Below the pieces are notes generated by a model that saw only the letters and a list, made by a program, of their open reading frames with translations, was not told the origin of the DNA and searched no databases. Below are positions 1-64,000 of a stretch of 64,000 bases of DNA, piece after piece. Each line of letters begins with the position of its first letter. Position 1 is the first letter of the stretch. Origin of the DNA: Cytophagaceae bacterium ABcell3 (GTDB taxonomy: Bacteria; Bacteroidota; Bacteroidia; Cytophagales; Cytophagaceae); NCBI GenBank assembly GCA_030913385.1, contig CP133159.1, positions 4,443,001 to 4,507,000 on the forward strand. Direction: 5' to 3'. Made by a program: the position numbers and the translations under genes.

Positions 1-1
1 G

Positions 2-1240
2 CTCCTGGGAAACTTTAAAGACAACGCTAACACTCCGAACAGATATTTAAAAGACACTCCCCCTACAGATAGGAGTCATTCTGCCCAATATCTGGTAGAC
101 GATGTCTCTGTAACACCTGTCCCCCCGGAAGGCATGGCACTCAACATTGGCAATGACACTACTATATGTGACACCACAGATATAAGCCTGCCCTTGGCCG
201 CACCGGAAGGGTTTCAAAGCTACCTTTGGTCTACCGGAGACACAACGTCTTCTATAGAAGCACGGACGCCCGGCACTTACTGGATCAAAGCAGACTATGG
301 GTGCGGCACCCTCTATGACACCATCAATATCGGTACCGTTCCGCCCCCTCCGCCACATAAAAGCTTTACCGATACGACACTGTGCCATGAAAGCGGATTC
401 CCGTTTACAATTTCCGCCCCGGAAGGATATACCTCATACACATGGGGTACAGGAAACCAGTCCCAAAGCTTGGAGATACGAAAACCCGGTACTTATTCAA
501 TACTTGCAGAACATATATGCGGGCTATACAGTGATACGGTCAACATTAAGGCTTACACCAGGCCTGAAACATTGGTCCAAAACAACACCGATACCGTTAT
601 ATGCGAGAACCGGCAAACGCACATAACCGCTATCGAAGGCTATGACCATTATACATGGAGCACGGAAGACTCCTCACAAAGCATACAAGTATCGGAACCC
701 GGCACCTATTCCCTGCATGCCGTTTCACCAGAAGGGTGTGTATTGAAAGATTCTGTAACCCTCGTCCTGTACAGGCCACCTAACCTCCCCCTGCTACCGG
801 AAGACACTCTGGCCTGTAAGGAACTGCCCCTGGAAATCGTTGCCACAGAGCAGCCGTCATATTACAGTTATCAATGGAACGGCGCTTTGGGAGAAAGCAC
901 ACTACAGGCAACGGAAGAAGGAAGCTATAAGCTGACGGTATCAAACCAATGCTTTTCGGCAACTGACAGCATCAATGTAAAGTTTACCAAATGCACGCCA
1001 ATTATACCAAACCTGGTGACCCCAAACAACGATGGGCACAATGACTTATTCCAGATTGTCTCTGAAATCGACAGGCAGTATGAGCTAAGACTGTACAACA
1101 GGTGGGGCAAACTGGTGTTCATGGAAGAAAACACCAACAACTGGGACTTGAACAGCTTAAACGAAGGTGTCTACTACTATGCCATATATGACCACCTTCT
1201 AAATGATACCTACAAAGGCTACTTGCACTTGGTGAGGTGA
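2..1240 (+). CDS. T9SS type B (gliding motility-associated C-terminal) surface protein, 5' truncated
   Basis: The reading frame is open from the left edge, so the gene begins outside the window. The visible 412 residues hold four tandem modules of about 60-75 residues (nt about 155-340, 371-548, 590-770 and 800-980). Each begins with a D-T-x-x-C motif, has a central Y-x-W strand, and ends with a G-(T/S)-Y strand and a D-(S/T)-(I/V) strand, as in PKD/Ig-like adhesin repeats. The end (nt about 1001-1237) is a gliding motility-associated C-terminal domain: a TPNNDGxND motif, then LYNRWGKLVF and a terminal strand pair. That domain directs export through the outer membrane by the type IX system and surface attachment (type B). 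The role is probably adhesin or matrix protein; the ligand is unknown. It runs towards the minus-strand stress gene cluster. Confidence 0.85.
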   Translation, partial: LLGNFKDNANTPNRYLKDTPPTDRSHSAQYLVDDVSVTPVPPEGMALNIGNDTTICDTTDISLPLAAPEGFQSYLWSTGDTTSSIEARTPGTYWIKADYGCGTLYDTINIGTVPPPPPHKSFTDTTLCHESGFPFTISAPEGYTSYTWGTGNQSQSLEIRKPGTYSILAEHICGLYSDTVNIKAYTRPETLVQNNTDTVICENRQTHITAIEGYDHYTWSTEDSSQSIQVSEPGTYSLHAVSPEGCVLKDSVTLVLYRPPNLPLLPEDTLACKELPLEIVATEQPSYYSYQWNGALGESTLQATEEGSYKLTVSNQCFSATDSINVKFTKCTPIIPNLVTPNNDGHNDLFQIVSEIDRQYELRLYNRWGKLVFMEENTNNWDLNSLNEGVYYYAIYDHLLNDTYKGYLHLVR

Positions 1241-1380
1241 GAAAATGAGGTTTAAAAGCTTAGGACATTGACAATAACACTCTGAACCTGAACAAAAAAA
1301 AGACTGCTCCCGGCATTCTGCACAGAAACAGCCTCCAAAACTAAAACTGTATTGACCTAAATTATGCGATAGATTTCAGG

Positions 1381-2238
1381 TTAAGCACCCACCTGCTCCT
1401 TTGTCTTGTGCAAAGCCAACACAGGGATACTTGCGTGATAAACCATTTCTCTGGTATGGCTACGACCAAACAGCCTATCAAAAGCAGATTTTTCATAAGA
1501 AGCCATGACCACTAAGTCGGCTCTTTTCCTTTCTGCAAATATAGAAATACCTTCAGAAACTTCTTTCCCTTCATTCAAATGAAAAGATATATTGTCATAA
1601 GAAGAACGGTTCAGGAGATTGTCCATAGCATATTCTACAACTTGCCCAATATCTTTTACATTATCAGACTCTTTTTGAATACTCAAGAAAGAAATATGTG
1701 CATTGAACAGTTCTGCCAACTTAATGGTAAATTCCACTGCTTGGTTCTCCACCCCTTCCAGGTCAGTAGCATATACAATTTCCTTCACAGGCTTATATAC
1801 CGAATTTTCTGGTATAACTAGTACAGGCACTTTCACTTTATTGATTACCGCGGCAGAGACCGTTCCCAAAGTTTCCCTAAAGCCTTCAGCGCCTTTGGTG
1901 CCCATTACAATAATATCTGCACTTTCACTAATGGCTACATTGGGAATAATATCAGCAGCCAGCCCTTCCCTGATGATATAGTCAACTTTAATATTCCTTT
2001 CAGGATTTAGCCTGCTCAGCCTGCGAGAAGCTAACTCAAGCTCATTCCTTACATTCAATATACCTTCTTCATGATTGCTGGCCCAAGCTTTCTTTTCTGA
2101 CTCTGTTTCGGTATAAGGCAAAGGATAGGCAAAGCAGAGTACAATATCCGCACCTGCAGAAGATGCAAGCTCATAAGCATAAGCAACAGCATTTTCAGAG
2201 CATTCGCTAAAGTCTATAGGGCATAAAATCTTTTTCAT
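1381..2238 (-). CDS. universal stress protein, tandem UspA domains
   Basis: A 285-residue cytoplasmic protein made of two UspA (Rossmann-like) domains, about residues 1-150 and 151-285. The first domain begins KKILCPIDFS and carries the ATP-binding loop of the form G-2x-G-8x-G-T (MGTKGAEG...LGT). The second domain's equivalent loop (MASYEKSAFDRLFGRS) has lost the first glycines, so only one half looks able to bind nucleotide in the usual way. It is the last of three UspA genes on this strand, 29 bp after the preceding one, and probably shares its transcript. Tandem UspA proteins are usually induced in stress or stationary phase; the specific role here is unknown. Confidence 0.9.
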   Translation of the reverse strand: MKKILCPIDFSECSENAVAYAYELASSAGADIVLCFAYPLPYTETESEKKAWASNHEEGILNVRNELELASRRLSRLNPERNIKVDYIIREGLAADIIPNVAISESADIIVMGTKGAEGFRETLGTVSAAVINKVKVPVLVIPENSVYKPVKEIVYATDLEGVENQAVEFTIKLAELFNAHISFLSIQKESDNVKDIGQVVEYAMDNLLNRSSYDNISFHLNEGKEVSEGISIFAERKRADLVVMASYEKSAFDRLFGRSHTREMVYHASIPVLALHKTKEQVGA

Positions 2239-2267
2239 ATTTTTAACATTTTCTTTCTGTGAAACAA

Positions 2268-3095
2268 TTAGCCATGGAGCACCAAAAGAGGGACATTGGC
2301 TTTATAAATCATTTTTCGGGTAAGGCTCCTATGAAACAACTGATCAAAAAATCCTCTTTCATACCTCACCATAACCAAAAGATCAGGGCTTTGGGCATCA
2401 ATAATTAGCTTTAACCCTTCTTCTGGATCTTTATAGTGAAACTCTTCAAACCTGATTTTGTCATAGCCTATATTGCCCAGGATTTCATCCTGAACATGGT
2501 ACAAACTATTCTTTTGCTCATCATGCTTCATTTCACCGATGTGAACAAACACAATTTCAGATTTAAATAAGGCCGCAAGTTTTCCTAAAAACTTAAAGCA
2601 CTTGTAGTCATACTTTCCCAAATCGGTAGCGCACACGATCTTCTTAAGCCCTTTGTAAGTAGCCGTTGGCGGGACAATCAACACAGGCTTATCGCTATCG
2701 GACACTACACCGGCAGTGGTACTTCCAAACACTTTAGTCAAACCACCAGCACTTGCGGCTCCCATAACAATCAGGTCACTTTCATGCTCTTCGGACAATT
2801 TTAGCACTGCCTCGACAGCAGGAGAGCTGTCTGTAAAAACCTGACATTCCCTGACATTATTAGCTCCACTTTGAATTTTATCGCATATACCTTGCAGTCG
2901 TAGTTCACTTGCTTTTTCCTCAGCCTCTACCACCTGTTCATATTTATATACAGGGGCATAAGGATCTATTAACGGAATGGCATAAGCGTGATAAAGCCCA
3001 AGCGTAGCACCGCTCACATGAGCTACCCCAGCTGCAAAAGCAGATGCAGCATTTGAAGCTGGGGAAAAGTCTGCACAATACAAGATATTCTTCAT
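2268..3095 (-). CDS. universal stress protein, tandem UspA domains
   Basis: A 275-residue tandem UspA protein. Domain one (about 1-145) starts KNILYCADFS and has a loop VMGAASAGG...FGST that fits the UspA nucleotide-binding pattern apart from Ala/Ser at the second glycine. Domain two (about 150-275) ends with VMVRYERGFFDQLFHRS, a degenerate loop like that of its downstream neighbour. The matched degeneration of the second domain (a shared FDxLFxRS segment) suggests these two genes arose by local duplication. It lies 61 bp downstream of the first UspA gene of the run and 29 bp upstream of the third. Confidence 0.9.
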   Translation of the reverse strand: MKNILYCADFSPASNAASAFAAGVAHVSGATLGLYHAYAIPLIDPYAPVYKYEQVVEAEEKASELRLQGICDKIQSGANNVRECQVFTDSSPAVEAVLKLSEEHESDLIVMGAASAGGLTKVFGSTTAGVVSDSDKPVLIVPPTATYKGLKKIVCATDLGKYDYKCFKFLGKLAALFKSEIVFVHIGEMKHDEQKNSLYHVQDEILGNIGYDKIRFEEFHYKDPEEGLKLIIDAQSPDLLVMVRYERGFFDQLFHRSLTRKMIYKANVPLLVLHG

Positions 3096-3156
3096 GTTTC
3101 TTAGCGAATTGGCCTTATATTTATTTACCTTAAAACTGTCACCTTGTTTTAGCTTA

Positions 3157-4002
3157 TTAGCTTAAAAGGTGTGTTAATATCGGCTTGCCAGAATATTTAA
3201 CCATATCCTCACTTATACTGCCTTGGAACATGTGATAAATACCTTTTCTACCATGTGTAGACATTGCTATTAAGTCTGCTTTCACCTGGTAAGCATAGTC
3301 CATAATACCATTCTCCACACTATACTCATTGATCACATTAAGTGTACAGTTATCTAGTTTGTAAAGCCTGCATATTTCTTTAAGAGAAACCATTGCTTCT
3401 TCGGTAGAATGAAACTCAGAAGGCGTATTTACATACAGTAAGTGTAGCTTAAAGTTCATAATTTTCTGCAACTCCCTTACGCTAACTATAAGTTCGCTAG
3501 AGTAGTCATCTAAAGCAGTAGCTAAAACAACATTCTGAAGTGCAAAATTTTCGGTTTTATCCTTAACCGCCAATACTAAGCATCTAGCAAGCCTTACCAC
3601 TTTTTCCGTATTGGATCCAACCAGTAGCCCTTTAAGGCCACCCTGACCTTTAGTACCCATCACGATCATATCGATTTCCTTTTCTGTAATGATCTCGGAA
3701 ATGTGATTGAAAACACTTCCCACCTTCACATCAAAAGCTACCGAAATGTCTTTATAGCCTTTTTTCTCAATAAGCTTCTTCATGTCTTTGTGGGCTTTTT
3801 CAATAAGCTTAATAATAAAGACCTTATTCATCCCATCTTCTTTCATGTAATTTCCGCCAGGAGAGAATTTCTCTTCAAAAATTCCTTCCACAATGTGCAA
3901 CAATTCGATTTTTGCACCGGTTTGTTTAGCGATTACATAAGCAACATCAAGTGCATTATTGGCTTCTTTCGAAAAATCTGTAGGAACAAGAATAGTTTTC
4001 AT
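3157..4002 (-). CDS. universal stress protein, tandem UspA domains
   Basis: A 281-residue tandem UspA protein and the promoter-proximal member of the minus-strand run. Both halves keep glycine-rich loops: the first is G-T-K-G followed by nine residues and G-S, the classical ATP-binding pattern; the second is S-T-H-G followed by nine residues and G-S. It therefore looks like the most nucleotide-competent of the three. It is divergent from the ROK kinase gene. The 178 bp between them must hold both promoters and contains a TGAT-N4-ATCA palindrome at 4122-4135. Start chosen at the ATG giving the conserved KTILVPTDFS opening strand. Confidence 0.9.
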   Translation of the reverse strand: MKTILVPTDFSKEANNALDVAYVIAKQTGAKIELLHIVEGIFEEKFSPGGNYMKEDGMNKVFIIKLIEKAHKDMKKLIEKKGYKDISVAFDVKVGSVFNHISEIITEKEIDMIVMGTKGQGGLKGLLVGSNTEKVVRLARCLVLAVKDKTENFALQNVVLATALDDYSSELIVSVRELQKIMNFKLHLLYVNTPSEFHSTEEAMVSLKEICRLYKLDNCTLNVINEYSVENGIMDYAYQVKADLIAMSTHGRKGIYHMFQGSISEDMVKYSGKPILTHLLS

Positions 4003-4121
4003 AACAATTAAAATTAATTTAGTTTTGGATTCTTTTTATTCTTCGGGCTATATTGCCTTTGGATTGAAACAAAGGTCTACAAAAGACTTCAGGAAGAGAA
4101 TTACTTAAGTCAGTAAGGCTC

Positions 4122-4135
4122 ATGATTATAATCAC
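4122..4135. promoter_or_regulatory. FNR/CRP-like palindrome TGAT-tata-ATCA
   Basis: A perfect 12-bp palindrome, TGATTATAATCA (4123-4134), lies in the divergent region between the UspA gene (start 4002) and the ROK kinase gene (start 4181). Its core matches TGAT-N4-ATCA, the inner part of the FNR-family site, but the outer T and A of the full TTGAT-N4-ATCAA site are missing. An activator centred near -41 for the ROK gene would leave a leader of only about 11 nt. Eight fixed bases occur about once per 65 kb by chance, and a second copy of this core lies at 62901-62912, so the call is tentative. Confidence 0.25.
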
Positions 4136-4180
4136 TATTTATGAATCTTTTTTATAAATTACAATCAAAAAACTATTAAA

Positions 4181-5092
4181 ATGATACTAGGCATAGACAT
4201 CGGAGGAACTTATATTAAAACAGGTTTGGTAAACGAGCAGGGCGAGATAAGTGCTTCAAAAAAAATCCCTACACCAGAGGTTACGGCTGATAATAAATTT
4301 ACTGAAAACCTACTGAAAGTGATCAAAGACTTTCAACAAGAAACTCCTGGCATAAGAGGTGTAGGTATTGGTTTCCCTGGCCTGCTTGACCAAGCTAAAG
4401 AAAAAGTACTTTTCCTTCCCAATATTCCAAACATTGGAGAAGTTTCAGTTGTCCCTTATTTAACAAAGGAACTGAACCTTCCTGTCAGAATTGAAAATGA
4501 TGCCAACTGTGCTGCACTTGGAGAATATATTTATGGCACAGGCAAAGAAAACATGCTTTTGATGACTTTAGGGACAGGTATTGGTAGCGGGGCTGTTATC
4601 AATGGAAAACTATTTACCGGCGGAAGAGGCAATGGAATGGAAGCTGGTCATATTGTAGGTCCTGGGGGGAAAACTATAGAAGAGCATATCGGCACAAAGG
4701 GGATCATTTCCAATTGCTATGCACAAATACAGGCAGCTCAAGGCAAGTCATCTTTGGCTGGAAAAGAAATTACCCCTAAAATGATCTATGACGCCGCGCT
4801 TGAAAAAGACGATGTGGCACTTCATGTGCTAAAAAACATTGGACATGTATTGGGTGAAGCTATCGTAACTATCGTAAGAATACTTGATGTAGATCAAATT
4901 TTAATTGGCGGCGGCATTGCGGCAGCAAGTGAATTTATCGTCCCTGAAGCAAAAGAAGTATTAAAGACCTACCTTCCTCCTTATTATACCGACTCGCTGA
5001 TTATAGAGCATGCAAGCCTTAAAAATGAAGCTGGCGTTCTCGGTGCTGCGGCACTAATAGCAGATGTTTTAGGTGATAAGCCAGGCAAATAG
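4181..5092 (+). CDS. ROK family sugar kinase (glucokinase-like)
   Basis: A 303-residue ROK family protein, probably an ATP-dependent hexose kinase (glucokinase type). The N-terminus has the phosphate-binding loop DIGGTYIKTG (residues 4-13). GIGFPGLLD and NDANCAALGE (about 106) match sugar-site motifs with the catalytic Asp, followed by LGTGIGSG and EAGHIVG. Most ROK proteins have a zinc motif C-x-C-G-x4-G-C next; here the corresponding stretch (GGKTIEEHIGTKG) has no cysteines, so zinc binding is lost. Length is normal for the family. It is divergent from the UspA run, so regulation may be shared. Whether the substrate is glucose or another sugar cannot be told. Confidence 0.88.
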   Translation: MILGIDIGGTYIKTGLVNEQGEISASKKIPTPEVTADNKFTENLLKVIKDFQQETPGIRGVGIGFPGLLDQAKEKVLFLPNIPNIGEVSVVPYLTKELNLPVRIENDANCAALGEYIYGTGKENMLLMTLGTGIGSGAVINGKLFTGGRGNGMEAGHIVGPGGKTIEEHIGTKGIISNCYAQIQAAQGKSSLAGKEITPKMIYDAALEKDDVALHVLKNIGHVLGEAIVTIVRILDVDQILIGGGIAAASEFIVPEAKEVLKTYLPPYYTDSLIIEHASLKNEAGVLGAAALIADVLGDKPGK

Positions 5093-5117
5093 TCCAGTTT
5101 CCTTATAATATTAATAC

Positions 5118-5165
5118 AACCCAGATTCTGAATAGAAAAAAACTTCTATAATAGAATCTGGGTTT
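5118..5165. terminator. bidirectional hairpin terminator
   Basis: Arms AACCCAGATTCT (5118-5129) and AGAATCTGGGTT (5153-5164) are complementary and enclose an A-rich loop. They sit between the convergent ROK kinase and T9SS protein genes, so the hairpin can end transcripts from both sides. The T-tract is short. Confidence 0.6.
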
Positions 5166-5202
5166 ATAGCTATCTCTTATTTTCTTAAACAGAAGGGTTG
5201 CC

Positions 5203-6420
5203 TTAATCAACAATAATTACTTTCTTCATTTCCGAAGATTTCCCTTCGCCCATGATACGGAAGAAATACATACCTGGTTTAAAACCTCCAGTAGCCACAC
5301 TTGCTTCTCCATTTTCTAATACAGATTTATAAACAGGCTGCAATACACTATTGTATAAAACAAGCTCTCCTGCGCTGACATCTTCCGATTTTATATTCAG
5401 TATGCCCGAAGCTGGATTATTGTAGCTAATTGCACCGACTAAAGCTGGCACAGACACAGAAGTAGGCACTCCACAATTCCCATGAACTATTAAAGTAGGA
5501 AAATCAGATATTTCTAAACCTTTTGCGGTAAACTCCTGTGTCTCGATATTGATCACATGGAAAACCTCAGAAGGGCTCTCCCAGCCACCTATAACTAAAT
5601 TTTTAGAATGAAAGTTGAAAGAAGCACCTATTTCATTCACAAACAATCCGTCAGGCGTTAACCTAAAATCCTCCTCAAATGTCAAATCACCTTTATCGAT
5701 TTTGTGAAATACAAACTGAAAAGGATCGCTTTCCAATCCCTGCAACAAGAAAACATCACCAGTTTTATCATCGGCAAAAATAGCTTCAATAATTTCCTTG
5801 TCTGTTTTTACTGTAACACTAGATGCATCATCAGGATTGATTACATACAAAGCCTGCTCATCCTCGTCATTCATTCCTACAAGGTAAATTCTATTAGAAT
5901 GTCTGTCATAAGCACCTGCTGGTAACTCTCCATACCCCATTGGTTCTTCTAAATCAGCGATAGCTCCAATCAATCTCGTATTACCATTTTCTGGATTGAT
6001 CTCCACTAACTGCGTCTCTTCCTGATCAAAATTCATAATAATCCCATACAGCACATCATTAAGGTTGTCCATAAAAAGGCCTACTATATTAACTTCATCA
6101 TCCTCTTCATTTTCATAAAGAGGGTGTAAGTCATAACTCCCATCATCAGTGTTAATTACAACTATATATTCTTCATAAGCACCCAAAATAATGGTTTGGT
6201 TGGCTTCTCGAAAAGCACTCACACCTAACTGTTCATCTAAGTCTTCATGATCTACTACGCCAATTTCCTTTACGACAAACATATCAGTCTCATCAAATTC
6301 TTTTAAATAATACCCGTCTCCAGCATCATTTTCAACAAAGCCATAAAATGTGCATTGCGCATAAAGGCTATTGGCCATTAGAAGGGCAAAAGCAAAAAAA
6401 ACCGAGTAAATTCTTTTCAT
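5203..6420 (-). CDS. secreted T9SS type A sorting domain protein
   Basis: About 405 residues. The ATG at 6420 is preferred over an upstream ATG at 6447 because it opens directly into a signal peptide (MKRIYSVFFAFALLMANSLYA, cleavage before QC). The middle (about 30-320) looks like a beta-propeller: repeated strands of the form x-x-I-(Y/F)-L-(V/I)-x-G with acidic loops, such as DRHSNRIYLVGMND and DDKTGDVFLLQGLE. The last 75 residues (ASGILNIKS to KKVIIVD) form a type A sorting domain for type IX secretion. It is exported and probably surface-bound or released. No catalytic motif was seen and the ligand is unknown. The gene is convergent with the ROK kinase gene. Confidence 0.8.
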   Translation of the reverse strand: MKRIYSVFFAFALLMANSLYAQCTFYGFVENDAGDGYYLKEFDETDMFVVKEIGVVDHEDLDEQLGVSAFREANQTIILGAYEEYIVVINTDDGSYDLHPLYENEEDDEVNIVGLFMDNLNDVLYGIIMNFDQEETQLVEINPENGNTRLIGAIADLEEPMGYGELPAGAYDRHSNRIYLVGMNDEDEQALYVINPDDASSVTVKTDKEIIEAIFADDKTGDVFLLQGLESDPFQFVFHKIDKGDLTFEEDFRLTPDGLFVNEIGASFNFHSKNLVIGGWESPSEVFHVINIETQEFTAKGLEISDFPTLIVHGNCGVPTSVSVPALVGAISYNNPASGILNIKSEDVSAGELVLYNSVLQPVYKSVLENGEASVATGGFKPGMYFFRIMGEGKSSEMKKVIIVD

Positions 6421-6713
6421 AAAAATAAATTTAACATTAAACAACATTTTAACAATCTACAAATATACCCACCTGATCGACAACAAAAAGAATTTACTTC
6501 AATAAAAGTCAATTCAAAATATCCGATCTATGCTAAAGCATAGCAGCGCTATGGCTAAGACACAAATGTGAGCGATGCTACTGATTTTAAATTACTTTGC
6601 TACGCAAGAAAGCTCTATCGCCTCTTTCAAGTTAAAATTTCACGGACACCTACATCAATATGAATTAACATATTTGTAAATTCGTTACTAAAACAGGAAA
6701 AATAGAATACGAC

Positions 6714-7106
6714 ATGCTAAAATCCATACTCCAGATGAAATGTCCCCGTTGTCATAAAGGAGCGCTTTTTGTCACTAAAAACCCCTTTAATTTTAAAAAA
6801 TTGGACAGTATGCCTCAAAAGTGTGGCTGTTGTGGTCAGCGTACAGAACCAGAACCAGGTTTTTACTATGGGGCCATGTACGTTAGCTATGCGTTGGGCA
6901 CAGCATTGTTTTTAACACTGTTTTTTAGCATGATCTTGTTTTTCGAAGTCCCAGACCTTGTATTTTTGGGTACTTATATATTTCTAATGCTTACACTATG
7001 GGGGGCAATATTCAAATACGCAAGAGTTATTTATATATATATATTTGTCCGTTTCGACCCTCAGGCAATAACCAAATATAAAGAAAAGCACCTTCTTGAC
7101 ACATAA
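6714..7106 (+). CDS. DUF983 family membrane protein
   Basis: A 130-residue protein of the DUF983 family, common in Bacteroidota and Alphaproteobacteria and of unknown function. Two zinc-ribbon-like cysteine pairs lie near the start (MKCPRCHKG and QKCGCCGQRT), followed by the signature EPEPGFYYGAMYVSY and two transmembrane segments (about residues 55-78 and 82-103). The tail is basic and cytoplasmic or periplasmic. It looks monocistronic; the IS3-family element is inserted 118 bp downstream of its stop. Confidence 0.85.
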   Translation: MLKSILQMKCPRCHKGALFVTKNPFNFKKLDSMPQKCGCCGQRTEPEPGFYYGAMYVSYALGTALFLTLFFSMILFFEVPDLVFLGTYIFLMLTLWGAIFKYARVIYIYIFVRFDPQAITKYKEKHLLDT

Positions 7107-7278
7107 AACTAAAGCGTCCTATAGCCCTTTTATACACTTGCAACCCTGACGTTAGAGCTAAAACACCAGTAGCACTCACATTTTACAGAAACATAAATAG
7201 GAGTTAAATCATTATACTTAGGTGTGATTAAGCCCCTTAAAAGATCGGACACAATTATAGTTTAAAATTAGTAATTTT

Positions 7279-7596
7279 ATGTCCGTGAAAAAGAGAACAT
7301 TTACCAAAGAAGAAAAAGTCAAGATCCTCAAAGAAGCTGAAAGCAATGGCGTTCAGGTGACCCTTGACAAGTATGGAGTATATCCTGCCACATATTACAA
7401 CTGGAAGAAAAAATTTGAAAGCATGGGCGATGCAGGTTTCCGGCACGGCATGACCCCGGAACATCTGAAGGAAATCAGAAGACTTGAAAAAGAGAATGAC
7501 TATCTGAAGAAAATAATAGCTGAAAAGGAGCTGGAAGCCCGTTTAAAAGATGATCTGCTAAAAAAGAAGTATCCCTGTCCGAAAAAAAAGAATTAG
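7279..7596 (+). CDS. IS3-family transposase OrfA (helix-turn-helix)
   Basis: A 105-residue OrfA of the IS3 family. It has an N-terminal helix-turn-helix of the transposase type (about residues 8-55, with the YPATYYNWKKKF recognition-helix pattern) and a leucine-zipper-like helix (about 62-95). It binds the terminal repeats and regulates or pairs with OrfB. The frame ends at 7596, just after an A8-G run (7582-7590), where a -1 ribosomal slip would give a fused OrfAB of about 471 residues, the active transposase. Confidence 0.92.
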   Translation: MSVKKRTFTKEEKVKILKEAESNGVQVTLDKYGVYPATYYNWKKKFESMGDAGFRHGMTPEHLKEIRRLEKENDYLKKIIAEKELEARLKDDLLKKKYPCPKKKN

Positions 7597-8693
7597 CTGT
7601 AAAGTACATCGGCCAGGGATTAACAAGGGATAGAGTTCTTGAGATTCTACAACTTACAAGGCACCAGTTTTACTATATACCTAAGGCAGGACGCAGAGGC
7701 CGTAAGAAAAGCTCTGTGGTCTTCAGGCGTGTTGATGATGAACACACCGAGTGTACAAATGAGGATGTGGTGGCAGAAATTTCCAGAATACAATTAGATC
7801 CGGACACAGATTATGGCTATCGGAAAATGACAATACAGCTGATGCTGCTTGGCTTCGTGATCAACCATAAGAAGGTGTACAGGTTGATGAAAAAAGCTTT
7901 ATTGCTTAAAGCCAGACAGAAAGCAACTGGAAAAACATATATCAAATATCGTATTGTTACACCCGAAGGCCCTCTGGAGGTTCTTGAAATGGATATTAAA
8001 CAAGTCTGGATCACCAGAGAGCGGCGGTATGCCTACATTCTTACAATTATCGACACTTTTACCCGTGCGGTTCTGCACTGGTCTGTCGGGTTCAGTATGC
8101 GAAAAAGTCAGATAAAACAGGCTTGGGAAGCAGTGATAACCGAGCATTTACAAGCTGCTGACCAGCTATCAAAAGGTGTTCATGTGGAGTTAAGGAATGA
8201 CAATGGACCTCAGTTCAGTGCTGCTGAAATAAGAGGTTTTTTTAAGGAGAATCATATAAATCAGGTGTTTACACATCCATATACACCTCAGGAAAACGGT
8301 CATGTGGAAAGCTTTCATAGCATATTGAAGCACGCGTTAGAAGGGCATACGTTCTGGTCCCTTGATGAATTAGAAGAACGCCTGAATGTGTTCTACTACA
8401 AGTACAACAACGTAAGGCTGCATTCTTCTATAGCATACCTCTGGCCAATGAAGTTCTGGGAGTTATGGAATGAAGGAAAAGTTATTCGTATTGAAAAAGC
8501 TAAAAAAAGAGTTAAATTTAAGCTATCAATACCATATCAGGAGATATCGGGTAATGGGAGCCGGAGGGAAGTTTCCTGCTCAAATACGAGCCCTCTCAAT
8601 GAGGGCGAGAATTTGCAAAAAGAAGTGAATGGGCCCAACACTCCAAGTTACACGACATCGGTTCAAAGGTCACCGTCAGTCGTTTCCTGCTGA
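7587..8693 (+). CDS. IS3-family transposase OrfB (DDE integrase core)
   Basis: The frame is -1 relative to OrfA and is open from the slippery A-run. Its first residues (KELAVKYIGQGLTRDRVL, then LTRHQFYYIPK) match the usual OrfB opening, so translation by frameshift is more likely than from the first ATG at 7716. The integrase core carries the DDE triad: Asp in EMDIKQVW, Asp in LRNDNGPQF and Glu in ENGHVESFH. After the core, a basic segment is followed by an uncharged Ser/Asn-rich tail. Length is normal for IS3 OrfB. It catalyses strand transfer of the element. Confidence 0.92.
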   Translation, partial: KELAVKYIGQGLTRDRVLEILQLTRHQFYYIPKAGRRGRKKSSVVFRRVDDEHTECTNEDVVAEISRIQLDPDTDYGYRKMTIQLMLLGFVINHKKVYRLMKKALLLKARQKATGKTYIKYRIVTPEGPLEVLEMDIKQVWITRERRYAYILTIIDTFTRAVLHWSVGFSMRKSQIKQAWEAVITEHLQAADQLSKGVHVELRNDNGPQFSAAEIRGFFKENHINQVFTHPYTPQENGHVESFHSILKHALEGHTFWSLDELEERLNVFYYKYNNVRLHSSIAYLWPMKFWELWNEGKVIRIEKAKKRVKFKLSIPYQEISGNGSRREVSCSNTSPLNEGENLQKEVNGPNTPSYTTSVQRSPSVVSC

Positions 8694-8830
8694 TACAAAG
8701 ATATGGTGGGTGGTAAGAGTAATACAAATTCAAAAATAAAATAGTCCGATTAATAGGGGGCTAAACCAAGGTGTCTTTGTCATAATATATTCTTAAACTG
8801 TATAGTATAATTACAAAAACTATAATTTTT

Positions 8831-9667
8831 ATGAAACTCTCCAAAATACTTGTCCCAACAGATTTTTCTAAAAACTCCATCAATGCATTAGAATATGCTG
8901 TTAAGTTAGCCGAAAAACATAAGGCAGAAATCATGCTTTATCATGTATACCAAGCAGTACTGGTAAATACTGATCCAAAGCGGAATAAGGTATCTTTTGA
9001 CATACAGGAAGATGAAAAAGTAGCCAAAAACAAACTACAAAAATTGGTTACACATATACAAAGTAAGTGTGATGCTATTAAATATACTTATAAAGTCGGA
9101 ACAGGTCAGGCTATAGAAGCCGTAAAAAAAGTGGTAAAAGATGACGATATTGACATGGTCATTGCCGGAACCAGAGGTGCTGGAGCCGTAAACTCTGTAT
9201 TGTTCGGGAGCTTTACTGCGGAACTTATAGAAAGTGCACCTTGTCCTGTTTTGGCCATACCTGAGCATGCTAGGTTAACAGGTTTTTCCTCAGCAATTTT
9301 TGCAACCGAGTTTAAAGCAAAAGACATAACCTCAATTACTATTCTTTCTAATTTGCTAGCTCCATTTGACAGTCATATAAGAGTTATACATGTAGCTGAA
9401 AAGCCAGAGAAATCAATGGAAAAAATGATGCAGTTCGAAAAAGACGTGAGAGAGCGGGCTAACAAAAAAGTTAAGTTTACCTTTGAGATTGTCCGAAAGG
9501 AGCATTTTTTAGACGGACTATTGGATCAAATGACCAATCTCCCTACTGACCTGTTGGCCATGAGCACTCGTAAACGTACTTTCATAGAGAAATTGTACGA
9601 CAGAAGCATTACCAAAGTAGTAGCATATCAAAGCGAAGTACCGCTACTGGCAAGCCATGTTGACTAA
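8831..9667 (+). CDS. universal stress protein, tandem UspA domains
   Basis: A 278-residue tandem UspA protein, the fourth in this region and the only one on the plus strand. It opens with SKILVPTDFSKNSINAL. The first domain has a complete ATP-binding loop, G-T-R-G, nine residues, then G-S (about residues 113-126). The second domain (about 150-278) has only MSTRKRTFIEKLYDRS at that position, a degenerate loop. The IS3-family element ends 62 bp upstream of the start codon, so the native promoter region has probably been cut off or shortened, and transcription may now depend on the IS end or a short remaining promoter. Confidence 0.88.
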   Translation: MKLSKILVPTDFSKNSINALEYAVKLAEKHKAEIMLYHVYQAVLVNTDPKRNKVSFDIQEDEKVAKNKLQKLVTHIQSKCDAIKYTYKVGTGQAIEAVKKVVKDDDIDMVIAGTRGAGAVNSVLFGSFTAELIESAPCPVLAIPEHARLTGFSSAIFATEFKAKDITSITILSNLLAPFDSHIRVIHVAEKPEKSMEKMMQFEKDVRERANKKVKFTFEIVRKEHFLDGLLDQMTNLPTDLLAMSTRKRTFIEKLYDRSITKVVAYQSEVPLLASHVD

Positions 9668-9831
9668 AAAATTAATAGGGTTACCCGTTTAGGTATCTTA
9701 TGTGTTATTAGCTTACCTAGGCTCGCTTAGTTACTTTTTGCCTCGCCAGCAGGGCCTTACTTTCTTTCTTAGACAAAAAAACTTATTACTTCCTAGAGAC
9801 TTAAATAGGTAATCCTAAATATTAAATTCAT

Positions 9832-9863
9832 AGCAAAACGATATTCAAACCTATCGTTTTGCT
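9832..9863 (-). terminator. hairpin terminator after the beta-CASP hydrolase gene
   Basis: An 11-bp perfect stem, AGCAAAACGAT / ATCGTTTTGCT, with a 10-nt loop. It lies 29 bp beyond the stop of the minus-strand hydrolase gene. The plus-strand UspA gene ends at 9667, so the hairpin could serve both converging genes. Confidence 0.6.
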
Positions 9864-9891
9864 ACTGAACCATCAGCTTCATAGAACCTTT

Positions 9892-11256
9892 CTAGATTTC
9901 ATAATCCTTATTCATTTCTGCCACTTCACAATCTAAAGCATGTTTATTTATTATCATATCTCTCAATGCAAGAGCAGCTTTAGGCTCTCCATGGTTAAGA
10001 AGTATCTTTTGAGGGTGTTTCTCAAAAGCCCCGACCCAGTCTAACAATTCATCTTGTCCTGCATGCCCCGACAATCCCCCAATAGTCTTGATTTCAGCCT
10101 TAACAGGATAGTACTTTCCATGAATTTTTATTTCGCTCGCCCCTTCCAACAAATGTCGTCCTCTAGTACCTTCTGCCTGATACCCTGACAATAAAATAGT
10201 GTTATTAGGATTGTTAAGCCAAGCCTTTAAATACTCTAAGATTCTCCCTCCGGTAATCATGCCACTGCCAGCAATTACAATTTTGTTTTGTACACTATTA
10301 ATAACCTTATAGGTAGTTTTGATGTCCCGCACAATGACTACTTTTTGCTTCATATCATTGATATCCTCATCCGATAGCCTGTGCCAAGTGCCATTGCGCC
10401 AAAAGACCTCCGTTACATCTGCCGCCATAGGGCTATCCAGAAATACTGGCACGTCAGGTATCTTATTCTGCTTCTTTAACCTGTTAATCCTCACCATAAG
10501 TTCTTGTGCGCGCTCTACTGTAAACCCGGGAATGGCAAGGCTTCCTTTCTTCCTCAAGGTGTCATTGATTATTTCAGACAAAATTTCGTCTGTACTAGCT
10601 TCAGGATGAGCCCTATCACCATAAGTAGACTCCATCACAAGCAGGTCTGCCTCCTTAGGGACCACTGATGGGTAGAGGTATAAAGGAGATTTGCGTCCTA
10701 GATCACCTGAAAAAACCAACTTCTTGCCCCCTACCTGCATTTCTATAAGTGCCGAACCGATAATGTGCCCACTATGCCTAAAACAAAACTTCACCTCTGG
10801 AAAAAGCTCTATCCACTCTCCTTCACGTTTCATTTCAAAGTGCCTCAGGGATTTTTCAACATCTCCCACTGTATATAAAGGAAGCGCAGGGTGATGTTTA
10901 GAAAAGCCCTCGTTATTGGCAAGCTCCGCTTCTTCCTCTTGAATTTTTCCTGAGTCAAGTAAAATAATAAAGGTCAAGTCTCGCGTGGGTTCTGTACAGT
11001 AAATTTTACCTTTAAACCCCTGTTTTACCAACAAAGGAAAGTATCCGGAATGGTCGAGGTGTGCATGAGTAAGCAGTACAGCATCAATTTCCTCAGGAGC
11101 AACCGGAAAAGGCTCCCTGTTCATCAGCCTTAGTTGTTTAAGTCCCTGAAACAAGCCGCAGTCAATAAGTATTTTATGCGACTTGTACTCCACAAGTGTT
11201 TTGGAACCGGTTACAGTACCCGCTCCTCCAGGGAAAGAGATCTTTATTTTATCCAT
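9892..11256 (-). CDS. MBL-fold / beta-CASP hydrolase (putative RNA-processing exonuclease)
   Basis: A 454-residue cytoplasmic metallo-beta-lactamase protein with an inserted beta-CASP domain, as in the Ysh1/CPSF73 and bacterial YhfI-like RNases. Metal-binding motifs are visible: HAHLDH at residues 64-69 (motif 2), H164 in SGHIIGSA (motif 3), D185 in FSGDLGR (motif 4), and beta-CASP motifs DSPMAADV, GSGMITGGR and LSGHAGQ. All expected ligands are present, so it should be an active di-zinc nuclease on RNA or a related phosphodiester substrate. It is divergent from the cation diffusion facilitator gene. In other bacteria such proteins sit beside UspA and PEP synthase genes in low-energy or stress clusters, as here. 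Confidence 0.88.
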   Translation of the reverse strand: MDKIKISFPGGAGTVTGSKTLVEYKSHKILIDCGLFQGLKQLRLMNREPFPVAPEEIDAVLLTHAHLDHSGYFPLLVKQGFKGKIYCTEPTRDLTFIILLDSGKIQEEEAELANNEGFSKHHPALPLYTVGDVEKSLRHFEMKREGEWIELFPEVKFCFRHSGHIIGSALIEMQVGGKKLVFSGDLGRKSPLYLYPSVVPKEADLLVMESTYGDRAHPEASTDEILSEIINDTLRKKGSLAIPGFTVERAQELMVRINRLKKQNKIPDVPVFLDSPMAADVTEVFWRNGTWHRLSDEDINDMKQKVVIVRDIKTTYKVINSVQNKIVIAGSGMITGGRILEYLKAWLNNPNNTILLSGYQAEGTRGRHLLEGASEIKIHGKYYPVKAEIKTIGGLSGHAGQDELLDWVGAFEKHPQKILLNHGEPKAALALRDMIINKHALDCEVAEMNKDYEI

Positions 11257-11285
11257 GCCGGAAATTTAAAAATTTAATGGTCTAT

Positions 11286-11298
11286 TACAATTATTGTA
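11286..11298. promoter_or_regulatory. palindrome TACAAT-t-ATTGTA between divergent genes
   Basis: A perfect 6-1-6 palindrome lies between the divergent hydrolase (start 11256) and CDF transporter (start 11327) genes. It is 30 bp from one start codon and 29 bp from the other, a position suited to a shared operator. No known regulator was matched, and chance is possible in AT-rich DNA. Confidence 0.3.
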
Positions 11299-11326
11299 CG
11301 TAGTTTTAAACCATAAATCCGAAAAT

Positions 11327-12208
11327 ATGGAAGAAAAAATACATCCATCGGACAAAGGGATTCAAACATCAGTTATTGGAATTGTTGCAGGTTTTTTTCT
11401 TGCTGTCATTAAAGGGGTAGCAGGTGTACTTGGCCACTCCCAAGCGTTAGTGGCTGATGCTGTAGAATCTGCCGCCGATGTTTTTACTTCCGTAATAGTG
11501 ATCATTGGGCTGAAAGTTTCTGCCAAAGAGCCAGACGAAAATCACCCGTATGGCCATGGCAAAGCGGAACCAGTAGCCGGTATCGTAATATCCTTCTTCA
11601 TGATAGGGGCTGCTATTTACATTTGTATTGAAAGCATCAGGCATATAATGACGCCCCATGAATTGCCCAGACCTTATACATTAGTGGTTCTTCTCGTAGT
11701 GGTCTTCATCAAGGAACTGCTTTACAGGTATGTCATCAAAATAGGTCATGAAACAGAAAGTAGCGCTGTGAAAGCTGATGCTTGGCACCACCGTAGCGAT
11801 GCGATCACCTCTGCTGCTGCATTTATAGGAATAACCATAGCACTCATTGGTGGCGAAGGTTATGAAAGCGCAGACGATTGGGCTGCTTTGTTTGCCGCTG
11901 CCATTATCCTTTACAATGCATGGACGATCTTCACCCCCGCCTTTGCTGAGATTTTAGACACAGCCCCTCCACCAGAGCTGAATGAGCAAACAAAACAAAT
12001 TGCCGCTCAAATCGAAGGCGTTGAAGGCTTGGATAAGTGCTTTGTGCGAAAAATGGGTTTTGAGTATTATATAGACTTACATGTTTTGGTAAATGGAGAA
12101 AAAAGTGTCAGGGAAGGCCATGACATAGCCCACAAAGTAAAAGATGTTTTAAAGCAAGAAAATCCCAGGATCCGGGATGTATTGGTACATATAGAACCTG
12201 CTGATTAA
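11327..12208 (+). CDS. cation diffusion facilitator family transporter
   Basis: A 293-residue inner membrane metal/proton antiporter of the CDF family, exporting divalent cations such as Zn, Fe or Mn. The ATG at 11327 (MEEKIHPSDKG) is chosen over an in-frame TTG at 11294. Six membrane segments are readable. The metal-site pattern is D(A)VES(A)AD in helix 2 and HHRSD(A) in helix 5, with the HPYGHGKAEP loop typical of the family. The last 85 residues form the cytoplasmic ferredoxin-like dimer domain (VEGLDKCFVRKMG, HVLVNGEKSVREGHDIA). The barrel protein gene starts directly after its stop codon, so the two form an operon. Confidence 0.9.
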   Translation: MEEKIHPSDKGIQTSVIGIVAGFFLAVIKGVAGVLGHSQALVADAVESAADVFTSVIVIIGLKVSAKEPDENHPYGHGKAEPVAGIVISFFMIGAAIYICIESIRHIMTPHELPRPYTLVVLLVVVFIKELLYRYVIKIGHETESSAVKADAWHHRSDAITSAAAFIGITIALIGGEGYESADDWAALFAAAIILYNAWTIFTPAFAEILDTAPPPELNEQTKQIAAQIEGVEGLDKCFVRKMGFEYYIDLHVLVNGEKSVREGHDIAHKVKDVLKQENPRIRDVLVHIEPAD

Positions 12209-13261
12209 ATGAAAAAACTTTTCGCCTTACTTATTTTTTTAGGAACAGTTAATCCCGCAATAGCCCAATTACCAGAAATAAACACCCAAATTTTTGCAGA
12301 TATTTATTATGGGTATGATGCTGCACGTCCTGCTATACACGAACGTCCAGGTTTTATTTTTAACCACAAGCGTCATAATGAAGTCAACTTAAACTTGGGG
12401 CTAATAAAATTCTCAACAGAAAACGAGCATTACAGAGCCAATATAGGACTTATGGCCGGAAACTATGCCCAATATAACTTAGCACATGAACCTATCTTGC
12501 TAAGGCATGTTTTTGAAGCCAATGCAGGAGTAAAGCTTTACGACAATCTTTGGCTAGATGCAGGCATTCTACCATCCTACATGGGTTTTGAAAGTGCTAT
12601 TTCCTCAGAAAATTTAACCCTTACAAGATCATTGGCAGCGGAAAACTCTCCATATTATATTTCAGGGGCTAGTCTTTCTTGGAAACCTGACACCTCCCTG
12701 ACCCTAGCGGTATACCTTATGAACGGTTGGCAACGCATACAAAGAATACCAGGCAATCAACGCCCCCACTTCGGAACTCAAGTAACCTATTCTCCATCTG
12801 ACAAGTTTACACTTAACTGGAGTACATTTTTAGGTTCTGACCATCCTGATGACTACGAAAGGTTACGGATCTTCAACAATTTTTATGGAATATGGTCTCC
12901 AACAAAGAAACTCTCGCTCATAGGCGGTTTAGACATCGGGCATGAAAAAATTTTAGATGAATACTTCCGATGGTTTACGCCTGTTGTCATTGGCCAATAC
13001 AAACTTTCTCAAACGTTGGCTACCGCCATACGTGCAGAATATTTTCATGACCGTTCGAACATTATTATAGATAAGCCAGCCGGCGTCAATATGGTAGGTT
13101 TATCTATAAATATTGATTATCATATCTCAGAAACTGTTTTAGCAAGACTAGAAGGTCGGAACTTTTACAACACGGATCCAGTTTTTGCTTTCGAAGAAGA
13201 CAGAAGAGACAACTATTTTATGGCTACGGCTTCCTTAGCCGTAAATATCAACAAGAAATAA
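12209..13261 (+). CDS. outer membrane beta-barrel protein (BBP2-type putative porin)
   Basis: 350 residues with a clear signal peptide (MKKLFALLIFLGTVNPAIAQ). The rest is a run of amphipathic strands with aromatic girdle residues, as in the putative beta-barrel porin-2 (OmpL-like, BBP2) family: FADIYYGYD near the start, VNLNLGLIKFS, NLWLDAGILPSYMGFES and a terminal strand ending in a hydrophobic pattern. It should form a pore in the outer membrane. It begins at the base after the CDF transporter stop codon (TAA-ATG), so the two are probably co-translated and may act together in metal efflux or uptake, although the substrate is not shown. Confidence 0.8.
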   Translation: MKKLFALLIFLGTVNPAIAQLPEINTQIFADIYYGYDAARPAIHERPGFIFNHKRHNEVNLNLGLIKFSTENEHYRANIGLMAGNYAQYNLAHEPILLRHVFEANAGVKLYDNLWLDAGILPSYMGFESAISSENLTLTRSLAAENSPYYISGASLSWKPDTSLTLAVYLMNGWQRIQRIPGNQRPHFGTQVTYSPSDKFTLNWSTFLGSDHPDDYERLRIFNNFYGIWSPTKKLSLIGGLDIGHEKILDEYFRWFTPVVIGQYKLSQTLATAIRAEYFHDRSNIIIDKPAGVNMVGLSINIDYHISETVLARLEGRNFYNTDPVFAFEEDRRDNYFMATASLAVNINKK

Positions 13262-13264
13262 TAA

Positions 13265-13305
13265 AAGCCTGGATAAAGTCTAAAAGCTAGACCTTACACA
13301 GGCTT
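13265..13305. terminator. bidirectional hairpin terminator
   Basis: Arms AAGCCTG and CAGGCTT flank a second inner hairpin (GTCTA / TAGAC), followed by a T-run at 13311-13315. It lies between the convergent porin and PEP synthase genes. Confidence 0.65.
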
Positions 13306-13324
13306 GGCGGTTTTTGTTCGGAAT

Positions 13325-15766
13325 TTATAAACCAGTATTAAGCACTTTTATTTCAAGTTCATCAAGTTCTTCTACACCTTTTTGCACGGCATCTTCGGCA
13401 GCTTTAATATTAGAGATGCCTTTTAACAACGCATCTGAGTTGAAAGAAATGCTATCAATACCCTGGCGGACCAAAAACCTTGCAAATTCAGGGAAGTCAC
13501 TAGGCGCCTGTCCGCACAGACCTATTTTCTTACCTGCATTCTTGGCGGCTCGAATGACCATAGAGATCATCTTCTTGGCAGCAAGGTCATTCTCATTGAA
13601 CAACTCGCTGACTGTAGAAGAATCACGGTCAATTCCAAGCGTCAATTGGGTGAGGTCGTTGGAACCTATAGAGAACCCATCAAATATTTCAGCAAACTCC
13701 CTTGCCAAAAGCACATTAGAAGGAAGCTCTGCCATAACATACACCTCCAGGCCATTTTCCCCCTGACGCAAACCATAATGCTTCATGATATCAAGCACCT
13801 TTCTCCCCTCTTCTACCGTACGACAAAAAGGAACCATCAGCTTGACATTGTGCAATCCCATTTCATCCCTAACCTTTTTCATAGCCCTACATTCCAAGCC
13901 AAATCCTTCCTTATAGGCTTCACTGTAGTATCTTGAGGCACCCCTAAACCCTAGCATTGGATTTTCTTCTTTTGGCTCAAAATCAGATCCACCTATCAAA
14001 TTGGCATACTCATTAGTCTTAAAGTCACTCATTCGCACGATAACCTCTTTAGGGTAAAAAGCTGCTGCTATAGTACCTACCGCACGTGCAAGGGTGTCCA
14101 CAAAATACTCCTTCTTATCAGGATAATGATGTGTGATCTGCTCTATTTGCTCTTTGACAGATTCATCTTTAAGCTCATCAAACTTTACCAATGCCATTGG
14201 GTGCACCTGAATGGAATTATTGATAATAAACTCAAGCCTCATTAACCCTACACCATTGTTAGGGTAAGCGGCAAGCTTAAATGCTTTATCAGGATCACCG
14301 ATAATAAACTTGACTTCTGTGTCAGGCATGTCAGACTTGTTGATTTCCGTAACATGCTCCTCAAAATCCAGCTTTCCTTCATAGATAATTCCATTGGTAC
14401 CATCTTCACAACTAACCGTCACCCATTCTCCATCTTTAATATTATCAGTGGCTCCCGCAGCGCCTACCACCGCCAATGCACCCAGCTCTCTGGCTACAAT
14501 AGCCGCATGACTGGTACGGCCACCTTTGTTGGTAACAATAGCCGAGGCCTTTTTCAGTATAGGGTCCCAGTCAGGGTTGGTAATTTCTGTTATCAATATT
14601 TCCCCTTTTTGCAATAAGTGCGCATCTTTCGGGGAGTCCAAGATTCTTGCAATGCCAGAAACGACTCTATTGCCTATACCTTTTCCCTTAGCTAACACTT
14701 TCCCTTCTTCCTTAAGCGAATATTCGCTGATTTTCAAAGTAGAGGTCACTTGGCTGTGCACAGTCTCAGGTCTTGCTTGGACAATGAAGATTTCTCCCGT
14801 CATACCATCTTTTGCCCACTCAATGTCCATAGGCTTTTGATAGTGTTCTTCTATAATGACAGACCACTTGGCAACAGTCAAAATTTCCTCATCAGAAAGT
14901 ACATATTGCTCTGCTTTTTCAGCAGGTGTATCAATATTTGCCGTACTGTTACGTCCATCCTTGTCCGTAACATATATCATAGTGCGCTGTTTGGCACCTG
15001 GTTTTTTATTAATAATGGCATTATACCCCTCTTTAAGTGTTGGCTTGAACACGTAAAACTCATCTGGGTCAACAGCACCTTGGACTACGTTTTCGCCAAG
15101 CCCCCATGCCCCGGTGATCAAAACGGCATCCTTAAATCCAGACTCAGGATCAATAGTAAAGCACACACCTGCACTAGATAAGTCACTTCTTACCATTTTT
15201 TGTACACCTATAGAAAGGGCCACCTGTAAATGTTCAAATCCATGATGGTGTCTGTACTTGATAGCCCTGTTTGTAAAAAGTGAAGCATAGCACTTCAGGC
15301 AAGTTTCCAGCAATTGTTCTTCCCCAAAAATATTGAGATAAGACTCATGCTGACCAGCAAAGCTAGCGTGTGGCAAATCTTCGGCCGTAGCACTGCTTCT
15401 CACTGCCACTTGTATTTCACTGTCATACTTGTCACACAAACTTCTGTAAGCCTTGCGGATATCCTCGGCAATATCGTCAGGTATATCACACTTAAGAATT
15501 TCAGTCCTTATCCTTTCACCAATATCATTTAAGTTTGAAAACTCCTCAGTATCAAGTTCTGAAAGAATTGATTCAATTACAGGCTCTAAATTATTCTTTT
15601 CAAGAAAAATCCTCCAGGCATGGGCTGTCGTAGCAAACCCATCTGGGACATTAACCCCCTTGGAAGCCAAATTGCGGTACATCTCCCCTAGCGAGGAATT
15701 TTTCCCACCTGTATCAGCCAAATTATTAAGGTCTATGTCTTCAAACTTAAGGATATACGGTTTCAT
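13325..15766 (-). CDS. ppsA: phosphoenolpyruvate synthase
   Basis: 813 residues, the normal length for PEP synthase (pyruvate + ATP + water to PEP + AMP + phosphate), a gluconeogenic enzyme. The N-terminal ATP-grasp domain (about 1-340) has VRSSATAEDLPHASFAGQ and ITGAWGLGENVVQG. The swivelling phosphohistidine domain has GGRTSHAAIVARELG with the catalytic His near residue 418. The C-terminal PEP/pyruvate barrel has MVPFCRTVEEG, GSNDLTQLTLGIDRDS and GLCGQAPSD. All catalytic segments are present. Its proximity to UspA, beta-CASP and DUF2267 genes fits carbon flux control under stress. Another HPr-like phosphotransfer enzyme is unlikely, given the full three-domain order. Confidence 0.93.
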   Translation of the reverse strand: MKPYILKFEDIDLNNLADTGGKNSSLGEMYRNLASKGVNVPDGFATTAHAWRIFLEKNNLEPVIESILSELDTEEFSNLNDIGERIRTEILKCDIPDDIAEDIRKAYRSLCDKYDSEIQVAVRSSATAEDLPHASFAGQHESYLNIFGEEQLLETCLKCYASLFTNRAIKYRHHHGFEHLQVALSIGVQKMVRSDLSSAGVCFTIDPESGFKDAVLITGAWGLGENVVQGAVDPDEFYVFKPTLKEGYNAIINKKPGAKQRTMIYVTDKDGRNSTANIDTPAEKAEQYVLSDEEILTVAKWSVIIEEHYQKPMDIEWAKDGMTGEIFIVQARPETVHSQVTSTLKISEYSLKEEGKVLAKGKGIGNRVVSGIARILDSPKDAHLLQKGEILITEITNPDWDPILKKASAIVTNKGGRTSHAAIVARELGALAVVGAAGATDNIKDGEWVTVSCEDGTNGIIYEGKLDFEEHVTEINKSDMPDTEVKFIIGDPDKAFKLAAYPNNGVGLMRLEFIINNSIQVHPMALVKFDELKDESVKEQIEQITHHYPDKKEYFVDTLARAVGTIAAAFYPKEVIVRMSDFKTNEYANLIGGSDFEPKEENPMLGFRGASRYYSEAYKEGFGLECRAMKKVRDEMGLHNVKLMVPFCRTVEEGRKVLDIMKHYGLRQGENGLEVYVMAELPSNVLLAREFAEIFDGFSIGSNDLTQLTLGIDRDSSTVSELFNENDLAAKKMISMVIRAAKNAGKKIGLCGQAPSDFPEFARFLVRQGIDSISFNSDALLKGISNIKAAEDAVQKGVEELDELEIKVLNTGL

Positions 15767-15830
15767 AATAAGCTAAAAATTTAAATGTGCACTTAGTATT
15801 CTAATAAAATTGTATTTAATTTGTTTATCA

Positions 15831-16271
15831 TTAAGCGCACTTAAGGATTTGCTTTAAATCCTCAGGATATTGAGCTTTAATGATTTCCATCTTTGAAGCA
15901 GGAATATTAATTTCCATAAACTCAAATACCTGGCGAATGTAATTCAAGGTTTTCTCTTGGTCTGAGAAATCATAGTGAGAAAATTTTCCAGCTCTTTGAA
16001 CTACAGATTTGACAAAACTCACAGAATCTGATTCGCAAGGGTATTCTGTCATCTTCCAATCATAAATATAAATAGACTTCAAGTTTACAGGAAGACTTGA
16101 CAATACCTGCAAAGACTGGTCAAAAGAAAGGTGATCCCTTAAGGCATGGAAGACCGCTACAAGAATTCTTTTCGATTTATCTCTATCTCCAGGACATCCT
16201 AGAAATCTTGATAAAGAAAGTAGGTATTCCTGGGTTTTTGGTTTTAAGCATTGAAGTGTCATAAGCATCAA
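15831..16271 (-). CDS. DUF2267 family protein
   Basis: A 146-residue protein matching DUF2267: a helix with VAVFHALRDHLSFDQSLQVLSSLPVNLKSIYIYDWK (shortened here as ALRDHL...LPVNLKSIYI...W), then FVKSVVQRAG and a second helical repeat. The family has no firm function. Members are often encoded beside UspA, PEP synthase and ion transport genes. It lies 64 bp upstream of ppsA on the same strand, so the two may be co-transcribed. The start at 16271 gives MMLMTL; a nearby downstream ATG at 16265 is equally possible. Confidence 0.7.
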   Translation of the reverse strand: MMLMTLQCLKPKTQEYLLSLSRFLGCPGDRDKSKRILVAVFHALRDHLSFDQSLQVLSSLPVNLKSIYIYDWKMTEYPCESDSVSFVKSVVQRAGKFSHYDFSDQEKTLNYIRQVFEFMEINIPASKMEIIKAQYPEDLKQILKCA

Positions 16272-16421
16272 ATGTTTAATGGATGAAAATTCCGAACATT
16301 ACAAAGCTAAAAAGTAAACAGCAGGAAAAAGATGATGGGGGATAGCAAAAAAAATGAGATATGTCAACATCTGTTTTTTTTGTATTAAAAACATAAAAAA
16401 CTCAACCACGGTTAATTAAAC

Positions 16422-17420
16422 ATGGAATTCATATTACCACCAGTTTTAAACAATGCCAAAGGAGAAATCCGCAAAGTCGGCTTTGAACTTGAATTTGGGA
16501 AACTCGACCTCAATTCAGTGGCAGCGTGCATACAAGAGATCTATGGAGGAGAGCTTATTAAACACAACAGGTTCCTCCAGGAAATAAAAGACACATCAAA
16601 AGGCAATTTTAAACTTAAAATAGATACCAGCTTCCTGACTGAAAAGTCTTATGAAAAATTATTAATCAAAGCAGGTTTCAACCCATCTGAGGGTACCGTG
16701 CTTCAGGATATAGAAAACTTGTCAGAATATTTTGCATCTGCGGTAGTCCCTTATGAAATAGACACACCACCTGTTCCTTTAACGGAGATGGCCGAAATAG
16801 ACAAACTTCGAGAAGCGCTTTGGAAAAGAAATGCCCAAGGCACCGAAAACTCTTTCATTGCGGCCTATGCCACGCATATCAATCCAGAAGTTCCTGACCA
16901 AAAAGTAGAAGTTTTACTGAGCTATCTTAAGGCGTTTTTGCTACTTTACCCTTGGCTCTTCCAAACCTCTAAAGTAAACTTTACCAGACGCTTAACAGCT
17001 TTCATCAATCCATTTACAGAGGATTATATATCATTGGTTTTAAAAGAAAGCTATAAGCCAGATCTCAAAACATTTGCAGAAGACTACCACATATATAATC
17101 CTGATAGAAACAGGCCATTGGATCTGTATCCGATACTAGCCTGGATGGACTATGAGACTATTAACAAGTATACGGATATTGGCAATGTAAAACCACGGCC
17201 TACATTTCACTACCGCTTGCCCAATAGTATGATCAATTTCTCCAAATGGTCATTAGCTACAGAATGGAACAGGTGGGTAAGGGTAGAAAACCTAGCCCAT
17301 GACCATGTCCTTCTCCATCAGCTATGCAGGGATTATTTGGAGCTTAAAGAAAATACATTTTTAGGGTTCGAAAGTAATTGGATAAAAAAAACAGAGGAGT
17401 TGATAGATGATCGGATTTAA
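16422..17420 (+). CDS. putative amidoligase enzyme (glutamine synthetase-like COOH-NH2 ligase)
   Basis: 332 residues. The N-terminus GEIRKVGFELEFGKLD (about 12-27) matches the opening strand and catalytic Glu pair of the amidoligase family, a glutamine-synthetase-like fold that forms amide bonds using ATP. Later segments (THINPEVPD, TRRLTAFINPFTEDY, FHYRLPNS) fit the conserved His and Arg positions. The stop overlaps the start of the next gene, a class I glutamine amidotransferase, by 14 nt, so the two are translated together. Comparative genomics has reported amidoligases paired with glutamine amidotransferases and suggested roles in making modified peptides or metabolites. The substrate here is unknown. 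Confidence 0.78.
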   Translation: MEFILPPVLNNAKGEIRKVGFELEFGKLDLNSVAACIQEIYGGELIKHNRFLQEIKDTSKGNFKLKIDTSFLTEKSYEKLLIKAGFNPSEGTVLQDIENLSEYFASAVVPYEIDTPPVPLTEMAEIDKLREALWKRNAQGTENSFIAAYATHINPEVPDQKVEVLLSYLKAFLLLYPWLFQTSKVNFTRRLTAFINPFTEDYISLVLKESYKPDLKTFAEDYHIYNPDRNRPLDLYPILAWMDYETINKYTDIGNVKPRPTFHYRLPNSMINFSKWSLATEWNRWVRVENLAHDHVLLHQLCRDYLELKENTFLGFESNWIKKTEELIDDRI

Positions 17421-18210
17421 AAAACATAAACCAGTTATAGGGGTAACAGGGCCTGACAAAGGGGGAACCGTATCCTGGGTAATGACTGCATTTGCAGTTC
17501 GGCGGGCAGGTGGCAAACCAGTTAGAATAAGGCCTGCCAAAGCCCAAAGAGGGAAAAAACTTGATGGTTTGATCATTGGTGGAGGCGCAGATGTGCAACC
17601 TGGTGCTTACGAACAAGAAGGGTTTATTCAAGAATACCTCAATGAAACCCTTAAGAACAAACGTATTTCCTTTTTTGAAAGAATAAAAAGGTTTTTTCAG
17701 TTACTGTCTTTCCCCTTACTTTTTATTATCAGAAGAATATTCAGTCGTAAATCTCATAGACTAGACGAAAACAGGGACGCCCTTGAATTCAAGTTGCTAG
17801 ACCAAGCTGTAAAAAATGGCCTCCCGGTTTTAGGCATATGCAGGGGCGCCCAATTGATCAACGTCTATTTCAAAGGAACACTTCATAAAGACATCACCCC
17901 TTTTTACCTTGAAGAACCTAACAGAGAAAGCATATTCCCTGTCAAACACATTACAGTAAATGAAGGAACAAAGCTCAAGGAGATATTAAAATCAAAAGAG
18001 CTAGTAGTAAACGCGCTGCACCGCCAGGCGGTAAAAGAGCAAGGAAAAGACATTATCATTACTGCTAAAGAGAAAAACGGAGTTGTACAAGCTATAGAGT
18101 CAGCTTCACATCGCTTTATTGTTGGTGTACAGTGGCATCCAGAATACCTGCCTGGCATCAAAGCCCAAAGGAACCTTTTTTCGGCACTTGTACAGGAAAC
18201 CAGAAAATAA
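17407..18210 (+). CDS. gamma-glutamyl-gamma-aminobutyrate hydrolase family (class I glutamine amidotransferase)
   Basis: A 267-residue class I GATase-like hydrolase (peptidase C26 / PuuD type). Visible motifs are GLIIGGGADVQP near residue 55, the nucleophile elbow GICRGAQLIN with Cys145, and QWHPEY with the catalytic His near residue 244. An insertion (about 75-115) has a hydrophobic, basic stretch FPLLFIIRRIFSRK that might dock to the membrane. The start overlaps the amidoligase stop by 14 nt. It probably hydrolyses gamma-glutamyl amide bonds, or supplies or removes the group that the amidoligase adds. PuuD function in putrescine catabolism is possible, but no other puu genes are near. Confidence 0.85.
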   Translation: MIGFKKHKPVIGVTGPDKGGTVSWVMTAFAVRRAGGKPVRIRPAKAQRGKKLDGLIIGGGADVQPGAYEQEGFIQEYLNETLKNKRISFFERIKRFFQLLSFPLLFIIRRIFSRKSHRLDENRDALEFKLLDQAVKNGLPVLGICRGAQLINVYFKGTLHKDITPFYLEEPNRESIFPVKHITVNEGTKLKEILKSKELVVNALHRQAVKEQGKDIIITAKEKNGVVQAIESASHRFIVGVQWHPEYLPGIKAQRNLFSALVQETRK

Positions 18211-18289
18211 TCCCCTCCCCCAGCCTCACACAACAACTTACAAAACTCAGGCTCAAGCAACTTTACCCTGAAAGTTATAAATAAAACTG

Positions 18290-18320
18290 TTTGACCAAAC
18301 TAAACATCTTCTTAAATTCG
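18290..18320 (+). promoter_or_regulatory. Bacteroidota-type promoter (TTTG, 19 bp, TAAATTCG)
   Basis: A -33 TTTG (18290-18293), a 19-bp spacer and a -7 box TAAATTCG (18313-18320, one mismatch to TAnnTTTG) precede the GLUG-repeat protein gene. The predicted leader is about 110 nt. Confidence 0.45.
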
Positions 18321-18434
18321 CACATCGGAATAAATATTTTTTCGATAAAAGTTTTTTACATAAGCTTATAGAAACATGGAGCAGAATTTACTGTTCCCGA
18401 GCTTCACTTTTAACAAACCTAAACATTACAATAG

Positions 18435-19742
18435 ATGCAAAAACTTTTACACCCAAGTTTACTTACACTAATTGTATTTAGTGTATCACTTTTCAACAGT
18501 TCATTGACCTATGCAGAATTTGCCGGAGGTGACGGTTCTGAAGACCATCCTTATCAAGTAGAAACACCAGAGCACCTTAATGCTATCAGGCATAATTTAG
18601 AGGCTGCATACATCCTCAACCAAGACATTAATTTGGACAGTGACGAAAACTGGGAGCCGATTGCTGGTATTTTTTCTGGCCATTTTAATGGAAACGGGCA
18701 TAGTGTAAACGGTCTTGTCATCGATCAAGCAGACGACGATTATGTGGGCTTTTTTGAACACATTGGCGAAGACGCTGAAGTTATAAATTTTGGACTAAGA
18801 CATGCAACGGTTAAAGGAAACAGACGGGTTGGTATTTTGGCTGGCCGAAATGACGGCGTGGTGTTTAACTGCTTCTCGACTGGTGAAGTAGAAGGCAACA
18901 TGATCGTAGGTGGGCTTGTAGGCAGACACAACGGTGGAATGTTAATGCAATGCTACTCCATGGCTGATGCTTCTGGAATCCAATCTATAGGAGGCTTAAC
19001 AGGCGTGTCAGCAGGATCTGCTCTTATAAGCAAATGTTACGCAAGAGGCCATGTAACAGCTTCTGGAAATATTGCTGGAGGACTTGCTGGAAGACTTTTA
19101 GGTCCTTTGGAAAACAGCTATGCTACCGGTATTGTCAGAGGTGTTGAACAAGTAGGAGGAATTGCTGGAATCAGCAGCGACACCATTACCAATGTATATG
19201 CCACCGGAGAAGTGATTGGCAGTGAACTAAAAGGTGGACTTGTAGGTGAACTTCAAGAAGGTGAAATCATTAATAGTTATTGGAATACCGAAACCAGCGG
19301 CCGTGACCAAGGCGTTGGCTCTTCGTATGAACAAGGTGCCTATGGCAGGAGTACACAAGAAATGACCGGAGGCCAAGCTAAAGACGTGTTCGAAAACTGG
19401 GACTTCGAAGAACTATGGCTCCATGACCCTGAATATTACGATGGGTATCCTTATTTCCAATGGAACGAAGAGCTTATTACCCATGTAGAGGCACCAAAAG
19501 AGATTATAGTACAGGTTTACCCTAACCCTACCGCTGATTACTTGCAAATAGAGGCCCCGGTAGCCATTACAAGCATTACGATTTATGATGCTATGGGAAG
19601 ACTTGTTATGGACAGCCCTATTGAAAATGGAATAACAGGAAAAACAAAACTAGACGTCCAAAATCTTCGGGAAGGACATTATTTTGTGCTCATCAATACG
19701 GATGAAGCCCCTGTAAAGAAAAGGTTTTTGAAATTAAAATAA
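18435..19742 (+). CDS. secreted GLUG-repeat protein with T9SS type A sorting domain
   Basis: 435 residues with a signal peptide (about 1-27, ending TYAEFAGG). Residues about 30-100 have the GGDGSEDHPYQVETPEHLN opening often seen before GLUG repeats. Then follow five or so GLUG-type repeats (about 110-290), each with a GGL(V/A/T)G(R/E) turn and a (C/S)Y(A/S)-x-G strand, expected to form a right-handed beta-helix. The last 85 residues (VYPNPTADYLQIE to KRFLKLK) are a type A C-terminal sorting domain. It is a surface or secreted adhesin-like protein. It stands alone: the next gene is convergent. Confidence 0.85.
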   Translation: MQKLLHPSLLTLIVFSVSLFNSSLTYAEFAGGDGSEDHPYQVETPEHLNAIRHNLEAAYILNQDINLDSDENWEPIAGIFSGHFNGNGHSVNGLVIDQADDDYVGFFEHIGEDAEVINFGLRHATVKGNRRVGILAGRNDGVVFNCFSTGEVEGNMIVGGLVGRHNGGMLMQCYSMADASGIQSIGGLTGVSAGSALISKCYARGHVTASGNIAGGLAGRLLGPLENSYATGIVRGVEQVGGIAGISSDTITNVYATGEVIGSELKGGLVGELQEGEIINSYWNTETSGRDQGVGSSYEQGAYGRSTQEMTGGQAKDVFENWDFEELWLHDPEYYDGYPYFQWNEELITHVEAPKEIIVQVYPNPTADYLQIEAPVAITSITIYDAMGRLVMDSPIENGITGKTKLDVQNLREGHYFVLINTDEAPVKKRFLKLK

Positions 19743-19752
19743 ACCATATACT

Positions 19753-19779
19753 AAAGCCCTACCACCAAGGAAGGGCTTT
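19753..19779. terminator. hairpin between convergent genes
   Basis: AAAGCCCT / AGGGCTTT, an 8-bp stem with an 11-nt loop, between the GLUG protein gene and the thioredoxin gene. The T-tracts are weak on both sides. Confidence 0.5.
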
Positions 19780-19785
19780 GGTATT

Positions 19786-20109
19786 CTAAAGCGCTTCTTT
19801 TTCAACCAACTCCAGCATCTGTTCAGAAGTAAGAGGCCCAGGCACGCTCGCTTTAAGTTTTCCCTGAGAGAATAATGCGATAGTTGGCACCCCCATGACT
19901 TTATATTCGCTTACCAAATCAAGATGATCATCGACGTTCACTTTGATCACCAAGCACTTTCCTTCTAAAACCTTCTCCACTCTTTCTAACGCAGGCATCA
20001 TGGCCATGCAAGGCGCACACCATTCTGCATAGAGATCAACAAGCACTGGCAAGTCAGAGGTCAGGATAAGCTCCTGAGGGTTAATTTGATTATTATTGTG
20101 TTCTTTCAT
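19786..20109 (-). CDS. thioredoxin family protein
   Basis: A 107-residue single-domain thioredoxin without signal peptide, so cytoplasmic. The active site is W30-C31-A-P-C34, followed by MAMMPALERVEKVL. The cis-proline region is GVPTIALFSQGKL. The ATG at 20109 (MKEHNNN) is preferred; an upstream in-frame ATG at 20121 would add only MNCF. WCAPC differs from the usual WCGPC by Ala at the third position, which should lower the redox potential only slightly. It probably reduces disulphides in target proteins. Confidence 0.88.
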   Translation of the reverse strand: MKEHNNNQINPQELILTSDLPVLVDLYAEWCAPCMAMMPALERVEKVLEGKCLVIKVNVDDHLDLVSEYKVMGVPTIALFSQGKLKASVPGPLTSEQMLELVEKEAL

Positions 20110-20121
20110 GAAACAATTCAC

Positions 20122-20470
20122 CTGATTAACAAGCCCAGTTTATTTCTATTAATAATTTAAACAAAACAGAGCGTTACAATTGTCACCATATTAAGCAAAA
20201 AAAATAAAGAGAACCAAGCAAAAATTAAAATTATAAGGTTTTCATTAAAAACAAAGTTTAATACCTGTATAATAATACAAACAGAGGATCCGAAAACATA
20301 ACTTTTGACTGTAGTAATACTGATTTTTCATATTTCCTCCCTGAGCTAAGAGTTTTTTCAGTTTTTTCACCAAACAAGATTTTGAATTAAAAAATAAACA
20401 TATCCATTCTTTTCCGGTAAAGTAATTCACTTTCTGTCAATAATTTACTTTTTCAAACATTATAACCCTT
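20122..20470. other. 349-bp intergenic region, very AT-rich
   Basis: It lies between the divergent thioredoxin gene and the 1,804-residue protein gene and must contain both promoters. No clear promoter pair, hairpin or convincing gene was found. A 61-codon minus-strand frame at 20245-20430 looks random. Confidence 0.5.
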
Positions 20471-23400
20471 ATGCCCATGGCGGATAAAATAAACATTAAT
20501 AAGGCTACCAAAAAAGAACTAACTTCTATAAAAGGCATAGCAGATGTTACAGCTGACCGCATTCTGAACTTCAGGGAAAAAGGCGGGGTGATAAACTCGT
20601 TGGATGATTTACAAAAAATAAGTAAAATCCGTCCGAATTACTTAAACGAACTTACAGATGTAGTAGATTTTGAAGATGGAAGAGATGACGGAAACCCAAA
20701 AAAGGAAACCCCGTCGGCTCAGGATCTTACCGTAGAACCTCTGTTCAGAATACAGTTTCCAGACATCCCATCAGATGAAGGAGAAAATCCATATGCAGGA
20801 TATAGGGTAGTAGTGGGGTACAAGTTATGGCGTTCGGGAGTTGCAGGCATGTTTCCGACAAGCCATACTAAAAAGTTTTCAATTGCCCCGAATGGCATTG
20901 TAGAAGTACACCTTACAGAAGAAGTAGGAACTTACCTTGGAAAGTCCTTTGATATTTTTGTCAACTCCCCCAAAGGGGAGCCTGTTTATAAGAAAACTGA
21001 CATCACCCTGGAAGATTCCCAAACCATCAAAATCGATTTACCTTTCTCTGTTAACAACAACCTGCTTGTAAAGCTGGAAAAGCAACAAGGCATTAATTAC
21101 AACGGCTATACCCTAAAAGCCTATTTTTATGTTGACAGGGGCAGTTCCAGCCTGGATGTAATTAAAGAGGAGTTTGATATTTCTTTTCAGGATGAAATAC
21201 TTATTAAGTCAGATCCTTTTGAGGGAATTGTTGAGGTTGACCTGAAAGTAATGGCACCAAATGAAGTACTGGTTACCAGATCTAAGTATAAATGGAAGGA
21301 AATAGAAGAAACAGAAGAAGCAAAGCAAGTACATATTTCTTTGCCCCGTCCTTCGGGTCTAAGCTATTCAATTCAACTGATAGTCGATATAGATTCTCTG
21401 GAAAATCCTTATCTGGACCATTCCCTTATCGTGCTTTACAACATATTGAGAAAAGAGAATTTACAGCTTATAAGGAGAATAGAAGAAAGATTCCCCATTG
21501 ACTCTAACGGACTTTCGCACGTGAATATTGAACACTACGGGCTGGTGCAAGAACTTGAACTTGAAGTCAAAGCGCCTGCCGGAGAAGTCATAGGAAGAAA
21601 AACACTTAAGGCTACAGAATCAGATGATGACGGAAAAGTTCAGGTAAAGGTATTGCCCCGCAAACTGGCAGGAGCAGAAGGCATACATACCATACCTGAA
21701 AGACCTGAAAAAATAACAGGACGGCTTATTGATGCACAGGGGAAAAAGAAGCTGGAAAATATCCAGATCATCATTTATGCTTCTACAGTGGAAGGCCCTG
21801 CGGAAAAAGATTTCTTTCCGTTACAGTTTACCCGTTCTGAAACAGAAGGGTATTTTGTAATGGACATGCCCAAACTGTACTTCACTGGTGCTTTTGCCAG
21901 GATAGGTCTTAGCACAAACAACCATCCAACAGACGTTCCGGTAAGGCTTGAAAAAGACAGGGTATGGCTAATGAAAGATGAAAAGGCCGTAATGGAGGAA
22001 AAATTGTTCTTTCCTGCCAATATGATTCTGGTAGTGCAAGCCGAAGACGAAGAGAAAAAAAAAGAAACATGCAGTGAGTGTGAAACACAGAATTACCTGA
22101 GACCAAAAAAGGCTGTGGATGAATTTTCATTTTACACTGTCGTCAGGACAACAGAACCAGATATTCAGGGATATACTTTTGAAGAAGATGGAGAAGTTTC
22201 TGTACAGAATATTATAGACATAGTCCCTCTTGCCAGCGACCGTACTCATGAAGAAGTAAGTATACCTGCTTCATATCTGCACAGGAGCATTAGAAAAAAT
22301 GTGTTAATGAAACATGTTAATAATAAAAAGGGGCTGACATTAACTACCTTAAAGAAAGCTTTGAACGAGAGCAATGCACAAAAACTGAGGGAAAAGATAA
22401 AGCCCCGGAGTGAAAACAGGGCCATCGGGCGCCACAACCTAAACCTTAACACTTCCATAGATTGGGACAAAGACCCTACTATTTATCAGGCTACCTCTAT
22501 TGCACATGGCCATTTACTACAATATAAACAAGAGTGGCTAAACGACGGCTATTCAACAGGAGACCTTCTATATAGCCTTCCTCTAGCTCCTGGCCAGAAA
22601 AAACAAATCGTGGTTTTTGACTGGGAGAGAAGAGAGTCGGCCACAAGAAGGGAAAGCCTGGACTACCAAGAAAGCCTGTATAACTCCCTGAGCAGAGACC
22701 GGGATGTAAATGAAGTAGTACAAGGGTCTCTCAGGGAAAATATCAGAGGCGGATCTTCAGCCAGGACCTCGTCTGCCTCAGGAGGCTTTGGATTAGGCTT
22801 TGTGGCTGGTCCCGTAGGAGGCTTGCTCGGTGTATCTGGAGGAAGCAGCAAGGCAAGCTCTACAGCATGGCAGGATTCATCCCGTCATACTACCCTAAGT
22901 GATCTCCAGCAACTCAGGGACAGGACACTACAGTCTGCCAATGCCATCAGGAGCCAGAGGGCCTCCGTTATTACTACTGCCACACAGGGAGAGCGTTTTT
23001 CGGCTGAAACAGAAACGGTAGCAAACTATAACCGCTGCCACTCTCTTACCATTCAGTATTTTGAAGTATTGCGGCACTTAAAGGTTCAACAACGGCTGGC
23101 TAGTGTTCAGGAGTGCCTGTTTATACCTCTGATGATCTCTCACTTTGACTATCAAAAGATTCTTAGATGGCAGGAGTCACTGTCTTCAAGTATCAACAGA
23201 AGGCTACAAAGAGGTTTTGGAGCCATACAAAGAATTGAAAATGACTACGAAGGCAGTGATCTGCCTGAAAACAGATTTGCTGATGACAACCTGGAATATC
23301 TGGAAGGGGGAATATATATTAAATTTGAAATACCGGCCCCCCAAGACCTAAGCATCCTGGAAGAAAAGGAAGAGCTGTTGAAAGCTTTAGAGCGGTTTAT

Positions 23401-25885
23401 GGTCATTGTTCCTTCCATACAACGTCATCTGAACCGGATAGTAGATGCAAAAATTGAATTAAGAAATGAACTCTTCTACGAACATGTGGCTCCGGAAATT
23501 GCTGCTGCTTTTATTGAGAAGTTAAAAATTGAAGCTGTTGTTCAAAGCGGAACAGACGGGGTAGAGTCTGAACAAATCCTTCCACTGTCAACAACGATGG
23601 TAACAAGATTTGAAAACGGGAAGCCATTGTTTGTTTCATTAAGACAAAATGGATCTATCGGCCCTTTAAGAAGATCCGAAATTAAGGCTGTAGTAATCCG
23701 GAAAGCATCAGGCATTATGCTACAGAATGGAGAATCGCTGGCTGATGTCCTCCCTGTCAATTCCCAGATTATGATCACCTCAGGCACAATCCGTTATAAT
23801 ACGGCACATTTTTCCGGACATTTGTTCCGAAACTCCAATATAATGGATGATCTGGTGGGATACTCAGGCCTGAGTAATGACCGGGAAAAAGTAAGAATTG
23901 CAACACCACTTTCGCGAGCCGAAATGCGCAACCCCAGAAACGAGGATCTTGAAATAGCAAGTGCACTGCAGGACCATCTTAATGATAACGTTGAAAAATA
24001 CCATAGTGCCATCTGGATGAACATGAGCGCAGAAAGAAGATTTATGTTCCTGGATGGTATCAGAATAACAGATTATTCTGATGTTGAAAATTATCCTCAG
24101 GGAGTCATCAGAAGTGTGGCATCTGTAGTTGAAAACAGGGTAATCGGAATTATCGGCAACAACCTTGTTATGCCTGTAGCACCTGGCTTCCGGCTTGATC
24201 CAAATACACGTGGCAAGGAAGTAGACCTGTTTTCCCTGTATCAGCCTCTTACTCCAGCAGCCCCTGCCAGTGTCAGCATTCCTACCAAAGGAGTTTATGC
24301 AGAAGCTGTGATGGGGCAATGCAATAGCTGTGAAAAAATTAATGAGGACCGGTTCTGGCGGTGGAGCGAAGAGCCAATTCCACATAGTCCGACACCGATC
24401 ATGCCTGTTAGCACCGATACCCGCCGTACAACTCCGGCAGATACTGACGTAACCTCTTTCCCGAACCCGATGGTCAATATCCAGAACGCCCCACAAGCAC
24501 CCAATCCACAAGGTTTCGGCGCAGCTGCAGAACTGTTGGGCAATGCTTCCTTCCGCGACATTACCGGTCTGCAGGGCAATCAGGCTAATGCTATTAAGGC
24601 ACTTCAGGCAACTATGGAAGCAGCTCAGAAATTCGGCACTCAGGCTTCGGGTCTCACAGCACTGGGCGCTCAGCTTGACGCAATCAGGGAGGCAAGGAGA
24701 CACAACATGATTCCGGACGACCTGACGCGTGAACTTTCGGAAAAAGCTATCAGAAACTTTTATGAGGAAAAGCCAGACCAGACAAACTCAGGTTTAAATA
24801 ATATTAAGAGACTTCAGGAAATGATAGAGAGAAACGATATTCCCGGAGATATAGGACAAGAGCTTATGAAAAACCTGACGAAGTCTATGCATAAAAATGG
24901 CGGCACTGAAAACCTGCGGGACCTACTGACAACAGGCGGAGAAAAGATTCCTTCTGTAGGCTCTTTTTCAGCAGAAACAACAACACCTGAGGGCAAACTG
25001 ACAAAACTCACCATGACAGGTTCCTCTCCAACAAGTAGCTTTTTTCACCAACAAAAAATCAATCAACTGGTAGAATGTTTCCAAAGAAACCTGCACCTGA
25101 TAAAAACTAATGCCAATGTTTTAAAAATAGCTTTGGAGGAAGAAAAGGGTTGGACAGATGAAGATGGCAACAAAATAAAAGAAGGCGACAAAGACGACGA
25201 AGGCAATTTTATCATGCTGAACAAATTAACAGACTATTTTAAAGCCATACCAGAAGCAAACCTTTTCGGGCACAACAGCGACCCTGAAGAACACGCAAAA
25301 GAGGCTGCTAAAGACAACAATGCGTGGAGCGCGGCATTTATTTGCTATGTTTTTGCCAAAGCCGGAATTAAGATATCCGATGGATTTGAATTCAGTAACA
25401 GGCATATTACATACATTGTCCATGCCCTTATGAACCGCCTAAATAAAGACCAGGAAAAAATATTCTGGTTGTACAGAGTTGATGAACGGACTCCCCAGCC
25501 AGGTGATCTGGTTTGCGTAAACAGGCCCGGAGGCGGTACCTGGAACTTTAATAATTTGAGAAATGACTTTCTTCAGGAAAATAATGAAGGCAAGTATGAG
25601 ATTAACCCTCCAATTCAGGGCAATTCACATTGTGATATAGTTTTGGGAACAAAGGAAAAAGACGGAGTAAAATATTTAGAAACAATGGGCGGCAATCTAA
25701 GCGATACCATACTCCGGGTAGATGTGAGACTGAATGAAGATGGAAAAATTGACATGGAAACACGTAACGATGAAGGGGAAGTGGAAAACCGCAACTATTT
25801 CGGGATTCTTGGCATTGAGCCATGCAACATAAATTCCATACTTGCAGATCTTTCCGGAGAGTCCTCTCCTGTTATTAAAGCTTAA
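20471..25885 (+). CDS. giant multidomain protein: helix-hairpin-helix, beta-rich repeats, DUF2272 (NlpC/P60-like) C-terminus
   Basis: 1,804 residues, no signal peptide or clear membrane anchor. In order: a ComEA-like helix-hairpin-helix (about 5-65, INKATKKELTSIKGI); three beta-rich modules of about 100 residues around V-x-(S/A)-P-x-G-E (near 164, 260 and 365); a carboxypeptidase-regulatory-like strand region (about 415-480); a CSEC pair near 535; a region with LLYSLPLAPGQKKQIVVFDWER (here abbreviated LPLAPGQKK, about 705); a Gly/Ser-rich stretch (757-800); long helices; a CNSC pair near 1282; a linker rich in Pro, Asn and Gln; and a DUF2272 domain (about 1610-1780) with NAWSAAFICYVF, FSNRHITYI and SHCDIV. 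In NlpC/P60 enzymes the nucleophile is Cys; here that position in WSAAF is Ser. The protein may be exported by a non-Sec route or act in the cell; function unknown. It stands alone with its own terminator. Confidence 0.75.
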   Translation: MPMADKININKATKKELTSIKGIADVTADRILNFREKGGVINSLDDLQKISKIRPNYLNELTDVVDFEDGRDDGNPKKETPSAQDLTVEPLFRIQFPDIPSDEGENPYAGYRVVVGYKLWRSGVAGMFPTSHTKKFSIAPNGIVEVHLTEEVGTYLGKSFDIFVNSPKGEPVYKKTDITLEDSQTIKIDLPFSVNNNLLVKLEKQQGINYNGYTLKAYFYVDRGSSSLDVIKEEFDISFQDEILIKSDPFEGIVEVDLKVMAPNEVLVTRSKYKWKEIEETEEAKQVHISLPRPSGLSYSIQLIVDIDSLENPYLDHSLIVLYNILRKENLQLIRRIEERFPIDSNGLSHVNIEHYGLVQELELEVKAPAGEVIGRKTLKATESDDDGKVQVKVLPRKLAGAEGIHTIPERPEKITGRLIDAQGKKKLENIQIIIYASTVEGPAEKDFFPLQFTRSETEGYFVMDMPKLYFTGAFARIGLSTNNHPTDVPVRLEKDRVWLMKDEKAVMEEKLFFPANMILVVQAEDEEKKKETCSECETQNYLRPKKAVDEFSFYTVVRTTEPDIQGYTFEEDGEVSVQNIIDIVPLASDRTHEEVSIPASYLHRSIRKNVLMKHVNNKKGLTLTTLKKALNESNAQKLREKIKPRSENRAIGRHNLNLNTSIDWDKDPTIYQATSIAHGHLLQYKQEWLNDGYSTGDLLYSLPLAPGQKKQIVVFDWERRESATRRESLDYQESLYNSLSRDRDVNEVVQGSLRENIRGGSSARTSSASGGFGLGFVAGPVGGLLGVSGGSSKASSTAWQDSSRHTTLSDLQQLRDRTLQSANAIRSQRASVITTATQGERFSAETETVANYNRCHSLTIQYFEVLRHLKVQQRLASVQECLFIPLMISHFDYQKILRWQESLSSSINRRLQRGFGAIQRIENDYEGSDLPENRFADDNLEYLEGGIYIKFEIPAPQDLSILEEKEELLKALERFMVIVPSIQRHLNRIVDAKIELRNELFYEHVAPEIAAAFIEKLKIEAVVQSGTDGVESEQILPLSTTMVTRFENGKPLFVSLRQNGSIGPLRRSEIKAVVIRKASGIMLQNGESLADVLPVNSQIMITSGTIRYNTAHFSGHLFRNSNIMDDLVGYSGLSNDREKVRIATPLSRAEMRNPRNEDLEIASALQDHLNDNVEKYHSAIWMNMSAERRFMFLDGIRITDYSDVENYPQGVIRSVASVVENRVIGIIGNNLVMPVAPGFRLDPNTRGKEVDLFSLYQPLTPAAPASVSIPTKGVYAEAVMGQCNSCEKINEDRFWRWSEEPIPHSPTPIMPVSTDTRRTTPADTDVTSFPNPMVNIQNAPQAPNPQGFGAAAELLGNASFRDITGLQGNQANAIKALQATMEAAQKFGTQASGLTALGAQLDAIREARRHNMIPDDLTRELSEKAIRNFYEEKPDQTNSGLNNIKRLQEMIERNDIPGDIGQELMKNLTKSMHKNGGTENLRDLLTTGGEKIPSVGSFSAETTTPEGKLTKLTMTGSSPTSSFFHQQKINQLVECFQRNLHLIKTNANVLKIALEEEKGWTDEDGNKIKEGDKDDEGNFIMLNKLTDYFKAIPEANLFGHNSDPEEHAKEAAKDNNAWSAAFICYVFAKAGIKISDGFEFSNRHITYIVHALMNRLNKDQEKIFWLYRVDERTPQPGDLVCVNRPGGGTWNFNNLRNDFLQENNEGKYEINPPIQGNSHCDIVLGTKEKDGVKYLETMGGNLSDTILRVDVRLNEDGKIDMETRNDEGEVENRNYFGILGIEPCNINSILADLSGESSPVIKA

Positions 25886-25898
25886 GTCCGGATAATAC

Positions 25899-25951
25899 AA
25901 AAACCGCTAAATTTATCCTGCCAATATTGAGGATAAACTTTGGCGGTTTTT
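25899..25951. terminator. strong hairpin terminator
   Basis: A long imperfect stem: AAAACCGC with GCGGTTTT, continued by TTTATCCT with AGGATAAA around a 10-nt loop, ending in a T-run. It lies 14 bp after the giant gene and can act in both directions. Confidence 0.8.
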
Positions 25952-26076
25952 CAATCCATTAATGTGAGTTGTTTAGGATTTCCAGCCTGAAAACTTCACC
26001 GCTGATTTCAACAAATTGCGGCACAGATTAATGCCAGTCTTCGTCATTAAATCTGATACTACCAGAAAAACTTTCT

Positions 26077-26283
26077 TCAACCCAGCTCAAAAGGCCTTAA
26101 GCCTGAAATATGAGACGAATCCGCCAAAGCATCACAATCAGCAGGATCTGCTTTTTTGTCAAAGTCACTGGTGAAATACCATGTTTTATAAGAAGAAAAA
26201 GTTATATAGTACGATATCAGCCCACAACCGCACATAAAGTATGCAGTAATTGCCAAAAACACATATTTCTTGATAAAAGCCAT
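26077..26283 (-). CDS. possible small membrane or lipoprotein, 68 aa
   Basis: A 68-residue frame with a basic start and a hydrophobic segment (MAFIKKYVFLAITAYFMCGC, then LISYYITF), followed by a polar tail. Cysteines at about 18 and 20 resemble a loose lipobox. It lies alone in a 509-bp gap between the giant gene's terminator and the next minus-strand gene. Its start codon falls inside a 20-bp palindrome (26281-26300). No homologous family is recognised. It may be a real short gene or chance. Confidence 0.3.
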   Translation of the reverse strand: MAFIKKYVFLAITAYFMCGCGLISYYITFSSYKTWYFTSDFDKKADPADCDALADSSHISGLRPFELG

Positions 26284-26300
26284 AGCTTTTTAAAGCTATG
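26281..26300. repeat. inverted repeat CATAGCTTT-tt-AAAGCTATG
   Basis: A 9-bp perfect inverted repeat with a 2-bp centre, overlapping the start codon of the small 68-residue frame on the minus strand. It could be an operator or a hairpin covering the start. No terminator T-run was seen. Confidence 0.4.
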
Positions 26301-26394
26301 AAAATTCCCGAAAAAATAACACAACCTTAATCTCATTTTTAGGCAAAAAATTCTCCTGAGGCAAAGAAGAAAATTAAACCCCGCTTCTGTATTC

Positions 26395-26934
26395 TTACTT
26401 TTCAGAAATGATATTACACCCTCCAAAAACCACATCTGCTTTTACTTTCAAATAAGGTTTTCCTTCTTCAAAAGCCTTCGTCCGATACACATATTCCCCA
26501 AAAGCGATGACCGTTTCGTCGGGAAAGCGGCTGCCGCCAAAGACAGTGGTTACTTGGATACGCATGGGAATGTTTTCATTGATATACAAGTTTCCATTTC
26601 CAAAAATGACATTAACCTTTCCTTTAGGCATTCCCTTTTCAACTTCCACTTGGGTATAGTCAATTTCACCACTTCCAAAGACCACATTTACTTCAGGGTT
26701 ACTCCTATCGTATTGGACATTTGTTTTGCTAAACACGACCCTTTCTTTCTGATCAGTGCTTTTAAATGATGTCCCTAGCAACATTCTAACGCCCATATAA
26801 ATAAGGAACAAAGAAAAAAGTACCCTAAAGAAGGGGAAGTTTATCCCAAATACAAGTTTCAGGATAATAGAGACACCAGCCAAAATAAGCAGTATGCCCC
26901 AGAACATTGCACTAGACAATATGGCCATTTTCAT
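26395..26934 (-). CDS. membrane protein with LiaF-like C-terminal domain
   Basis: 179 residues from the ATG at 26934 (MKMAILSSAMFWG); an upstream ATG at 26982 would add 16 residues without a clear role. Two or three membrane helices (about 5-65) precede a soluble domain with repeated V(V/I)FG-x-(G/S) strands (VNVVFGSGEID, VNVIFGNGNLYI, TTVFGGSRF, DVVFGGCNI). This short beta-helix-like pattern is typical of LiaF-type cell envelope stress proteins (DUF5668 / cell wall-active antibiotic response C-terminus). No LiaRS two-component genes are adjacent. It lies 60 bp downstream of the TIGR02117 gene on the same strand. Confidence 0.75.
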   Translation of the reverse strand: MKMAILSSAMFWGILLILAGVSIILKLVFGINFPFFRVLFSLFLIYMGVRMLLGTSFKSTDQKERVVFSKTNVQYDRSNPEVNVVFGSGEIDYTQVEVEKGMPKGKVNVIFGNGNLYINENIPMRIQVTTVFGGSRFPDETVIAFGEYVYRTKAFEEGKPYLKVKADVVFGGCNIISEK

Positions 26935-26994
26935 AACATTTACCGATATAACAGGGAGCAAGATAAAGCTTGTTTCATGCATTCCAAAATGACA

Positions 26995-27630
26995 TCAATC
27001 ATAAGCATTTCGCAATTCCCTCATTACAGGCTCGTCCAGCGGCGACCATACAGGTGTCCGAACATTGAGCTTTTTCAAACCATTGCTAGTCCAGTTGTTG
27101 CTAGTCCTGAACATATGGTAATAATCAGTCGCTTCATAAAAATTGTCATTATACTCCCTGGCGGCATCAGGTATGATCATGACCTCTCCATGTTCATCTT
27201 GTTGAAAAGACCTATAGATATATTCCGTCAAAGTTTTGTAGTCATCGTAGTGGAGATAAAGCGGGATAAGGTTGAGCCTTTGACTACTAATGTCAGGATA
27301 GTATTCTACATGCATAGCACTAGCCGTTGGCAAAAGCGCAGCAGGTAGCGCTAGCCTTAGGTTTAGCTCACTCCAGTCTGCTGCTTGTGTATAATACCTT
27401 CTTTCTCCCCAACCAAATGAGATATATTGAAAAGTAGTATCGACAGCAGCAAACTCCTCTGTAGGAAAAGGCTCTGTCCAATTTATCATATCAGTTTTTA
27501 CCGGCACTACAAAATAAGTATGGCTACCTCTAGAAGCAACATAAACGAGGACGTCGCCAGATTCCAAGGGTTCAAAATCCCGATTTACCGGAATTACTCC
27601 AAGCAGAAATAACAATACAGAATACAGCAT
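26995..27630 (-). CDS. TIGR02117 family (DUF2459) protein, start uncertain
   Basis: 211 residues from the ATG at 27630. Conserved TIGR02117/DUF2459 segments are present: HTYFVVPVKTDMINW, YISFGWGERRYYTQA, and late YYHMFRTSNNWTSNGLKKL with a probable Asn/Trp pair. The function of the family is unknown; it has a membrane anchor and a conserved periplasmic domain with similarity in layout to Cys/His hydrolases. The reading frame stays open for 21 more codons upstream and spells a normal anchor start (S-I-KRFLIYIGFVLG), but has no ATG, GTG or TTG there. So either the protein is short at its N-terminus, starts at a rare codon such as ATC or ATA, or has lost its start codon. Confidence 0.75.
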   Translation of the reverse strand: MLYSVLLFLLGVIPVNRDFEPLESGDVLVYVASRGSHTYFVVPVKTDMINWTEPFPTEEFAAVDTTFQYISFGWGERRYYTQAADWSELNLRLALPAALLPTASAMHVEYYPDISSQRLNLIPLYLHYDDYKTLTEYIYRSFQQDEHGEVMIIPDAAREYNDNFYEATDYYHMFRTSNNWTSNGLKKLNVRTPVWSPLDEPVMRELRNAYD

Positions 27631-27729
27631 AATAAACCCAACAGGAACCCCTAAAACAAATCCTATATATATTAAAAACCTTTTGATAGATTCTTAACTA
27701 TGAGATTTAGATTTTGTTATCGGGTGCTG

Positions 27730-28500
27730 CTAGACATCCCATTCCTCGTTCAGAATAGTCACCGCATGGTGGGCAGTCAAATCAAAAGCACATGGCACTA
27801 CAGAGATATAGTTTTCCGCCAAAGCATGCTCATCTGTATCTTCTCCTTTATCGAAGCTGCTGAAACTCCCGGTCATCCAGTAATATGTTCTTCCATGCGG
27901 GTCTTTCCTTTCATCAAAATCTTCTTGCCACTTGGCATTGGCCTGTCTGCACACCCTGATCCCTTTAATTTTCTTTCCTTTTTTAGGTATATTCACATTA
28001 AGTGCCACCCCTCTAGGTATTTTTGTCTTTAATACTTGGGCTATGATTTTGTGAATATGCTCCCGGCAATGGTCAAACTCTGCCGACAAAGAATAGTCAC
28101 ATAAGGAAAACCCTACTGCCGGAATACCTTCTACGGCTGCTTCTATGGCTGCCGACATGGTGCCAGAGTAAATGACACTTATAGAAGAGTTTGCTCCATG
28201 ATTGATACCACTTAAAACCAAATCCGGCGTTCTTTCTTTCAAAACAATATGGTTGGCCATTTTCACACAGTCTACAGGAGTTCCAGAACATTTCCAGGCT
28301 TTTATCCCTTCAAAAATATCTTCTGGATCTAGGCGAAGGGTCTCTCCTATGGTAATAGCATGCCCCATTCCTGACTGCGGGCTATCTGGAGCCACTACTA
28401 GCACTTCTCCATGCTGCTTGGCTATATCTATAAGTGTACGGATTCCTTTAGAAGTGATACCGTCATCGTTTGTGACCAGAATAAGTGGTTTTGCGGACAT
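27730..28500 (-). CDS. surE: 5'/3'-nucleotidase SurE
   Basis: 256 residues, normal length for SurE, a metal-dependent phosphatase that acts on 5' and 3' nucleoside monophosphates and helps stationary-phase survival. Metal ligands are seen in LVTNDDG (D12, D13) and in the downstream Ser and Asn motifs SGMGHAITIG and VLSGINHGANSS. CSGTPVDCVKMANH and YSGTMSAAIEA are also conserved. It is encoded 99 bp upstream of the TIGR02117 gene start on the same strand. The 632-bp region upstream contains no other gene. Confidence 0.93.
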   Translation of the reverse strand: MSAKPLILVTNDDGITSKGIRTLIDIAKQHGEVLVVAPDSPQSGMGHAITIGETLRLDPEDIFEGIKAWKCSGTPVDCVKMANHIVLKERTPDLVLSGINHGANSSISVIYSGTMSAAIEAAVEGIPAVGFSLCDYSLSAEFDHCREHIHKIIAQVLKTKIPRGVALNVNIPKKGKKIKGIRVCRQANAKWQEDFDERKDPHGRTYYWMTGSFSSFDKGEDTDEHALAENYISVVPCAFDLTAHHAVTILNEEWDV

Positions 28501-29132
28501 AATTAGCTTTAATTTATTAATAATAAGCGAGCAAAAAAACTCAGGTGAATCTACTATATTAACTCCTCATTCAAAAAAGTAATCAATTAAATTTATAAAA
28601 AAGTAACCAGCATCACCATAACAACAAAGGCTTCATTGGGCATACAACAAAATCGCGCACTTTGGTACAACGTACACGACATGATGATTTAAAGATACAA
28701 ACACCTACAAGCAATTGACTTTAAGCTATTTTAACGTCCATAGATGCTTCTATTGTACATTCCCCGACTAAATAAAGCATCTCAAAAATACAATACCTAC
28801 CTTTGATTTCGTATTAACTATATGTTAAGAATAGTTTTTTATTCACGACAAGCATTTAGGATAAATTAATTTTCAGTAAATTTGAGCAAATTATCAGTAG
28901 TACAACGCTAAACAAAAACGATAACAGCCATATATTCACCAGCCGGTTAAGTATTAGATCTTAAAGAACATTATTGTATCCATCGACAATTATCAGCATA
29001 AAAAACACAAACACCTTATAATTCACAGAGTCTGTCTAACAAAAGGCATTTTTCTGTTGATAATTTTGTTTACACCCTGTTGATTAGGCTGGAGAGAATA
29101 ACTAACTTTATCGTTTGTAAAATTGATAGACT
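28501..29132. other. 632-bp AT-rich intergenic region
   Basis: A divergent spacer between surE and the 652-residue secreted protein gene. No gene, tRNA or strong hairpin was recognised. A candidate promoter for the plus-strand gene lies at 29080-29110. Base composition is very AT-rich throughout. Confidence 0.5.
29080..29110 (+). promoter_or_regulatory. Bacteroidota-type promoter (TTG, 20 bp, TAACTTTA)
   Basis: A -33 TTG (29080-29082), a 20-bp spacer and TAACTTTA (29103-29110, one mismatch to TAnnTTTG) lie 22 bp before the ATG at 29133, which would give a very short leader. Confidence 0.35.
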
Positions 29133-31091
29133 ATGAACCTAGGCATAAAAATTTATTTTTTAACCTTTTTCACATTAGGCTGCCAGTTGGCATTCAGCCA
29201 GAAAACCGAAACATACGACGGACTTTTCAAGTTAAACGACAACACTTATGAGGCCGATTTCGAGTTCTATACCGAAAATGGCGACACGCTGTACCACGGC
29301 CCTTTTTCTTTAACTAAACAAATAGAAGAAAGTTCAGAAAAACACGACTTCTATTTTTCAGCCATTGAAGGAAAGTTTCACCAACATAAGGCTGATGGAC
29401 CATGGACTCTCAGGAAAGGATATTTTACCCCTTCCGGGAAAGGCGTATTTAAAGACTATAACTATTCTTTTAAAATCAACGGAAGCGAGTTTATTGCAAA
29501 AGGCGAACTTGACAAAGGTGCAAAAAACTCGCCATGGGAAATTTATGAGTGGGAAATAAAAGACTCTAAAATACAGGACACCTTATTTTCTGCACACTTC
29601 CCTTACAAAAACAATAGAATTGCTGGAGACTTTCATTTATCTCATCACAATGAGCACCTGGAAGGGTCTGTAGACAACCAGCAGTTTACATCTAACAACT
29701 GGTCTTTTTATATCTTTGATGACGAAGGAGAGAAAGTCATGCTGAAAGAGTGGGAGTTTGAAAACAACCGACTTGTAAGAAAAGTACTTTACGAAAATGG
29801 TGAACGTGAAGTATTGGACATTACCCAGCCTCCAAGCGATGATATGATCTTGGAAGAAGTTCCTTTAGACCTACACTATTTAAAAATTATTGACCTTAAA
29901 GCATCAGTAAAAGACGCTCCTTTATATGAAAAATATACAGAGAAAGAACATATCAGAGAGTTATTTTTTGATGTGATGGAACGGGCCAAGGTAATTGACT
30001 CCATATTTAAGCCTATAGCACGCGCGCAAATATCACCACGCATTAAAACTAAAATTGCAAAATTCCCTTACTCAGAATCAGAAGCGGCTTTATTAGACAC
30101 GGTAAAAGAAAACACATCTGCCGCAGACAGCTTAATGGTTTCTGTTACAGAAAATCCACAAATAAACCTTGCAAGCCTGTCGAATGAAAAAGTATCTTTT
30201 TATTTAGCTGTATTAAATTCAATTGATGAACTTTTCCTAGAGCGGAACAAAGAGGTGACCCAACATTATAACGATGGCACATTAGAATACCTTAACAGAG
30301 ACCTCTTTATCAAAAACAAAACAAGCAGACAAGAGCAAGTGCAGGTAACTTATATCTTCAATGAAGATACCTTACAGGGGAATTACCAATTTAACAATAT
30401 CAACACTAACAATGACTCTGCACCGCTAGAGCAACTAAAAACACTTTCAGAGGACATTATCAAAGAGATAAACAGTCTTTCCGATAGCATAAACCCTTAC
30501 ATACAGGAAATAAAACAAGAAAAAAAGCTTTCAGAAATAGAAGCTGCGCTATTTAGCAAATATGAACAGGTAAAACACTTAACCGACTCATTAATTACTG
30601 AGGAACATGATCAGCTAGCAGGGTTTAATGTTAGCCATGAACTAAACAATTTTGCCCAAAGGGTTCTCAAGGACTATTCTTCTTTAGATAAAACTCAAGA
30701 AAAAATTCAACAGGTAGAACCTACATTGGACTGCCTGAACAAGCTTGAGAACTTGGTAAAAACCCTAGAGGCTGTTCCTGAAAACAAGTACATGGTAAGA
30801 GACGCCTATACCAGACAGGTCTTTAACCCATATATAATGAGAGACATGGAGGAAAAGGTGAAGCAACCCATCTACAATTCATTTACCAAGGTAATTCTCC
30901 CTGGCATCTTTGCTAATTTGAAAGATATGGAATGCGATAATGTCAAACCATATAGTAACAACTTCAACATAATATTTGAAGGCATGATCGATATTTTGAA
31001 AAGAAATACGAGAAGAGAAGAAAGAAAAATAAAAAGAACGAAAGACGCATCAAGAGCTGCAGAAATCCTGGGCCTAAATCTTGAATTTTAA
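29133..31091 (+). CDS. secreted protein of unknown function, 652 aa
   Basis: No family recognised. A signal peptide is clear (MNLGIKIYFLTFFTLGCQLAFSQ). Residues about 25-240 are beta-rich with repeated short motifs (DGLFKLNDNTYEADFEFY, DGPWTLRKGYF, KGELDKGAKNSPWEIYEWE) that look like degenerate MORN or toxin-immunity style YDGxW strands. Residues about 260-600 are mostly charged helices with heptad patterns, probably coiled coil. The C-terminus is basic and ends AAEILGLNLEF. No sorting domain is present, so it is likely periplasmic. The next gene (the DUF2490 gene split by an IS) starts at the base after its stop, and a MORN-repeat gene follows, so the three formed an operon before the insertion. 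Confidence 0.7.
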   Translation: MNLGIKIYFLTFFTLGCQLAFSQKTETYDGLFKLNDNTYEADFEFYTENGDTLYHGPFSLTKQIEESSEKHDFYFSAIEGKFHQHKADGPWTLRKGYFTPSGKGVFKDYNYSFKINGSEFIAKGELDKGAKNSPWEIYEWEIKDSKIQDTLFSAHFPYKNNRIAGDFHLSHHNEHLEGSVDNQQFTSNNWSFYIFDDEGEKVMLKEWEFENNRLVRKVLYENGEREVLDITQPPSDDMILEEVPLDLHYLKIIDLKASVKDAPLYEKYTEKEHIRELFFDVMERAKVIDSIFKPIARAQISPRIKTKIAKFPYSESEAALLDTVKENTSAADSLMVSVTENPQINLASLSNEKVSFYLAVLNSIDELFLERNKEVTQHYNDGTLEYLNRDLFIKNKTSRQEQVQVTYIFNEDTLQGNYQFNNINTNNDSAPLEQLKTLSEDIIKEINSLSDSINPYIQEIKQEKKLSEIEAALFSKYEQVKHLTDSLITEEHDQLAGFNVSHELNNFAQRVLKDYSSLDKTQEKIQQVEPTLDCLNKLENLVKTLEAVPENKYMVRDAYTRQVFNPYIMRDMEEKVKQPIYNSFTKVILPGIFANLKDMECDNVKPYSNNFNIIFEGMIDILKRNTRREERKIKRTKDASRAAEILGLNLEF

Positions 31092-31146
31092 ATGACTATG
31101 TTGAATAGATTTTTTTTATTGCTTATACTGGTTGGCGCATTAAGTA
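31092..31146 (+). pseudogene. 5' fragment of the IS-split DUF2490 gene
   Basis: An ATG directly after the preceding stop codon (TAA-ATG) opens a frame MTMLNRFFLLLILVGALS, a signal peptide, which is cut at 31146 by the insertion sequence. Joining 31146 to 32801, with one copy of the TAAGTA duplication, restores the frame exactly into SIPSQLQAQEE. A second ATG at 31098 is possible. Confidence 0.85.
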
Positions 31147-31168
31147 GGGTCTGCTGAAAAACTCAAAT

Positions 31169-32719
31169 TTAACATATGTAAAAAACCGGCCCTGAGCGCT
31201 CGCCAGGCCGGTTTTTTATTGTCATCCTTTCAAATACGTCTTTCAGACCCCGAATTATGTTAAAAATTGACTTATGCCATGCTGAAAAACTCAGAAAATA
31301 GAGTGCCTGCCTGGTCAATTTGACCAGGTTGAGCACCAGGATTATTGAGGCGATCCACGTTTGGCTGGTATTCTTAAGTCTGGCACGGATACGGTTCATC
31401 CCATAGCTGTTTTTTGCTTGTCCAAACTTTCCTTCAACCGGATTCCTCTCTCCTGGACTTACGTGGTTTTCCACTGCCTTTGCGGATGGCCTGCCCAAAG
31501 GTTTGGCTGCCAGTTTTATTCCTTTTCCCTTCAACCACTTCCGGTTTTCACGGGTGCAGTAAATTTTGTCTGCCAGTACTTTGGCAGGATAAAAACCAAA
31601 CCGTTTCCGATATTTTTCAACGTAATCAACAAGATGACTGCCCTCGTTAAAAGCCTCCCAGGACACAGTGTCCAGAAAGGAAAAACCATCCACCATGCTA
31701 AGGTGGATCTTGGCTCCAAATTCAGTTTTGGCTCGTGACTTTCCCCGTACAATAGGTCGCACATGAGGCTGATGGATACTAACAATCCGATCTGCTACAT
31801 GGTGGCCCCGGTTCTTAAACATGCCAAGCTGTTGTTCATAAAGTGTCTGAATGACCCAGTATGACCGCTGTGTACGATGACACAAAGGAAAAACCTCAAA
31901 GCTGTCCAGCTGCTTTTCAATGGTCTTGAAGTTTCTTCTAAGGTATTGGAGCTGGGCTTTTATCCCTTTGCGAATTACTTTTCTTGATGGATTCTTGTTC
32001 TGGGCCACCTTCAGATAGGTTTTACGAGCTATTTTTCTGTAAGTCCTTGGTTTCTTCCCCTGGGTATTTTTACAATGAAGCTCATCTATGATCTGTTGGG
32101 TGATTTCCCTTGCTTTGTTCAGCAGCCCCAAATCGGTTGGGTAAATGATATCTTGAGGACAGGCAGTTGCGTCAAAGATTGCCTCTCCTTTGTTAGACTC
32201 TTGCCCACTGGCAAAGGAAGGAGGGTCATTTTTTCCTTTCGTAGTTTTGTCAACTTTTTTTGGGGCTTTTTCCATGTAAAACTCATGGATCCTTTCATTC
32301 ATCGCATTGATAAGTTCCTGCCCCAACCGTTTTCTGATATCTACAAACAAAGATGGATCAAATGGAGGCTCCTTGATATAAGAACTGTACCCCAGAAAGT
32401 ATTGCAGATACATGTTTTCGGTAATCTGGGCAACTGTCTCACGATCATCCAGGTTGAGGATATGCTTGATGATCACCACTCCAATCAGCACACGAGGGTT
32501 AAGCGCCGGTCTCCCTGTCTTTTTTGGAGGATTGCGTTTGTTGTAGAGATTGACAAGTTCATCCCATGGAATTTTGTTGCTGAGCAAAACCCACCGGTTG
32601 TTGGGGTCAAGCTGATTATGAAACGGTGTCTCGAAACCAATAATTGACAACTGGCTGGGACTTGAATATTCGCAGCGTGGTGCACGCCTTTTAGGGGTCT
32701 TCTGCATATTTCTTTGCAC
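31169..32719 (-). CDS. transposase, DUF772 / IS1182-like
   Basis: 516 residues. The N-terminal DUF772 (InsH-type) domain has PPKKTGRPALNPRVLIGVVIIKHI and MYLQYFLG (about 65-120), then a basic, helical middle. The catalytic DDE region includes GEAIFDATACPQDI (first Asp, about 180), VLADKIYCTRENRKWL (second Asp), and NPVEGKFGQAKNSYGM with the Glu. Length and motif order look intact, so it may be active. The last codons overlap a 38-bp terminator hairpin (31180-31217), so the protein tail (GERSGPVFYIC) is encoded in the stem. Confidence 0.9.
   Translation of the reverse strand: MQRNMQKTPKRRAPRCEYSSPSQLSIIGFETPFHNQLDPNNRWVLLSNKIPWDELVNLYNKRNPPKKTGRPALNPRVLIGVVIIKHILNLDDRETVAQITENMYLQYFLGYSSYIKEPPFDPSLFVDIRKRLGQELINAMNERIHEFYMEKAPKKVDKTTKGKNDPPSFASGQESNKGEAIFDATACPQDIIYPTDLGLLNKAREITQQIIDELHCKNTQGKKPRTYRKIARKTYLKVAQNKNPSRKVIRKGIKAQLQYLRRNFKTIEKQLDSFEVFPLCHRTQRSYWVIQTLYEQQLGMFKNRGHHVADRIVSIHQPHVRPIVRGKSRAKTEFGAKIHLSMVDGFSFLDTVSWEAFNEGSHLVDYVEKYRKRFGFYPAKVLADKIYCTRENRKWLKGKGIKLAAKPLGRPSAKAVENHVSPGERNPVEGKFGQAKNSYGMNRIRARLKNTSQTWIASIILVLNLVKLTRQALYFLSFSAWHKSIFNIIRGLKDVFERMTIKNRPGERSGPVFYIC
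31180..31217. terminator. strong hairpin terminator inside the IS end
   Basis: AAAAAACCGGCC and GGCCGGTTTTTT form a 12-bp perfect stem with flanking A/T tracts on both strands, so it works in both directions. It overlaps the final codons of the transposase gene. Confidence 0.85.
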
Positions 32720-32763
32720 TTGGACTCCCTCAAATTCATAAAAATAGTTCTAAAATCCTCTTA

Positions 32764-33564
32764 ATGCCGCTATTTTTTATTTCTAAGCAGACCCTAAGTA
32801 TCCCATCCCAACTGCAGGCACAGGAAGAAAGATCAAGAACCATGGATACTTGGCAAAACAATTTGTGGATGGGATCATATAACACATTCCGTCTTACAGA
32901 AAAGATGTTTTGGCGTGCTGAAATGCACTACAGAAGGGGTAACCATGATGACATGCCTTTTGTAGGCAGAATGTCTCAGATATATAACAGACATGCGATA
33001 GATTACTTGGTTACGCCAAACTTTTACATGTCCTTAGGAGGTGTACTTAGATTGGACTTTACACCAGATCCTGGCAACGATGAGTTTGAAGAAGTAATAC
33101 ACGAACCAAGGATTTGGCATGAGTATATGTGGATTATACCTTACTCGCGCTTTCAAATTTACCACCGGATCAGGATAGAACACAGGTGGAGCAGGTCTAA
33201 CCGAATTGATGATGGTTGGATATTCCGAAACCGTTGGCGTTATAAGTTTTTTATGAAAATACCGCTTAACAACAAGCAACTCGTTCCTGGCACCATTTAC
33301 TTTAACCCAGATGTAGAAGTCATTTTACAAACGGGTAGAAATGTTGTAGGAAGCCACATTGAGGACTTAAGGATCTATCCTTCGTTGGCATATATCAGTA
33401 GCCCAAGAGTAACATACTCCGCAGGCATTATGTATACCACTGGCCAAAGGATGGGCGACCCGACGTTGTATAGACAAAGATGGGTCATGCGTATCAACGC
33501 CTATGTATCGCTTGACTTTAGAAAAAATCACAAAAGGGTTCCTTCTATAAAGTTGCTCGACTAA
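32764..33564 (+). CDS. DUF2490 family protein, 3' part with IS-derived start
   Basis: The DUF2490 family is common in Bacteroidota and predicted to form a small outer membrane barrel. Conserved segments are seen: TWQNNLWMGSYNTFRL, RRGNHDDMPFVG, PRIWHEYMW, YHRIRIEHRW, FRNRWRYKF and the closing RQRWVMRINAYVSLDF. The true signal peptide was removed by the IS. The only in-frame start left is an ATG inside the IS right end (32764), giving MPLFFISKQTLSIPSQLQAQ before the mature part, a poor signal peptide with a Lys in the hydrophobic stretch. It is likely non-functional or badly exported, unless transcription and export are rescued. It is followed at 45 bp by the MORN protein gene. Confidence 0.75.
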   Translation: MPLFFISKQTLSIPSQLQAQEERSRTMDTWQNNLWMGSYNTFRLTEKMFWRAEMHYRRGNHDDMPFVGRMSQIYNRHAIDYLVTPNFYMSLGGVLRLDFTPDPGNDEFEEVIHEPRIWHEYMWIIPYSRFQIYHRIRIEHRWSRSNRIDDGWIFRNRWRYKFFMKIPLNNKQLVPGTIYFNPDVEVILQTGRNVVGSHIEDLRIYPSLAYISSPRVTYSAGIMYTTGQRMGDPTLYRQRWVMRINAYVSLDFRKNHKRVPSIKLLD

Positions 33565-33608
33565 AACTAAAAAAAATTAACAACAGCACTTTTTATCAAA
33601 ATAGTAAA

Positions 33609-34499
33609 ATGGATAGTTCTAAAAAGAAAATTATAAATATATCTATTCCTGTGATGGTTTTGTTGTGCGGCATATCTTCAGCACTCGCTTTTAAATATTT
33701 CTCAGCATTTCAAGAGGCTGAAAGGAGCAAAAATCACAGTGAACAAACCATTTCACAATTGAAGTTCACCCTAGATTCGCTGTTAAAAAAATCTAAGGCG
33801 GATGATTTTTTCATTCATGGCCAATATGATTCGGCTATTACCATTTATAAAAAAATGCCACATAGTGAACAAGAAAACTATCTAATAGAGAATAGGGAAA
33901 GCCTTTTGAGGAAAATGAACGAATTTCAAAATTCACTAAAAAATAAAGCCAAAAACGCTGAGCGAAAAGCAAAGGTGAACCAAAACATGTATGGCATGCA
34001 GCTTACTTCTCTTGAGCTACAATACAAAAACCGAAATGACTCCTTGCTAGCTATATTAACCGATACAATAAAACATCTAAATGAAAAGATTTCCGAAAAA
34101 GAAAAAGAACTGAGCAATACGCCTGAAATTGACAGAATTACTTTTTATAATAACAAAGGGGTTAAGATCAGCTACTTTGGCGAGGTACTCAATGGCAAAT
34201 CAAACGGCCAGGGCATCGGTATTTATACTACTGGCAGCATTTATGACGGAGAGTGGAGAAACAACAAGAAACATGGGAAAGGCACATACAAGTGGAAAGA
34301 AGGGGATGTTTATGAAGGAAGTTTTGTGAATGACAAAAGGGATGGACAAGGTACCTACCACTGGGCCAATGGGAACCGATATGAAGGGGGATGGAAAAAT
34401 GATCAAAGAAGTGGTTTCGGGATACTATATGACAGAGACAACAAAGTTATACTAAAAGGTAATTGGAAAGATAACGAATTAGAAGAGGCTGTAAATTAA
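33609..34499 (+). CDS. MORN-repeat protein with N-terminal membrane anchor and coiled coil
   Basis: 296 residues. One membrane segment lies near the start (about 10-33, IINISIPVMVLLCGISSALAF cut short here as IPVMVLLCG). A charged coiled coil follows (about 35-175). The last 110 residues hold three to four MORN repeats (GEVLNGKSNGQG, YDGEWRNNKKHGKG, YEGSFVNDKRDGQG, YEGGWKNDQRSGFG). MORN repeats usually bind lipid or scaffold membrane proteins. Position after the secreted 652-residue protein and DUF2490 genes suggests one envelope-related operon. Function unknown. Confidence 0.8.
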   Translation: MDSSKKKIINISIPVMVLLCGISSALAFKYFSAFQEAERSKNHSEQTISQLKFTLDSLLKKSKADDFFIHGQYDSAITIYKKMPHSEQENYLIENRESLLRKMNEFQNSLKNKAKNAERKAKVNQNMYGMQLTSLELQYKNRNDSLLAILTDTIKHLNEKISEKEKELSNTPEIDRITFYNNKGVKISYFGEVLNGKSNGQGIGIYTTGSIYDGEWRNNKKHGKGTYKWKEGDVYEGSFVNDKRDGQGTYHWANGNRYEGGWKNDQRSGFGILYDRDNKVILKGNWKDNELEEAVN

Positions 34500-35000
34500 C
34501 TACGGCTAGTTTGTAACCTGATTCTGAATAGCAAAAGAGGTTCATCCGTGATGGAGCATTTTCAACCATGGATAGCTTCTCCCCTATTGCTGCTGCTCCC
34601 TTTATGCCAAGTCAGTCCATACTGCAATTCTGTTTCTGACCAGCACACTTTTACGCACCCAAGCAAACTTAACAGGCTCGGCAAGCGGTATAAATAAAGA
34701 ATGGTAAAAATATTCACCAGCTGAATATTTCCTCATCAACCACACCTACTAGTCTCTGCTATTCTTATTCCCACAACTTCCTAAAGCAAACCCATATAAT
34801 TTGACCTGTCCAAAGAGTTTAGCCAGAAATGAAGAAAGCTTTACTAACGGCTTTCTTATAGATATGGCTAATAAAATTCACAAGGGTAAGAGGATAAAAG
34901 GACTTGATATTAACTTTAACTAAGGCACATACAAGCAGGGTTAGCCAAAATACTTACTCTTAAGCTGGACTTAATCATCAAGGCTTAAAAAAAGTAATAT
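34500..35000. other. 501-bp intergenic region
   Basis: It lies between the MORN gene and the convergent barrel gene. It contains no convincing gene. One possible hairpin, AAGAAAGC / GCTTTCTT at 34832-34857, is a weak terminator candidate. Confidence 0.45.
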
Positions 35001-35615
35001 TTACTTTAAAACATAGCCCACATAAAACTGAACTACCCTGTTAGACAACAATTGATTGTTATTATTGATAGTAAACTCTCCTCGACGATTCTGGAGAGGC
35101 ACAAAGCCATGACTATACCTTGCCCCAATGAACCAATCAGGGTTAACAAAATATTCGGCGCCAATCAACAATGAGTAATCAAACCTTGCTATTTCGCTCC
35201 CGATAGATCTTGTATCTCCATTTTCAGCCCCAGAAGACCGATGGGTACCTCTCACAAGCATACTTGGTTGCATACCAACGTTCATGGATAGCCCTTTATA
35301 TAGCTCTATCCCAAACATTAAAGCCAAGTCGAGATAGTTTAAATTAAAGTTGTTCACCTCGCTTCTACCCAAAGTCCAAGCACCTTTCTGAGTGGCAAGA
35401 AGTTCTGCCTTAAAAAATATTGATTCGCCCCCCCCTAGTTTAGCAAAACCGCCTACTTGTAGACCGGGTTTAATACTAGATTTCCCCATATTTGACAAAG
35501 TAGTTACGGTTGCTCCACCTTTAACACCAAAACTATGGGCATCTTGAGCGTAAGAATTAGGTATAACAAATAGCATCAATAAAAAAATGCTAATTGCCAA
35601 AATCGCTTTTTTCAT
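35001..35615 (-). CDS. outer membrane beta-barrel protein (PorT-like)
   Basis: 204 residues from the ATG at 35615, which opens a clear signal peptide (MKKAILAISIFLLMLFVIPNSYAQ); an upstream frame from 35723 adds non-signal residues and is rejected. The rest shows alternating strands (FGVKGGATVTTLSNMG, KPGLQVGGFAKLG, FFKAELLATQKGAWT, GIELYKGLSMNVGMQPS, FFIGARYSHGFVPLQ-like) and ends in the aromatic VQFYVGYVLK strand, typical of outer-membrane-protein-beta-barrel (OMP_b-brl / PorT) proteins. It should sit in the outer membrane; the role is unknown. It follows ribBA on the same strand, but the strong hairpin at 35731-35770 separates them. Confidence 0.82.
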   Translation of the reverse strand: MKKAILAISIFLLMLFVIPNSYAQDAHSFGVKGGATVTTLSNMGKSSIKPGLQVGGFAKLGGGESIFFKAELLATQKGAWTLGRSEVNNFNLNYLDLALMFGIELYKGLSMNVGMQPSMLVRGTHRSSGAENGDTRSIGSEIARFDYSLLIGAEYFVNPDWFIGARYSHGFVPLQNRRGEFTINNNNQLLSNRVVQFYVGYVLK

Positions 35616-35730
35616 ACGGTAAAATAACAATTTTCGAGGAACTTTGTATAGTATATGCAGAAAAACATTTTCGGCAACATGAAGCTGACAAAATTTGCAT
35701 CTACCCATCCTCTCTAACAACAACGGATAA

Positions 35731-35770
35731 AATGATATTCCTGATATATAACTTTATCAGGAATATCATT
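35731..35770 (-). terminator. 16-bp stem hairpin after ribBA
   Basis: A perfect 16-bp stem (AATGATATTCCTGATA and its complement) with an 8-nt loop, 15 bp beyond the ribBA stop. A TTTT run follows on the minus strand. It separates ribBA from the barrel gene. Confidence 0.7.
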
Positions 35771-35784
35771 AACTTATCAAAAAC

Positions 35785-37005
35785 TTAAGATTTCTTTGGC
35801 AAAATATTTTTCAAAATATGATGCCCCATTTTATCCCTTTTAGTGGTAAGGTACTTTTCGTTATACTCATTAGGAGGTATTTCCAAGGCAACAGTATCCA
35901 CAATTTCCAGCCCATAGCCTACCAGTCCTGCACGTTTGACAGGGTTATTGGTTATGAGCTTGATTTTAGTTACTCCTAAGTCCCGGATAATTTGCGCACC
36001 GACACCATAGTCCCTTTCATCCATTTTAAACCCTAGGTCCACGTTAGCTTCTACCGTATCCCTTCCTTGTTCCTGCAGCTTATACGCTTTTAACTTATTG
36101 ATCAGGCCAATGCCCCTACCCTCTTGGTTCATATAAAGAACCAAGCCTTTACCAGCTTTTTCTACCATTTCCATGGCTTTGTGCAACTGAGGGCCACAGT
36201 CACAACGGCAAGAGCCGAAGATATCACCAGTAATACAAGAAGAGTGTACCCGCACAAGCACAGGTTCGTTCTTGTCCCAACTGCCTTTAACCAAGGCTAA
36301 ATGTATGTCGTCCGTATTAATCTGCCTGTAAGCCACTAGGTCAAAGTTACCCCAATCGGTAGGCATCTTCACCCCAATCTCGCTTTTTATAAGGCTTTCG
36401 TTGCGCAACCTGTATTCGATCAGGTCTTTAATAGAAACAATTTTCAGGTCAAACTTCTTAGCTACTTTCTTTAAGTCTGGCAGTCTGGCCATTGTACCAT
36501 CTTCATTCATAATCTCGACCAGCACACCGGCAGGCTTAAATCCTGCAAGCCTTGCAAAGTCAATAGAGGCTTCGGTATGTCCAGCTCTCCTAAGTACTCC
36601 ACCTTTAAGCGCTCTCAAAGGGAAAATATGACCTGGGCGGCCTAACTCCTCAGGTTTGGTCTCTGGGTCTACCAAAGCCCTAATGGTAGCTGCCCTATCT
36701 GAAGCGGAAATTCCTGTAGTACATCCATGTCCAAGCAAGTCTACCGATACGGTAAATGGAGTAGCATGCAAGGCCGTGTTACGCCCCACCATCAACTCCA
36801 GGCCAAGTTCCTCGCACCTGTCGTCAATTAAAGGCGCACAAATAAGTCCCCTTCCATGGGTAGCCATAAAGTTTACAATCTCAGGAGTCACCGTTTCGGC
36901 AGCACATATAAAATCCCCTTCGTTTTCACGGTCTTCGTCATCTACAACTATAATGACCTTACCTTTCTTTATATCTTCTATGGCTTCTTCTATAGTATCA
37001 AGCAT
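35785..37005 (-). CDS. ribBA: bifunctional 3,4-dihydroxy-2-butanone-4-phosphate synthase / GTP cyclohydrolase II
   Basis: 406 residues, the standard fused RibBA of riboflavin synthesis. The N-terminal DHBP synthase domain (about 1-200) has [18 protein letters not shown] and [17 protein letters not shown]. The C-terminal GTP cyclohydrolase II domain (about 205-406) has [24 protein letters not shown] with three zinc cysteines, [13 protein letters not shown] with the catalytic Arg, and [13 protein letters not shown]. All key residues are present. It follows the three glycosyltransferase genes at 32 bp and may be transcribed with them. No FMN riboswitch was recognised upstream. Confidence 0.94.
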
Positions 37006-37037
37006 TTGATAGATCTTTATATTCTAATATTCTAATA

Positions 37038-38207
37038 TTACTGTTTCAGTAGATTGTAAAATGCATTTTCAAGTTTTCTGTTACAATCGTCCCAATTATA
37101 TTGCTTTTGTATAAAAGCTTTACCTTGAAGGCCTATTTTTTCCCTTTCCTCTTCGTTGTGCAGAAGTTCTATAATGCTATCTGCAAAGCCTTGAGCATCT
37201 TTAGCAATAACGACTTGTTGTCCGGGATTGGCTTGCAGTGCACTGTTTGCCAAAGGAGTGGTAACGACAGGCAAGCCAACAGCCATTGACTCCAGCAGTT
37301 TGTTTTGAAGCCCAGAACCTGTAAACAAAGGTGCTACAAATATCATACTTCGGCAAAGATAACCTACCATATCCTCTACATACCCCGTAACTATCACCTG
37401 CTCACTTTGTAAAGCTTTGACTTCTGGGGATGGGTTGGTACCTGCCAGACAAACCTTCACATATACCTCGCCCTTTGCCAATAAAGGCAGCACTTCTTTA
37501 ACCAAAAATTTACAAGCAAGCACATTAGGATGATAGCTCATATTGCCCGTAAATATCAAATGGAAATCTTTTGATTCCTTCCTGTCAGTAAAGAAGGCTT
37601 CATTGACCCCGTTTGGTATCACGTCTAATGCTTTTTTGACAGCTATCACTTGAGCATCAGGCTCCGAAATAATGCTAAACCGATCAAAATCATCTAATAC
37701 TGACGCCTCACACTTTTTCAGCCTTCGGTATTCTATCCATACAGGTAGCTTTTCGTACCAGGAGGAAGCCAGATACCTTTTCCTCATGCCCTCAGACAAA
37801 GCATCCATATAATCAAGATAATACTTTACTGGCAGATTTTCAGGAATATTTTTCAGCAACCTGACCAATTGCACGTAACAAATATCGATCTTTTCCTCAT
37901 TTACAAGTGTTGAGATTGTTCTTTTCATTTCAGGAGAAGCGAAATAGTGTACCTGAAAAGGCATTAGGCTAAAAAAACCGCAAACCAGATCCCATACTCT
38001 TCTAAACAACCCTTTACGGACTACAACAACCTTTTTGCAAAAAGAATTTATATGCGCCAAGTCTTCACGAGAGGGTTCCTCGCCAGCAAGACAGACTAAA
38101 TAGAGATCATGTCTCTGCCCGAGCCACTTCAACTGATAATAGGCCCTCAGTTTATCCCCTTTATCAGTTGGATATGGAAATCTGGATAAGGCAAAAAGAA
38201 TCTTCAT
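37038..38207 (-). CDS. glycosyltransferase family 4 protein
   Basis: 389 residues with the GT-B fold and GT1/GT4 features. The N-terminus FALSRFPYPTDKGDKLRAYY resembles the TIGR03087-type sugar transferases. The C-terminal half has HLIFTGNMSYHPN, VIVTGYVEDMVGYL, VAPLFTGSGLQNKLLESMAVGLPVV with the conserved acidic pair, and a final helix. It overlaps the upstream glycosyltransferase gene by 4 nt (ATGA type), indicating translational coupling. It transfers a sugar from a nucleotide donor, probably in surface polysaccharide assembly. Confidence 0.87.
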   Translation of the reverse strand: MKILFALSRFPYPTDKGDKLRAYYQLKWLGQRHDLYLVCLAGEEPSREDLAHINSFCKKVVVVRKGLFRRVWDLVCGFFSLMPFQVHYFASPEMKRTISTLVNEEKIDICYVQLVRLLKNIPENLPVKYYLDYMDALSEGMRKRYLASSWYEKLPVWIEYRRLKKCEASVLDDFDRFSIISEPDAQVIAVKKALDVIPNGVNEAFFTDRKESKDFHLIFTGNMSYHPNVLACKFLVKEVLPLLAKGEVYVKVCLAGTNPSPEVKALQSEQVIVTGYVEDMVGYLCRSMIFVAPLFTGSGLQNKLLESMAVGLPVVTTPLANSALQANPGQQVVIAKDAQGFADSIIELLHNEEEREKIGLQGKAFIQKQYNWDDCNRKLENAFYNLLKQ

Positions 38208-39394
38208 TTAAACTTAAAATAAAATTTTTCGAACTGCCTTACAAGTATTTCCCAATCATATTTTGAACGTGCCAGAGAAACTGCGTTATCAGCGACCCTA
38301 TTGTATCTACTTGGCTCTTCCATCAAGCACAAAATGTTTTTTTGAAAGTCCTTTGCATTATCGGCCAAAAGGATTTGCTTGTCATGCGCAGCATCGATAC
38401 CCTCAGCACCTACAGGGGTAGAAACAATGCATTTCCCTAAGGCCATGGCTTCTACAATTTTGAGGCGCATACCTCCCCCAGAAAACAAAGGTACAATGAC
38501 TATTTGATATGTACTGACAAAATCTGCGGCATCAGGTACCATTCCATGAAAGAAAATACCATTTCCTTTTAAGTTTTTGTACCGCTCAGGCGGGTTCTTG
38601 CCAGCTATATGCAATTGTGCATGCGGTTTAAACCTGCGTATAACCGGCCAAACATGCTCAATAAACCAATCAAGCCCTTGTGCATTAGGCATCCATTCTA
38701 AACTGCCCAAAAAACAAACGGAGTCAGGAATAGGCTTTTTTTGTCCCACAACATCCACAAAATCCATATCCACACCGGCACTTATTACCGTTAATTCCTT
38801 TTTGTATCCTGCCTGCCGGTAAAACTCGGCATCTTGATCAGTAATGGCTATAATTCCATCAGCTTTGTGCAAATATTGCAATTCAAAGTGCTTGATCTGC
38901 TTGCTGAGGTGCTTTAAATAAAACTTTTTCAGAAGATTGTTTCCTTCCGAATCGGCATACCTTCCCCAAATCTGATATTCAATATTATGAGAGCGGAGGA
39001 TAACAGGCGCGGCAGTATGTTGCTTTAAAAGATCTGCATACAAGAGCATATAACTACCTTCCAATTGAATAATGTCAAATTTCTTTTCAGCAAGCAATTT
39101 GACCAGAAGGCCTGAAAATTCTTTGGACATAAAACGCCACACATTATAGGGCATCTTTTTAAATAGTCCCAGAAACATTCCCAAAAAAGTAATAGGAGCT
39201 GGCCAATACATGGCGCGGATATCGCAAACACTGCTCATCACCTCAGGATCCTGAAAATGCTTCTTTGTGTTCATCGAAGCCATGGTCACCTCATGACCAA
39301 AGCGGTTTAAATATTTGGTAACGCTATAGGTAGCAATGTTCCCTCCATCATCGAGCGGATATGGAATTCTATTCGTTATTTGTAGTATTTTCAC
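38204..39394 (-). CDS. glycosyltransferase family 4 protein
   Basis: 396 residues, GT-B fold. It opens MKILQITNRIPYPLDDGGNIAT, a donor/acceptor-loop start like its neighbour. Late motifs are FLGSLEWMPNAQGLDWF, LHIAGKNPPE, and VPLFSGGGMRLKIVEAMALGKCIVSTPVGAEGI with the nucleotide-sugar binding Glu. It overlaps both neighbours by 4 nt, so the three form a coupled operon. The similarity to the downstream copy in overall layout suggests an old duplication, but sequences are well diverged. The sugar and acceptor are unknown. Confidence 0.87.
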   Translation of the reverse strand: MKILQITNRIPYPLDDGGNIATYSVTKYLNRFGHEVTMASMNTKKHFQDPEVMSSVCDIRAMYWPAPITFLGMFLGLFKKMPYNVWRFMSKEFSGLLVKLLAEKKFDIIQLEGSYMLLYADLLKQHTAAPVILRSHNIEYQIWGRYADSEGNNLLKKFYLKHLSKQIKHFELQYLHKADGIIAITDQDAEFYRQAGYKKELTVISAGVDMDFVDVVGQKKPIPDSVCFLGSLEWMPNAQGLDWFIEHVWPVIRRFKPHAQLHIAGKNPPERYKNLKGNGIFFHGMVPDAADFVSTYQIVIVPLFSGGGMRLKIVEAMALGKCIVSTPVGAEGIDAAHDKQILLADNAKDFQKNILCLMEEPSRYNRVADNAVSLARSKYDWEILVRQFEKFYFKFK

Positions 39395-40530
39395 CTACCC
39401 CTCCCTTCATTTAGCACTTTTTCTATAGAATCCCAAAAGCGTGCAGCCGTTTTGTCCCATGTAAAAAGAGTGCGTCTCTCCCTACCTTTTTCAACCAAAG
39501 CTTTGCTAAAAACAGGGTCTTGAGCAATTTTTCTCATGCCCTCTGCTATTGATTCGATAGAGAATGGATCTACCTGCAGTACTGCATCGCCGCCAATTTC
39601 AGGCATGGCCGTCACATTGGCAGTAATGACTGGCACATCGCAATACATGCCTTCTATAATAGGAATACCAAAACCTTCAAAATAAGAAACATAAGTCAAA
39701 GCCAGTGCAGAACCGATCACTTTGCTCAAATCTTCGGATGGCAAATAATCAGCAAAGATCACATCTTCTCTATGGATCATATTTTCAAAAGCTTCCCTAA
39801 TACTGCCTGTCCACCACATTTTCCTGCCCACTATAAGAAGTTTATAGGAATTATCCGTGGTACTTTTAAACAAGTCAAAGGCCTGGAACAAGTTCACAAG
39901 GTTTTTTCGAGGATGCAAAGAGCCAATAAACAAAAAATAAGAATTCCCATCGGTATACTTTGCGCGCGTCAACTCCTGCTCTTGGACTGAAACCGGTACA
40001 TAACGGGTATTAGCACCATTATAAATGACATCAACTTTGTCCGCTGGGACATTGTACAAGTCAACTAGGTTAGACTTGCTAAATTCAGACACCGTAGCGA
40101 TCCGCTGTGCATGAGCGGCAAATTTCGGAAAAAAATAACGGTAATACGCACGGTCCAGCAATGGCAAGTCCTTGGGATAATACTCAAAATTAAGATCATG
40201 GATAACAGCTACAGAGGGAATAGCAGACGATAACGACAAATATCCATCAGGTGAGACAAATACATCGGCACCGATTGCCTTCAACACCCGTTTTACAGAA
40301 AATTCAAACCAGATGTAGTACAAGAAAGGATGTCTTGCCTGGGGATAAGCTACAATTGGTGTAACATTTTTTGAAAAAATAAAGTCCTTATCATATTTCC
40401 TGTCGAAAATAAAGTAAAACTGATGCTCGGGGTGAGCAGCAGTTATCCTCCTCAAGGTTTCCAGTGCAAACCACCCTATACCGTCCAATTTACCCTTAAG
40501 CAACAATCGTGTATTAACCGCTATCTTCAA
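39391..40530 (-). CDS. glycosyltransferase family 4 protein
   Basis: 379 residues, first gene of the glycosyltransferase operon. It begins MKIAVNTRLLLKGKLDGIGWF, typical of GT4 enzymes of the mannosyl/rhamnosyl type. It contains VIHDLNFEYYPKDLP, FLFIGSLHPRKNLVNLFQAF, and YVSYFEGFGIPIIEGMYCDVPVI with the E-x7-E motif, then EIGGDAVLQVDPFS. It has no membrane segment, so it acts at the cytoplasmic face. The gene is divergent from the FkbM methyltransferase gene (57 bp apart), so the promoters share a short spacer. It probably builds cell-surface polysaccharide. Confidence 0.88.
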   Translation of the reverse strand: MKIAVNTRLLLKGKLDGIGWFALETLRRITAAHPEHQFYFIFDRKYDKDFIFSKNVTPIVAYPQARHPFLYYIWFEFSVKRVLKAIGADVFVSPDGYLSLSSAIPSVAVIHDLNFEYYPKDLPLLDRAYYRYFFPKFAAHAQRIATVSEFSKSNLVDLYNVPADKVDVIYNGANTRYVPVSVQEQELTRAKYTDGNSYFLFIGSLHPRKNLVNLFQAFDLFKSTTDNSYKLLIVGRKMWWTGSIREAFENMIHREDVIFADYLPSEDLSKVIGSALALTYVSYFEGFGIPIIEGMYCDVPVITANVTAMPEIGGDAVLQVDPFSIESIAEGMRKIAQDPVFSKALVEKGRERRTLFTWDKTAARFWDSIEKVLNEGRGR

Positions 40531-40587
40531 ATTTTAAATTTAATTGTTTTAAAATGCCAAAAGCTTCACTAATTTTAGCTTTAAGAC

Positions 40588-41322
40588 ATGAAAAATTACT
40601 TTAAATACATTTTACAGAAAATTCTCGGTTTTGAGAATTACCTTTTCATTTTCTCACTGATCAAAATCAAGACTTTGGAGTTTGACAGAAAGGAGAATGA
40701 TTTTTTGTACTTCCTGAACATGATACCCAATCATGGCATTGTCCTGGATATAGGTGCAAATATAGGTATAATGACTGTAAAACTTGCCAAAAGATTGCCC
40801 CATACCAAAATCTTGGCCTTCGAACCAGTACATCATAACCTCCATGCATTGAGAAAAATCACAGCTTATTATAAGCTAAACAACGTCAAAATTTTTGACT
40901 ATGCACTTGGCAATGAAGAAGGAAAAGTAAAAATGGTCATGCCTGTTTTAAGTTCAGTGAAAATGCAAGGGCTAAGCCATGTAATGCACAAGTCTATAAC
41001 AGAGTTCAATGAAGGGGAAACTTTTGATGTCCCTATCTATAAGCTTGATACTTTTCCTGAATTGGCAAATAATCCAGAACCTATTTCCGCCATAAAGCTG
41101 GACGTGGAGAACTTCGAGTATTTTGTACTTAAAGGAGGGGAAAAAAGAATAAAAAAAGACCGTCCGATCATCTACACAGAACTGTGGAAAAATAAGAACA
41201 GGACTGACTGCATCAACTTTGCCAAAAGCCTAAACTATTCTGTAAAGGTTTTTCAAAATAAAACATTGGTGGACTTTGATGAAGAAAAACACCAAACCCA
41301 AAACTTTTTCTTTATTCCATAA
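40588..41322 (+). CDS. FkbM family methyltransferase
   Basis: 244 residues with a class I SAM-dependent methyltransferase core. Motif I is VLDIGANIGIMTVKLAKRLP (about 51-70), followed by ILAFEPVHHNLHALRKI and the FkbM signature IKLDVENFEYFVLKGGEKRI, PIIYTELW. FkbM proteins usually O-methylate sugars or polyketide products. Divergent to a glycosyltransferase operon, it likely methylates a sugar of the same polysaccharide. Convergent with dnaG downstream. Confidence 0.87.
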   Translation: MKNYFKYILQKILGFENYLFIFSLIKIKTLEFDRKENDFLYFLNMIPNHGIVLDIGANIGIMTVKLAKRLPHTKILAFEPVHHNLHALRKITAYYKLNNVKIFDYALGNEEGKVKMVMPVLSSVKMQGLSHVMHKSITEFNEGETFDVPIYKLDTFPELANNPEPISAIKLDVENFEYFVLKGGEKRIKKDRPIIYTELWKNKNRTDCINFAKSLNYSVKVFQNKTLVDFDEEKHQTQNFFFIP

Positions 41323-41349
41323 AAGCTAGATAACTTATAAAAAGCTACC

Positions 41350-43281
41350 TCACCCTATTACAGTCCCAAGCTCTTTAACAATTTCTTTCAAAAGTGATTT
41401 TAAATGCATATGCACCTGTTGAGCATGAAGCAAATCCTCGTCGCTCACAGACTCCAACATGGTTTTTTGATTCTCCTTGATCAGTTTTTCAATCTCCTTT
41501 TTCTTAAGTCGAAGAATGATTTTATGAGTAATATTGGAAAGCAGCTCCAGGTCTGAAGGGATAAACACTTCAAACTTAGTCCAGCCTTCACTGATAGAAT
41601 ATTTATTGGTAACTAGGTCAATTACTGTTTTTCGAACATCCTCATCTGCATGCCGCAACAAATATTGCTCATCAGTCAGGATTCCTTTTTCTGCATTGCT
41701 GCGGATAATTTCGATTAGCTTAGCAAAGGCAGGGGTCGAAAAAGATATATCTTGGGTTTCGCTAACAATGTACTCCAAAAGTGGGTACTGCTCATCTACT
41801 ACCTCTTTTCCATAACTCACCAGCAAACGCATAATTTCTCTTTCCTGCTGGTATGAGAGCGTTGCCTGGTCCTGAGCAGGCTCTTGTAGGGCTTTCTGGA
41901 TCTCATCGCCCATTATTACAGGCACTTCCTCCTCCTCAAAGTCCTTCTTCTTCTTAAGCCTTTTCTGGAGTGCTATTTTATTGTATTCAGTAATCAGTAC
42001 CCCTTCATCAATGTCTAATAACACCGCACACTGCCTAAAAAACACCGACCTTTTAATAGAGTCGGCAACTTTAGAAATGCTATCAACAATTTCCCTGATC
42101 ACAACCGCCTTTTTAACTGGGTCTCCATTGACATCCTTAAGCGCCAGCTCTGTTTTAAATGTGATAAAGTCCTTACTGTTTTCTTCTATAAACTTTGCGA
42201 AAGCCTCTCCCCCTACTTTCCTAATGAAACTATCAGGGTCATCACCATCCGGGAAAACACAGATATGCACATTTAGCCCTTCTTCAAGTATAAGATCTGT
42301 TCCCCTAAGCGATGCTTTTATACCTGCCGCATCACCATCATATAAAACAGTAATATTATCGGTAAACCGCTTCACCAGTTTTATCTGCTCTACCGTCAAA
42401 GAGGTACCAGAAGAACTGACCACGTTCTCAATACCCGCCTGATGCAGACTGATCACATCGGTATACCCTTCCACTAGAAGACAATTTTCCTTCTGCCTTA
42501 TTGCTTGCCTGGCCTGATAAATACCATACAACACTTGGCTTTTATGGTAGACCTCTGTTTCAGGAGAGTTTAAGTATTTAGGTTGTTTCTTATCCTGTTT
42601 AAGTATCCTTGCCCCGAAAGCGATGACCCTACCGGTCAGGTTGTGAATAGGGAAAATAACCCGCCCCCGGAAACGGTCATATTGTGTGCCAGTGCCGCCA
42701 GGCTTTTCTTTTTTCAAGGACAAGCCCGCCTTTTCAAGGTATTCTACACTATAAGATTTTTCTAATGCGCTTTTTGTTAGCCCATCCCATATATCCAGGC
42801 TATACCCTAGATCAAATTTTTTGATGGTCTGATCAGAAAACCCCCTTTCCCGAAAATAAGAAAGCCCAATAGCCTTCCCATCCTCGTTATTGAGCAACAG
42901 GTCATGGTAATAATCTTTGGCATAATTAAGAATGATAAAAAGGCTTTCTTTTTCATTTCTCTGCTCTAGAACTTCAGGGCTTTCCTCCTCCTCTTTAATT
43001 TCGATACCGTATTTCCCAGCAAGCCATTTTACAGCTTCAAGATAATTGATGCCTTCAATATCCATAAGGAAGTTAAAAGCATCTCCTGCTTTGCCACACC
43101 CAAAACACTTATAAATACCCTTGGAAGGGGTTACTGTAAAAGAAGGTGTTTTTTCATTGTGAAAAGGGCAGCAAGCCATCAGATATTGCCCCTTTTTCTT
43201 AAGGGTAATAAAGTCAGACACAACCTCCTCTATGGAAACATGCTGATGGACCTGATCTATTATTTCTGGAGATATTCGCAT
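41350..43281 (-). CDS. dnaG: DNA primase
   Basis: 643 residues. It makes RNA primers for replication. The CHC2 zinc finger is C38-P-F-H41 with C59 and C62. The catalytic RNA polymerase/TOPRIM core has LLVEGYTDVISLHQAG with the Glu, VVSSSGTSL, and VLYDGDAAGIKA with the DxD-type metal site, followed by FPDGDDPDSFIRK. The C-terminal 150 residues form the helicase-interaction domain. Length is typical for Bacteroidota. It is the only replication gene in the window and its flanks do not include rpoD or rpsU. Confidence 0.94.
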   Translation of the reverse strand: MRISPEIIDQVHQHVSIEEVVSDFITLKKKGQYLMACCPFHNEKTPSFTVTPSKGIYKCFGCGKAGDAFNFLMDIEGINYLEAVKWLAGKYGIEIKEEEESPEVLEQRNEKESLFIILNYAKDYYHDLLLNNEDGKAIGLSYFRERGFSDQTIKKFDLGYSLDIWDGLTKSALEKSYSVEYLEKAGLSLKKEKPGGTGTQYDRFRGRVIFPIHNLTGRVIAFGARILKQDKKQPKYLNSPETEVYHKSQVLYGIYQARQAIRQKENCLLVEGYTDVISLHQAGIENVVSSSGTSLTVEQIKLVKRFTDNITVLYDGDAAGIKASLRGTDLILEEGLNVHICVFPDGDDPDSFIRKVGGEAFAKFIEENSKDFITFKTELALKDVNGDPVKKAVVIREIVDSISKVADSIKRSVFFRQCAVLLDIDEGVLITEYNKIALQKRLKKKKDFEEEEVPVIMGDEIQKALQEPAQDQATLSYQQEREIMRLLVSYGKEVVDEQYPLLEYIVSETQDISFSTPAFAKLIEIIRSNAEKGILTDEQYLLRHADEDVRKTVIDLVTNKYSISEGWTKFEVFIPSDLELLSNITHKIILRLKKKEIEKLIKENQKTMLESVSDEDLLHAQQVHMHLKSLLKEIVKELGTVIG

Positions 43282-43451
43282 ATAAAACGGAAATAGCCTA
43301 CTAATTTAAGGAATCTTATTTAAAGCAGGAATAAGCAAAAGAACTTTCTATTGAACATATTGAGTTTAACGTTATACTTAGAGTTTTTATACTTCGAACC
43401 ATTACCATAAAAACTTTTTTATTAAATTAACGGGATATAAGAAAATAACCT

Positions 43452-43733
43452 ATGGGCAAAGAATTTAAAACACCTTCACAAATTATATATGTATGTACGG
43501 GAAGCAAATGTGGCAAGAGGGGCGGCAAAGAGATAAGCAAGCTTTTCAAAAGCCATATTAAAGATAATGGGCTAAAAAACGAGATAGAGGTTATAAAAAC
43601 AGACTGTACAGACCGCTGCAAATTTGCTCCGGTCATGTGTTTTCAACCTCAAAACAAGTGGTACCACCAACTCAGCTTGCCAGAAGCCATGAAAGCTTTT
43701 GAAGAAGAAACAGGTGAGAAAAAACTTGGGTAA
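43452..43733 (+). CDS. thioredoxin-like 2Fe-2S ferredoxin domain protein
   Basis: 93 residues of the (2Fe-2S) ferredoxin / NuoE-like thioredoxin-fold type. Cluster ligands fit C15-x4-C20 and C52-x3-C56, and a fifth Cys lies at 63. The motif TDCTDRCKFAPVMCFQP is characteristic. It is a small cytoplasmic electron carrier; the partner is unknown. It is convergent with ferritin and separated from it by a bidirectional terminator, which fits an iron-related context but does not prove it. Confidence 0.87.
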   Translation: MGKEFKTPSQIIYVCTGSKCGKRGGKEISKLFKSHIKDNGLKNEIEVIKTDCTDRCKFAPVMCFQPQNKWYHQLSLPEAMKAFEEETGEKKLG

Positions 43734-43757
43734 TTTCTGCCCAAAAGTCTAAAGAAT

Positions 43758-43794
43758 AAAAAAGCCTGAAGATCAATTCCTCAGGCTTTTTTTT
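43758..43794. terminator. bidirectional hairpin terminator
   Basis: AAAAAAGCCTGA and TCAGGCTTTTTT with an 11-nt loop and A/T tracts on both strands, between the convergent 2Fe-2S protein and ferritin genes. Confidence 0.85.
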
Positions 43795-43811
43795 ATAATT
43801 AATTATTTATA

Positions 43812-44336
43812 TTACCCTTCATATTTAAGGTTTTTGACTTGTTTGTCAATCATGAATGTACCTACACCTTCTTCACCAATTACATCAAACAGTTCAAGCG
43901 CTCTTCTTGCAATGTACTCTTCTTCAATCTGCTCATTCAAGAACCACTGAAGGAAATTAACAGTAGTAAAGTCCTTGGCTTTGTAACAACGGTCTACAAT
44001 CATATTGATAGACTGAGTGATAGAAATTTCATGCTCAAGGGCAGTTTCAAAAACACTCTTTAAAGATTCGAAATCTTGCTGAACAGCAGGCAAGTCAGGA
44101 GAAATAGCTTTACCTCCCACATCATTAATATATTTAAAAAGCTTCAGCATATGCTCGCGCTCTTCGCCAGACTGCTTGTAAAAGTGATCAGCGCTGTAGT
44201 CATAACCTTTTTGGTCGCACCAAGAAGCCATGGCCAGATAAGCAGAAGAAGACACTGCTTCTCTTTTCACCTGCTCGTTTAGCAAGTTTTCTATTTCTTC
44301 AGTTAAAGAAGTTCTGAGTCTTAATAAGTCTTTCAT
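43812..44336 (-). CDS. ferritin
   Basis: 174 residues, a four-helix ferritin (FtnA-type) iron-storage protein that forms a 24-mer shell. Ferroxidase residues are visible: Glu in LLNEQVKREAVSSSAYLAMASW (helix A), EEREHMLKLFKYIND (helix B: EExxH), EHEISITQSINMIV, and helix D LNEQIEEEYIARRALELFD. No membrane or heme features as in bacterioferritin. The promoter region carries a perfect 16-bp palindrome (44431-44446) upstream of a TAAATTTG -7 box (44408-44415), suggesting repression by a metal or redox regulator. Confidence 0.93.
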   Translation of the reverse strand: MKDLLRLRTSLTEEIENLLNEQVKREAVSSSAYLAMASWCDQKGYDYSADHFYKQSGEEREHMLKLFKYINDVGGKAISPDLPAVQQDFESLKSVFETALEHEISITQSINMIVDRCYKAKDFTTVNFLQWFLNEQIEEEYIARRALELFDVIGEEGVGTFMIDKQVKNLKYEG

Positions 44337-44407
44337 AATTTCCAGTATTTAGGATAAAAAATTCCCTAAGAGCAACCCCTTTGGGAATACTTATGTTTAT
44401 TAACACT

Positions 44408-44415
44408 CAAATTTA
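44408..44415 (-). promoter_or_regulatory. -7 box TAAATTTG of the ferritin promoter
   Basis: A perfect TAnnTTTG match on the minus strand, 71 bp before the ferritin start codon. No -33 TTG at the usual 19-21 bp; the palindrome at 44431-44446 covers that area. Confidence 0.5.
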
Positions 44416-44430
44416 CGTGAAAGTTTGCAA

Positions 44431-44446
44431 TTCTGTTATAACAGAA
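44431..44446. promoter_or_regulatory. 16-bp palindromic operator candidate
   Basis: TTCTGTTATAACAGAA is a perfect palindrome placed 15 bp upstream of the ferritin -7 box, over the -33 area. It could bind a dimeric repressor (Fur/PerR, OhrR/MarR or similar); no consensus was matched exactly. Confidence 0.45.
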
Positions 44447-44521
44447 TGAAATATGGAATAAGTCTAAATTGACTTAAGGAGGCAAAAGGGGCGATATCTA
44501 ACTTCTTACTTTAACATGAAA

Positions 44522-44872
44522 TTAAACAGGAATACTATAAAGACGTTCGTATATAATGCTATTCAGCTCAAGCATAACTTTAGCCCCAGACAAGAGTTCC
44601 TTAAACTGAATCACATCCCTAACAGTAAGTACATAACAGTTTTGGATGCCACATGGCGCTACTACTTCCACATCGGCAGCTCTGGAAGGATTTTCAAGCA
44701 TAGAGTGTACATCTATTTTTTCTACCATCTTTTTAAGACAGGTAAAAAACGGTACATTAAGCTCAGCCGTCGTGCCTGCAAATTCAACGATAAGCCTACG
44801 ATTTTTATCAGACTGATAAACACACCCTGCCGAAGTGCGGTAAATCTCTTGAAGGTCAGACTTTCCTGTCAT
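44522..44872 (-). CDS. conserved-looking hypothetical protein, 116 aa
   Basis: No family recognised with certainty. The protein is balanced in charge, has a Cys near 17 and a CGIQNC pair (about 74-79), and reads as an alpha/beta domain (RRLIVEFAGTTAELNVPFF, VEVVAPCGIQNCYVLTVRDVIQFKELL). An opposite-strand frame over the same bases (44516-44878) is rich in Arg, His and Tyr and is judged a shadow. Small Bacteroidota proteins of this form exist beside ferritin-like genes, but this is a recollection. It is encoded between ferritin (same strand, downstream) and the divergent mrp gene. Confidence 0.6.
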   Translation of the reverse strand: MTGKSDLQEIYRTSAGCVYQSDKNRRLIVEFAGTTAELNVPFFTCLKKMVEKIDVHSMLENPSRAADVEVVAPCGIQNCYVLTVRDVIQFKELLSGAKVMLELNSIIYERLYSIPV

Positions 44873-45087
44873 TGGTAAAAAGATTAAGTAAAGAATTATT
44901 CCTAATATCTATTACAAAAATAAACACTATTTGTAATTAGTCCAAATAAATTCATCACAATAACACCACCATGCAAAGAATAATTCAAATCCAGTGGCGA
45001 AAGTCAACTTATTAAAAAGATTATTTGTTACTAAATTTAGCTAAAACAATTAACTTGCATTGAGAATCACCAATACCTAATAAAATT

Positions 45088-46182
45088 ATGAGCCTCACAA
45101 AAGACGATATAAGAAAAGCGCTAAGCACAGTACAAGAGCCCGACTTAAAGAAAGACCTGATAACGCTCGATATGGTAAAAGATATTGAGGTACAGGGAAA
45201 CAAAGCCTCTTTTACCGTAGTCTTGACCACCCCTGCTTGTCCGCTGAAAGAAGTAATAAGAAAGGATTGCGTGGATGCTGTCCATAAACATGTAGGAGAA
45301 TCAGTAAACGTTGAAGTGAACTTTACTGCCGATGTTACGAGTGTGCGTACAGGTCCTGTTTTACCAGGCGTCAAAAATATAATAGCTGTAGCCTCTGGAA
45401 AAGGTGGCGTAGGGAAGTCAACTGTTACGGCAAACTTGGCCATAGCCCTTGCTAAAACCGGTGCCAGTGTAGGTTTGATAGATGCTGACATCTTTGGCCC
45501 TTCTATGCCGGTCATGTTTGGCCTGGAAGACGAAAAGCCAAGGATTGAGGAAGATGAAGCAGGCAAGCAGCAAATCATCCCACTGGAGCAGTATGGTGTC
45601 AAACTTATGTCTATAGGCTTTCTGACCCCTGCTGAAAGCGCCGTTGTCTGGAGAGGTCCTATGGCAAGTTCGGCACTGAAGCAAATTATCGGTGACTCTA
45701 AATGGGGCGAGCTAGATTACTTACTTGTAGACTTACCTCCAGGGACCAGCGACATACACCTAACTTTGGTTCAAAGCGTTCCGGTAACAGGTGCTATTAT
45801 AGTCACTACGCCACAAAAAGTAGCCATGGCAGATGCTATCAAAGGTCTGGCCATGTTCGTACAGCCACAAATCAATGTGCCAGTACTTGGTGTTGTAGAA
45901 AATATGGCGTATTTTACACCCGCAGAACTTCCTGATAATAAGTACTATTTATTTGGAAAAGACGGCGGAAAAGAATTAGCTGAGAAGTTTGATGTACCAT
46001 TTCTAGGACAAATCCCGTTGGTACAAGGTATAAGGGAGAGTGGAGACTCAGGTCGTCCGGCAGTACTGGATCATGATGTTCATACAAATGCTTTTACCAA
46101 CTTGGCCCAAACAGTTGCCCAGCAGGTAGCCATTAGAAATGCCACCATGGACTCTACCAAGCCAGTTGAAACAAAAATTTAA
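45088..46182 (+). CDS. Mrp/NBP35 family ATP-binding iron-sulfur cluster carrier
   Basis: 364 residues. The N-terminal DUF59/MIP18 domain (about 5-80) has LTTPACPLKEVIRKDC. The P-loop domain (about 95-345) has VASGKGGVGKSTVTANLA (deviant Walker A with the second Lys, near residue 104), DADIFGPSMPVMFG and VDLPPGTSDIHLTL. It carries Fe-S clusters to apoproteins. The gene is followed at 8 nt by a NifU domain gene (GTG start), a functional pair in cluster assembly, and then the ligase and PASTA genes, so the run may be one operon. Confidence 0.92.
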   Translation: MSLTKDDIRKALSTVQEPDLKKDLITLDMVKDIEVQGNKASFTVVLTTPACPLKEVIRKDCVDAVHKHVGESVNVEVNFTADVTSVRTGPVLPGVKNIIAVASGKGGVGKSTVTANLAIALAKTGASVGLIDADIFGPSMPVMFGLEDEKPRIEEDEAGKQQIIPLEQYGVKLMSIGFLTPAESAVVWRGPMASSALKQIIGDSKWGELDYLLVDLPPGTSDIHLTLVQSVPVTGAIIVTTPQKVAMADAIKGLAMFVQPQINVPVLGVVENMAYFTPAELPDNKYYLFGKDGGKELAEKFDVPFLGQIPLVQGIRESGDSGRPAVLDHDVHTNAFTNLAQTVAQQVAIRNATMDSTKPVETKI

Positions 46183-46189
46183 ACAAGAC

Positions 46190-46450
46190 GTGGAGAATTT
46201 AGCTGTGAAATCAGAACTTATAGACAAGATAGAACAGGCACTGGACAGTATCAGGCCTTATCTGGAGGCAGATGGCGGCAATGTGCGGGTATTGGACGTA
46301 ACAGAAGACAATGTGGTAAAGCTAGAGCTTTTAGGAGCCTGTGGCACTTGTCCTATGTCCCCTATGACACTTAAAGCAGGGGTTGAAGAGGCCATCAAAA
46401 AGGCTGTGCCGCAAATTAAAGCCATAGAAGCTATTAATACTACTAAGTAA
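46190..46450 (+). CDS. NifU C-terminal domain protein
   Basis: 86 residues from a GTG start at 46190; an in-frame ATG at 46139 would overlap mrp by 44 nt and add non-conserved residues, so GTG is preferred. The NifU-like core is complete: LDSIRPYLEADGGNVRVLDV, LELLGACGTCPMSPMTLKAGVEEAIKK, with the C-x-x-C scaffold for a transient 4Fe-4S cluster. It pairs with Mrp for cluster delivery. The start assignment is the main uncertainty. Confidence 0.87.
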   Translation: MENLAVKSELIDKIEQALDSIRPYLEADGGNVRVLDVTEDNVVKLELLGACGTCPMSPMTLKAGVEEAIKKAVPQIKAIEAINTTK

Positions 46451-46524
46451 AAATAGCCTAACTACTGAACTAATGTCTTTTGGGCTGATGTTTTCAGCCA
46501 ATAAAAACAATTCTATCATTTAGT

Positions 46525-49230
46525 ATGAGAATAGGTATTTTTTTTGGGGGCCAATCACGGGAAAGGGAAATCTCCTTTGCCGGTGGCCGTACTATATATG
46601 ACAATTTGAACAAACTCCTCTTTGAGGCTGTGCCTATATTTGTGGACAGTACCGGAAATTTGATCCTTCTGGACTGGCAATATATATACAAAGGTACAAT
46701 CAGAGATTTTTACCCTCCTTTAGATGCAATTCCTGACTCTCCAAATGGATTTCAAATATATATAGAGTCGCTTGACTCATTGAGCCCAGAAGAACAGGAA
46801 AAACTGATCAATAAGGTAGGCAGAAAAGTTTCTCCCGACGAACTGGCTCAGCTAATGGATTTTGCCTTCCTTAGCTTGCACGGCCCTTATGGCGAAGACG
46901 GGAACCTGCAAGGCATGCTGGAGTGGTACAATATTCCATACTCAGGATGTGGCATTTTGCCTTCAGCCATCGGCATCAACAAATTGGTTCAAAAAGGGAT
47001 CATGGCCAATGCAAATTTTGCAGGCCCTGTGCATACTACTTTGTCCAAAAAAGATTGGCTCCAAACTGATAATAAAAAAGCGCTTTTCGGCCAGCTTCAT
47101 GATGCGTTAGGACTCCCTTTTGTCTTGAAAGCACCCTATCAAGGTTCTTCCATTGGAATTGCCGTTGTAAGTGATGACAATATAGAGCAGTTTACCAAAT
47201 CCGTTAACAAGGCCTTTTTCCTTCATACGATCACAAAATCAGAATGGACGAGCATGCCCACTGAGAAAAAGGTACTTTTTATCCGTCAATTGACCGATAT
47301 CAGAGAGGGAATTGGCATGCCTGTTATATCCGAAGGTCAGCAAATAAACCATCCTGAGGACTTATTGGCTTACCTTGAAGAACAGTTTGGAAGCTCAGAT
47401 AAAGACATTACCCTAGAAAGCCTTGACAATGAAGAAACCATCATTGCAGAAAGCTTTTTGAAAGGTAAAGAATTTTCATGCATTGTCATTCAAGACGAAG
47501 AAGGCAATCCGTTGGCACTTCCTCCAACAGAAATAATCAAAGGCAACAACCTTTTTGATTACCGATCTAAGTACCTGCCAGGAATGAGCCGTAAGATCAC
47601 ACCTATCAACATTCCTGAAGAACAAATTGAAAACATTAGAAAAGAATGTTCGAGACTGTTTAAAACCTTAAACTGCAATGTTTACGCAAGGATAGACGGC
47701 TTTATCAATGAACAAGGCGAGATTTTCCTGAACGACCCTAACACAACCTCAGGTATGCTCCCATCGTCTTTCTTCTTCCACCAGGCAGCCGAAATAGGCA
47801 TGAACCCAAGTCAGTTCTTGACTTACATCATCAGAACTTCGCTATCTGAAAGGATTAAAACTGGCAAAAAAACATTTAAAATGAAGCAGTTGCTGAATGG
47901 GCTTGATGACAAGCTTCAACAACTAGCTTCTGAAAAAGTGACCAAAAAGAAAGTAGCGGTTATCATGGGAGGTTTTTCTTCAGAAAGGCATATTTCTGTT
48001 GAAAGTGGAAGAAACATTTATGAAAAACTTGCTTCCAGCAAAAAATATGAACCGATACCTGTTTTCTTAACAGGAAGTGAAGAGGCGCACGAGCTATACG
48101 TTATTCCGGTAAATATCATGCTAAAGGACAATGCCGATGATATCAAGGAAAAAGTAAAAGCCAGCAGCTATGAAAAACACCCGCTGCTTAAGAAAATAGT
48201 AACCGAAGCGAATGACATTACCAAAAAATACGTAAGCAACATTATATCGCAACCACAACGCATCAACTATGAAGACTTGTCTAAAATGGTAGATGCCGTA
48301 TTCATTGCGTTACATGGCCGGCCAGGCGAAGACGGGGCTGTTCAAAACGAACTAGAAAAATATGCAGTGCCATATAATGGTTCAGGCATAGAAAGCTCTC
48401 AAACCACCATCAACAAGTTTGAGACCAACAGGATACTCCGTGAAAATGGTGTAAAAGTAGCCAACCATATGCTAATCATGCTGAATGAATGGCAAAAAGA
48501 TGCGCAAAGCGTCTTGGACAAGGTCGAGTCTGGCTTCTCTTACCCAATTATAGCCAAACCTGCCGATGATGGCTGTAGTTCAGCAGTAAAAAAAATCAAA
48601 AGCAGGGAAGAGTTAGAAGCTTTCACCAAATTGATATTTGGCCTGGAGGATATACACGACTCCCCTTCCGCCAAGCTTTTAAATATTAAGTACAATGAGG
48701 AGTTCCCGCAAAAAACCTTCTTTTTGATAGAAGACCTTGTTTCCAAAGGGAACGCCAAGCACTTCTTGGAGATAACCGGCGGTCTAATGACCCAATATAA
48801 CGACAAAGGAGAAGTAAGGTATGAGGTTTTTGAACCTTCTGAAGCCTTGGCCAGTGGCGATGTGCTTTCTCTTGAAGAAAAATTCCTTGCCGGAGAAGGA
48901 CAAAATATCACCCCGGCGCGTTTTGCTTCAGACCCGGAAAGCTATAAGAAAATAGCCTCACAGGTAAAGGCCGAGCTTGAGAAAACGGCAAAAATACTTA
49001 ATGTACAAGGTTATGCAAGAATAGATGCTTTTGTGCGCATCTATGACGACTTACGTACAGAAACAATAATCATTGAGGTAAACTCGTTACCAGGTATGAC
49101 GCCAGCCACCTGCATATTTCATCAGACGGCTATTAGCGGGTACAAGCCTTATGATTTTATTGATAAAATTCTGACATTTGGAATCCACAGAGAACAAAAC
49201 CGTCCAAAACATGCAGTTCAAGGCAAATAA
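46525..49230 (+). CDS. tandem (double) D-alanine--D-alanine ligase, 901 aa
   Basis: About twice the normal Ddl length. Module one (1-465): IGIFFGGQSREREIS, FLSLHGPYGEDGNLQG, LKAPYQGSSIG, YARIDGF and DPNTTSGM. Module two (472-895): VAVIMGGFSSERHIS, FIALHGRPGEDGAV, AKPADDGCSS, YARIDAF and EVNSLPGMTP. Both halves have ATP-grasp features. In module one the metal-site Glu of EVN is replaced by Asp-Pro (NDPN), while the Asn stays. The enzyme joins two D-Ala for peptidoglycan. It may be an internal pseudo-dimer or have one regulatory half. Its end overlaps the PASTA gene by 20 nt, indicating coupling. Confidence 0.85.
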   Translation: MRIGIFFGGQSREREISFAGGRTIYDNLNKLLFEAVPIFVDSTGNLILLDWQYIYKGTIRDFYPPLDAIPDSPNGFQIYIESLDSLSPEEQEKLINKVGRKVSPDELAQLMDFAFLSLHGPYGEDGNLQGMLEWYNIPYSGCGILPSAIGINKLVQKGIMANANFAGPVHTTLSKKDWLQTDNKKALFGQLHDALGLPFVLKAPYQGSSIGIAVVSDDNIEQFTKSVNKAFFLHTITKSEWTSMPTEKKVLFIRQLTDIREGIGMPVISEGQQINHPEDLLAYLEEQFGSSDKDITLESLDNEETIIAESFLKGKEFSCIVIQDEEGNPLALPPTEIIKGNNLFDYRSKYLPGMSRKITPINIPEEQIENIRKECSRLFKTLNCNVYARIDGFINEQGEIFLNDPNTTSGMLPSSFFFHQAAEIGMNPSQFLTYIIRTSLSERIKTGKKTFKMKQLLNGLDDKLQQLASEKVTKKKVAVIMGGFSSERHISVESGRNIYEKLASSKKYEPIPVFLTGSEEAHELYVIPVNIMLKDNADDIKEKVKASSYEKHPLLKKIVTEANDITKKYVSNIISQPQRINYEDLSKMVDAVFIALHGRPGEDGAVQNELEKYAVPYNGSGIESSQTTINKFETNRILRENGVKVANHMLIMLNEWQKDAQSVLDKVESGFSYPIIAKPADDGCSSAVKKIKSREELEAFTKLIFGLEDIHDSPSAKLLNIKYNEEFPQKTFFLIEDLVSKGNAKHFLEITGGLMTQYNDKGEVRYEVFEPSEALASGDVLSLEEKFLAGEGQNITPARFASDPESYKKIASQVKAELEKTAKILNVQGYARIDAFVRIYDDLRTETIIIEVNSLPGMTPATCIFHQTAISGYKPYDFIDKILTFGIHREQNRPKHAVQGK

Positions 49231-49963
49231 ATTATTAAAAACAGGACTACACCTGGGCATTATGGCTTCTATAGTCTTTGTCCTTGCAATGATATTTTTC
49301 TATTACTACTTGCCCAATACTACTCGGCATGGAGAAAGTATAACAGTGCCTTCTATTGCGGGCATGACCATAGATGAAGTAGAGCAGTACCTGACGACCA
49401 GAGAGCTCCGCTATCAAATCAACGATTCTGCCTACTCGTCAGAGGTTAAACCACATACGGTTATCAGCCAACATCCGGCACCTGGCTCCAAAGTAAAGCA
49501 GAACAGAAAAATATATATAACAGTAAGCTCCAAAATACCGCCATTGGTAAAAATGCCCAATCTCAAAGATTTCTCATTGAGAAATGCGGAAATGGCGTTG
49601 AAAAGCTATGGTTTACTCATGGAGGTAAAATATGTTCCAAGCCCGTTTTCTAACCTTGTACTGGAACAACACTTTAAAGGGAAACCTATTGAGGAAGGTA
49701 CAGAAATATCAAAAGGCTCGAAGATAAAACTATTAGTAGGAAATGGCGTTGGAGAAGACGACCGTGAAATACCTAATATTACCGGTATGCCTTTTGACGA
49801 GGCAAAAGTAAAAGTATCTGGCATGGATTTAGAAATAAACCTGATAAGGGAGGAGTTTTCTCCTGATCATGAACCAGGAACCATAATTAAGCAAAAACCA
49901 GCCTCTACTCCAGATAAAAAAATGAAGTCTGGAGAAGTAATAGATGTTTGGGTGGCAGAGTAA
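49211..49963 (+). CDS. PASTA domain membrane protein
   Basis: 250 residues from the ATG at 49211 (an in-frame TTG at 49178 is less likely). One membrane helix (about 10-32: LHLGIMASIVFVLAMIFFYY, cut to 20 residues) is followed by three PASTA domains (about 45-110, 112-180 and 185-250), each with V-P-x-(I/L)-x-G/D-(M/L)...A and a K(I/V)-x-(I/V)-x-V-(S/G) end. PASTA domains bind cell wall muropeptides. No kinase or transpeptidase domain is present. Overlap with the Ddl gene fits a wall-synthesis unit. Confidence 0.88.
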   Translation: MQFKANKLLKTGLHLGIMASIVFVLAMIFFYYYLPNTTRHGESITVPSIAGMTIDEVEQYLTTRELRYQINDSAYSSEVKPHTVISQHPAPGSKVKQNRKIYITVSSKIPPLVKMPNLKDFSLRNAEMALKSYGLLMEVKYVPSPFSNLVLEQHFKGKPIEEGTEISKGSKIKLLVGNGVGEDDREIPNITGMPFDEAKVKVSGMDLEINLIREEFSPDHEPGTIIKQKPASTPDKKMKSGEVIDVWVAE

Positions 49964-49992
49964 TACCTATACATAATTAAATTAAGTTTTCC

Positions 49993-51876
49993 ATGAAACA
50001 TATTCTTGCATTTTCAATTAGCTATTTAGTTTGTCTATATGGCTTTGCGCAAGATATTGTAATTAAACCCCTTGAATATGACGAATCGAGGGACAGGAAA
50101 ACAGAAAACATGCGTATCAATGCGGTTGTTGATACCCTTGCTTTGCCATTTTTCGAAGATTTTTCACAGCTCTCCCGCCATGCCGATACATCTAAATGGA
50201 TGCCGGGTAGTGGCGTGCATATCAACAGAGAGTACCCTATAAACCCTCCTACTTATAATGCAGCAACCTTTGATGGTCTAGATGCCAATGGAAAACCTTA
50301 TAGTACAACATTAAATCAGGATGGCACAGCGGACCGTTTAACTTCCCGTCCAATAGATCTTTCTGAAATTCCAGAAGACTATGATTCCTTATACTTTAGC
50401 TTTTATTGGCAAGCAGCAGGCAGAGGAGAAAGGCCAGACCCGGGCGACTTTATCAACTTACAGTTTAGGAATGAAAGTGGCGTATGGGAAAATATCTGGA
50501 CTCAACGAGGAGATACCGCTGCTTTTTCAAACCCAAACCAATTCAAATATAAGTCCATCAAAATTGACGAGCCTGAATATTTATATAAAGGCTTTCAGTT
50601 CCGTTTCACCTCCCACGGAAGATTGTCAGGAAATTTTGACGTATGGAATATTGATTATATCTTTTTTAGTAAAGGAAGAGATGGTACACCCTACAATATA
50701 GATATGGGGCTTTCAAAACTACCTGTATCTGTATTAAAAAATTATACATCTATGCCCCCGCAACAATTTTTTGCTGCACCCGAAGGAAGTTCAGAGTTAA
50801 ACCCTCAACTAAGTTACAGCCTTAGAAACCTAGACAGCCCAGAAGAAGTCAGGACATATGATGATGCAATTTATCTTTACAGAAATTCTGAATTTATAAG
50901 CGCAATTCCTGACCGACCTCAGGATATTCTATTTACATCTCATTATCAAAATAACAACCTGCAATGGCAACAAACACCCAACGGAGCCATTCCATTCTCA
51001 GAATCACCTTTCTCTCTTAAATATTTTATTCAAGGAAATACTGGCGATGAAATAGTAAACACTGTTGACTACCGCTTAAACGACACAGCTTCTGTCATTA
51101 CCAATTTCAGCAACTATTTAGCATATGATGATAGCACTGCCGAACTTAGCATAGCTATAGCAAATGAATATGGTGGCAAATTGGCTTATAAATTTGACCT
51201 GAATGTTCCCGACACCTTAACTGCCGTTGACATCTACTTTCCAAGAATCAATAAAAATGTAAACAATTATAACCTTAGGTTGCATGTCTGGAAAGATATC
51301 CAAGTAGGCAGTTATAAAGAAGATACCCTGCTCACTCAGATTATGATATTAAAGTACAGCGATGACTTAAACAAAATGCAAAGGTATATTCTCGATAGAC
51401 CTTTGGTGATAGATGGTTCTTTTTATATAGGGTTTGAACAATTCACCTTGGATGAGATCCCTGTAGGATTTGATGTCAACACAGACAACTCGGATAAAAT
51501 GTTTTACAGAATAGGTAGAATATGGCGACAATACGACAAAGAGCCTGGAAGTATGATGATGCGCCCTGTCTTTAGAACAGACAACCTTGTACTCTCTACC
51601 AGAAGGCCTTCTCCACCAATAGATGAAAACGCTTTTGAAGAGAAAAAAGCACCTGAATTTTACCCAAATCCAACATCTGGAAAAATAATATTTAGGAGCC
51701 CAATACAAGATGTAGCTGTTTATGATTTGAGCGGAAAAATGGTTCACAAAGAAACTTTCCCTTTTGGTGATGGACAGTCGATAGACCTGCCTTATAACCT
51801 TCCAGATGGCATGTACCTACTACATATCAATGATGGGAAGTCTGTCGGCGTAGAGAAAGTCATGTATAGAAAGTAA
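49993..51876 (+). CDS. secreted protein with T9SS type A sorting domain
   Basis: 627 residues. Signal peptide MKHILAFSISYLVCLYGFAQ. The middle has jelly-roll-like strands (LPFFEDFSQLSRHADTSKW, VHINREYPINPPTYNAATFDGLD, YDSLYFSFYWQAAGRGE, PGDFINLQFRNESGVWENIW), typical of T9SS-secreted MAM/lectin-like domains seen in this phylum; no catalytic motif found. The last 75 residues (FYPNPTSGKIIF to EKVMYRK) are the type A sorting domain. It lies 29 bp after the PASTA gene, so it may share the transcript. Surface-exposed, function unknown. Confidence 0.83.
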   Translation: MKHILAFSISYLVCLYGFAQDIVIKPLEYDESRDRKTENMRINAVVDTLALPFFEDFSQLSRHADTSKWMPGSGVHINREYPINPPTYNAATFDGLDANGKPYSTTLNQDGTADRLTSRPIDLSEIPEDYDSLYFSFYWQAAGRGERPDPGDFINLQFRNESGVWENIWTQRGDTAAFSNPNQFKYKSIKIDEPEYLYKGFQFRFTSHGRLSGNFDVWNIDYIFFSKGRDGTPYNIDMGLSKLPVSVLKNYTSMPPQQFFAAPEGSSELNPQLSYSLRNLDSPEEVRTYDDAIYLYRNSEFISAIPDRPQDILFTSHYQNNNLQWQQTPNGAIPFSESPFSLKYFIQGNTGDEIVNTVDYRLNDTASVITNFSNYLAYDDSTAELSIAIANEYGGKLAYKFDLNVPDTLTAVDIYFPRINKNVNNYNLRLHVWKDIQVGSYKEDTLLTQIMILKYSDDLNKMQRYILDRPLVIDGSFYIGFEQFTLDEIPVGFDVNTDNSDKMFYRIGRIWRQYDKEPGSMMMRPVFRTDNLVLSTRRPSPPIDENAFEEKKAPEFYPNPTSGKIIFRSPIQDVAVYDLSGKMVHKETFPFGDGQSIDLPYNLPDGMYLLHINDGKSVGVEKVMYRK

Positions 51877-51969
51877 ACTAAGCCTATTAAAATACTGATT
51901 ATAAAGGTACAGGTGCATACGACTGTTGGTATTTTAACCTTAGCCCTATGTCGCTACGGATGCAATACG

Positions 51970-52728
51970 CTACTCTTCATAAAAAATATACCTCCCCTGC
52001 TCATTAACAGAAGCGGCAGGGATTCGCTTGTTCTCCTCAAAAAAAGTATATCCTGTAGTTAAGTTTTCCCAAAACAGGAATAAACTCTCTGGCCCTTTTA
52101 CTCCTAAAACATGAATATACCCCTTGTTCATTCTTGCTGGGAATATATGTACAGGGATTTTAGTCTGTCCATTGTTTCTGGCTTCAACAGCCGCCACATA
52201 AAGTTCCCCTATTTTATCATCAGTAATCGGAATGCAACCAATAGTAACACAAGCGCCATGAATAAAAATATCACCTCCAGGCTTGTTGCTACCACATAAA
52301 ATTTTATCAGATTGGTTAGGGTAGTTGATCCCCAAAGAAAGGTGATAAAAGCTTGCAGGATTAAATCGATCTATATAATAAAACCCTTCTGGTATTTGCT
52401 TGTCTCCTTGAGCTCTTTTAGGGCCGAATGTTCCAGAAGAACTGCAAAAAGCATAGTCCTTGATATGTTTAAAAGCGCCACTTCCCTTTTCTCTAGCCCA
52501 TAGTTCCAGTATTTGTTCTTGTTTAAAACCTCTCAAAAAAATTTCTGCATTATTCAATGAAACACCTTTTTCATCAAATTCATCAGCCAATACACTTTCT
52601 CTGTTCTTAAAAGCTTCCCTTACCCTAGGGTATTTTAATTGCTGGTCTTTAAAACTACTTTGGCTGCTGGCATCAAAGAACACAAATAGTGCACAACAAC
52701 ATATCAAGAGGGCAGTACGCAAGAACAT
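51970..52728 (-). CDS. L,D-transpeptidase (YafK-like) family protein
   Basis: 252 residues with a signal peptide (about 1-22). The catalytic pattern IHGACVTIGCIPI contains H157 and the nucleophile C165, matching the HG-x2-V-x2-G-C motif of murein L,D-transpeptidases. GSGAFKHIKDY, QIPEGFYYIDRFNP and SFYHLSLGINYPN fit the YafK/ErfK fold. It acts in the periplasm on peptidoglycan (3-3 cross-links or protein attachment, or cleaving them). The gene follows the site-2 protease gene at 42 bp on the same strand; the short spacer holds an ACCTAGA/TCTAGGT repeat that might attenuate. Confidence 0.85.
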   Translation of the reverse strand: MFLRTALLICCCALFVFFDASSQSSFKDQQLKYPRVREAFKNRESVLADEFDEKGVSLNNAEIFLRGFKQEQILELWAREKGSGAFKHIKDYAFCSSSGTFGPKRAQGDKQIPEGFYYIDRFNPASFYHLSLGINYPNQSDKILCGSNKPGGDIFIHGACVTIGCIPITDDKIGELYVAAVEARNNGQTKIPVHIFPARMNKGYIHVLGVKGPESLFLFWENLTTGYTFFEENKRIPAASVNEQGRYIFYEE

Positions 52729-52770
52729 AAGAAAAATATTTATTACCTAGATTCCATTGTATGTTCTAGG

Positions 52771-53955
52771 TTAAACCATTTCAATAATAAACATTCTTGG
52801 TGTAAAGCACAAGATAAAAACAATAAGTGCAAACCATCCCAAGATTTTCCTTTTAGGACTTAAAGGCTGTTCTATTAAAGCAGGTGGGTGGTAAACACCT
52901 AAAAAGCGGCCTACCACAAAAGCGAAGACAAACCATCCACTTGATACATTTACATCATGGATAAGCAATTCAACCACAAGTTGCAACAGGAAAACAATAA
53001 AGGCATTCATGAATTTTACTTGTGTAGGCGCATGGAGCCTGGAAAACAGAAGGTAAAGAAACGGCAGGTAAATAACCGAGAAGGTAACAAAACTTCCCGT
53101 ATCTTCGAAGGCGTTTCCAAATGGATTGTTCTGAAAAATCCCCAAGCCAGCAAAAACAACAAAGGCAAAAAACAGCCAAGGTGCATATAAATAATGACGC
53201 CTTCCCCCTATGAGGCCATAAAGGATATGCCCTCCGTCTAACTGCCCAATAGGTAATAGATTTAAAGCGGTAAACAATAAGGCTAAATAGCCTGCAAAAA
53301 GATAAGGGTAGTGCATTAGCTCAAACCTATTCGGCACAAGCGAAGGGTCAGGAGCAACAAAACGTGTAAAGAACTCAAAAATCAAATTACTACCGACGCT
53401 TATCAAGGGGATCTCACCTTCGTAGTCAATATCACGAGTTAAATGTTCCCTATCATATACATATTTCTCATAATCTTCTCCATATTGTGCGTATTCTGGA
53501 TGTATTTCAAAAATATACTCCATGGGTGGCAAATTTGTAAACCCATACCACAACAGTATCATGGCGGCCACAAAACCTGCCAAAGGCCCAGCAATTCCTA
53601 TATCAAATATCTGCTTTGAACTGACTAAGCGACTCTTGATTTTAATAAATGCCCCAAAAGTGCCTATTGAATTCGCAAAGCCAAGAAAAAAGGGCAAATA
53701 ATAAGGCAGCGAAACTTTCACTTTGTACAGTCTGGCAGCTATATAGTGTCCAAACTCATGAACAGTAAGGATACCGAGAAAAGGAATAGAGAAATGTAGC
53801 CCCCTTTGAAAATGTTCCCAGGTAAACCACTCCCCTAAACCAGGCAGTAGCAACGTACGCCCAAAAATCCACTCAGCACCTGCAAGGGTAGTAGTAAAAA
53901 AAGTTAGTACAAGAAGAAATAGTTGAAGTATCCAGGTTTTATGCTTTTTTTGCAT
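52771..53955 (-). CDS. site-2 protease family (M50) metalloprotease
   Basis: 394 residues, multi-pass membrane protein. The zinc motif is H66-E67-F-G-H70 (VHEFGHYIAARLYK), and the second ligand motif LLPIGQLDGGH lies near residue 238. It cleaves transmembrane segments, usually in regulated proteolysis of anti-sigma factors. A loop of about 90 residues (about 140-215) between helices contains an acidic segment. Its start overlaps the HAD phosphatase gene by 17 nt, so the two are co-translated. Confidence 0.9.
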   Translation of the reverse strand: MQKKHKTWILQLFLLVLTFFTTTLAGAEWIFGRTLLLPGLGEWFTWEHFQRGLHFSIPFLGILTVHEFGHYIAARLYKVKVSLPYYLPFFLGFANSIGTFGAFIKIKSRLVSSKQIFDIGIAGPLAGFVAAMILLWYGFTNLPPMEYIFEIHPEYAQYGEDYEKYVYDREHLTRDIDYEGEIPLISVGSNLIFEFFTRFVAPDPSLVPNRFELMHYPYLFAGYLALLFTALNLLPIGQLDGGHILYGLIGGRRHYLYAPWLFFAFVVFAGLGIFQNNPFGNAFEDTGSFVTFSVIYLPFLYLLFSRLHAPTQVKFMNAFIVFLLQLVVELLIHDVNVSSGWFVFAFVVGRFLGVYHPPALIEQPLSPKRKILGWFALIVFILCFTPRMFIIEMV

Positions 53956-54574
53956 TCTTAAGAATTTCTAAAATATCACGGGGGGCTTTGACAACTACAG
54001 AATGAATCCCCTTTTTTAATGCGCTGTTGACATTATCAATATTGTCATCCAGAAATAATGTTTCACTACAATCTAAACCTTCTTGTTCTAAAACAAAGTC
54101 GTAAATCTCAGGATCTGGCTTGCGCATCCCAATTTCATAAGAATAATAAACCTTATCAAACATTTGGTAAAAATCTTTCTCACCTGATGTATTATATAAG
54201 ATTTCATTGACACCTTGAATATGGACAGCATTGGTATTGCTAAGCAAAAATGTCCTATAGTTTTTCCGCAATACTTTCAGCAGCTCAAGCCGTTCTTTGG
54301 GGATGTCCATCAAAAGCGCATTCCAAGCCTTGTCTATCTGCTGATCTGTAAGGTTTTCATAAAATTCTTTCCGTACGAGGTTCCGAAACTCTGCGTCACT
54401 GATTTGACCGGTTTCATAGGCAGGTATTATGTTCAAGGCTTCAAACTTCACAATTACTTCTTGAGCAGAACATTGACACATATCCGCTATTGCTTGAAAA
54501 GTAACATCAAAATCAATATTGATAATGACACCGCCTAAGTCGAATATGATATTTTTGATTTTTGCTAAATCCAT
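53939..54574 (-). CDS. HAD family phosphatase
   Basis: 211 residues. Motif I is FDLGGVI (nucleophile D12), motif II LLSNTNAVH, motif III around MRKPDPEIYDFVL, and motif IV LFLDDNIDNV with paired Asp. The cap is C1 type (helical, residues about 20-90). The second Asp of the usual DxD is Gly, as in the YihX-like HAD-IA group with DxGGV. It should dephosphorylate a small sugar phosphate. It overlaps the site-2 protease gene; its substrate is unknown. First gene of a likely three-gene operon HAD - M50 - L,D-transpeptidase. Confidence 0.88.
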   Translation of the reverse strand: MDLAKIKNIIFDLGGVIINIDFDVTFQAIADMCQCSAQEVIVKFEALNIIPAYETGQISDAEFRNLVRKEFYENLTDQQIDKAWNALLMDIPKERLELLKVLRKNYRTFLLSNTNAVHIQGVNEILYNTSGEKDFYQMFDKVYYSYEIGMRKPDPEIYDFVLEQEGLDCSETLFLDDNIDNVNSALKKGIHSVVVKAPRDILEILKNAKKA

Positions 54575-54757
54575 TAAAAGAATAAATTAAATCTCATGAC
54601 GAAATCTATAGCATGTTTTCAGGTTAAAAGAGGTTGCCTGAATTGCACATGCAAATATAGGAAACTATATTGAACCCATACTAGCTTCTAACCAACAACC
54701 ACCAGTCCAGTGAGCAAAAAGTAAAGCATTAGATAAGAAAAGAAAAAGGCCTAAAAG

Positions 54758-54785
54758 AAAAAGGAAAGCGGATGCTTTCCTTTTT
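54758..54785 (-). terminator. hairpin terminator beyond the tRNA gene
   Basis: AAAAAGGAAAGC and GCTTTCCTTTTT form a perfect 12-bp stem with a 4-nt loop, directly downstream of the minus-strand tRNA. It may also act on plus-strand transcripts. Confidence 0.8.
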
Positions 54786-54788
54786 AAG

Positions 54789-54862
54789 TGGGCCCTGCTG
54801 GGCTCGAACCAGCGACCACCTGATTATGAGTCAGGTGCTCTAACCAACTGAGCTAAGGGCCC
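54789..54862 (-). tRNA. tRNA with CAT anticodon (Met, or Ile2)
   Basis: 74 nt. The acceptor arms GGGCCC/GGGCCC pair, the D-arm has AGCTCAGTTGGTTAGAGC, the anticodon stem is CCTGA/TCAGG with loop CTCATAA, so the anticodon is CAT. The T-arm has GGTTCGAGCC. The discriminator is A and no CCA is encoded. Elongator Met is likely; Ile2 (needs TilS) is not excluded. The acceptor pairs fully at position 1:72, so it is not initiator tRNA. Confidence 0.93.
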
Positions 54863-55185
54863 AATAAGAGGTCAGTATAACTGCTGTCCTCTTTTTACAT
54901 TTGAGGATGCAATTTTACATATTTGATTCTACAATGTCAAACAAATCTTCTTATATATTTAGTTTATTTTTATTAAGGTTTTTATAAGCAAATCATAACC
55001 TCTTCAAGCATAACTTACTATATCCAAACACTAGCAACATTAGCAAACCACTGAAAAGTTAAAACAAAGCAACCTTCCAATGAATAAGCTTTTATAAAGC
55101 ATGCTCAAAGAGAAAGGCAAATAGTATACCCAAAACAGTTATTTGCTCCCCAAGTTTCTAATATAAGGATTGTTAACAAAAGAAC
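54863..55185. other. 323-bp intergenic region
   Basis: AT-rich spacer between the tRNA gene and the DUF421 gene, which must hold their divergent promoters. No gene or strong hairpin recognised. Confidence 0.45.
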
Positions 55186-55734
55186 ATGGAAAAAGAAGTC
55201 GCTTTTATTTGGGATGGGGCTTTACCAATTTTAAGAATTTTACTGGTAGGAACCGTCACTTTTATATCTATTATTATAATGCTGAGGGTTTCTGGCAAAA
55301 GGACGCTTGCCCAAATGAATGCTTTTGATTTCATTATAACCGTAACCATAGGTTCAGCCTTTGGGCGTATCTTAACTGCTACAGAGGTTTCTATTACAGA
55401 GTCCATTACAACCTTCCTGCTATTATTTACGCTCCAATATATACTAGCATTTATTGAAATAAAATCAGCCAAACTCTCAAGAATGGTAACAGCTCCCCCT
55501 ACGCTCCTGTATTACAAGGGCGCATTTATAGAGAAAAACATGATAAAAGAACGAATCAGGAAGGACGATATCATGAGCGCTGTGCGAAAAAGGATGTTTA
55601 CAGGTTTAGAGGAAGTAGAAGCTGTAATACTGGAAAGCAGTGGATCATTTTCTGTACTAAAAAAGAACAGCATTTCATCCAGCTCTACTTATGAGAAAAT
55701 ACTTAAAGAAGAAGCACAAAGGAACAAACAATAG
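55186..55734 (+). CDS. DUF421 (YetF-like) membrane protein
   Basis: 182 residues. Two or three membrane helices (about 14-35, 40-60 and 70-90) precede a cytoplasmic or periplasmic domain. The family signature MLRVSGKRTLAQMNAFDFIITVTIGSAFG is present (abbreviated GKRTLAQMNAFDF), and the DUF421 domain has LLYYKGAFIEKNMIKERI and EVEAVILESSGSFSVLKK. YetF-type proteins are linked to spore germination or stress in other phyla; the role here is unknown. Monocistronic. Confidence 0.86.
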   Translation: MEKEVAFIWDGALPILRILLVGTVTFISIIIMLRVSGKRTLAQMNAFDFIITVTIGSAFGRILTATEVSITESITTFLLLFTLQYILAFIEIKSAKLSRMVTAPPTLLYYKGAFIEKNMIKERIRKDDIMSAVRKRMFTGLEEVEAVILESSGSFSVLKKNSISSSSTYEKILKEEAQRNKQ

Positions 55735-55932
55735 GATTTCCCAACATGTATGTCAGAAAATCCTTTCCAAAGTTAAACCTGAACTATTGCGATAGATCCC
55801 GTAATGAGAAGCAAAATAAAAATAAATCAGCACTTTATAATCGATATAGTTAAGGCACATACGCAAACGAAGCGACTGATTTGAATTTGTTTTGCTAAAC
55901 AATGGAAGTGCTATTGCATATTTCAGTTCAAA

Positions 55933-56571
55933 TTATTCTTCTGGAACACCGCCACCAGGTTTACCATGACTGGCCGACCCACGGCCTTTAGTTCCTGATG
56001 CAGATCCTCCTGAAAGTGGCTCACCGATATCATCATTGGAATCTGTCCCTGGAATACCGCTATACTCTGCGCCATGAGGATCATCTGCACTGCGAATTTC
56101 CCCTGGACCTGTGTCAGGACTTGTGTATTCTATATAATTGATCCCTGGATCGGTAGTTTCAGGAATAGCTTTCTTAGGTGATAGACGCGGCTTTCTATTT
56201 GCAGGCGGTCTGTTTGTTGCCGGCACATTCCTTTCCACCTTAGGCCTAGGGCTTTCTAAAGATGTCTCTAAGGCTCCACTTTCTTTGACCGCATCCCTAT
56301 CTACAAACTTGCTAAACCTACTAATATTTCCTGTTTTAGTTTTTTCCTGGTACACCATTGCCAAATTGTTTTCTTCAAACATTTCAAAAAACTCATCCCA
56401 GGAAATTTCTTTCAATGCTGTTTTATACTTTCCGTAAGGAAAGCTTATGCGCACAATACCAGTGCCTTTCCCTTTCTGCGTTTCTTCTACCACTACAGGC
56501 TTCCCTTTCCTTGCTTCTGCCCACTTCCTTATCTGATTATGGTCGATTGTAACTTTTGATTCTCCTGTCAT
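55933..56571 (-). CDS. hypothetical protein with basic N-terminal domain and disordered tail
   Basis: 212 residues, no family recognised. The N-terminal 90 residues (TIDHNQIRKWAEARKGKPVVVEE, ALKEISWDEFFEMFEENNLAMVYQ) look like a small folded alpha/beta domain; similar short domains follow a pattern I-R-x-W-A-E-x-R-x-G-x-P in Bacteroidota proteins near stress genes (recollection). The remaining 120 residues are rich in Pro, Gly, Ser and charged residues and are probably disordered. A cytoplasmic, possibly nucleic acid-associated protein. The neighbour is the divergent DUF2267 gene. Confidence 0.6.
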   Translation of the reverse strand: MTGESKVTIDHNQIRKWAEARKGKPVVVEETQKGKGTGIVRISFPYGKYKTALKEISWDEFFEMFEENNLAMVYQEKTKTGNISRFSKFVDRDAVKESGALETSLESPRPKVERNVPATNRPPANRKPRLSPKKAIPETTDPGINYIEYTSPDTGPGEIRSADDPHGAEYSGIPGTDSNDDIGEPLSGGSASGTKGRGSASHGKPGGGVPEE

Positions 56572-56727
56572 ACCTCAGCTCATTTTTTTCCCTATACCTT
56601 TTAAAACAGAGCACAGAAAGTTTAAGTTTCTCAGAGAGAATAGCACTTAAGACTAAAATATTTTCTAAAACCTATTTTTTTCAAACCTCCCCCACACCTT
56701 CCGGTTTACTCTAAAAACGAAAAAACT

Positions 56728-57108
56728 ATGGAATACAACCAACTGTTAGAATCTGTTAAATCCTTGGAGTTTGTACAAAATGACGAGCTGGCAGATGCTG
56801 CCATTAAAGCCACACTTGGAAAAGTCGTAAGCAGCATGGATGAAGATGGAGCAAAAAAATTCACGAGCAGTTTATCTGAACCTCTTTCTTACGAAAGGTT
56901 AAGAAGCCATCAAGCTAGTACGACAAACCTCAGAGGCCAAGAACTCATTCTTGAAATTGCTGCTCAATTCAACCTTGACCAGAGCGATGCGGAAAGACTG
57001 GTAATGTGTATTTTCAGAAATGCCAAAGAGCAATTCCCCGACGAAAGCAAAAGGGCTATGGAAGAAAAACTAAACCCAGAGTTATTGGGGCTTGTACAGC
57101 AGTCGTAA
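56728..57108 (+). CDS. DUF2267 family protein
   Basis: 126 residues, all helical. Patterns such as ADAAIKATLGKVVSSMDEDGAKKF, LSEPLSYERLR and IAAQFNLDQSDAERLVMCIFRNAKEQFP fit DUF2267 repeats, as in the paralogue at 15831-16271. Function of the family is unknown, with repeated links to stress genes. It is preceded by a divergent hypothetical gene with a disordered tail and followed by a bidirectional hairpin. Confidence 0.7.
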   Translation: MEYNQLLESVKSLEFVQNDELADAAIKATLGKVVSSMDEDGAKKFTSSLSEPLSYERLRSHQASTTNLRGQELILEIAAQFNLDQSDAERLVMCIFRNAKEQFPDESKRAMEEKLNPELLGLVQQS

Positions 57109-57114
57109 AATTAA

Positions 57115-57148
57115 AATCCCTGTCAGATTATAAAACCTGACAGGGATT
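57115..57148. terminator. bidirectional hairpin terminator
   Basis: AATCCCTGTCAG and CTGACAGGGATT form a 12-bp stem with a 10-nt loop. On the minus strand it is followed by TTTTAATTTTA, so it could end the transcript of the small peptide gene at 57147-57251 as well as that of the DUF2267 gene. Confidence 0.75.
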
Positions 57149-57251
57149 ATCCCTTCCTCTTTCTGATTAGAGCTATAATACCATAAGCTGTTACCCCTAG
57201 CAGAAGAGCCAAATAAAATTCCGCATTCAGGTTAACAGTAACTATATCCAT
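57147..57251 (-). CDS. candidate 34-aa single-pass membrane peptide
   Basis: A short frame (ATG at 57251) encoding a peptide with a polar start (MDIVTVNLNAEFY), one hydrophobic segment (LALLLGVTAYGIIALI) and a basic end (RKRKG). The charge pattern (hydrophobic then positive) is typical of small inner membrane proteins. Its stop codon overlaps a terminator hairpin with a T-rich tail on the same strand, and it lies directly downstream of the SMC operon (150 bp), so it could be transcribed from its own promoter or from that operon. Homologues are not known to me. Confidence 0.4.
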   Translation of the reverse strand: MDIVTVNLNAEFYLALLLGVTAYGIIALIRKRKG

Positions 57252-57401
57252 CAAAAATGAGTCAAACCTTTATCGTATCATTCAAACAATTGTACCATCA
57301 AAAAACCTCCTCCTTCAATACGCCGTCAGGTTTTATGAACGCTGACGGGTATTGGTCCATCATCCCATTATCAAATCATCGCATCATCGTATCATCAAAA
57401 A

Positions 57402-60400
57402 TCAAGGCTCCACATTCATCGTCAGCAAAGGAATAACCCTGACGCTTCCGCTGGCGGTTTTCTTGAACTTATACGTATAATTGTAATGCGTTTCCAGCTT
57501 GCTCTCGTTCGGAAGACCATTTATCAGATAAATATTCCTTTCCTCGGCAAAGGCAATTAATTCCTTAAGATAATTGGCTGAAATCTGTCCCACCTCGTCA
57601 ATGATACAGTGTACGTGGAAATCCACTGCCGTTCTTTCTGTAGATTCCTTAATGAAGACATTGAGCAGGGTAATATATATAACCGCCTTCACCAGCATAT
57701 CCGTACCCGTAGAGCCCACCTTATCGATTTTCTCAATCCAGCCGGTATCGTTTTTACCCTCCTTGATACGGAACTTCAGTTCAAACAAGTCCTGAACCCT
57801 GATTTCCTCCTTATGCTCCTCCGCAATCGTGTGCAGCAGGTCATTCAGCAGCTCCACCGACTGCTTGTCAATGGCAGACTTAGACTTGCTGTCGAGGTTG
57901 AAAAGGTTGGTTTCGCCATAAGAAAACGGATTCTGTTCACGGAAATCCGCAATTTTCTGTAGTTTCCGCAACACCTTATTTTCACTATCCTCAGAGCGCA
58001 GCTTGATAAACTCAATAAGCTTAGAGCTTTCAAAAGAAGCCTTTCCAAAGTCCGCTTCCATCTTGCTCACCATCCGGTTAATGCGGCCTTTGTTTTCCGT
58101 CAGCGTCTTTACCTTGGTGGCAATGGCATCTATGAGCATGCCGTGACTTTTAGCCACTTCCGCTATTGAAGTCTGTATTTTATTTTCATTATAAAAGTCC
58201 TGCAACTGACCGGCAAAGCGCTCATATTCCGAATCGCCCGCACTGTGCGACAGTTTAAAGTTGAAGTGATTGTCCGGCCTGAACCTGCCCGCATACTCCG
58301 TAACGTGGTTCCTGAACACCCTGAACTGCGTATGAAATTCTGTATCATTGGCCTGCAACTGTGTGCAAAGGTCAATCACCGACGATGCAGAAGGGGTTGC
58401 CTCAGCTAATTCCAGAATGTGCTTCAAACGGTCGTACAAGGAGATGGTTTTAAACCGCTTTTCGAAATAATCAAACCCCTCGTTGCACTTTCTTATTTCG
58501 TCCGCTATTACCTGTCTGCCCTCCTGAAGGTTATGTTTCCGTTTGTCATATTTCAGCTGCTCCGACTTTTTCTGTGCCTCTACCTCCTCGCCCAGATAGT
58601 CCAGCTTTTCTCTGCGTTCGTTAAACTCCTCCAGCCTGTCAAACAACTCACGCTTGTCTTTAAGGTAATCGCTGACCAGTGTCGCATTTTTCTCAATCTG
58701 CTCAAGGCGCGACTGAAGCTGGTTTATTTCTTCTTTCAGCTTATGCAGCACCGAATCATCCACCCCTTTCTTCTTAAGCTGTTCTTTCTTCTCCTTCTCA
58801 AGACGGGCTTTGCGCTCGGCAAGCTCATTAAGTTTATCCTCACGCTGGTGCGAAAGCTCGCCGGCCTTCTCCTCAAATTTTCTCCGTACCAAAACCAGTT
58901 TTTCATTGTATGACTTTTCAAGAGAGGCAAGCTTGCTGTCAAACTGCGCCTTTACTTCATTGAGAAGCCCCTTTATTCTTTTTACTTCCCCCTGCAAGTC
59001 CTGTTCTTCCACATAGAGAGCAGTGGTATCTTCTTCCTTCTGCTTCTGAGCCTTCTGGTTCCAGTCCATCAGGTCAAGCTCCGCCTGCTTCTCCTTTTTC
59101 TCATCCTGCTCCTCTTCATACTCCATGCGGGAAATTTCATTCTTCAACTCCCCGATTTTCTTACCGGTTGCCGAAAGGGCAGCGTAAAGCTCCTTGTCCT
59201 TTGCCTCCTGCCATTCCTGAAACTCATCATTGAGCTGGTTTATATAGTCCAGATATTCAGATTTTTCTTTTTCAAGCTCCTCCAGCGACCGGCAGTGCAC
59301 CTCCACTTCGCCCAAATCAAGCTTAAGGCCATAAAGGGTCTGTACCGCCTCCTGCACTTTCTCAGGCTTCAGGTCTTTTCGGTAAAGCAGTTCTTCGTTC
59401 ACCACCTTACCTATCGTCTGGTACCAGTCTGGATAGTTGTCCTGCAAATAACCGAACAGTGCATCCTGATAAATAGAGAGTTTGCTTTCTATTTCCTTTA
59501 CAAGGTCTTCCGTAGCAATTATCTCCTCCCTGTTTTGGGCTTTTTTGCCTTCTGTTTCCAGACGGTGCTTTTCTTTCAGGTGGTCGGCCTGCTGCTGGAA
59601 TGAAGCAATTTTATTGTTGTTTATCTCAAAGGCAGATTTCCGCTGTCTTTTCCGCTCACGTATTTCATCCAACTGTTTTTTTATGATGGATATTTCTGCT
59701 TTAAAATAAACCTTGTTCTTGACATCCTTTATTTTGTAATTAACCTCCCGAAGCTGAATTTCTGCTGCGTTCAGTTCTTCCCGATAGCCTTCCGTAGCTT
59801 CCGTATGCTGTTCACGTAAGTCATCCTTTTCCCGTTGCAGGTCTTCCTTCAGTTTTGCCTTATCTTTCTGGAACTGCTTATCCAGTTCCAGCCCCTGCTC
59901 CTTTATAAGGGTAACAAAGTCACGTTTTTCGTTTTCCAGCGATTCAAACCGCACTTTAAACTGGAGTTCGGTATCTCTGAAGCCGGCAGTCAGCGTCAGG
60001 TATTCCTCTTCACGGGCTTTCAGCGAGCTCATCAGCGAAGCCTTTGTTTCGGCCAGCTTCATCAGCTCATGAATATTTTTCTGGTCGTACTCCTTCTGCT
60101 TTTTCTCCGCCTCCCGTATTTTGGCTTTTACCACACCCCGCTCTTCATTTATTTCTCCAAGCCTTTCCTGAAACACCCGCTCCTTTTCCCTGAACTCCAC
60201 ACGCATCTGTCCCAAAATTTCATCTTTTTCCGCAAGCTCCTTCTCCAGAATCTCCTTCTGCCCTTCCGTATATTTCAAAGCACCACCCAGTTCCGCCGCC
60301 AACGAACGCTGCGTCTGCTTCAGGTTCTTAATCCGCTGAAAGTTATCTTTGATAAGCTCTCCCCGCTGCACATTGTCCTTCCTGAAAAAAGCCTCAATAT

Positions 60401-61091
60401 CCTGATACCTTTCGCTGAACTGCCTAAGCTGCCTTTCAATGGTCTTCAGCTCGATGGTAGAGTGCTTTGTGTTAATGGAATTGGCAATACAGTCTTTTAC
60501 AAACTCCGAACGTATTTCTGATTCCGAACTCAGGAAAATGGAAGTAATAGCCAGAGGAATGTTCTGGTACATGCTATTACCTTTTAGAAGGGCGTATTTC
60601 CTGTACCTTTTGTCAGGGTCAGCCCCATAGATAATATTACGGTACCGCTCGTAGGTCTCTATCTGGTCAGAATAGTCAATTTTCTGCTCATTAAACCTTC
60701 CAAGAACCTCCTTAATAAGCAGGGCCTCTTTATTGGCAATGTACAATTCAGGGTCAAAGGCACTGTTTACAAAGCGGAAGCAAATCTTGTTGTTCCGGTA
60801 TACCATCACATGAAAAAAGCCTTCTTCCGTAGCTATTTCATAGATAATGTACGAGTTTGGATACTGAAAATAGTAGTCCTCAAAAGAGCGCTGAGAACTG
60901 GAAATCCCCAATCCGCGGGTGTTGGCACTGTAAAAGAACAGGATTGCCCGCTGCAAGGTGGTTTTTCCAAGGTTATTAGTGCCCACAAAACAGGTATTAC
61001 CGGCAATTTCCGCTGCCGAATAATCCGAGTTGGCAATATTTATAAATACAATTCTATTGAGAATCCGTCTTCTTTTCTCCATCTTCTTCAA
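57402..61091 (-). CDS. SMC-like ATPase (MksB / Wadjet JetC type)
   Basis: 1,229 residues. The head is split between the ends, as in SMC/MukB proteins. Walker A GTNNLGKTTLQRAI lies near residue 34. The signature position is GSTGTDMLVKAVIY (about 1124), in place of LSGGQ, and Walker B is HCIIDEVGQIS (about 1162). A coiled coil spans about 255-930 with an interruption near 535-620 (FGYLQDNYPDWYQTIGKV) that may be the hinge. The gene overlaps the KITE gene by 38 nt, and a shorter start at 61082 is possible. This is the motor of an SMC-kleisin-KITE complex that extrudes or clamps DNA. No JetD/MksG nuclease gene is beside it, which differs from Wadjet anti-plasmid systems. Confidence 0.82.
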   Translation of the reverse strand: MKKMEKRRRILNRIVFINIANSDYSAAEIAGNTCFVGTNNLGKTTLQRAILFFYSANTRGLGISSSQRSFEDYYFQYPNSYIIYEIATEEGFFHVMVYRNNKICFRFVNSAFDPELYIANKEALLIKEVLGRFNEQKIDYSDQIETYERYRNIIYGADPDKRYRKYALLKGNSMYQNIPLAITSIFLSSESEIRSEFVKDCIANSINTKHSTIELKTIERQLRQFSERYQDIEAFFRKDNVQRGELIKDNFQRIKNLKQTQRSLAAELGGALKYTEGQKEILEKELAEKDEILGQMRVEFREKERVFQERLGEINEERGVVKAKIREAEKKQKEYDQKNIHELMKLAETKASLMSSLKAREEEYLTLTAGFRDTELQFKVRFESLENEKRDFVTLIKEQGLELDKQFQKDKAKLKEDLQREKDDLREQHTEATEGYREELNAAEIQLREVNYKIKDVKNKVYFKAEISIIKKQLDEIRERKRQRKSAFEINNNKIASFQQQADHLKEKHRLETEGKKAQNREEIIATEDLVKEIESKLSIYQDALFGYLQDNYPDWYQTIGKVVNEELLYRKDLKPEKVQEAVQTLYGLKLDLGEVEVHCRSLEELEKEKSEYLDYINQLNDEFQEWQEAKDKELYAALSATGKKIGELKNEISRMEYEEEQDEKKEKQAELDLMDWNQKAQKQKEEDTTALYVEEQDLQGEVKRIKGLLNEVKAQFDSKLASLEKSYNEKLVLVRRKFEEKAGELSHQREDKLNELAERKARLEKEKKEQLKKKGVDDSVLHKLKEEINQLQSRLEQIEKNATLVSDYLKDKRELFDRLEEFNERREKLDYLGEEVEAQKKSEQLKYDKRKHNLQEGRQVIADEIRKCNEGFDYFEKRFKTISLYDRLKHILELAEATPSASSVIDLCTQLQANDTEFHTQFRVFRNHVTEYAGRFRPDNHFNFKLSHSAGDSEYERFAGQLQDFYNENKIQTSIAEVAKSHGMLIDAIATKVKTLTENKGRINRMVSKMEADFGKASFESSKLIEFIKLRSEDSENKVLRKLQKIADFREQNPFSYGETNLFNLDSKSKSAIDKQSVELLNDLLHTIAEEHKEEIRVQDLFELKFRIKEGKNDTGWIEKIDKVGSTGTDMLVKAVIYITLLNVFIKESTERTAVDFHVHCIIDEVGQISANYLKELIAFAEERNIYLINGLPNESKLETHYNYTYKFKKTASGSVRVIPLLTMNVEP

Positions 61092-61608
61092 TGGTTATCA
61101 GCATTATCACCTGTTCCAGGTAATGAATAGCGTCCATTACTTTATAAGTTTCCTCATCTTCTTTTTCAAAAAAACCAGCCGAGCAAAAACTGTCTGCCGC
61201 CTCCGTCACCTTGTCTGCCAGTTTCTCCTTGCGGCTCAGCGCAAATATCTTCTGCTTCAGGCGCTCGTTGGCATAGCATTCCTCGGCCACCTTGGTCACA
61301 CGGTAGCGCGTACCGGGCACAGGCTTGGAGTCCAGACAGGAAAAGAAATCCAGCAGGTCTATAAAAGAAGCCAGTTGCTCAAGCTTCTTCTCCAGCACCA
61401 TATTCTGCTCACCCTTCTGACTGAAATAGTAGTAATTGTAGCCACTCTCCAGCGTATAGCCAATATGGCCGAAGTACTCTTTCAATACCCGAAAATTCTC
61501 CTCGTCGTGCAGCACATCAAACAGCTTACCGTTGCTCCCGTTGGAGCTTATAAACTGCCCTTTGCTCAGCAGGCCGAATATTTCCGCTGTCTGTTTAGGT
61601 ATATTCAT
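61054..61608 (-). CDS. KITE subunit (MksE / JetB type)
   Basis: 184 residues with two winged-helix-like domains, the layout of MukE, MksE and JetB. The segment YTLESGYNYYYFSQKGE is typical of the group, followed by KKLEQLASFIDLLDFF and a final winged helix (VTEAADSFCSAGFFEKEDEETYKV). KITE proteins dimerise and bridge the kleisin and SMC heads. The start lies 2 nt after the kleisin stop and the end overlaps the SMC gene by 38 nt, so the three genes are tightly coupled. Confidence 0.78.
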   Translation of the reverse strand: MNIPKQTAEIFGLLSKGQFISSNGSNGKLFDVLHDEENFRVLKEYFGHIGYTLESGYNYYYFSQKGEQNMVLEKKLEQLASFIDLLDFFSCLDSKPVPGTRYRVTKVAEECYANERLKQKIFALSRKEKLADKVTEAADSFCSAGFFEKEDEETYKVMDAIHYLEQVIMLITIEEDGEKKTDSQ

Positions 61609-61610
61609 GA

Positions 61611-62816
61611 TTATTTATCAGGATAAATCAGCGCGTAGCCTACCCTTTGTTTTTCATTTTTTTCATTCACAAAAACCAAATTCCCGAACCCTCCGCTAAA
61701 GTCAAGCTTTTTCTCGTGGTCAACCGAAATACCCACATACAGCGAAATTTTCTTCTCAAAACTCAGCTCCCCGACTTCTTTTGGGAAAGGAAACTCCTGA
61801 ATAAAAGAAAACAAATCCCTGTCGCTCTCCATAAATTTTGCCACCAGTGCGTCCACATTCAACTTTACCGACTGCTCATTACCCGATTCCAAATCTTCCG
61901 AAAACTGTCCCGCCGGTTTTCTATCAATCCCCCGAAGCAAGCGCAAGCGCGTAGCCACCTTAGTTGCCAGATAATAACCTTCGTCAGAATACAGGTAGTC
62001 CAGCGAAACCCTCGAGCGGAACCCTGGCTTTTTTCCGAATATCAGCGCCTCCTGCCCCTCGGCCACCTCCACAAAATTGGTCTTATATTTCAGTTCCTCG
62101 TAGTCCTTCAACTCCTTCAGCCGCTGCACCCTGCGGTACACATCTGCCTGATACTGAATTTTATTGATATAGTCGATAATCTGCGACTGAATCTCATTCA
62201 GGTAGTCCCTGTTGCGCACAAGTGTATGCCTCAGGTTCAACACAATAGAGTTCAGTTCCGCATCGATAATGGTATTAAAAAAGCCCTGAGATTCAAAAAT
62301 TATCTGCTCCGTCTCCTTAATCAGGTTAATGATATCGTCCCGCTTCTGCTTGTATTTGTCCAGTTCCTGCAGTTTGATATAGTAGTTCGACTGGTTTTTA
62401 TACGTGTCGTCAATATTCTTGTGCAGCTTAATCACCTCCCGTGAGGTTGTAGAATCAATCTTCTTCAGTGAGCGCTTGATGTTCCGAAGAAAACGGTAGT
62501 TATTGTCAATCCGGTAGTATTTCAGGTTTTCGGTAAGCGATTGTACGTTGTCGTTTATAAAACTGGTAGTCACCTCCCCTATCTCCAGAAACTCCTCCAC
62601 AAAGGTCACAATCCTGTCATCAAGGCTTACGATTTTGTCATTCTCGTGGATAATTTCATAGGCCACCAACTTCTCCAGCCGCTCATCAGACATATCTTCA
62701 CGCGCCAGCAGCTCGTATTTATTGACGGAGTCCTTGTTGCCAAACAATACCTCCACCACTTCTTTATGCTGATAAAGAAGGCCTAACAAGTCCCTAATGT
62801 TAAGTGGCTGTTTCAA
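61611..62816 (-). CDS. kleisin subunit (MksF / JetA type)
   Basis: 401 residues. The N-terminal winged helix (LNIRDLLGLLYQHKEVVEVLFG, here shortened) and the ensuing helices (about 90-260) match the MukF/JetA layout: paired coiled segments (SFINDNVQSLTENLKYYRID; NLRHTLVRNRDYLNEIQSQI) and a C-terminal winged helix (about 300-401). The protein bridges two SMC heads. It is the first gene of the operon; its start is 39 bp downstream of a terminator hairpin that follows hipA. Only the reading of pattern supports the family; pairwise identity would be low. Confidence 0.72.
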   Translation of the reverse strand: MKQPLNIRDLLGLLYQHKEVVEVLFGNKDSVNKYELLAREDMSDERLEKLVAYEIIHENDKIVSLDDRIVTFVEEFLEIGEVTTSFINDNVQSLTENLKYYRIDNNYRFLRNIKRSLKKIDSTTSREVIKLHKNIDDTYKNQSNYYIKLQELDKYKQKRDDIINLIKETEQIIFESQGFFNTIIDAELNSIVLNLRHTLVRNRDYLNEIQSQIIDYINKIQYQADVYRRVQRLKELKDYEELKYKTNFVEVAEGQEALIFGKKPGFRSRVSLDYLYSDEGYYLATKVATRLRLLRGIDRKPAGQFSEDLESGNEQSVKLNVDALVAKFMESDRDLFSFIQEFPFPKEVGELSFEKKISLYVGISVDHEKKLDFSGGFGNLVFVNEKNEKQRVGYALIYPDK

Positions 62817-62854
62817 GGGTAAGATTCTGATGATTCCAACAGACTAAAAAACGA

Positions 62855-62885
62855 AAAATCCCGCTCATTCTGAAACGGCGGGTCA
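62855..62885 (-). terminator. rho-independent terminator after hipA
   Basis: CCCGC/GCGGG, with the T-run ATTTTTCGTTTTTT following on the minus strand. It should stop transcripts from the HipA-family gene before the SMC operon, or attenuate read-through into it. Confidence 0.7.
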
Positions 62886-62900
62886 AAAACTTATCCACCA

Positions 62901-63050
62901 TGATAATTATCAGGGCGCCTGCCCCGGGGCTGTAAATACCTGCTGTTAATAAAAAGATAGACTAGCCCCGGGTCACCGGGCTATCCGCTATTACTCCTCG
63001 CTTCGCTGCGGGGTAACCGCTCCTATCCCTGGCGCGGATAGCAAAGGCTG
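62901..63050. repeat. GC-rich palindrome-dense intergenic element
   Basis: Several palindromes occur in 150 bp: TGATAATTATCA (62901-62912), GCCCCGGGGC (62921-62930), a TAGCCC/GGGCTA hairpin (62963-62983), a CCTCGC/GCGGGG stem (62996-63013), and a GCTATCCGC/GCGGATAGC inverted pair (62980-62988, 63034-63042) enclosing it. It is much richer in GC than its AT-rich surroundings. It resembles REP-like structured spacers that I recall from other Bacteroidota genomes; a structured RNA is also possible. Confidence 0.45.
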
Positions 63051-63070
63051 GAGGTTATTGCTTGCGAAAC

Positions 63071-64000
63071 TTATTCCGTCAAGCCGAGCTGCTTAAATTT
63101 TTTAACAAGCATTTCCTGATAAGCTTCTTTCATATCTTCAGGAAGAAAACTTTCTTCAATAAATTCTTGCCACTTAGGTAGGGCCTTTACAAACCGGTTA
63201 AAAATATTCTTAAAAGCTCTTTCATTCACTTCAAAGCGACTCATTGCAACCTCAAAATCGCTAAACTTTATCTTTTTTTTCTTTCCATTAAGTGTCAATG
63301 CCAATTCCTCATCGTCACCTTCCACCACCAACTCAGAAGCTACCATATCATAAGCCGAGCTCAAATTATAACCTCCTCCTACCTTCTTTATTAAAGAGAA
63401 ATTCTTCAAGTGCATATCATTGTTGCCTGTCAAAAAACAAAAAACAACCTGTTCAAAGTATGCAACAATATCTAATACCGGATTTTCAGAATATTTTCCA
63501 ACTACTTTCCCTATCTGTTCATATAAACCCTTATATTTAAACTCTGTCAACTTCTCAGTAAGCTGACACATATCTTCCATATGAATTTTTTGCTTTCCCT
63601 TTCTATCAATACGCTTCGTCAAATAAGCCAGTTCTCCTGACTTCAACCTTATTAGTGTATGAGGAACTGTTTTTATGCCCGCTAATTCAGCCAAATGCAT
63701 AGTTAAATCTTCTAACTCCGGTAAGTTTGGATAAAATTCTGTAGGAGGCTTCAGGATATAATCCGGCCAGACCCCAACGATGGTCAGTTTAGATGGCACA
63801 TTTTTATCAGACGAAAGTTTATGTCCCAGTGATAATTTGGGCTGCACACCAGTTACAGTTATGTGACTTTGCACCACTTTCTGTGCCAGATGTACCATCT
63901 CGTCGTTAGAATAATCTAAAACAGGAGGAACAGTAGTAGTAAAAAATTTCCTACTACAGGCAGGATGATAACCAAAGTTTTCCTCGGTTAATTCTTTATA
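63071..64000 (-). CDS. HipA-family kinase, 5' end beyond the window
   Basis: The frame is open to the right edge: 34 more codons (YKELTEENFGYHPACSRKFF and onwards) precede the first ATG at 63898, with the Bacteroidota HipA N-terminal pattern FHPACSxKFF. So the protein starts outside the window. The body has VVQSHITVTGVQPKLSL (about 45-60 of the visible part), a split-kinase core with catalytic GNNDMHLKNFSLI, and YDMVA with the metal-binding Asp. HipA kinases phosphorylate a tRNA synthetase or similar targets and arrest growth; they are normally paired with a HipB antitoxin, which would be to the right. It is a toxin-antitoxin candidate next to the SMC operon. Confidence 0.85.
   Translation of the reverse strand, partial: YKELTEENFGYHPACSRKFFTTTVPPVLDYSNDEMVHLAQKVVQSHITVTGVQPKLSLGHKLSSDKNVPSKLTIVGVWPDYILKPPTEFYPNLPELEDLTMHLAELAGIKTVPHTLIRLKSGELAYLTKRIDRKGKQKIHMEDMCQLTEKLTEFKYKGLYEQIGKVVGKYSENPVLDIVAYFEQVVFCFLTGNNDMHLKNFSLIKKVGGGYNLSSAYDMVASELVVEGDDEELALTLNGKKKKIKFSDFEVAMSRFEVNERAFKNIFNRFVKALPKWQEFIEESFLPEDMKEAYQEMLVKKFKQLGLTE

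Follow-up and report, generated by a model that had tools for sequence, protein, structure and literature searches.

A kleisin-KITE-SMC operon of Cytophagaceae bacterium ABcell3 that looks like a nuclease-less derivative of a Mks/Wadjet system

The window, a stretch of 64,000 nucleotides of contig CP133159.1 from Cytophagaceae bacterium ABcell3, contains a minus-strand operon that encodes a kleisin-KITE-SMC set of the Mks/Wadjet group without a nuclease. It appears to derive from a Mks/Wadjet system and to have shed the nuclease. We favor, with a probability of roughly 0.6, the reading that it specifies an MksBEF-type complex without its MksG-type nuclease, which serves, as MksBEF does in P. 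aeruginosa, as an accessory condensin in addition to Smc-ScpAB. According to this model, the nuclease, which in this subfamily is DUF7281, would have been lost from the complex, and MksF (kleisin) and MksE (KITE) would bridge an ATP-driven dimer of MksB that captures DNA and extrudes chromosomal loops alongside the Smc-ScpAB of the host. Loop extrusion would be expected by analogy with MukBEF and Wadjet, and a function on the chromosome of this bacterium by analogy with P. aeruginosa MksBEF and with f62, a related sister family within the Bacteroidia.

The operon and its three subunits

The three ORFs form a tight operon with the gene order F-E-B. The mksF-like gene (61611..62816, minus strand, ORF call) encodes a kleisin of 401 aa and begins with a TTG at the position where relatives have GTG or ATG. 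After a gap of 2 nt follows the mksE-like gene (61054..61608, minus strand, ORF and Pfam MksE) for a KITE protein of 184 aa with an ATG start. It overlaps by 38 nt with the mksB-like gene (57402..61091, minus strand, ORF and PF12128) for an SMC ATPase of 1,229 aa, in which the TTG start precedes an in-frame ATG at codon 4. The original prediction had described three coupled genes with this gap and overlap, and the ORFs confirm its coordinates and lengths. None of the three genes is truncated, and their motifs are intact.

Downstream of mksB there are only a 35-codon frame (57147-57254), a terminator-like hairpin on the minus strand (57115..57148, 15 pairs, T-rich tail) that is probably the end of the operon, and a plus-strand DUF2267 gene; the space is too small for a nuclease gene of about 285 codons. 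Upstream lie a HipA_C gene and, at 62861-62878, a weak terminator-like site of 6 pairs. As predicted, no nuclease gene was found on either side. The GC content of the operon is 45.2%, compared with 39.9% in the remaining window, an offset beyond the range of -2.7 to +3.9 points found in 16 relatives of the clade, which suggests recent acquisition.

Relatives of MksB, MksE and MksF (29-72% identical) are co-located in most of the 80 loci retrieved from Bacteroidota, and the association of the three genes is therefore far beyond chance. The window operon shares the overlap of mksE and mksB with every one of the 16 clade relatives and with 3 of 5 outer nuclease-bearing loci; in the sister clade it occurs in a single locus (L071, 4 nt).

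The KITE subunit is of the MksE type characteristic for the Mks/Wadjet (MukBEF-like) group of SMC complexes, matching Pfam MksE (PF21980) with an E-value of 7.6e-35 and 121 bits (cut-off 27). Residues 29-1211 of the MksB-like protein match PF12128 (DUF3584; 4e-62), and the score against the Smc family TIGR02168 is 12 bits, far below the cut-off of 567, so that the protein does not qualify as a true Smc. Its ATPase motifs, Walker A at one end of the long chain and the signature and Walker B at the other, are the hallmarks of an SMC protein. In an alignment of 8 MksB sequences, G37, G42, K43 and T45 of the Walker A motif GTNNLGKTT (residues 37-45, 60957..60983, minus strand) are invariant, as are G1126, S1127, G1129, T1130 and D1131 of the ABC signature GSTGTD (residues 1126-1131, 57699..57716, minus strand) and D1165 and E1166 of Walker B (57594..57599, minus strand). 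Among 87 MksB ORF pieces from the 80 loci, 80 contain the Walker A motif and 76 the Walker B motif. The form GS[TED]GTD is likewise found in 76, some of the 11 pieces without a match being fragments. The departure from LSGGQ noted in the original prediction is thus real without being an anomaly, as this subfamily has GS[TED]GTD in its place, and we could rule out GSTGTD as the mark of a dead ATPase.

The kleisin was assigned at the level of fold. An AlphaFold2 model of MksF (mean pLDDT 76.3, pTM 0.44) comprises an N-terminal winged-helix-like part, long helices, a low-confidence linker and a C-terminal end of helices and strands. Its best Foldseek matches were the MukBEF chain 9gm7_C (1.8e-5) and the JetABCD chain 8q72_E (2.1e-5), with low whole-chain TM-scores of 0.17-0.28; in a separate comparison, generic helical bundles ranked as high as the MukF and JetABC matches. 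Judged from this predicted structure, MksF is a MukF/JetA-type kleisin. Above cut-off it had no match in Pfam, NCBIfam or PADLOC, and its profile, like that of DUF7281, found nothing in the PDB; the MksB profile returned chance coiled-coil matches only. The PADLOC Jet models did not recognize the set, the only match being JetB1 at an E-value of 0.0088. The original prediction was right in assigning the three proteins, as kleisin, KITE and SMC, to the Mks/Wadjet group.

The nuclease of close relatives and its absence from the window

Among the 18 loci of the window's clade (the window included), 4 have a DUF7281 gene directly after mksB, and MksB in these four close relatives is 53-60% identical to the window copy. 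Several observations indicate that DUF7281 is probably the nuclease of the subfamily. Its predicted fold is that of MksG, JetD and topoisomerase VI-A. All 7 Foldseek matches at E<=0.001 were topoisomerase VI-A and Spo11 proteins, and neither JetD nor MksG was among the 50 matches listed. In VIA-align the best match was the C. glutamicum entry 8b7f_A, titled as a nuclease, with a Z-score of 12.9 and an rmsd of 3.2 over 153; topoisomerase VI-A reached 12.2 and JetD (7til_B) 10.9. E158, D206 and D208 are invariant in nine sequences. Support at the level of sequence is weak (E 1e-5 to 4e-4). The predicted fold and the position of the gene point to nuclease activity. At about 285 aa, DUF7281 is shorter than the JetD encoded elsewhere in the window's genome (398 aa); it does not match the N-terminal family DUF3322, and comparison with the profile of that JetD gave no confident match.

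The MksG fold of DUF7281 and its place after mksB in these relatives suggest that the absence of a nuclease is probably not the primitive state of the subfamily. We infer that the direction of change was loss of the nuclease and not gain, and that the window copy most likely lost its gene. The original prediction had counted a JetD/MksG gene near the operon in close relatives as evidence against a nuclease-less set; a gene of this fold does stand there, and the window operon itself lacks the JetD/MksG nuclease that a Wadjet system encodes with its complex.

The original prediction had also considered that the nuclease might be elsewhere or replaced by another protein, and both options are disfavored. 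No DUF7281 match was found in the window's genome at E<=1, either with Pfam or with a 10-sequence profile that recovers G201 independently, in addition to G424 and G053, whose own proteins are in the profile. A nuclease hidden near the operon was rejected, as tblastn with ten DUF7281 proteins gave chance-level matches in the window (best E 0.010 at 24707, a position distant from mksFEB) and a single match, with E 6.8, in the slice from 54.5 to 57.45 kb. The only JetD_C match in the genome lies inside a complete DUF3375-DUF4194-JetC-JetD operon that is separate from mksFEB.

As to a replacement effector, no downstream gene is common to the nuclease-less lineages, and this candidate was rejected as well. 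In Sporocytophaga an M50 protease gene follows mksB, directly or one gene further on (L025), in the Ohtaekwangia group a short gene read as LuxR-like, and in other nuclease-less relatives unrelated or opposite-strand genes. The M50 protease of the window (52771-53955) has only the M50 core in common with that of Sporocytophaga (31% over 81 aa).

Distribution and relation to known SMC complexes

In the window's order, MksB is patchy, occurring in 9 of 59 genomes including the window's, so that the housekeeping role offered by the original prediction is too strong for this lineage; it suits f62. In that family, MksB of the nuclease-less clade is present in 78 of 81 genomes and in all 62 high-quality ones, ScpB was found in 1 of 81, and Smc in none of the 60 genomes tested. 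These frequencies indicate that nuclease-less MksFEB has apparently replaced Smc-ScpAB in f62. Three f62 genomes hold a second, nuclease-bearing set too. We also note that the patchy MksB and the odd GC content leave room for another accessory role.

P. aeruginosa MksBEF occurs sporadically, beside Smc-ScpAB (PMC7485682), and is described as lacking JetD in the passages of a 2023 review that deal with it (PMC10586767). The window set resembles it as a kleisin-KITE-SMC complex without nuclease in a genome that also encodes Smc and ScpB. The likeness is one of composition. The Bacteroidota set differs in that close relatives encode an MksG-type protein particular to it, DUF7281; of the two, only the P. 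aeruginosa complex has a demonstrated role on the chromosome. MksBEFG/JetABCD (Wadjet) has the same three subunits in the order F-E-B (PMC10123090 and, in the relevant passages, PMC10586767) and, like the window's relatives, a fourth TOPRIM-fold gene after mksB, in contrast to the window operon, whose set the PADLOC Jet models miss. MukBEF of E. coli, a nuclease-less condensin of the same group, apparently replaced Smc-ScpAB in its hosts, as far as the pertinent sections of PMC7617805 and PMC10586767 describe it, and f62 appears to have taken the same path independently. Profiles of MksB and MksF had no sequence-level match to MukB and MukF chains in the PDB, and no MukB, MukE or MukF name was among the NCBIfam matches of the operon; the similarity of the kleisin to MukF is at the level of fold only. 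Smc-ScpAB shares the general machine of SMC, kleisin and KITE, whereas the window's MksB scores far below the Smc cut-off; the true Smc and ScpB are both encoded elsewhere in the genome.

The kind of system is known; the nuclease-less variant and the replacement of Smc-ScpAB seem new. Our literature search returned no papers naming DUF7281, no experimental work on any member of the subfamily and, for MksBEF/Wadjet or MukB-type condensins in Bacteroidota, nothing on the subfamily, which the operon list in Data S1 of PMC7617805 may include. In its passages on this topic, the 2023 review regards it as unsettled how Wadjet is related in evolution to the other SMC complexes (PMC10586767), and how condensins and anti-plasmid SMC machines interconvert is an open question. 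The nuclease-bearing relatives, the family f62, whose only condensin is apparently the nuclease-less form, and the genomes with both forms make this conversion directly testable. Moreover, DUF7281 gains a likely function, and its profiles could uncover Wadjet-like systems that PADLOC models match weakly. More tentatively, and at somewhat less than even odds, repeated loss of the MksG-type nuclease may have made a chromosome condensin out of a Wadjet-like defence complex in Bacteroidota, with the window at an accessory stage and f62 at the end stage, where Smc-ScpAB is replaced, sometimes with a nuclease-bearing set in the same cell. This family would then resolve some of the "missing condensin" problem in Bacteroidota; a 2023 Hi-C study reported, in the portion concerned, that none of the known condensins was found in the two Bacteroidetes it covered (PMC10197239).

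Alternative explanations

An unlikely alternative to the accessory condensin is defence or control of mobile elements independent of a dedicated nuclease. The complex might load on invading DNA or on small DNA circles and compact, silence or mis-segregate it without cutting, or cut via an unrecognized chromosomal nuclease. Such a role would fit the patchy distribution, the deviating GC content, the HipA-family neighbor and the Wadjet-like nature of nuclease-bearing relatives, and Smc5/6, according to a figure legend (PMC10586767), could compact circular DNA and thereby block viral genes. However, no partner gene is conserved among the nuclease-less relatives, and in the sister clade f62 the pattern is that of a housekeeping system in genomes lacking Smc. 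We consider it least probable that MksFEB is an active Wadjet in trans, using the JetD (L012 4990-6186) of the complete JetABCD in the same genome, since the lack of a confident profile match between MksB and the genome's own JetC, or between DUF7281 and its JetD, makes common partners unlikely. Furthermore, in Sporocytophaga the nuclease-less MksFEB is kept under purifying selection and the MksE profile finds mksE only and no JetB; this search covered JetB only, which the profile does find in the window's genome, and other JetB types in Sporocytophaga could escape it.

Compared with the accessory condensin, it is also very unlikely that the window operon is a decaying remnant in which nuclease loss was a step toward loss of the whole system. 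The nuclease is absent repeatedly on the tree, amounting to 10 losses (8 after merging weak branches) in a losses-only model, and mksB of one relative (G018) is split by a frameshift, possibly an assembly error. Against decay stand the complete genes and intact motifs of the window and the dN/dS values of 0.010-0.063 for nuclease-less MksB, which cover 10 pairs of relatives, some with dS near saturation, the nearest relative of the window copy being too distant for this comparison at 60% identity. Judged by these ratios, nuclease-less MksB in the relatives is under strong purifying selection.

Gene content and family assignment of the operon

The three minus-strand ORFs were exactly where the original prediction had placed them, with mksF (kleisin) at 61611..62816, mksE (KITE) at 61054..61608 and mksB (SMC) at 57402..61091. 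Its assignment of the products to the SMC-kleisin-KITE group was also upheld by the combined evidence. The KITE protein matched Pfam MksE at 7.6e-35; for the SMC protein, PF12128 (4e-62) spanned almost the entire length. For the kleisin, family and profile searches found no significant sequence family. Its AlphaFold2 model (mean pLDDT 76.3, pTM 0.44, linker of low confidence) had a MukBEF chain (1.8e-5) and a JetABCD chain (2.1e-5) as best Foldseek hits, at low whole-chain TM-scores of 0.17-0.28, and VIA-align listed MukF and JetABC amid generic helical bundles of equal rank. Together with the operon context, these matches let the assignment stand.

The SMC signature GSTGTD does differ from LSGGQ, as had been pointed out. 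However, this is not a defect, since the form GS[TED]GTD was present in 76/87 MksB ORF pieces from 80 loci (the best 80 of 370 relatives); the 11/87 pieces without a match included fragments. Sequence inspection found SGGQ in the window genome's own type-I-like JetC.

A strong terminator-like hairpin lies about 250 nt 3' of mksB, leaving no space for a nuclease gene there. Upstream, a separate 115-aa gene precedes that of the HipA_C protein (317 aa) and may encode a detached HipA N-terminal part; the pair is at 10072-11365 of L013, a fetched locus of the same genome, and extends past the window's right end.

The likely nuclease gene in relatives and its history

The absence of a JetD/MksG nuclease beside the operon was borne out. 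The sole JetD_C match of the genome lies 1.2 Mb away, inside a separate, complete type-I-like Wadjet JetABCD operon (DUF3375, DUF4194, JetC1, JetD; L012 4990-11660, or G000:C1 ~3.285-3.292 Mb; GC 44.7% vs 39.9% in its 19-kb locus). A GTDB scan yielded 370 MksB relatives, of which the best 80 were retained, and a fourth conserved gene was present in some relatives but absent from others. In 9 of the best 80 loci, and in genome G053 (L020), the gene directly after mksB encodes a protein of about 285 aa with a relationship to Pfam DUF7281; all four such proteins run against Pfam passed the DUF7281 cut-off. Searching the loci of the best 80 of the 370 relatives with the window genome's JetD turned up nothing JetD-like.

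DUF7281 is likely the nuclease of this subfamily, as judged by predicted fold and gene position rather than by sequence. The model of one protein (mean pLDDT 86.9) had seven Foldseek hits at E<=0.001, exclusively topoisomerase VI-A and Spo11. In VIA-align the top row was 8b7f, "Nuclease from C. glutamicum" (Z 12.9), ahead of topoisomerase VI-A (12.2) and JetD 7til (10.9); we read 8b7f as MksG from this row together with the consulted part of PMC10123090. Residues E158, D206 and D208 were invariant in nine sequences. Sequence matches to JetD, in contrast, were weak: PADLOC JetD models reached at best E 1e-5 to 4e-4, Pfam JetD_C stayed under its cut-off, and direct profile comparison with the window genome's JetD gave no confident match.

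Neither Pfam DUF7281 nor a ten-sequence profile matched anything in the window's genome at E<=1. The profile found nothing in nine nuclease-less relatives (G005, G011, G015, G018, G419-G423) or in G006, whose contig stops after mksB and which has a single sub-cut-off Pfam DUF7281 match in a 72-aa frame. It recovered its members G424 and G053 and, independently, G201.

Among 86 labelled MksB rows, 10 had DUF7281, 65 lacked it and 11 were unknown, their contigs ending no more than 700 nt from mksB; after removal of three short rows of unknown label, the tree had 83. The window's starred set comprised 18 rows including the window, 14 without the nuclease and 4 with it (Chryseolinea lacunae and three MAGs). 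Of the 56 rows in the sister clade, 49 lacked it and 7 were unknown. In an outer group, five rows had the nuclease and a sixth, long-branched one (L021, G050) did not, with L080 (with) and L019 (without) branching in between. At least 4 changes are needed if gains and losses count alike, and 10 losses in a loss-only model (8 after merging weak branches). The large tree is a quick tree with warnings and several branches are long or weak, so the direction of change is one that we infer. The DUF7281 tree (11 rows) shows the same two-way split as an MksB tree covering ten of these rows, a pattern more in keeping with old co-inheritance than with late capture. In G035, the SMC gene (L019 7736-11413) lacks adjoining mksF and mksE; an mksE match is on another contig (G035:C9:231282-231788).

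Roles of the window operon and of the sister clade

The window operon appears to encode a condensin that was acquired and is accessory, not essential, because Smc and ScpB are both present in the genome, MksB is patchy in the order (9/59 genomes, own genome counted), and operon GC is 5.3 points over the rest of the window, with 16 clade relatives spanning -2.7 to +3.9. The function so assigned rests on analogy; the part of PMC7485682 consulted provides a precedent, the accessory MksBEF condensin of P. aeruginosa. For nuclease-less operons, dN/dS in 10 close pairs was 0.010-0.063 for MksB and, where computable, 0 to 0.068 for MksE and 0.007 to 0.236 for MksF, with two comparisons lacking a usable value and certain dS values near saturation. 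These estimates cover relatives, none near enough to the window copy for an estimate of its own.

The sister clade belongs to one Bacteroidia family, f62, in which nuclease-less MksFEB has apparently replaced Smc-ScpAB as the sole condensin, judged by Smc and ScpB searches. MksB of this clade was present in 78/81 sampled genomes (62/62 at >=90% complete, <=5% contaminated), and ScpB in 1/81, as a partial match. Smc (TIGR02168) was found in 0/60 searched of the 81 genomes, and by the same search in 12/12 ScpB-bearing genomes of the window's order. A glycosyltransferase-like or BshC-like gene (names assigned by sequence reading) was retained at 34/44 sister-clade loci having mksF and >2.5 kb upstream, and the mksE-mksB overlap is gone, L071 excepted. 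Three f62 genomes (G201, G366, G394) bear a second MksFEB followed by DUF7281, whose MksB shares 29-31% identity with the f62 query L034; in G201 this mksB is in two pieces. The two-set genomes have nuclease-bearing loci L140, L141 and L142 vs nuclease-less L143 and L144, and DUF7281 was not found at the fetched housekeeping loci L143, L144, L145 and L146 (G394's own lies outside this set). Such a pattern would be expected if a defence complex had turned into a housekeeping one.

The consulted part of PMC7617805 describes several Wadjet-group members without MksG; with the P. aeruginosa precedent, nuclease-less Mks/Wadjet complexes are already known as a kind. What appears new is the subfamily, DUF7281 gene included, and the replacement of Smc-ScpAB across a whole family: neither was found in the literature searched, a partial coverage with the supplementary operon list of PMC7617805 outside it. 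Seven more genomes of the window's order (G028, G030, G033, G039, G046, G047, G054) gave no match to Smc, ScpB or MksB, six of them none to MksE, and Bacteroides ihuae was absent from the control genomes matching Smc or ScpB. Loss of Smc-ScpAB is therefore not always offset by the MksB family, and Bacteroidota must hold further solutions.

Variant loci

MksF measures 522-543 aa in Sporocytophaga and the Ohtaekwangia group (L025 7722-9290, L073 7833-9425, L065 7847-9478) vs 401 aa for the window's MksF; the sequence inspected from Sporocytophaga has a charged, Lys/Glu-rich C-terminal extension. In three Sporocytophaga genomes (L015 1661-2626, L016 12050-13015, L018 12244-13209) the gene directly after mksB encodes an M50 membrane protease; in L025 the protease gene (14535-15512) comes one gene further on. 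A frameshift, which may be an assembly error, splits mksB of the Sporocytophaga MAG G018 (L018 8528-12215). L147 1779-6954 and L148 3289-7659 encode, together with a putative kleisin and MksE, a compact variant of the SMC protein of 887-889 aa whose signature reads ESTGTD/ESDGTD. L147 has a weak DUF7281/JetD_C-like gene between mksB and mksF, both matches below cut-off; the L148 set lacks such a gene and is a possible parallel nuclease-less case.
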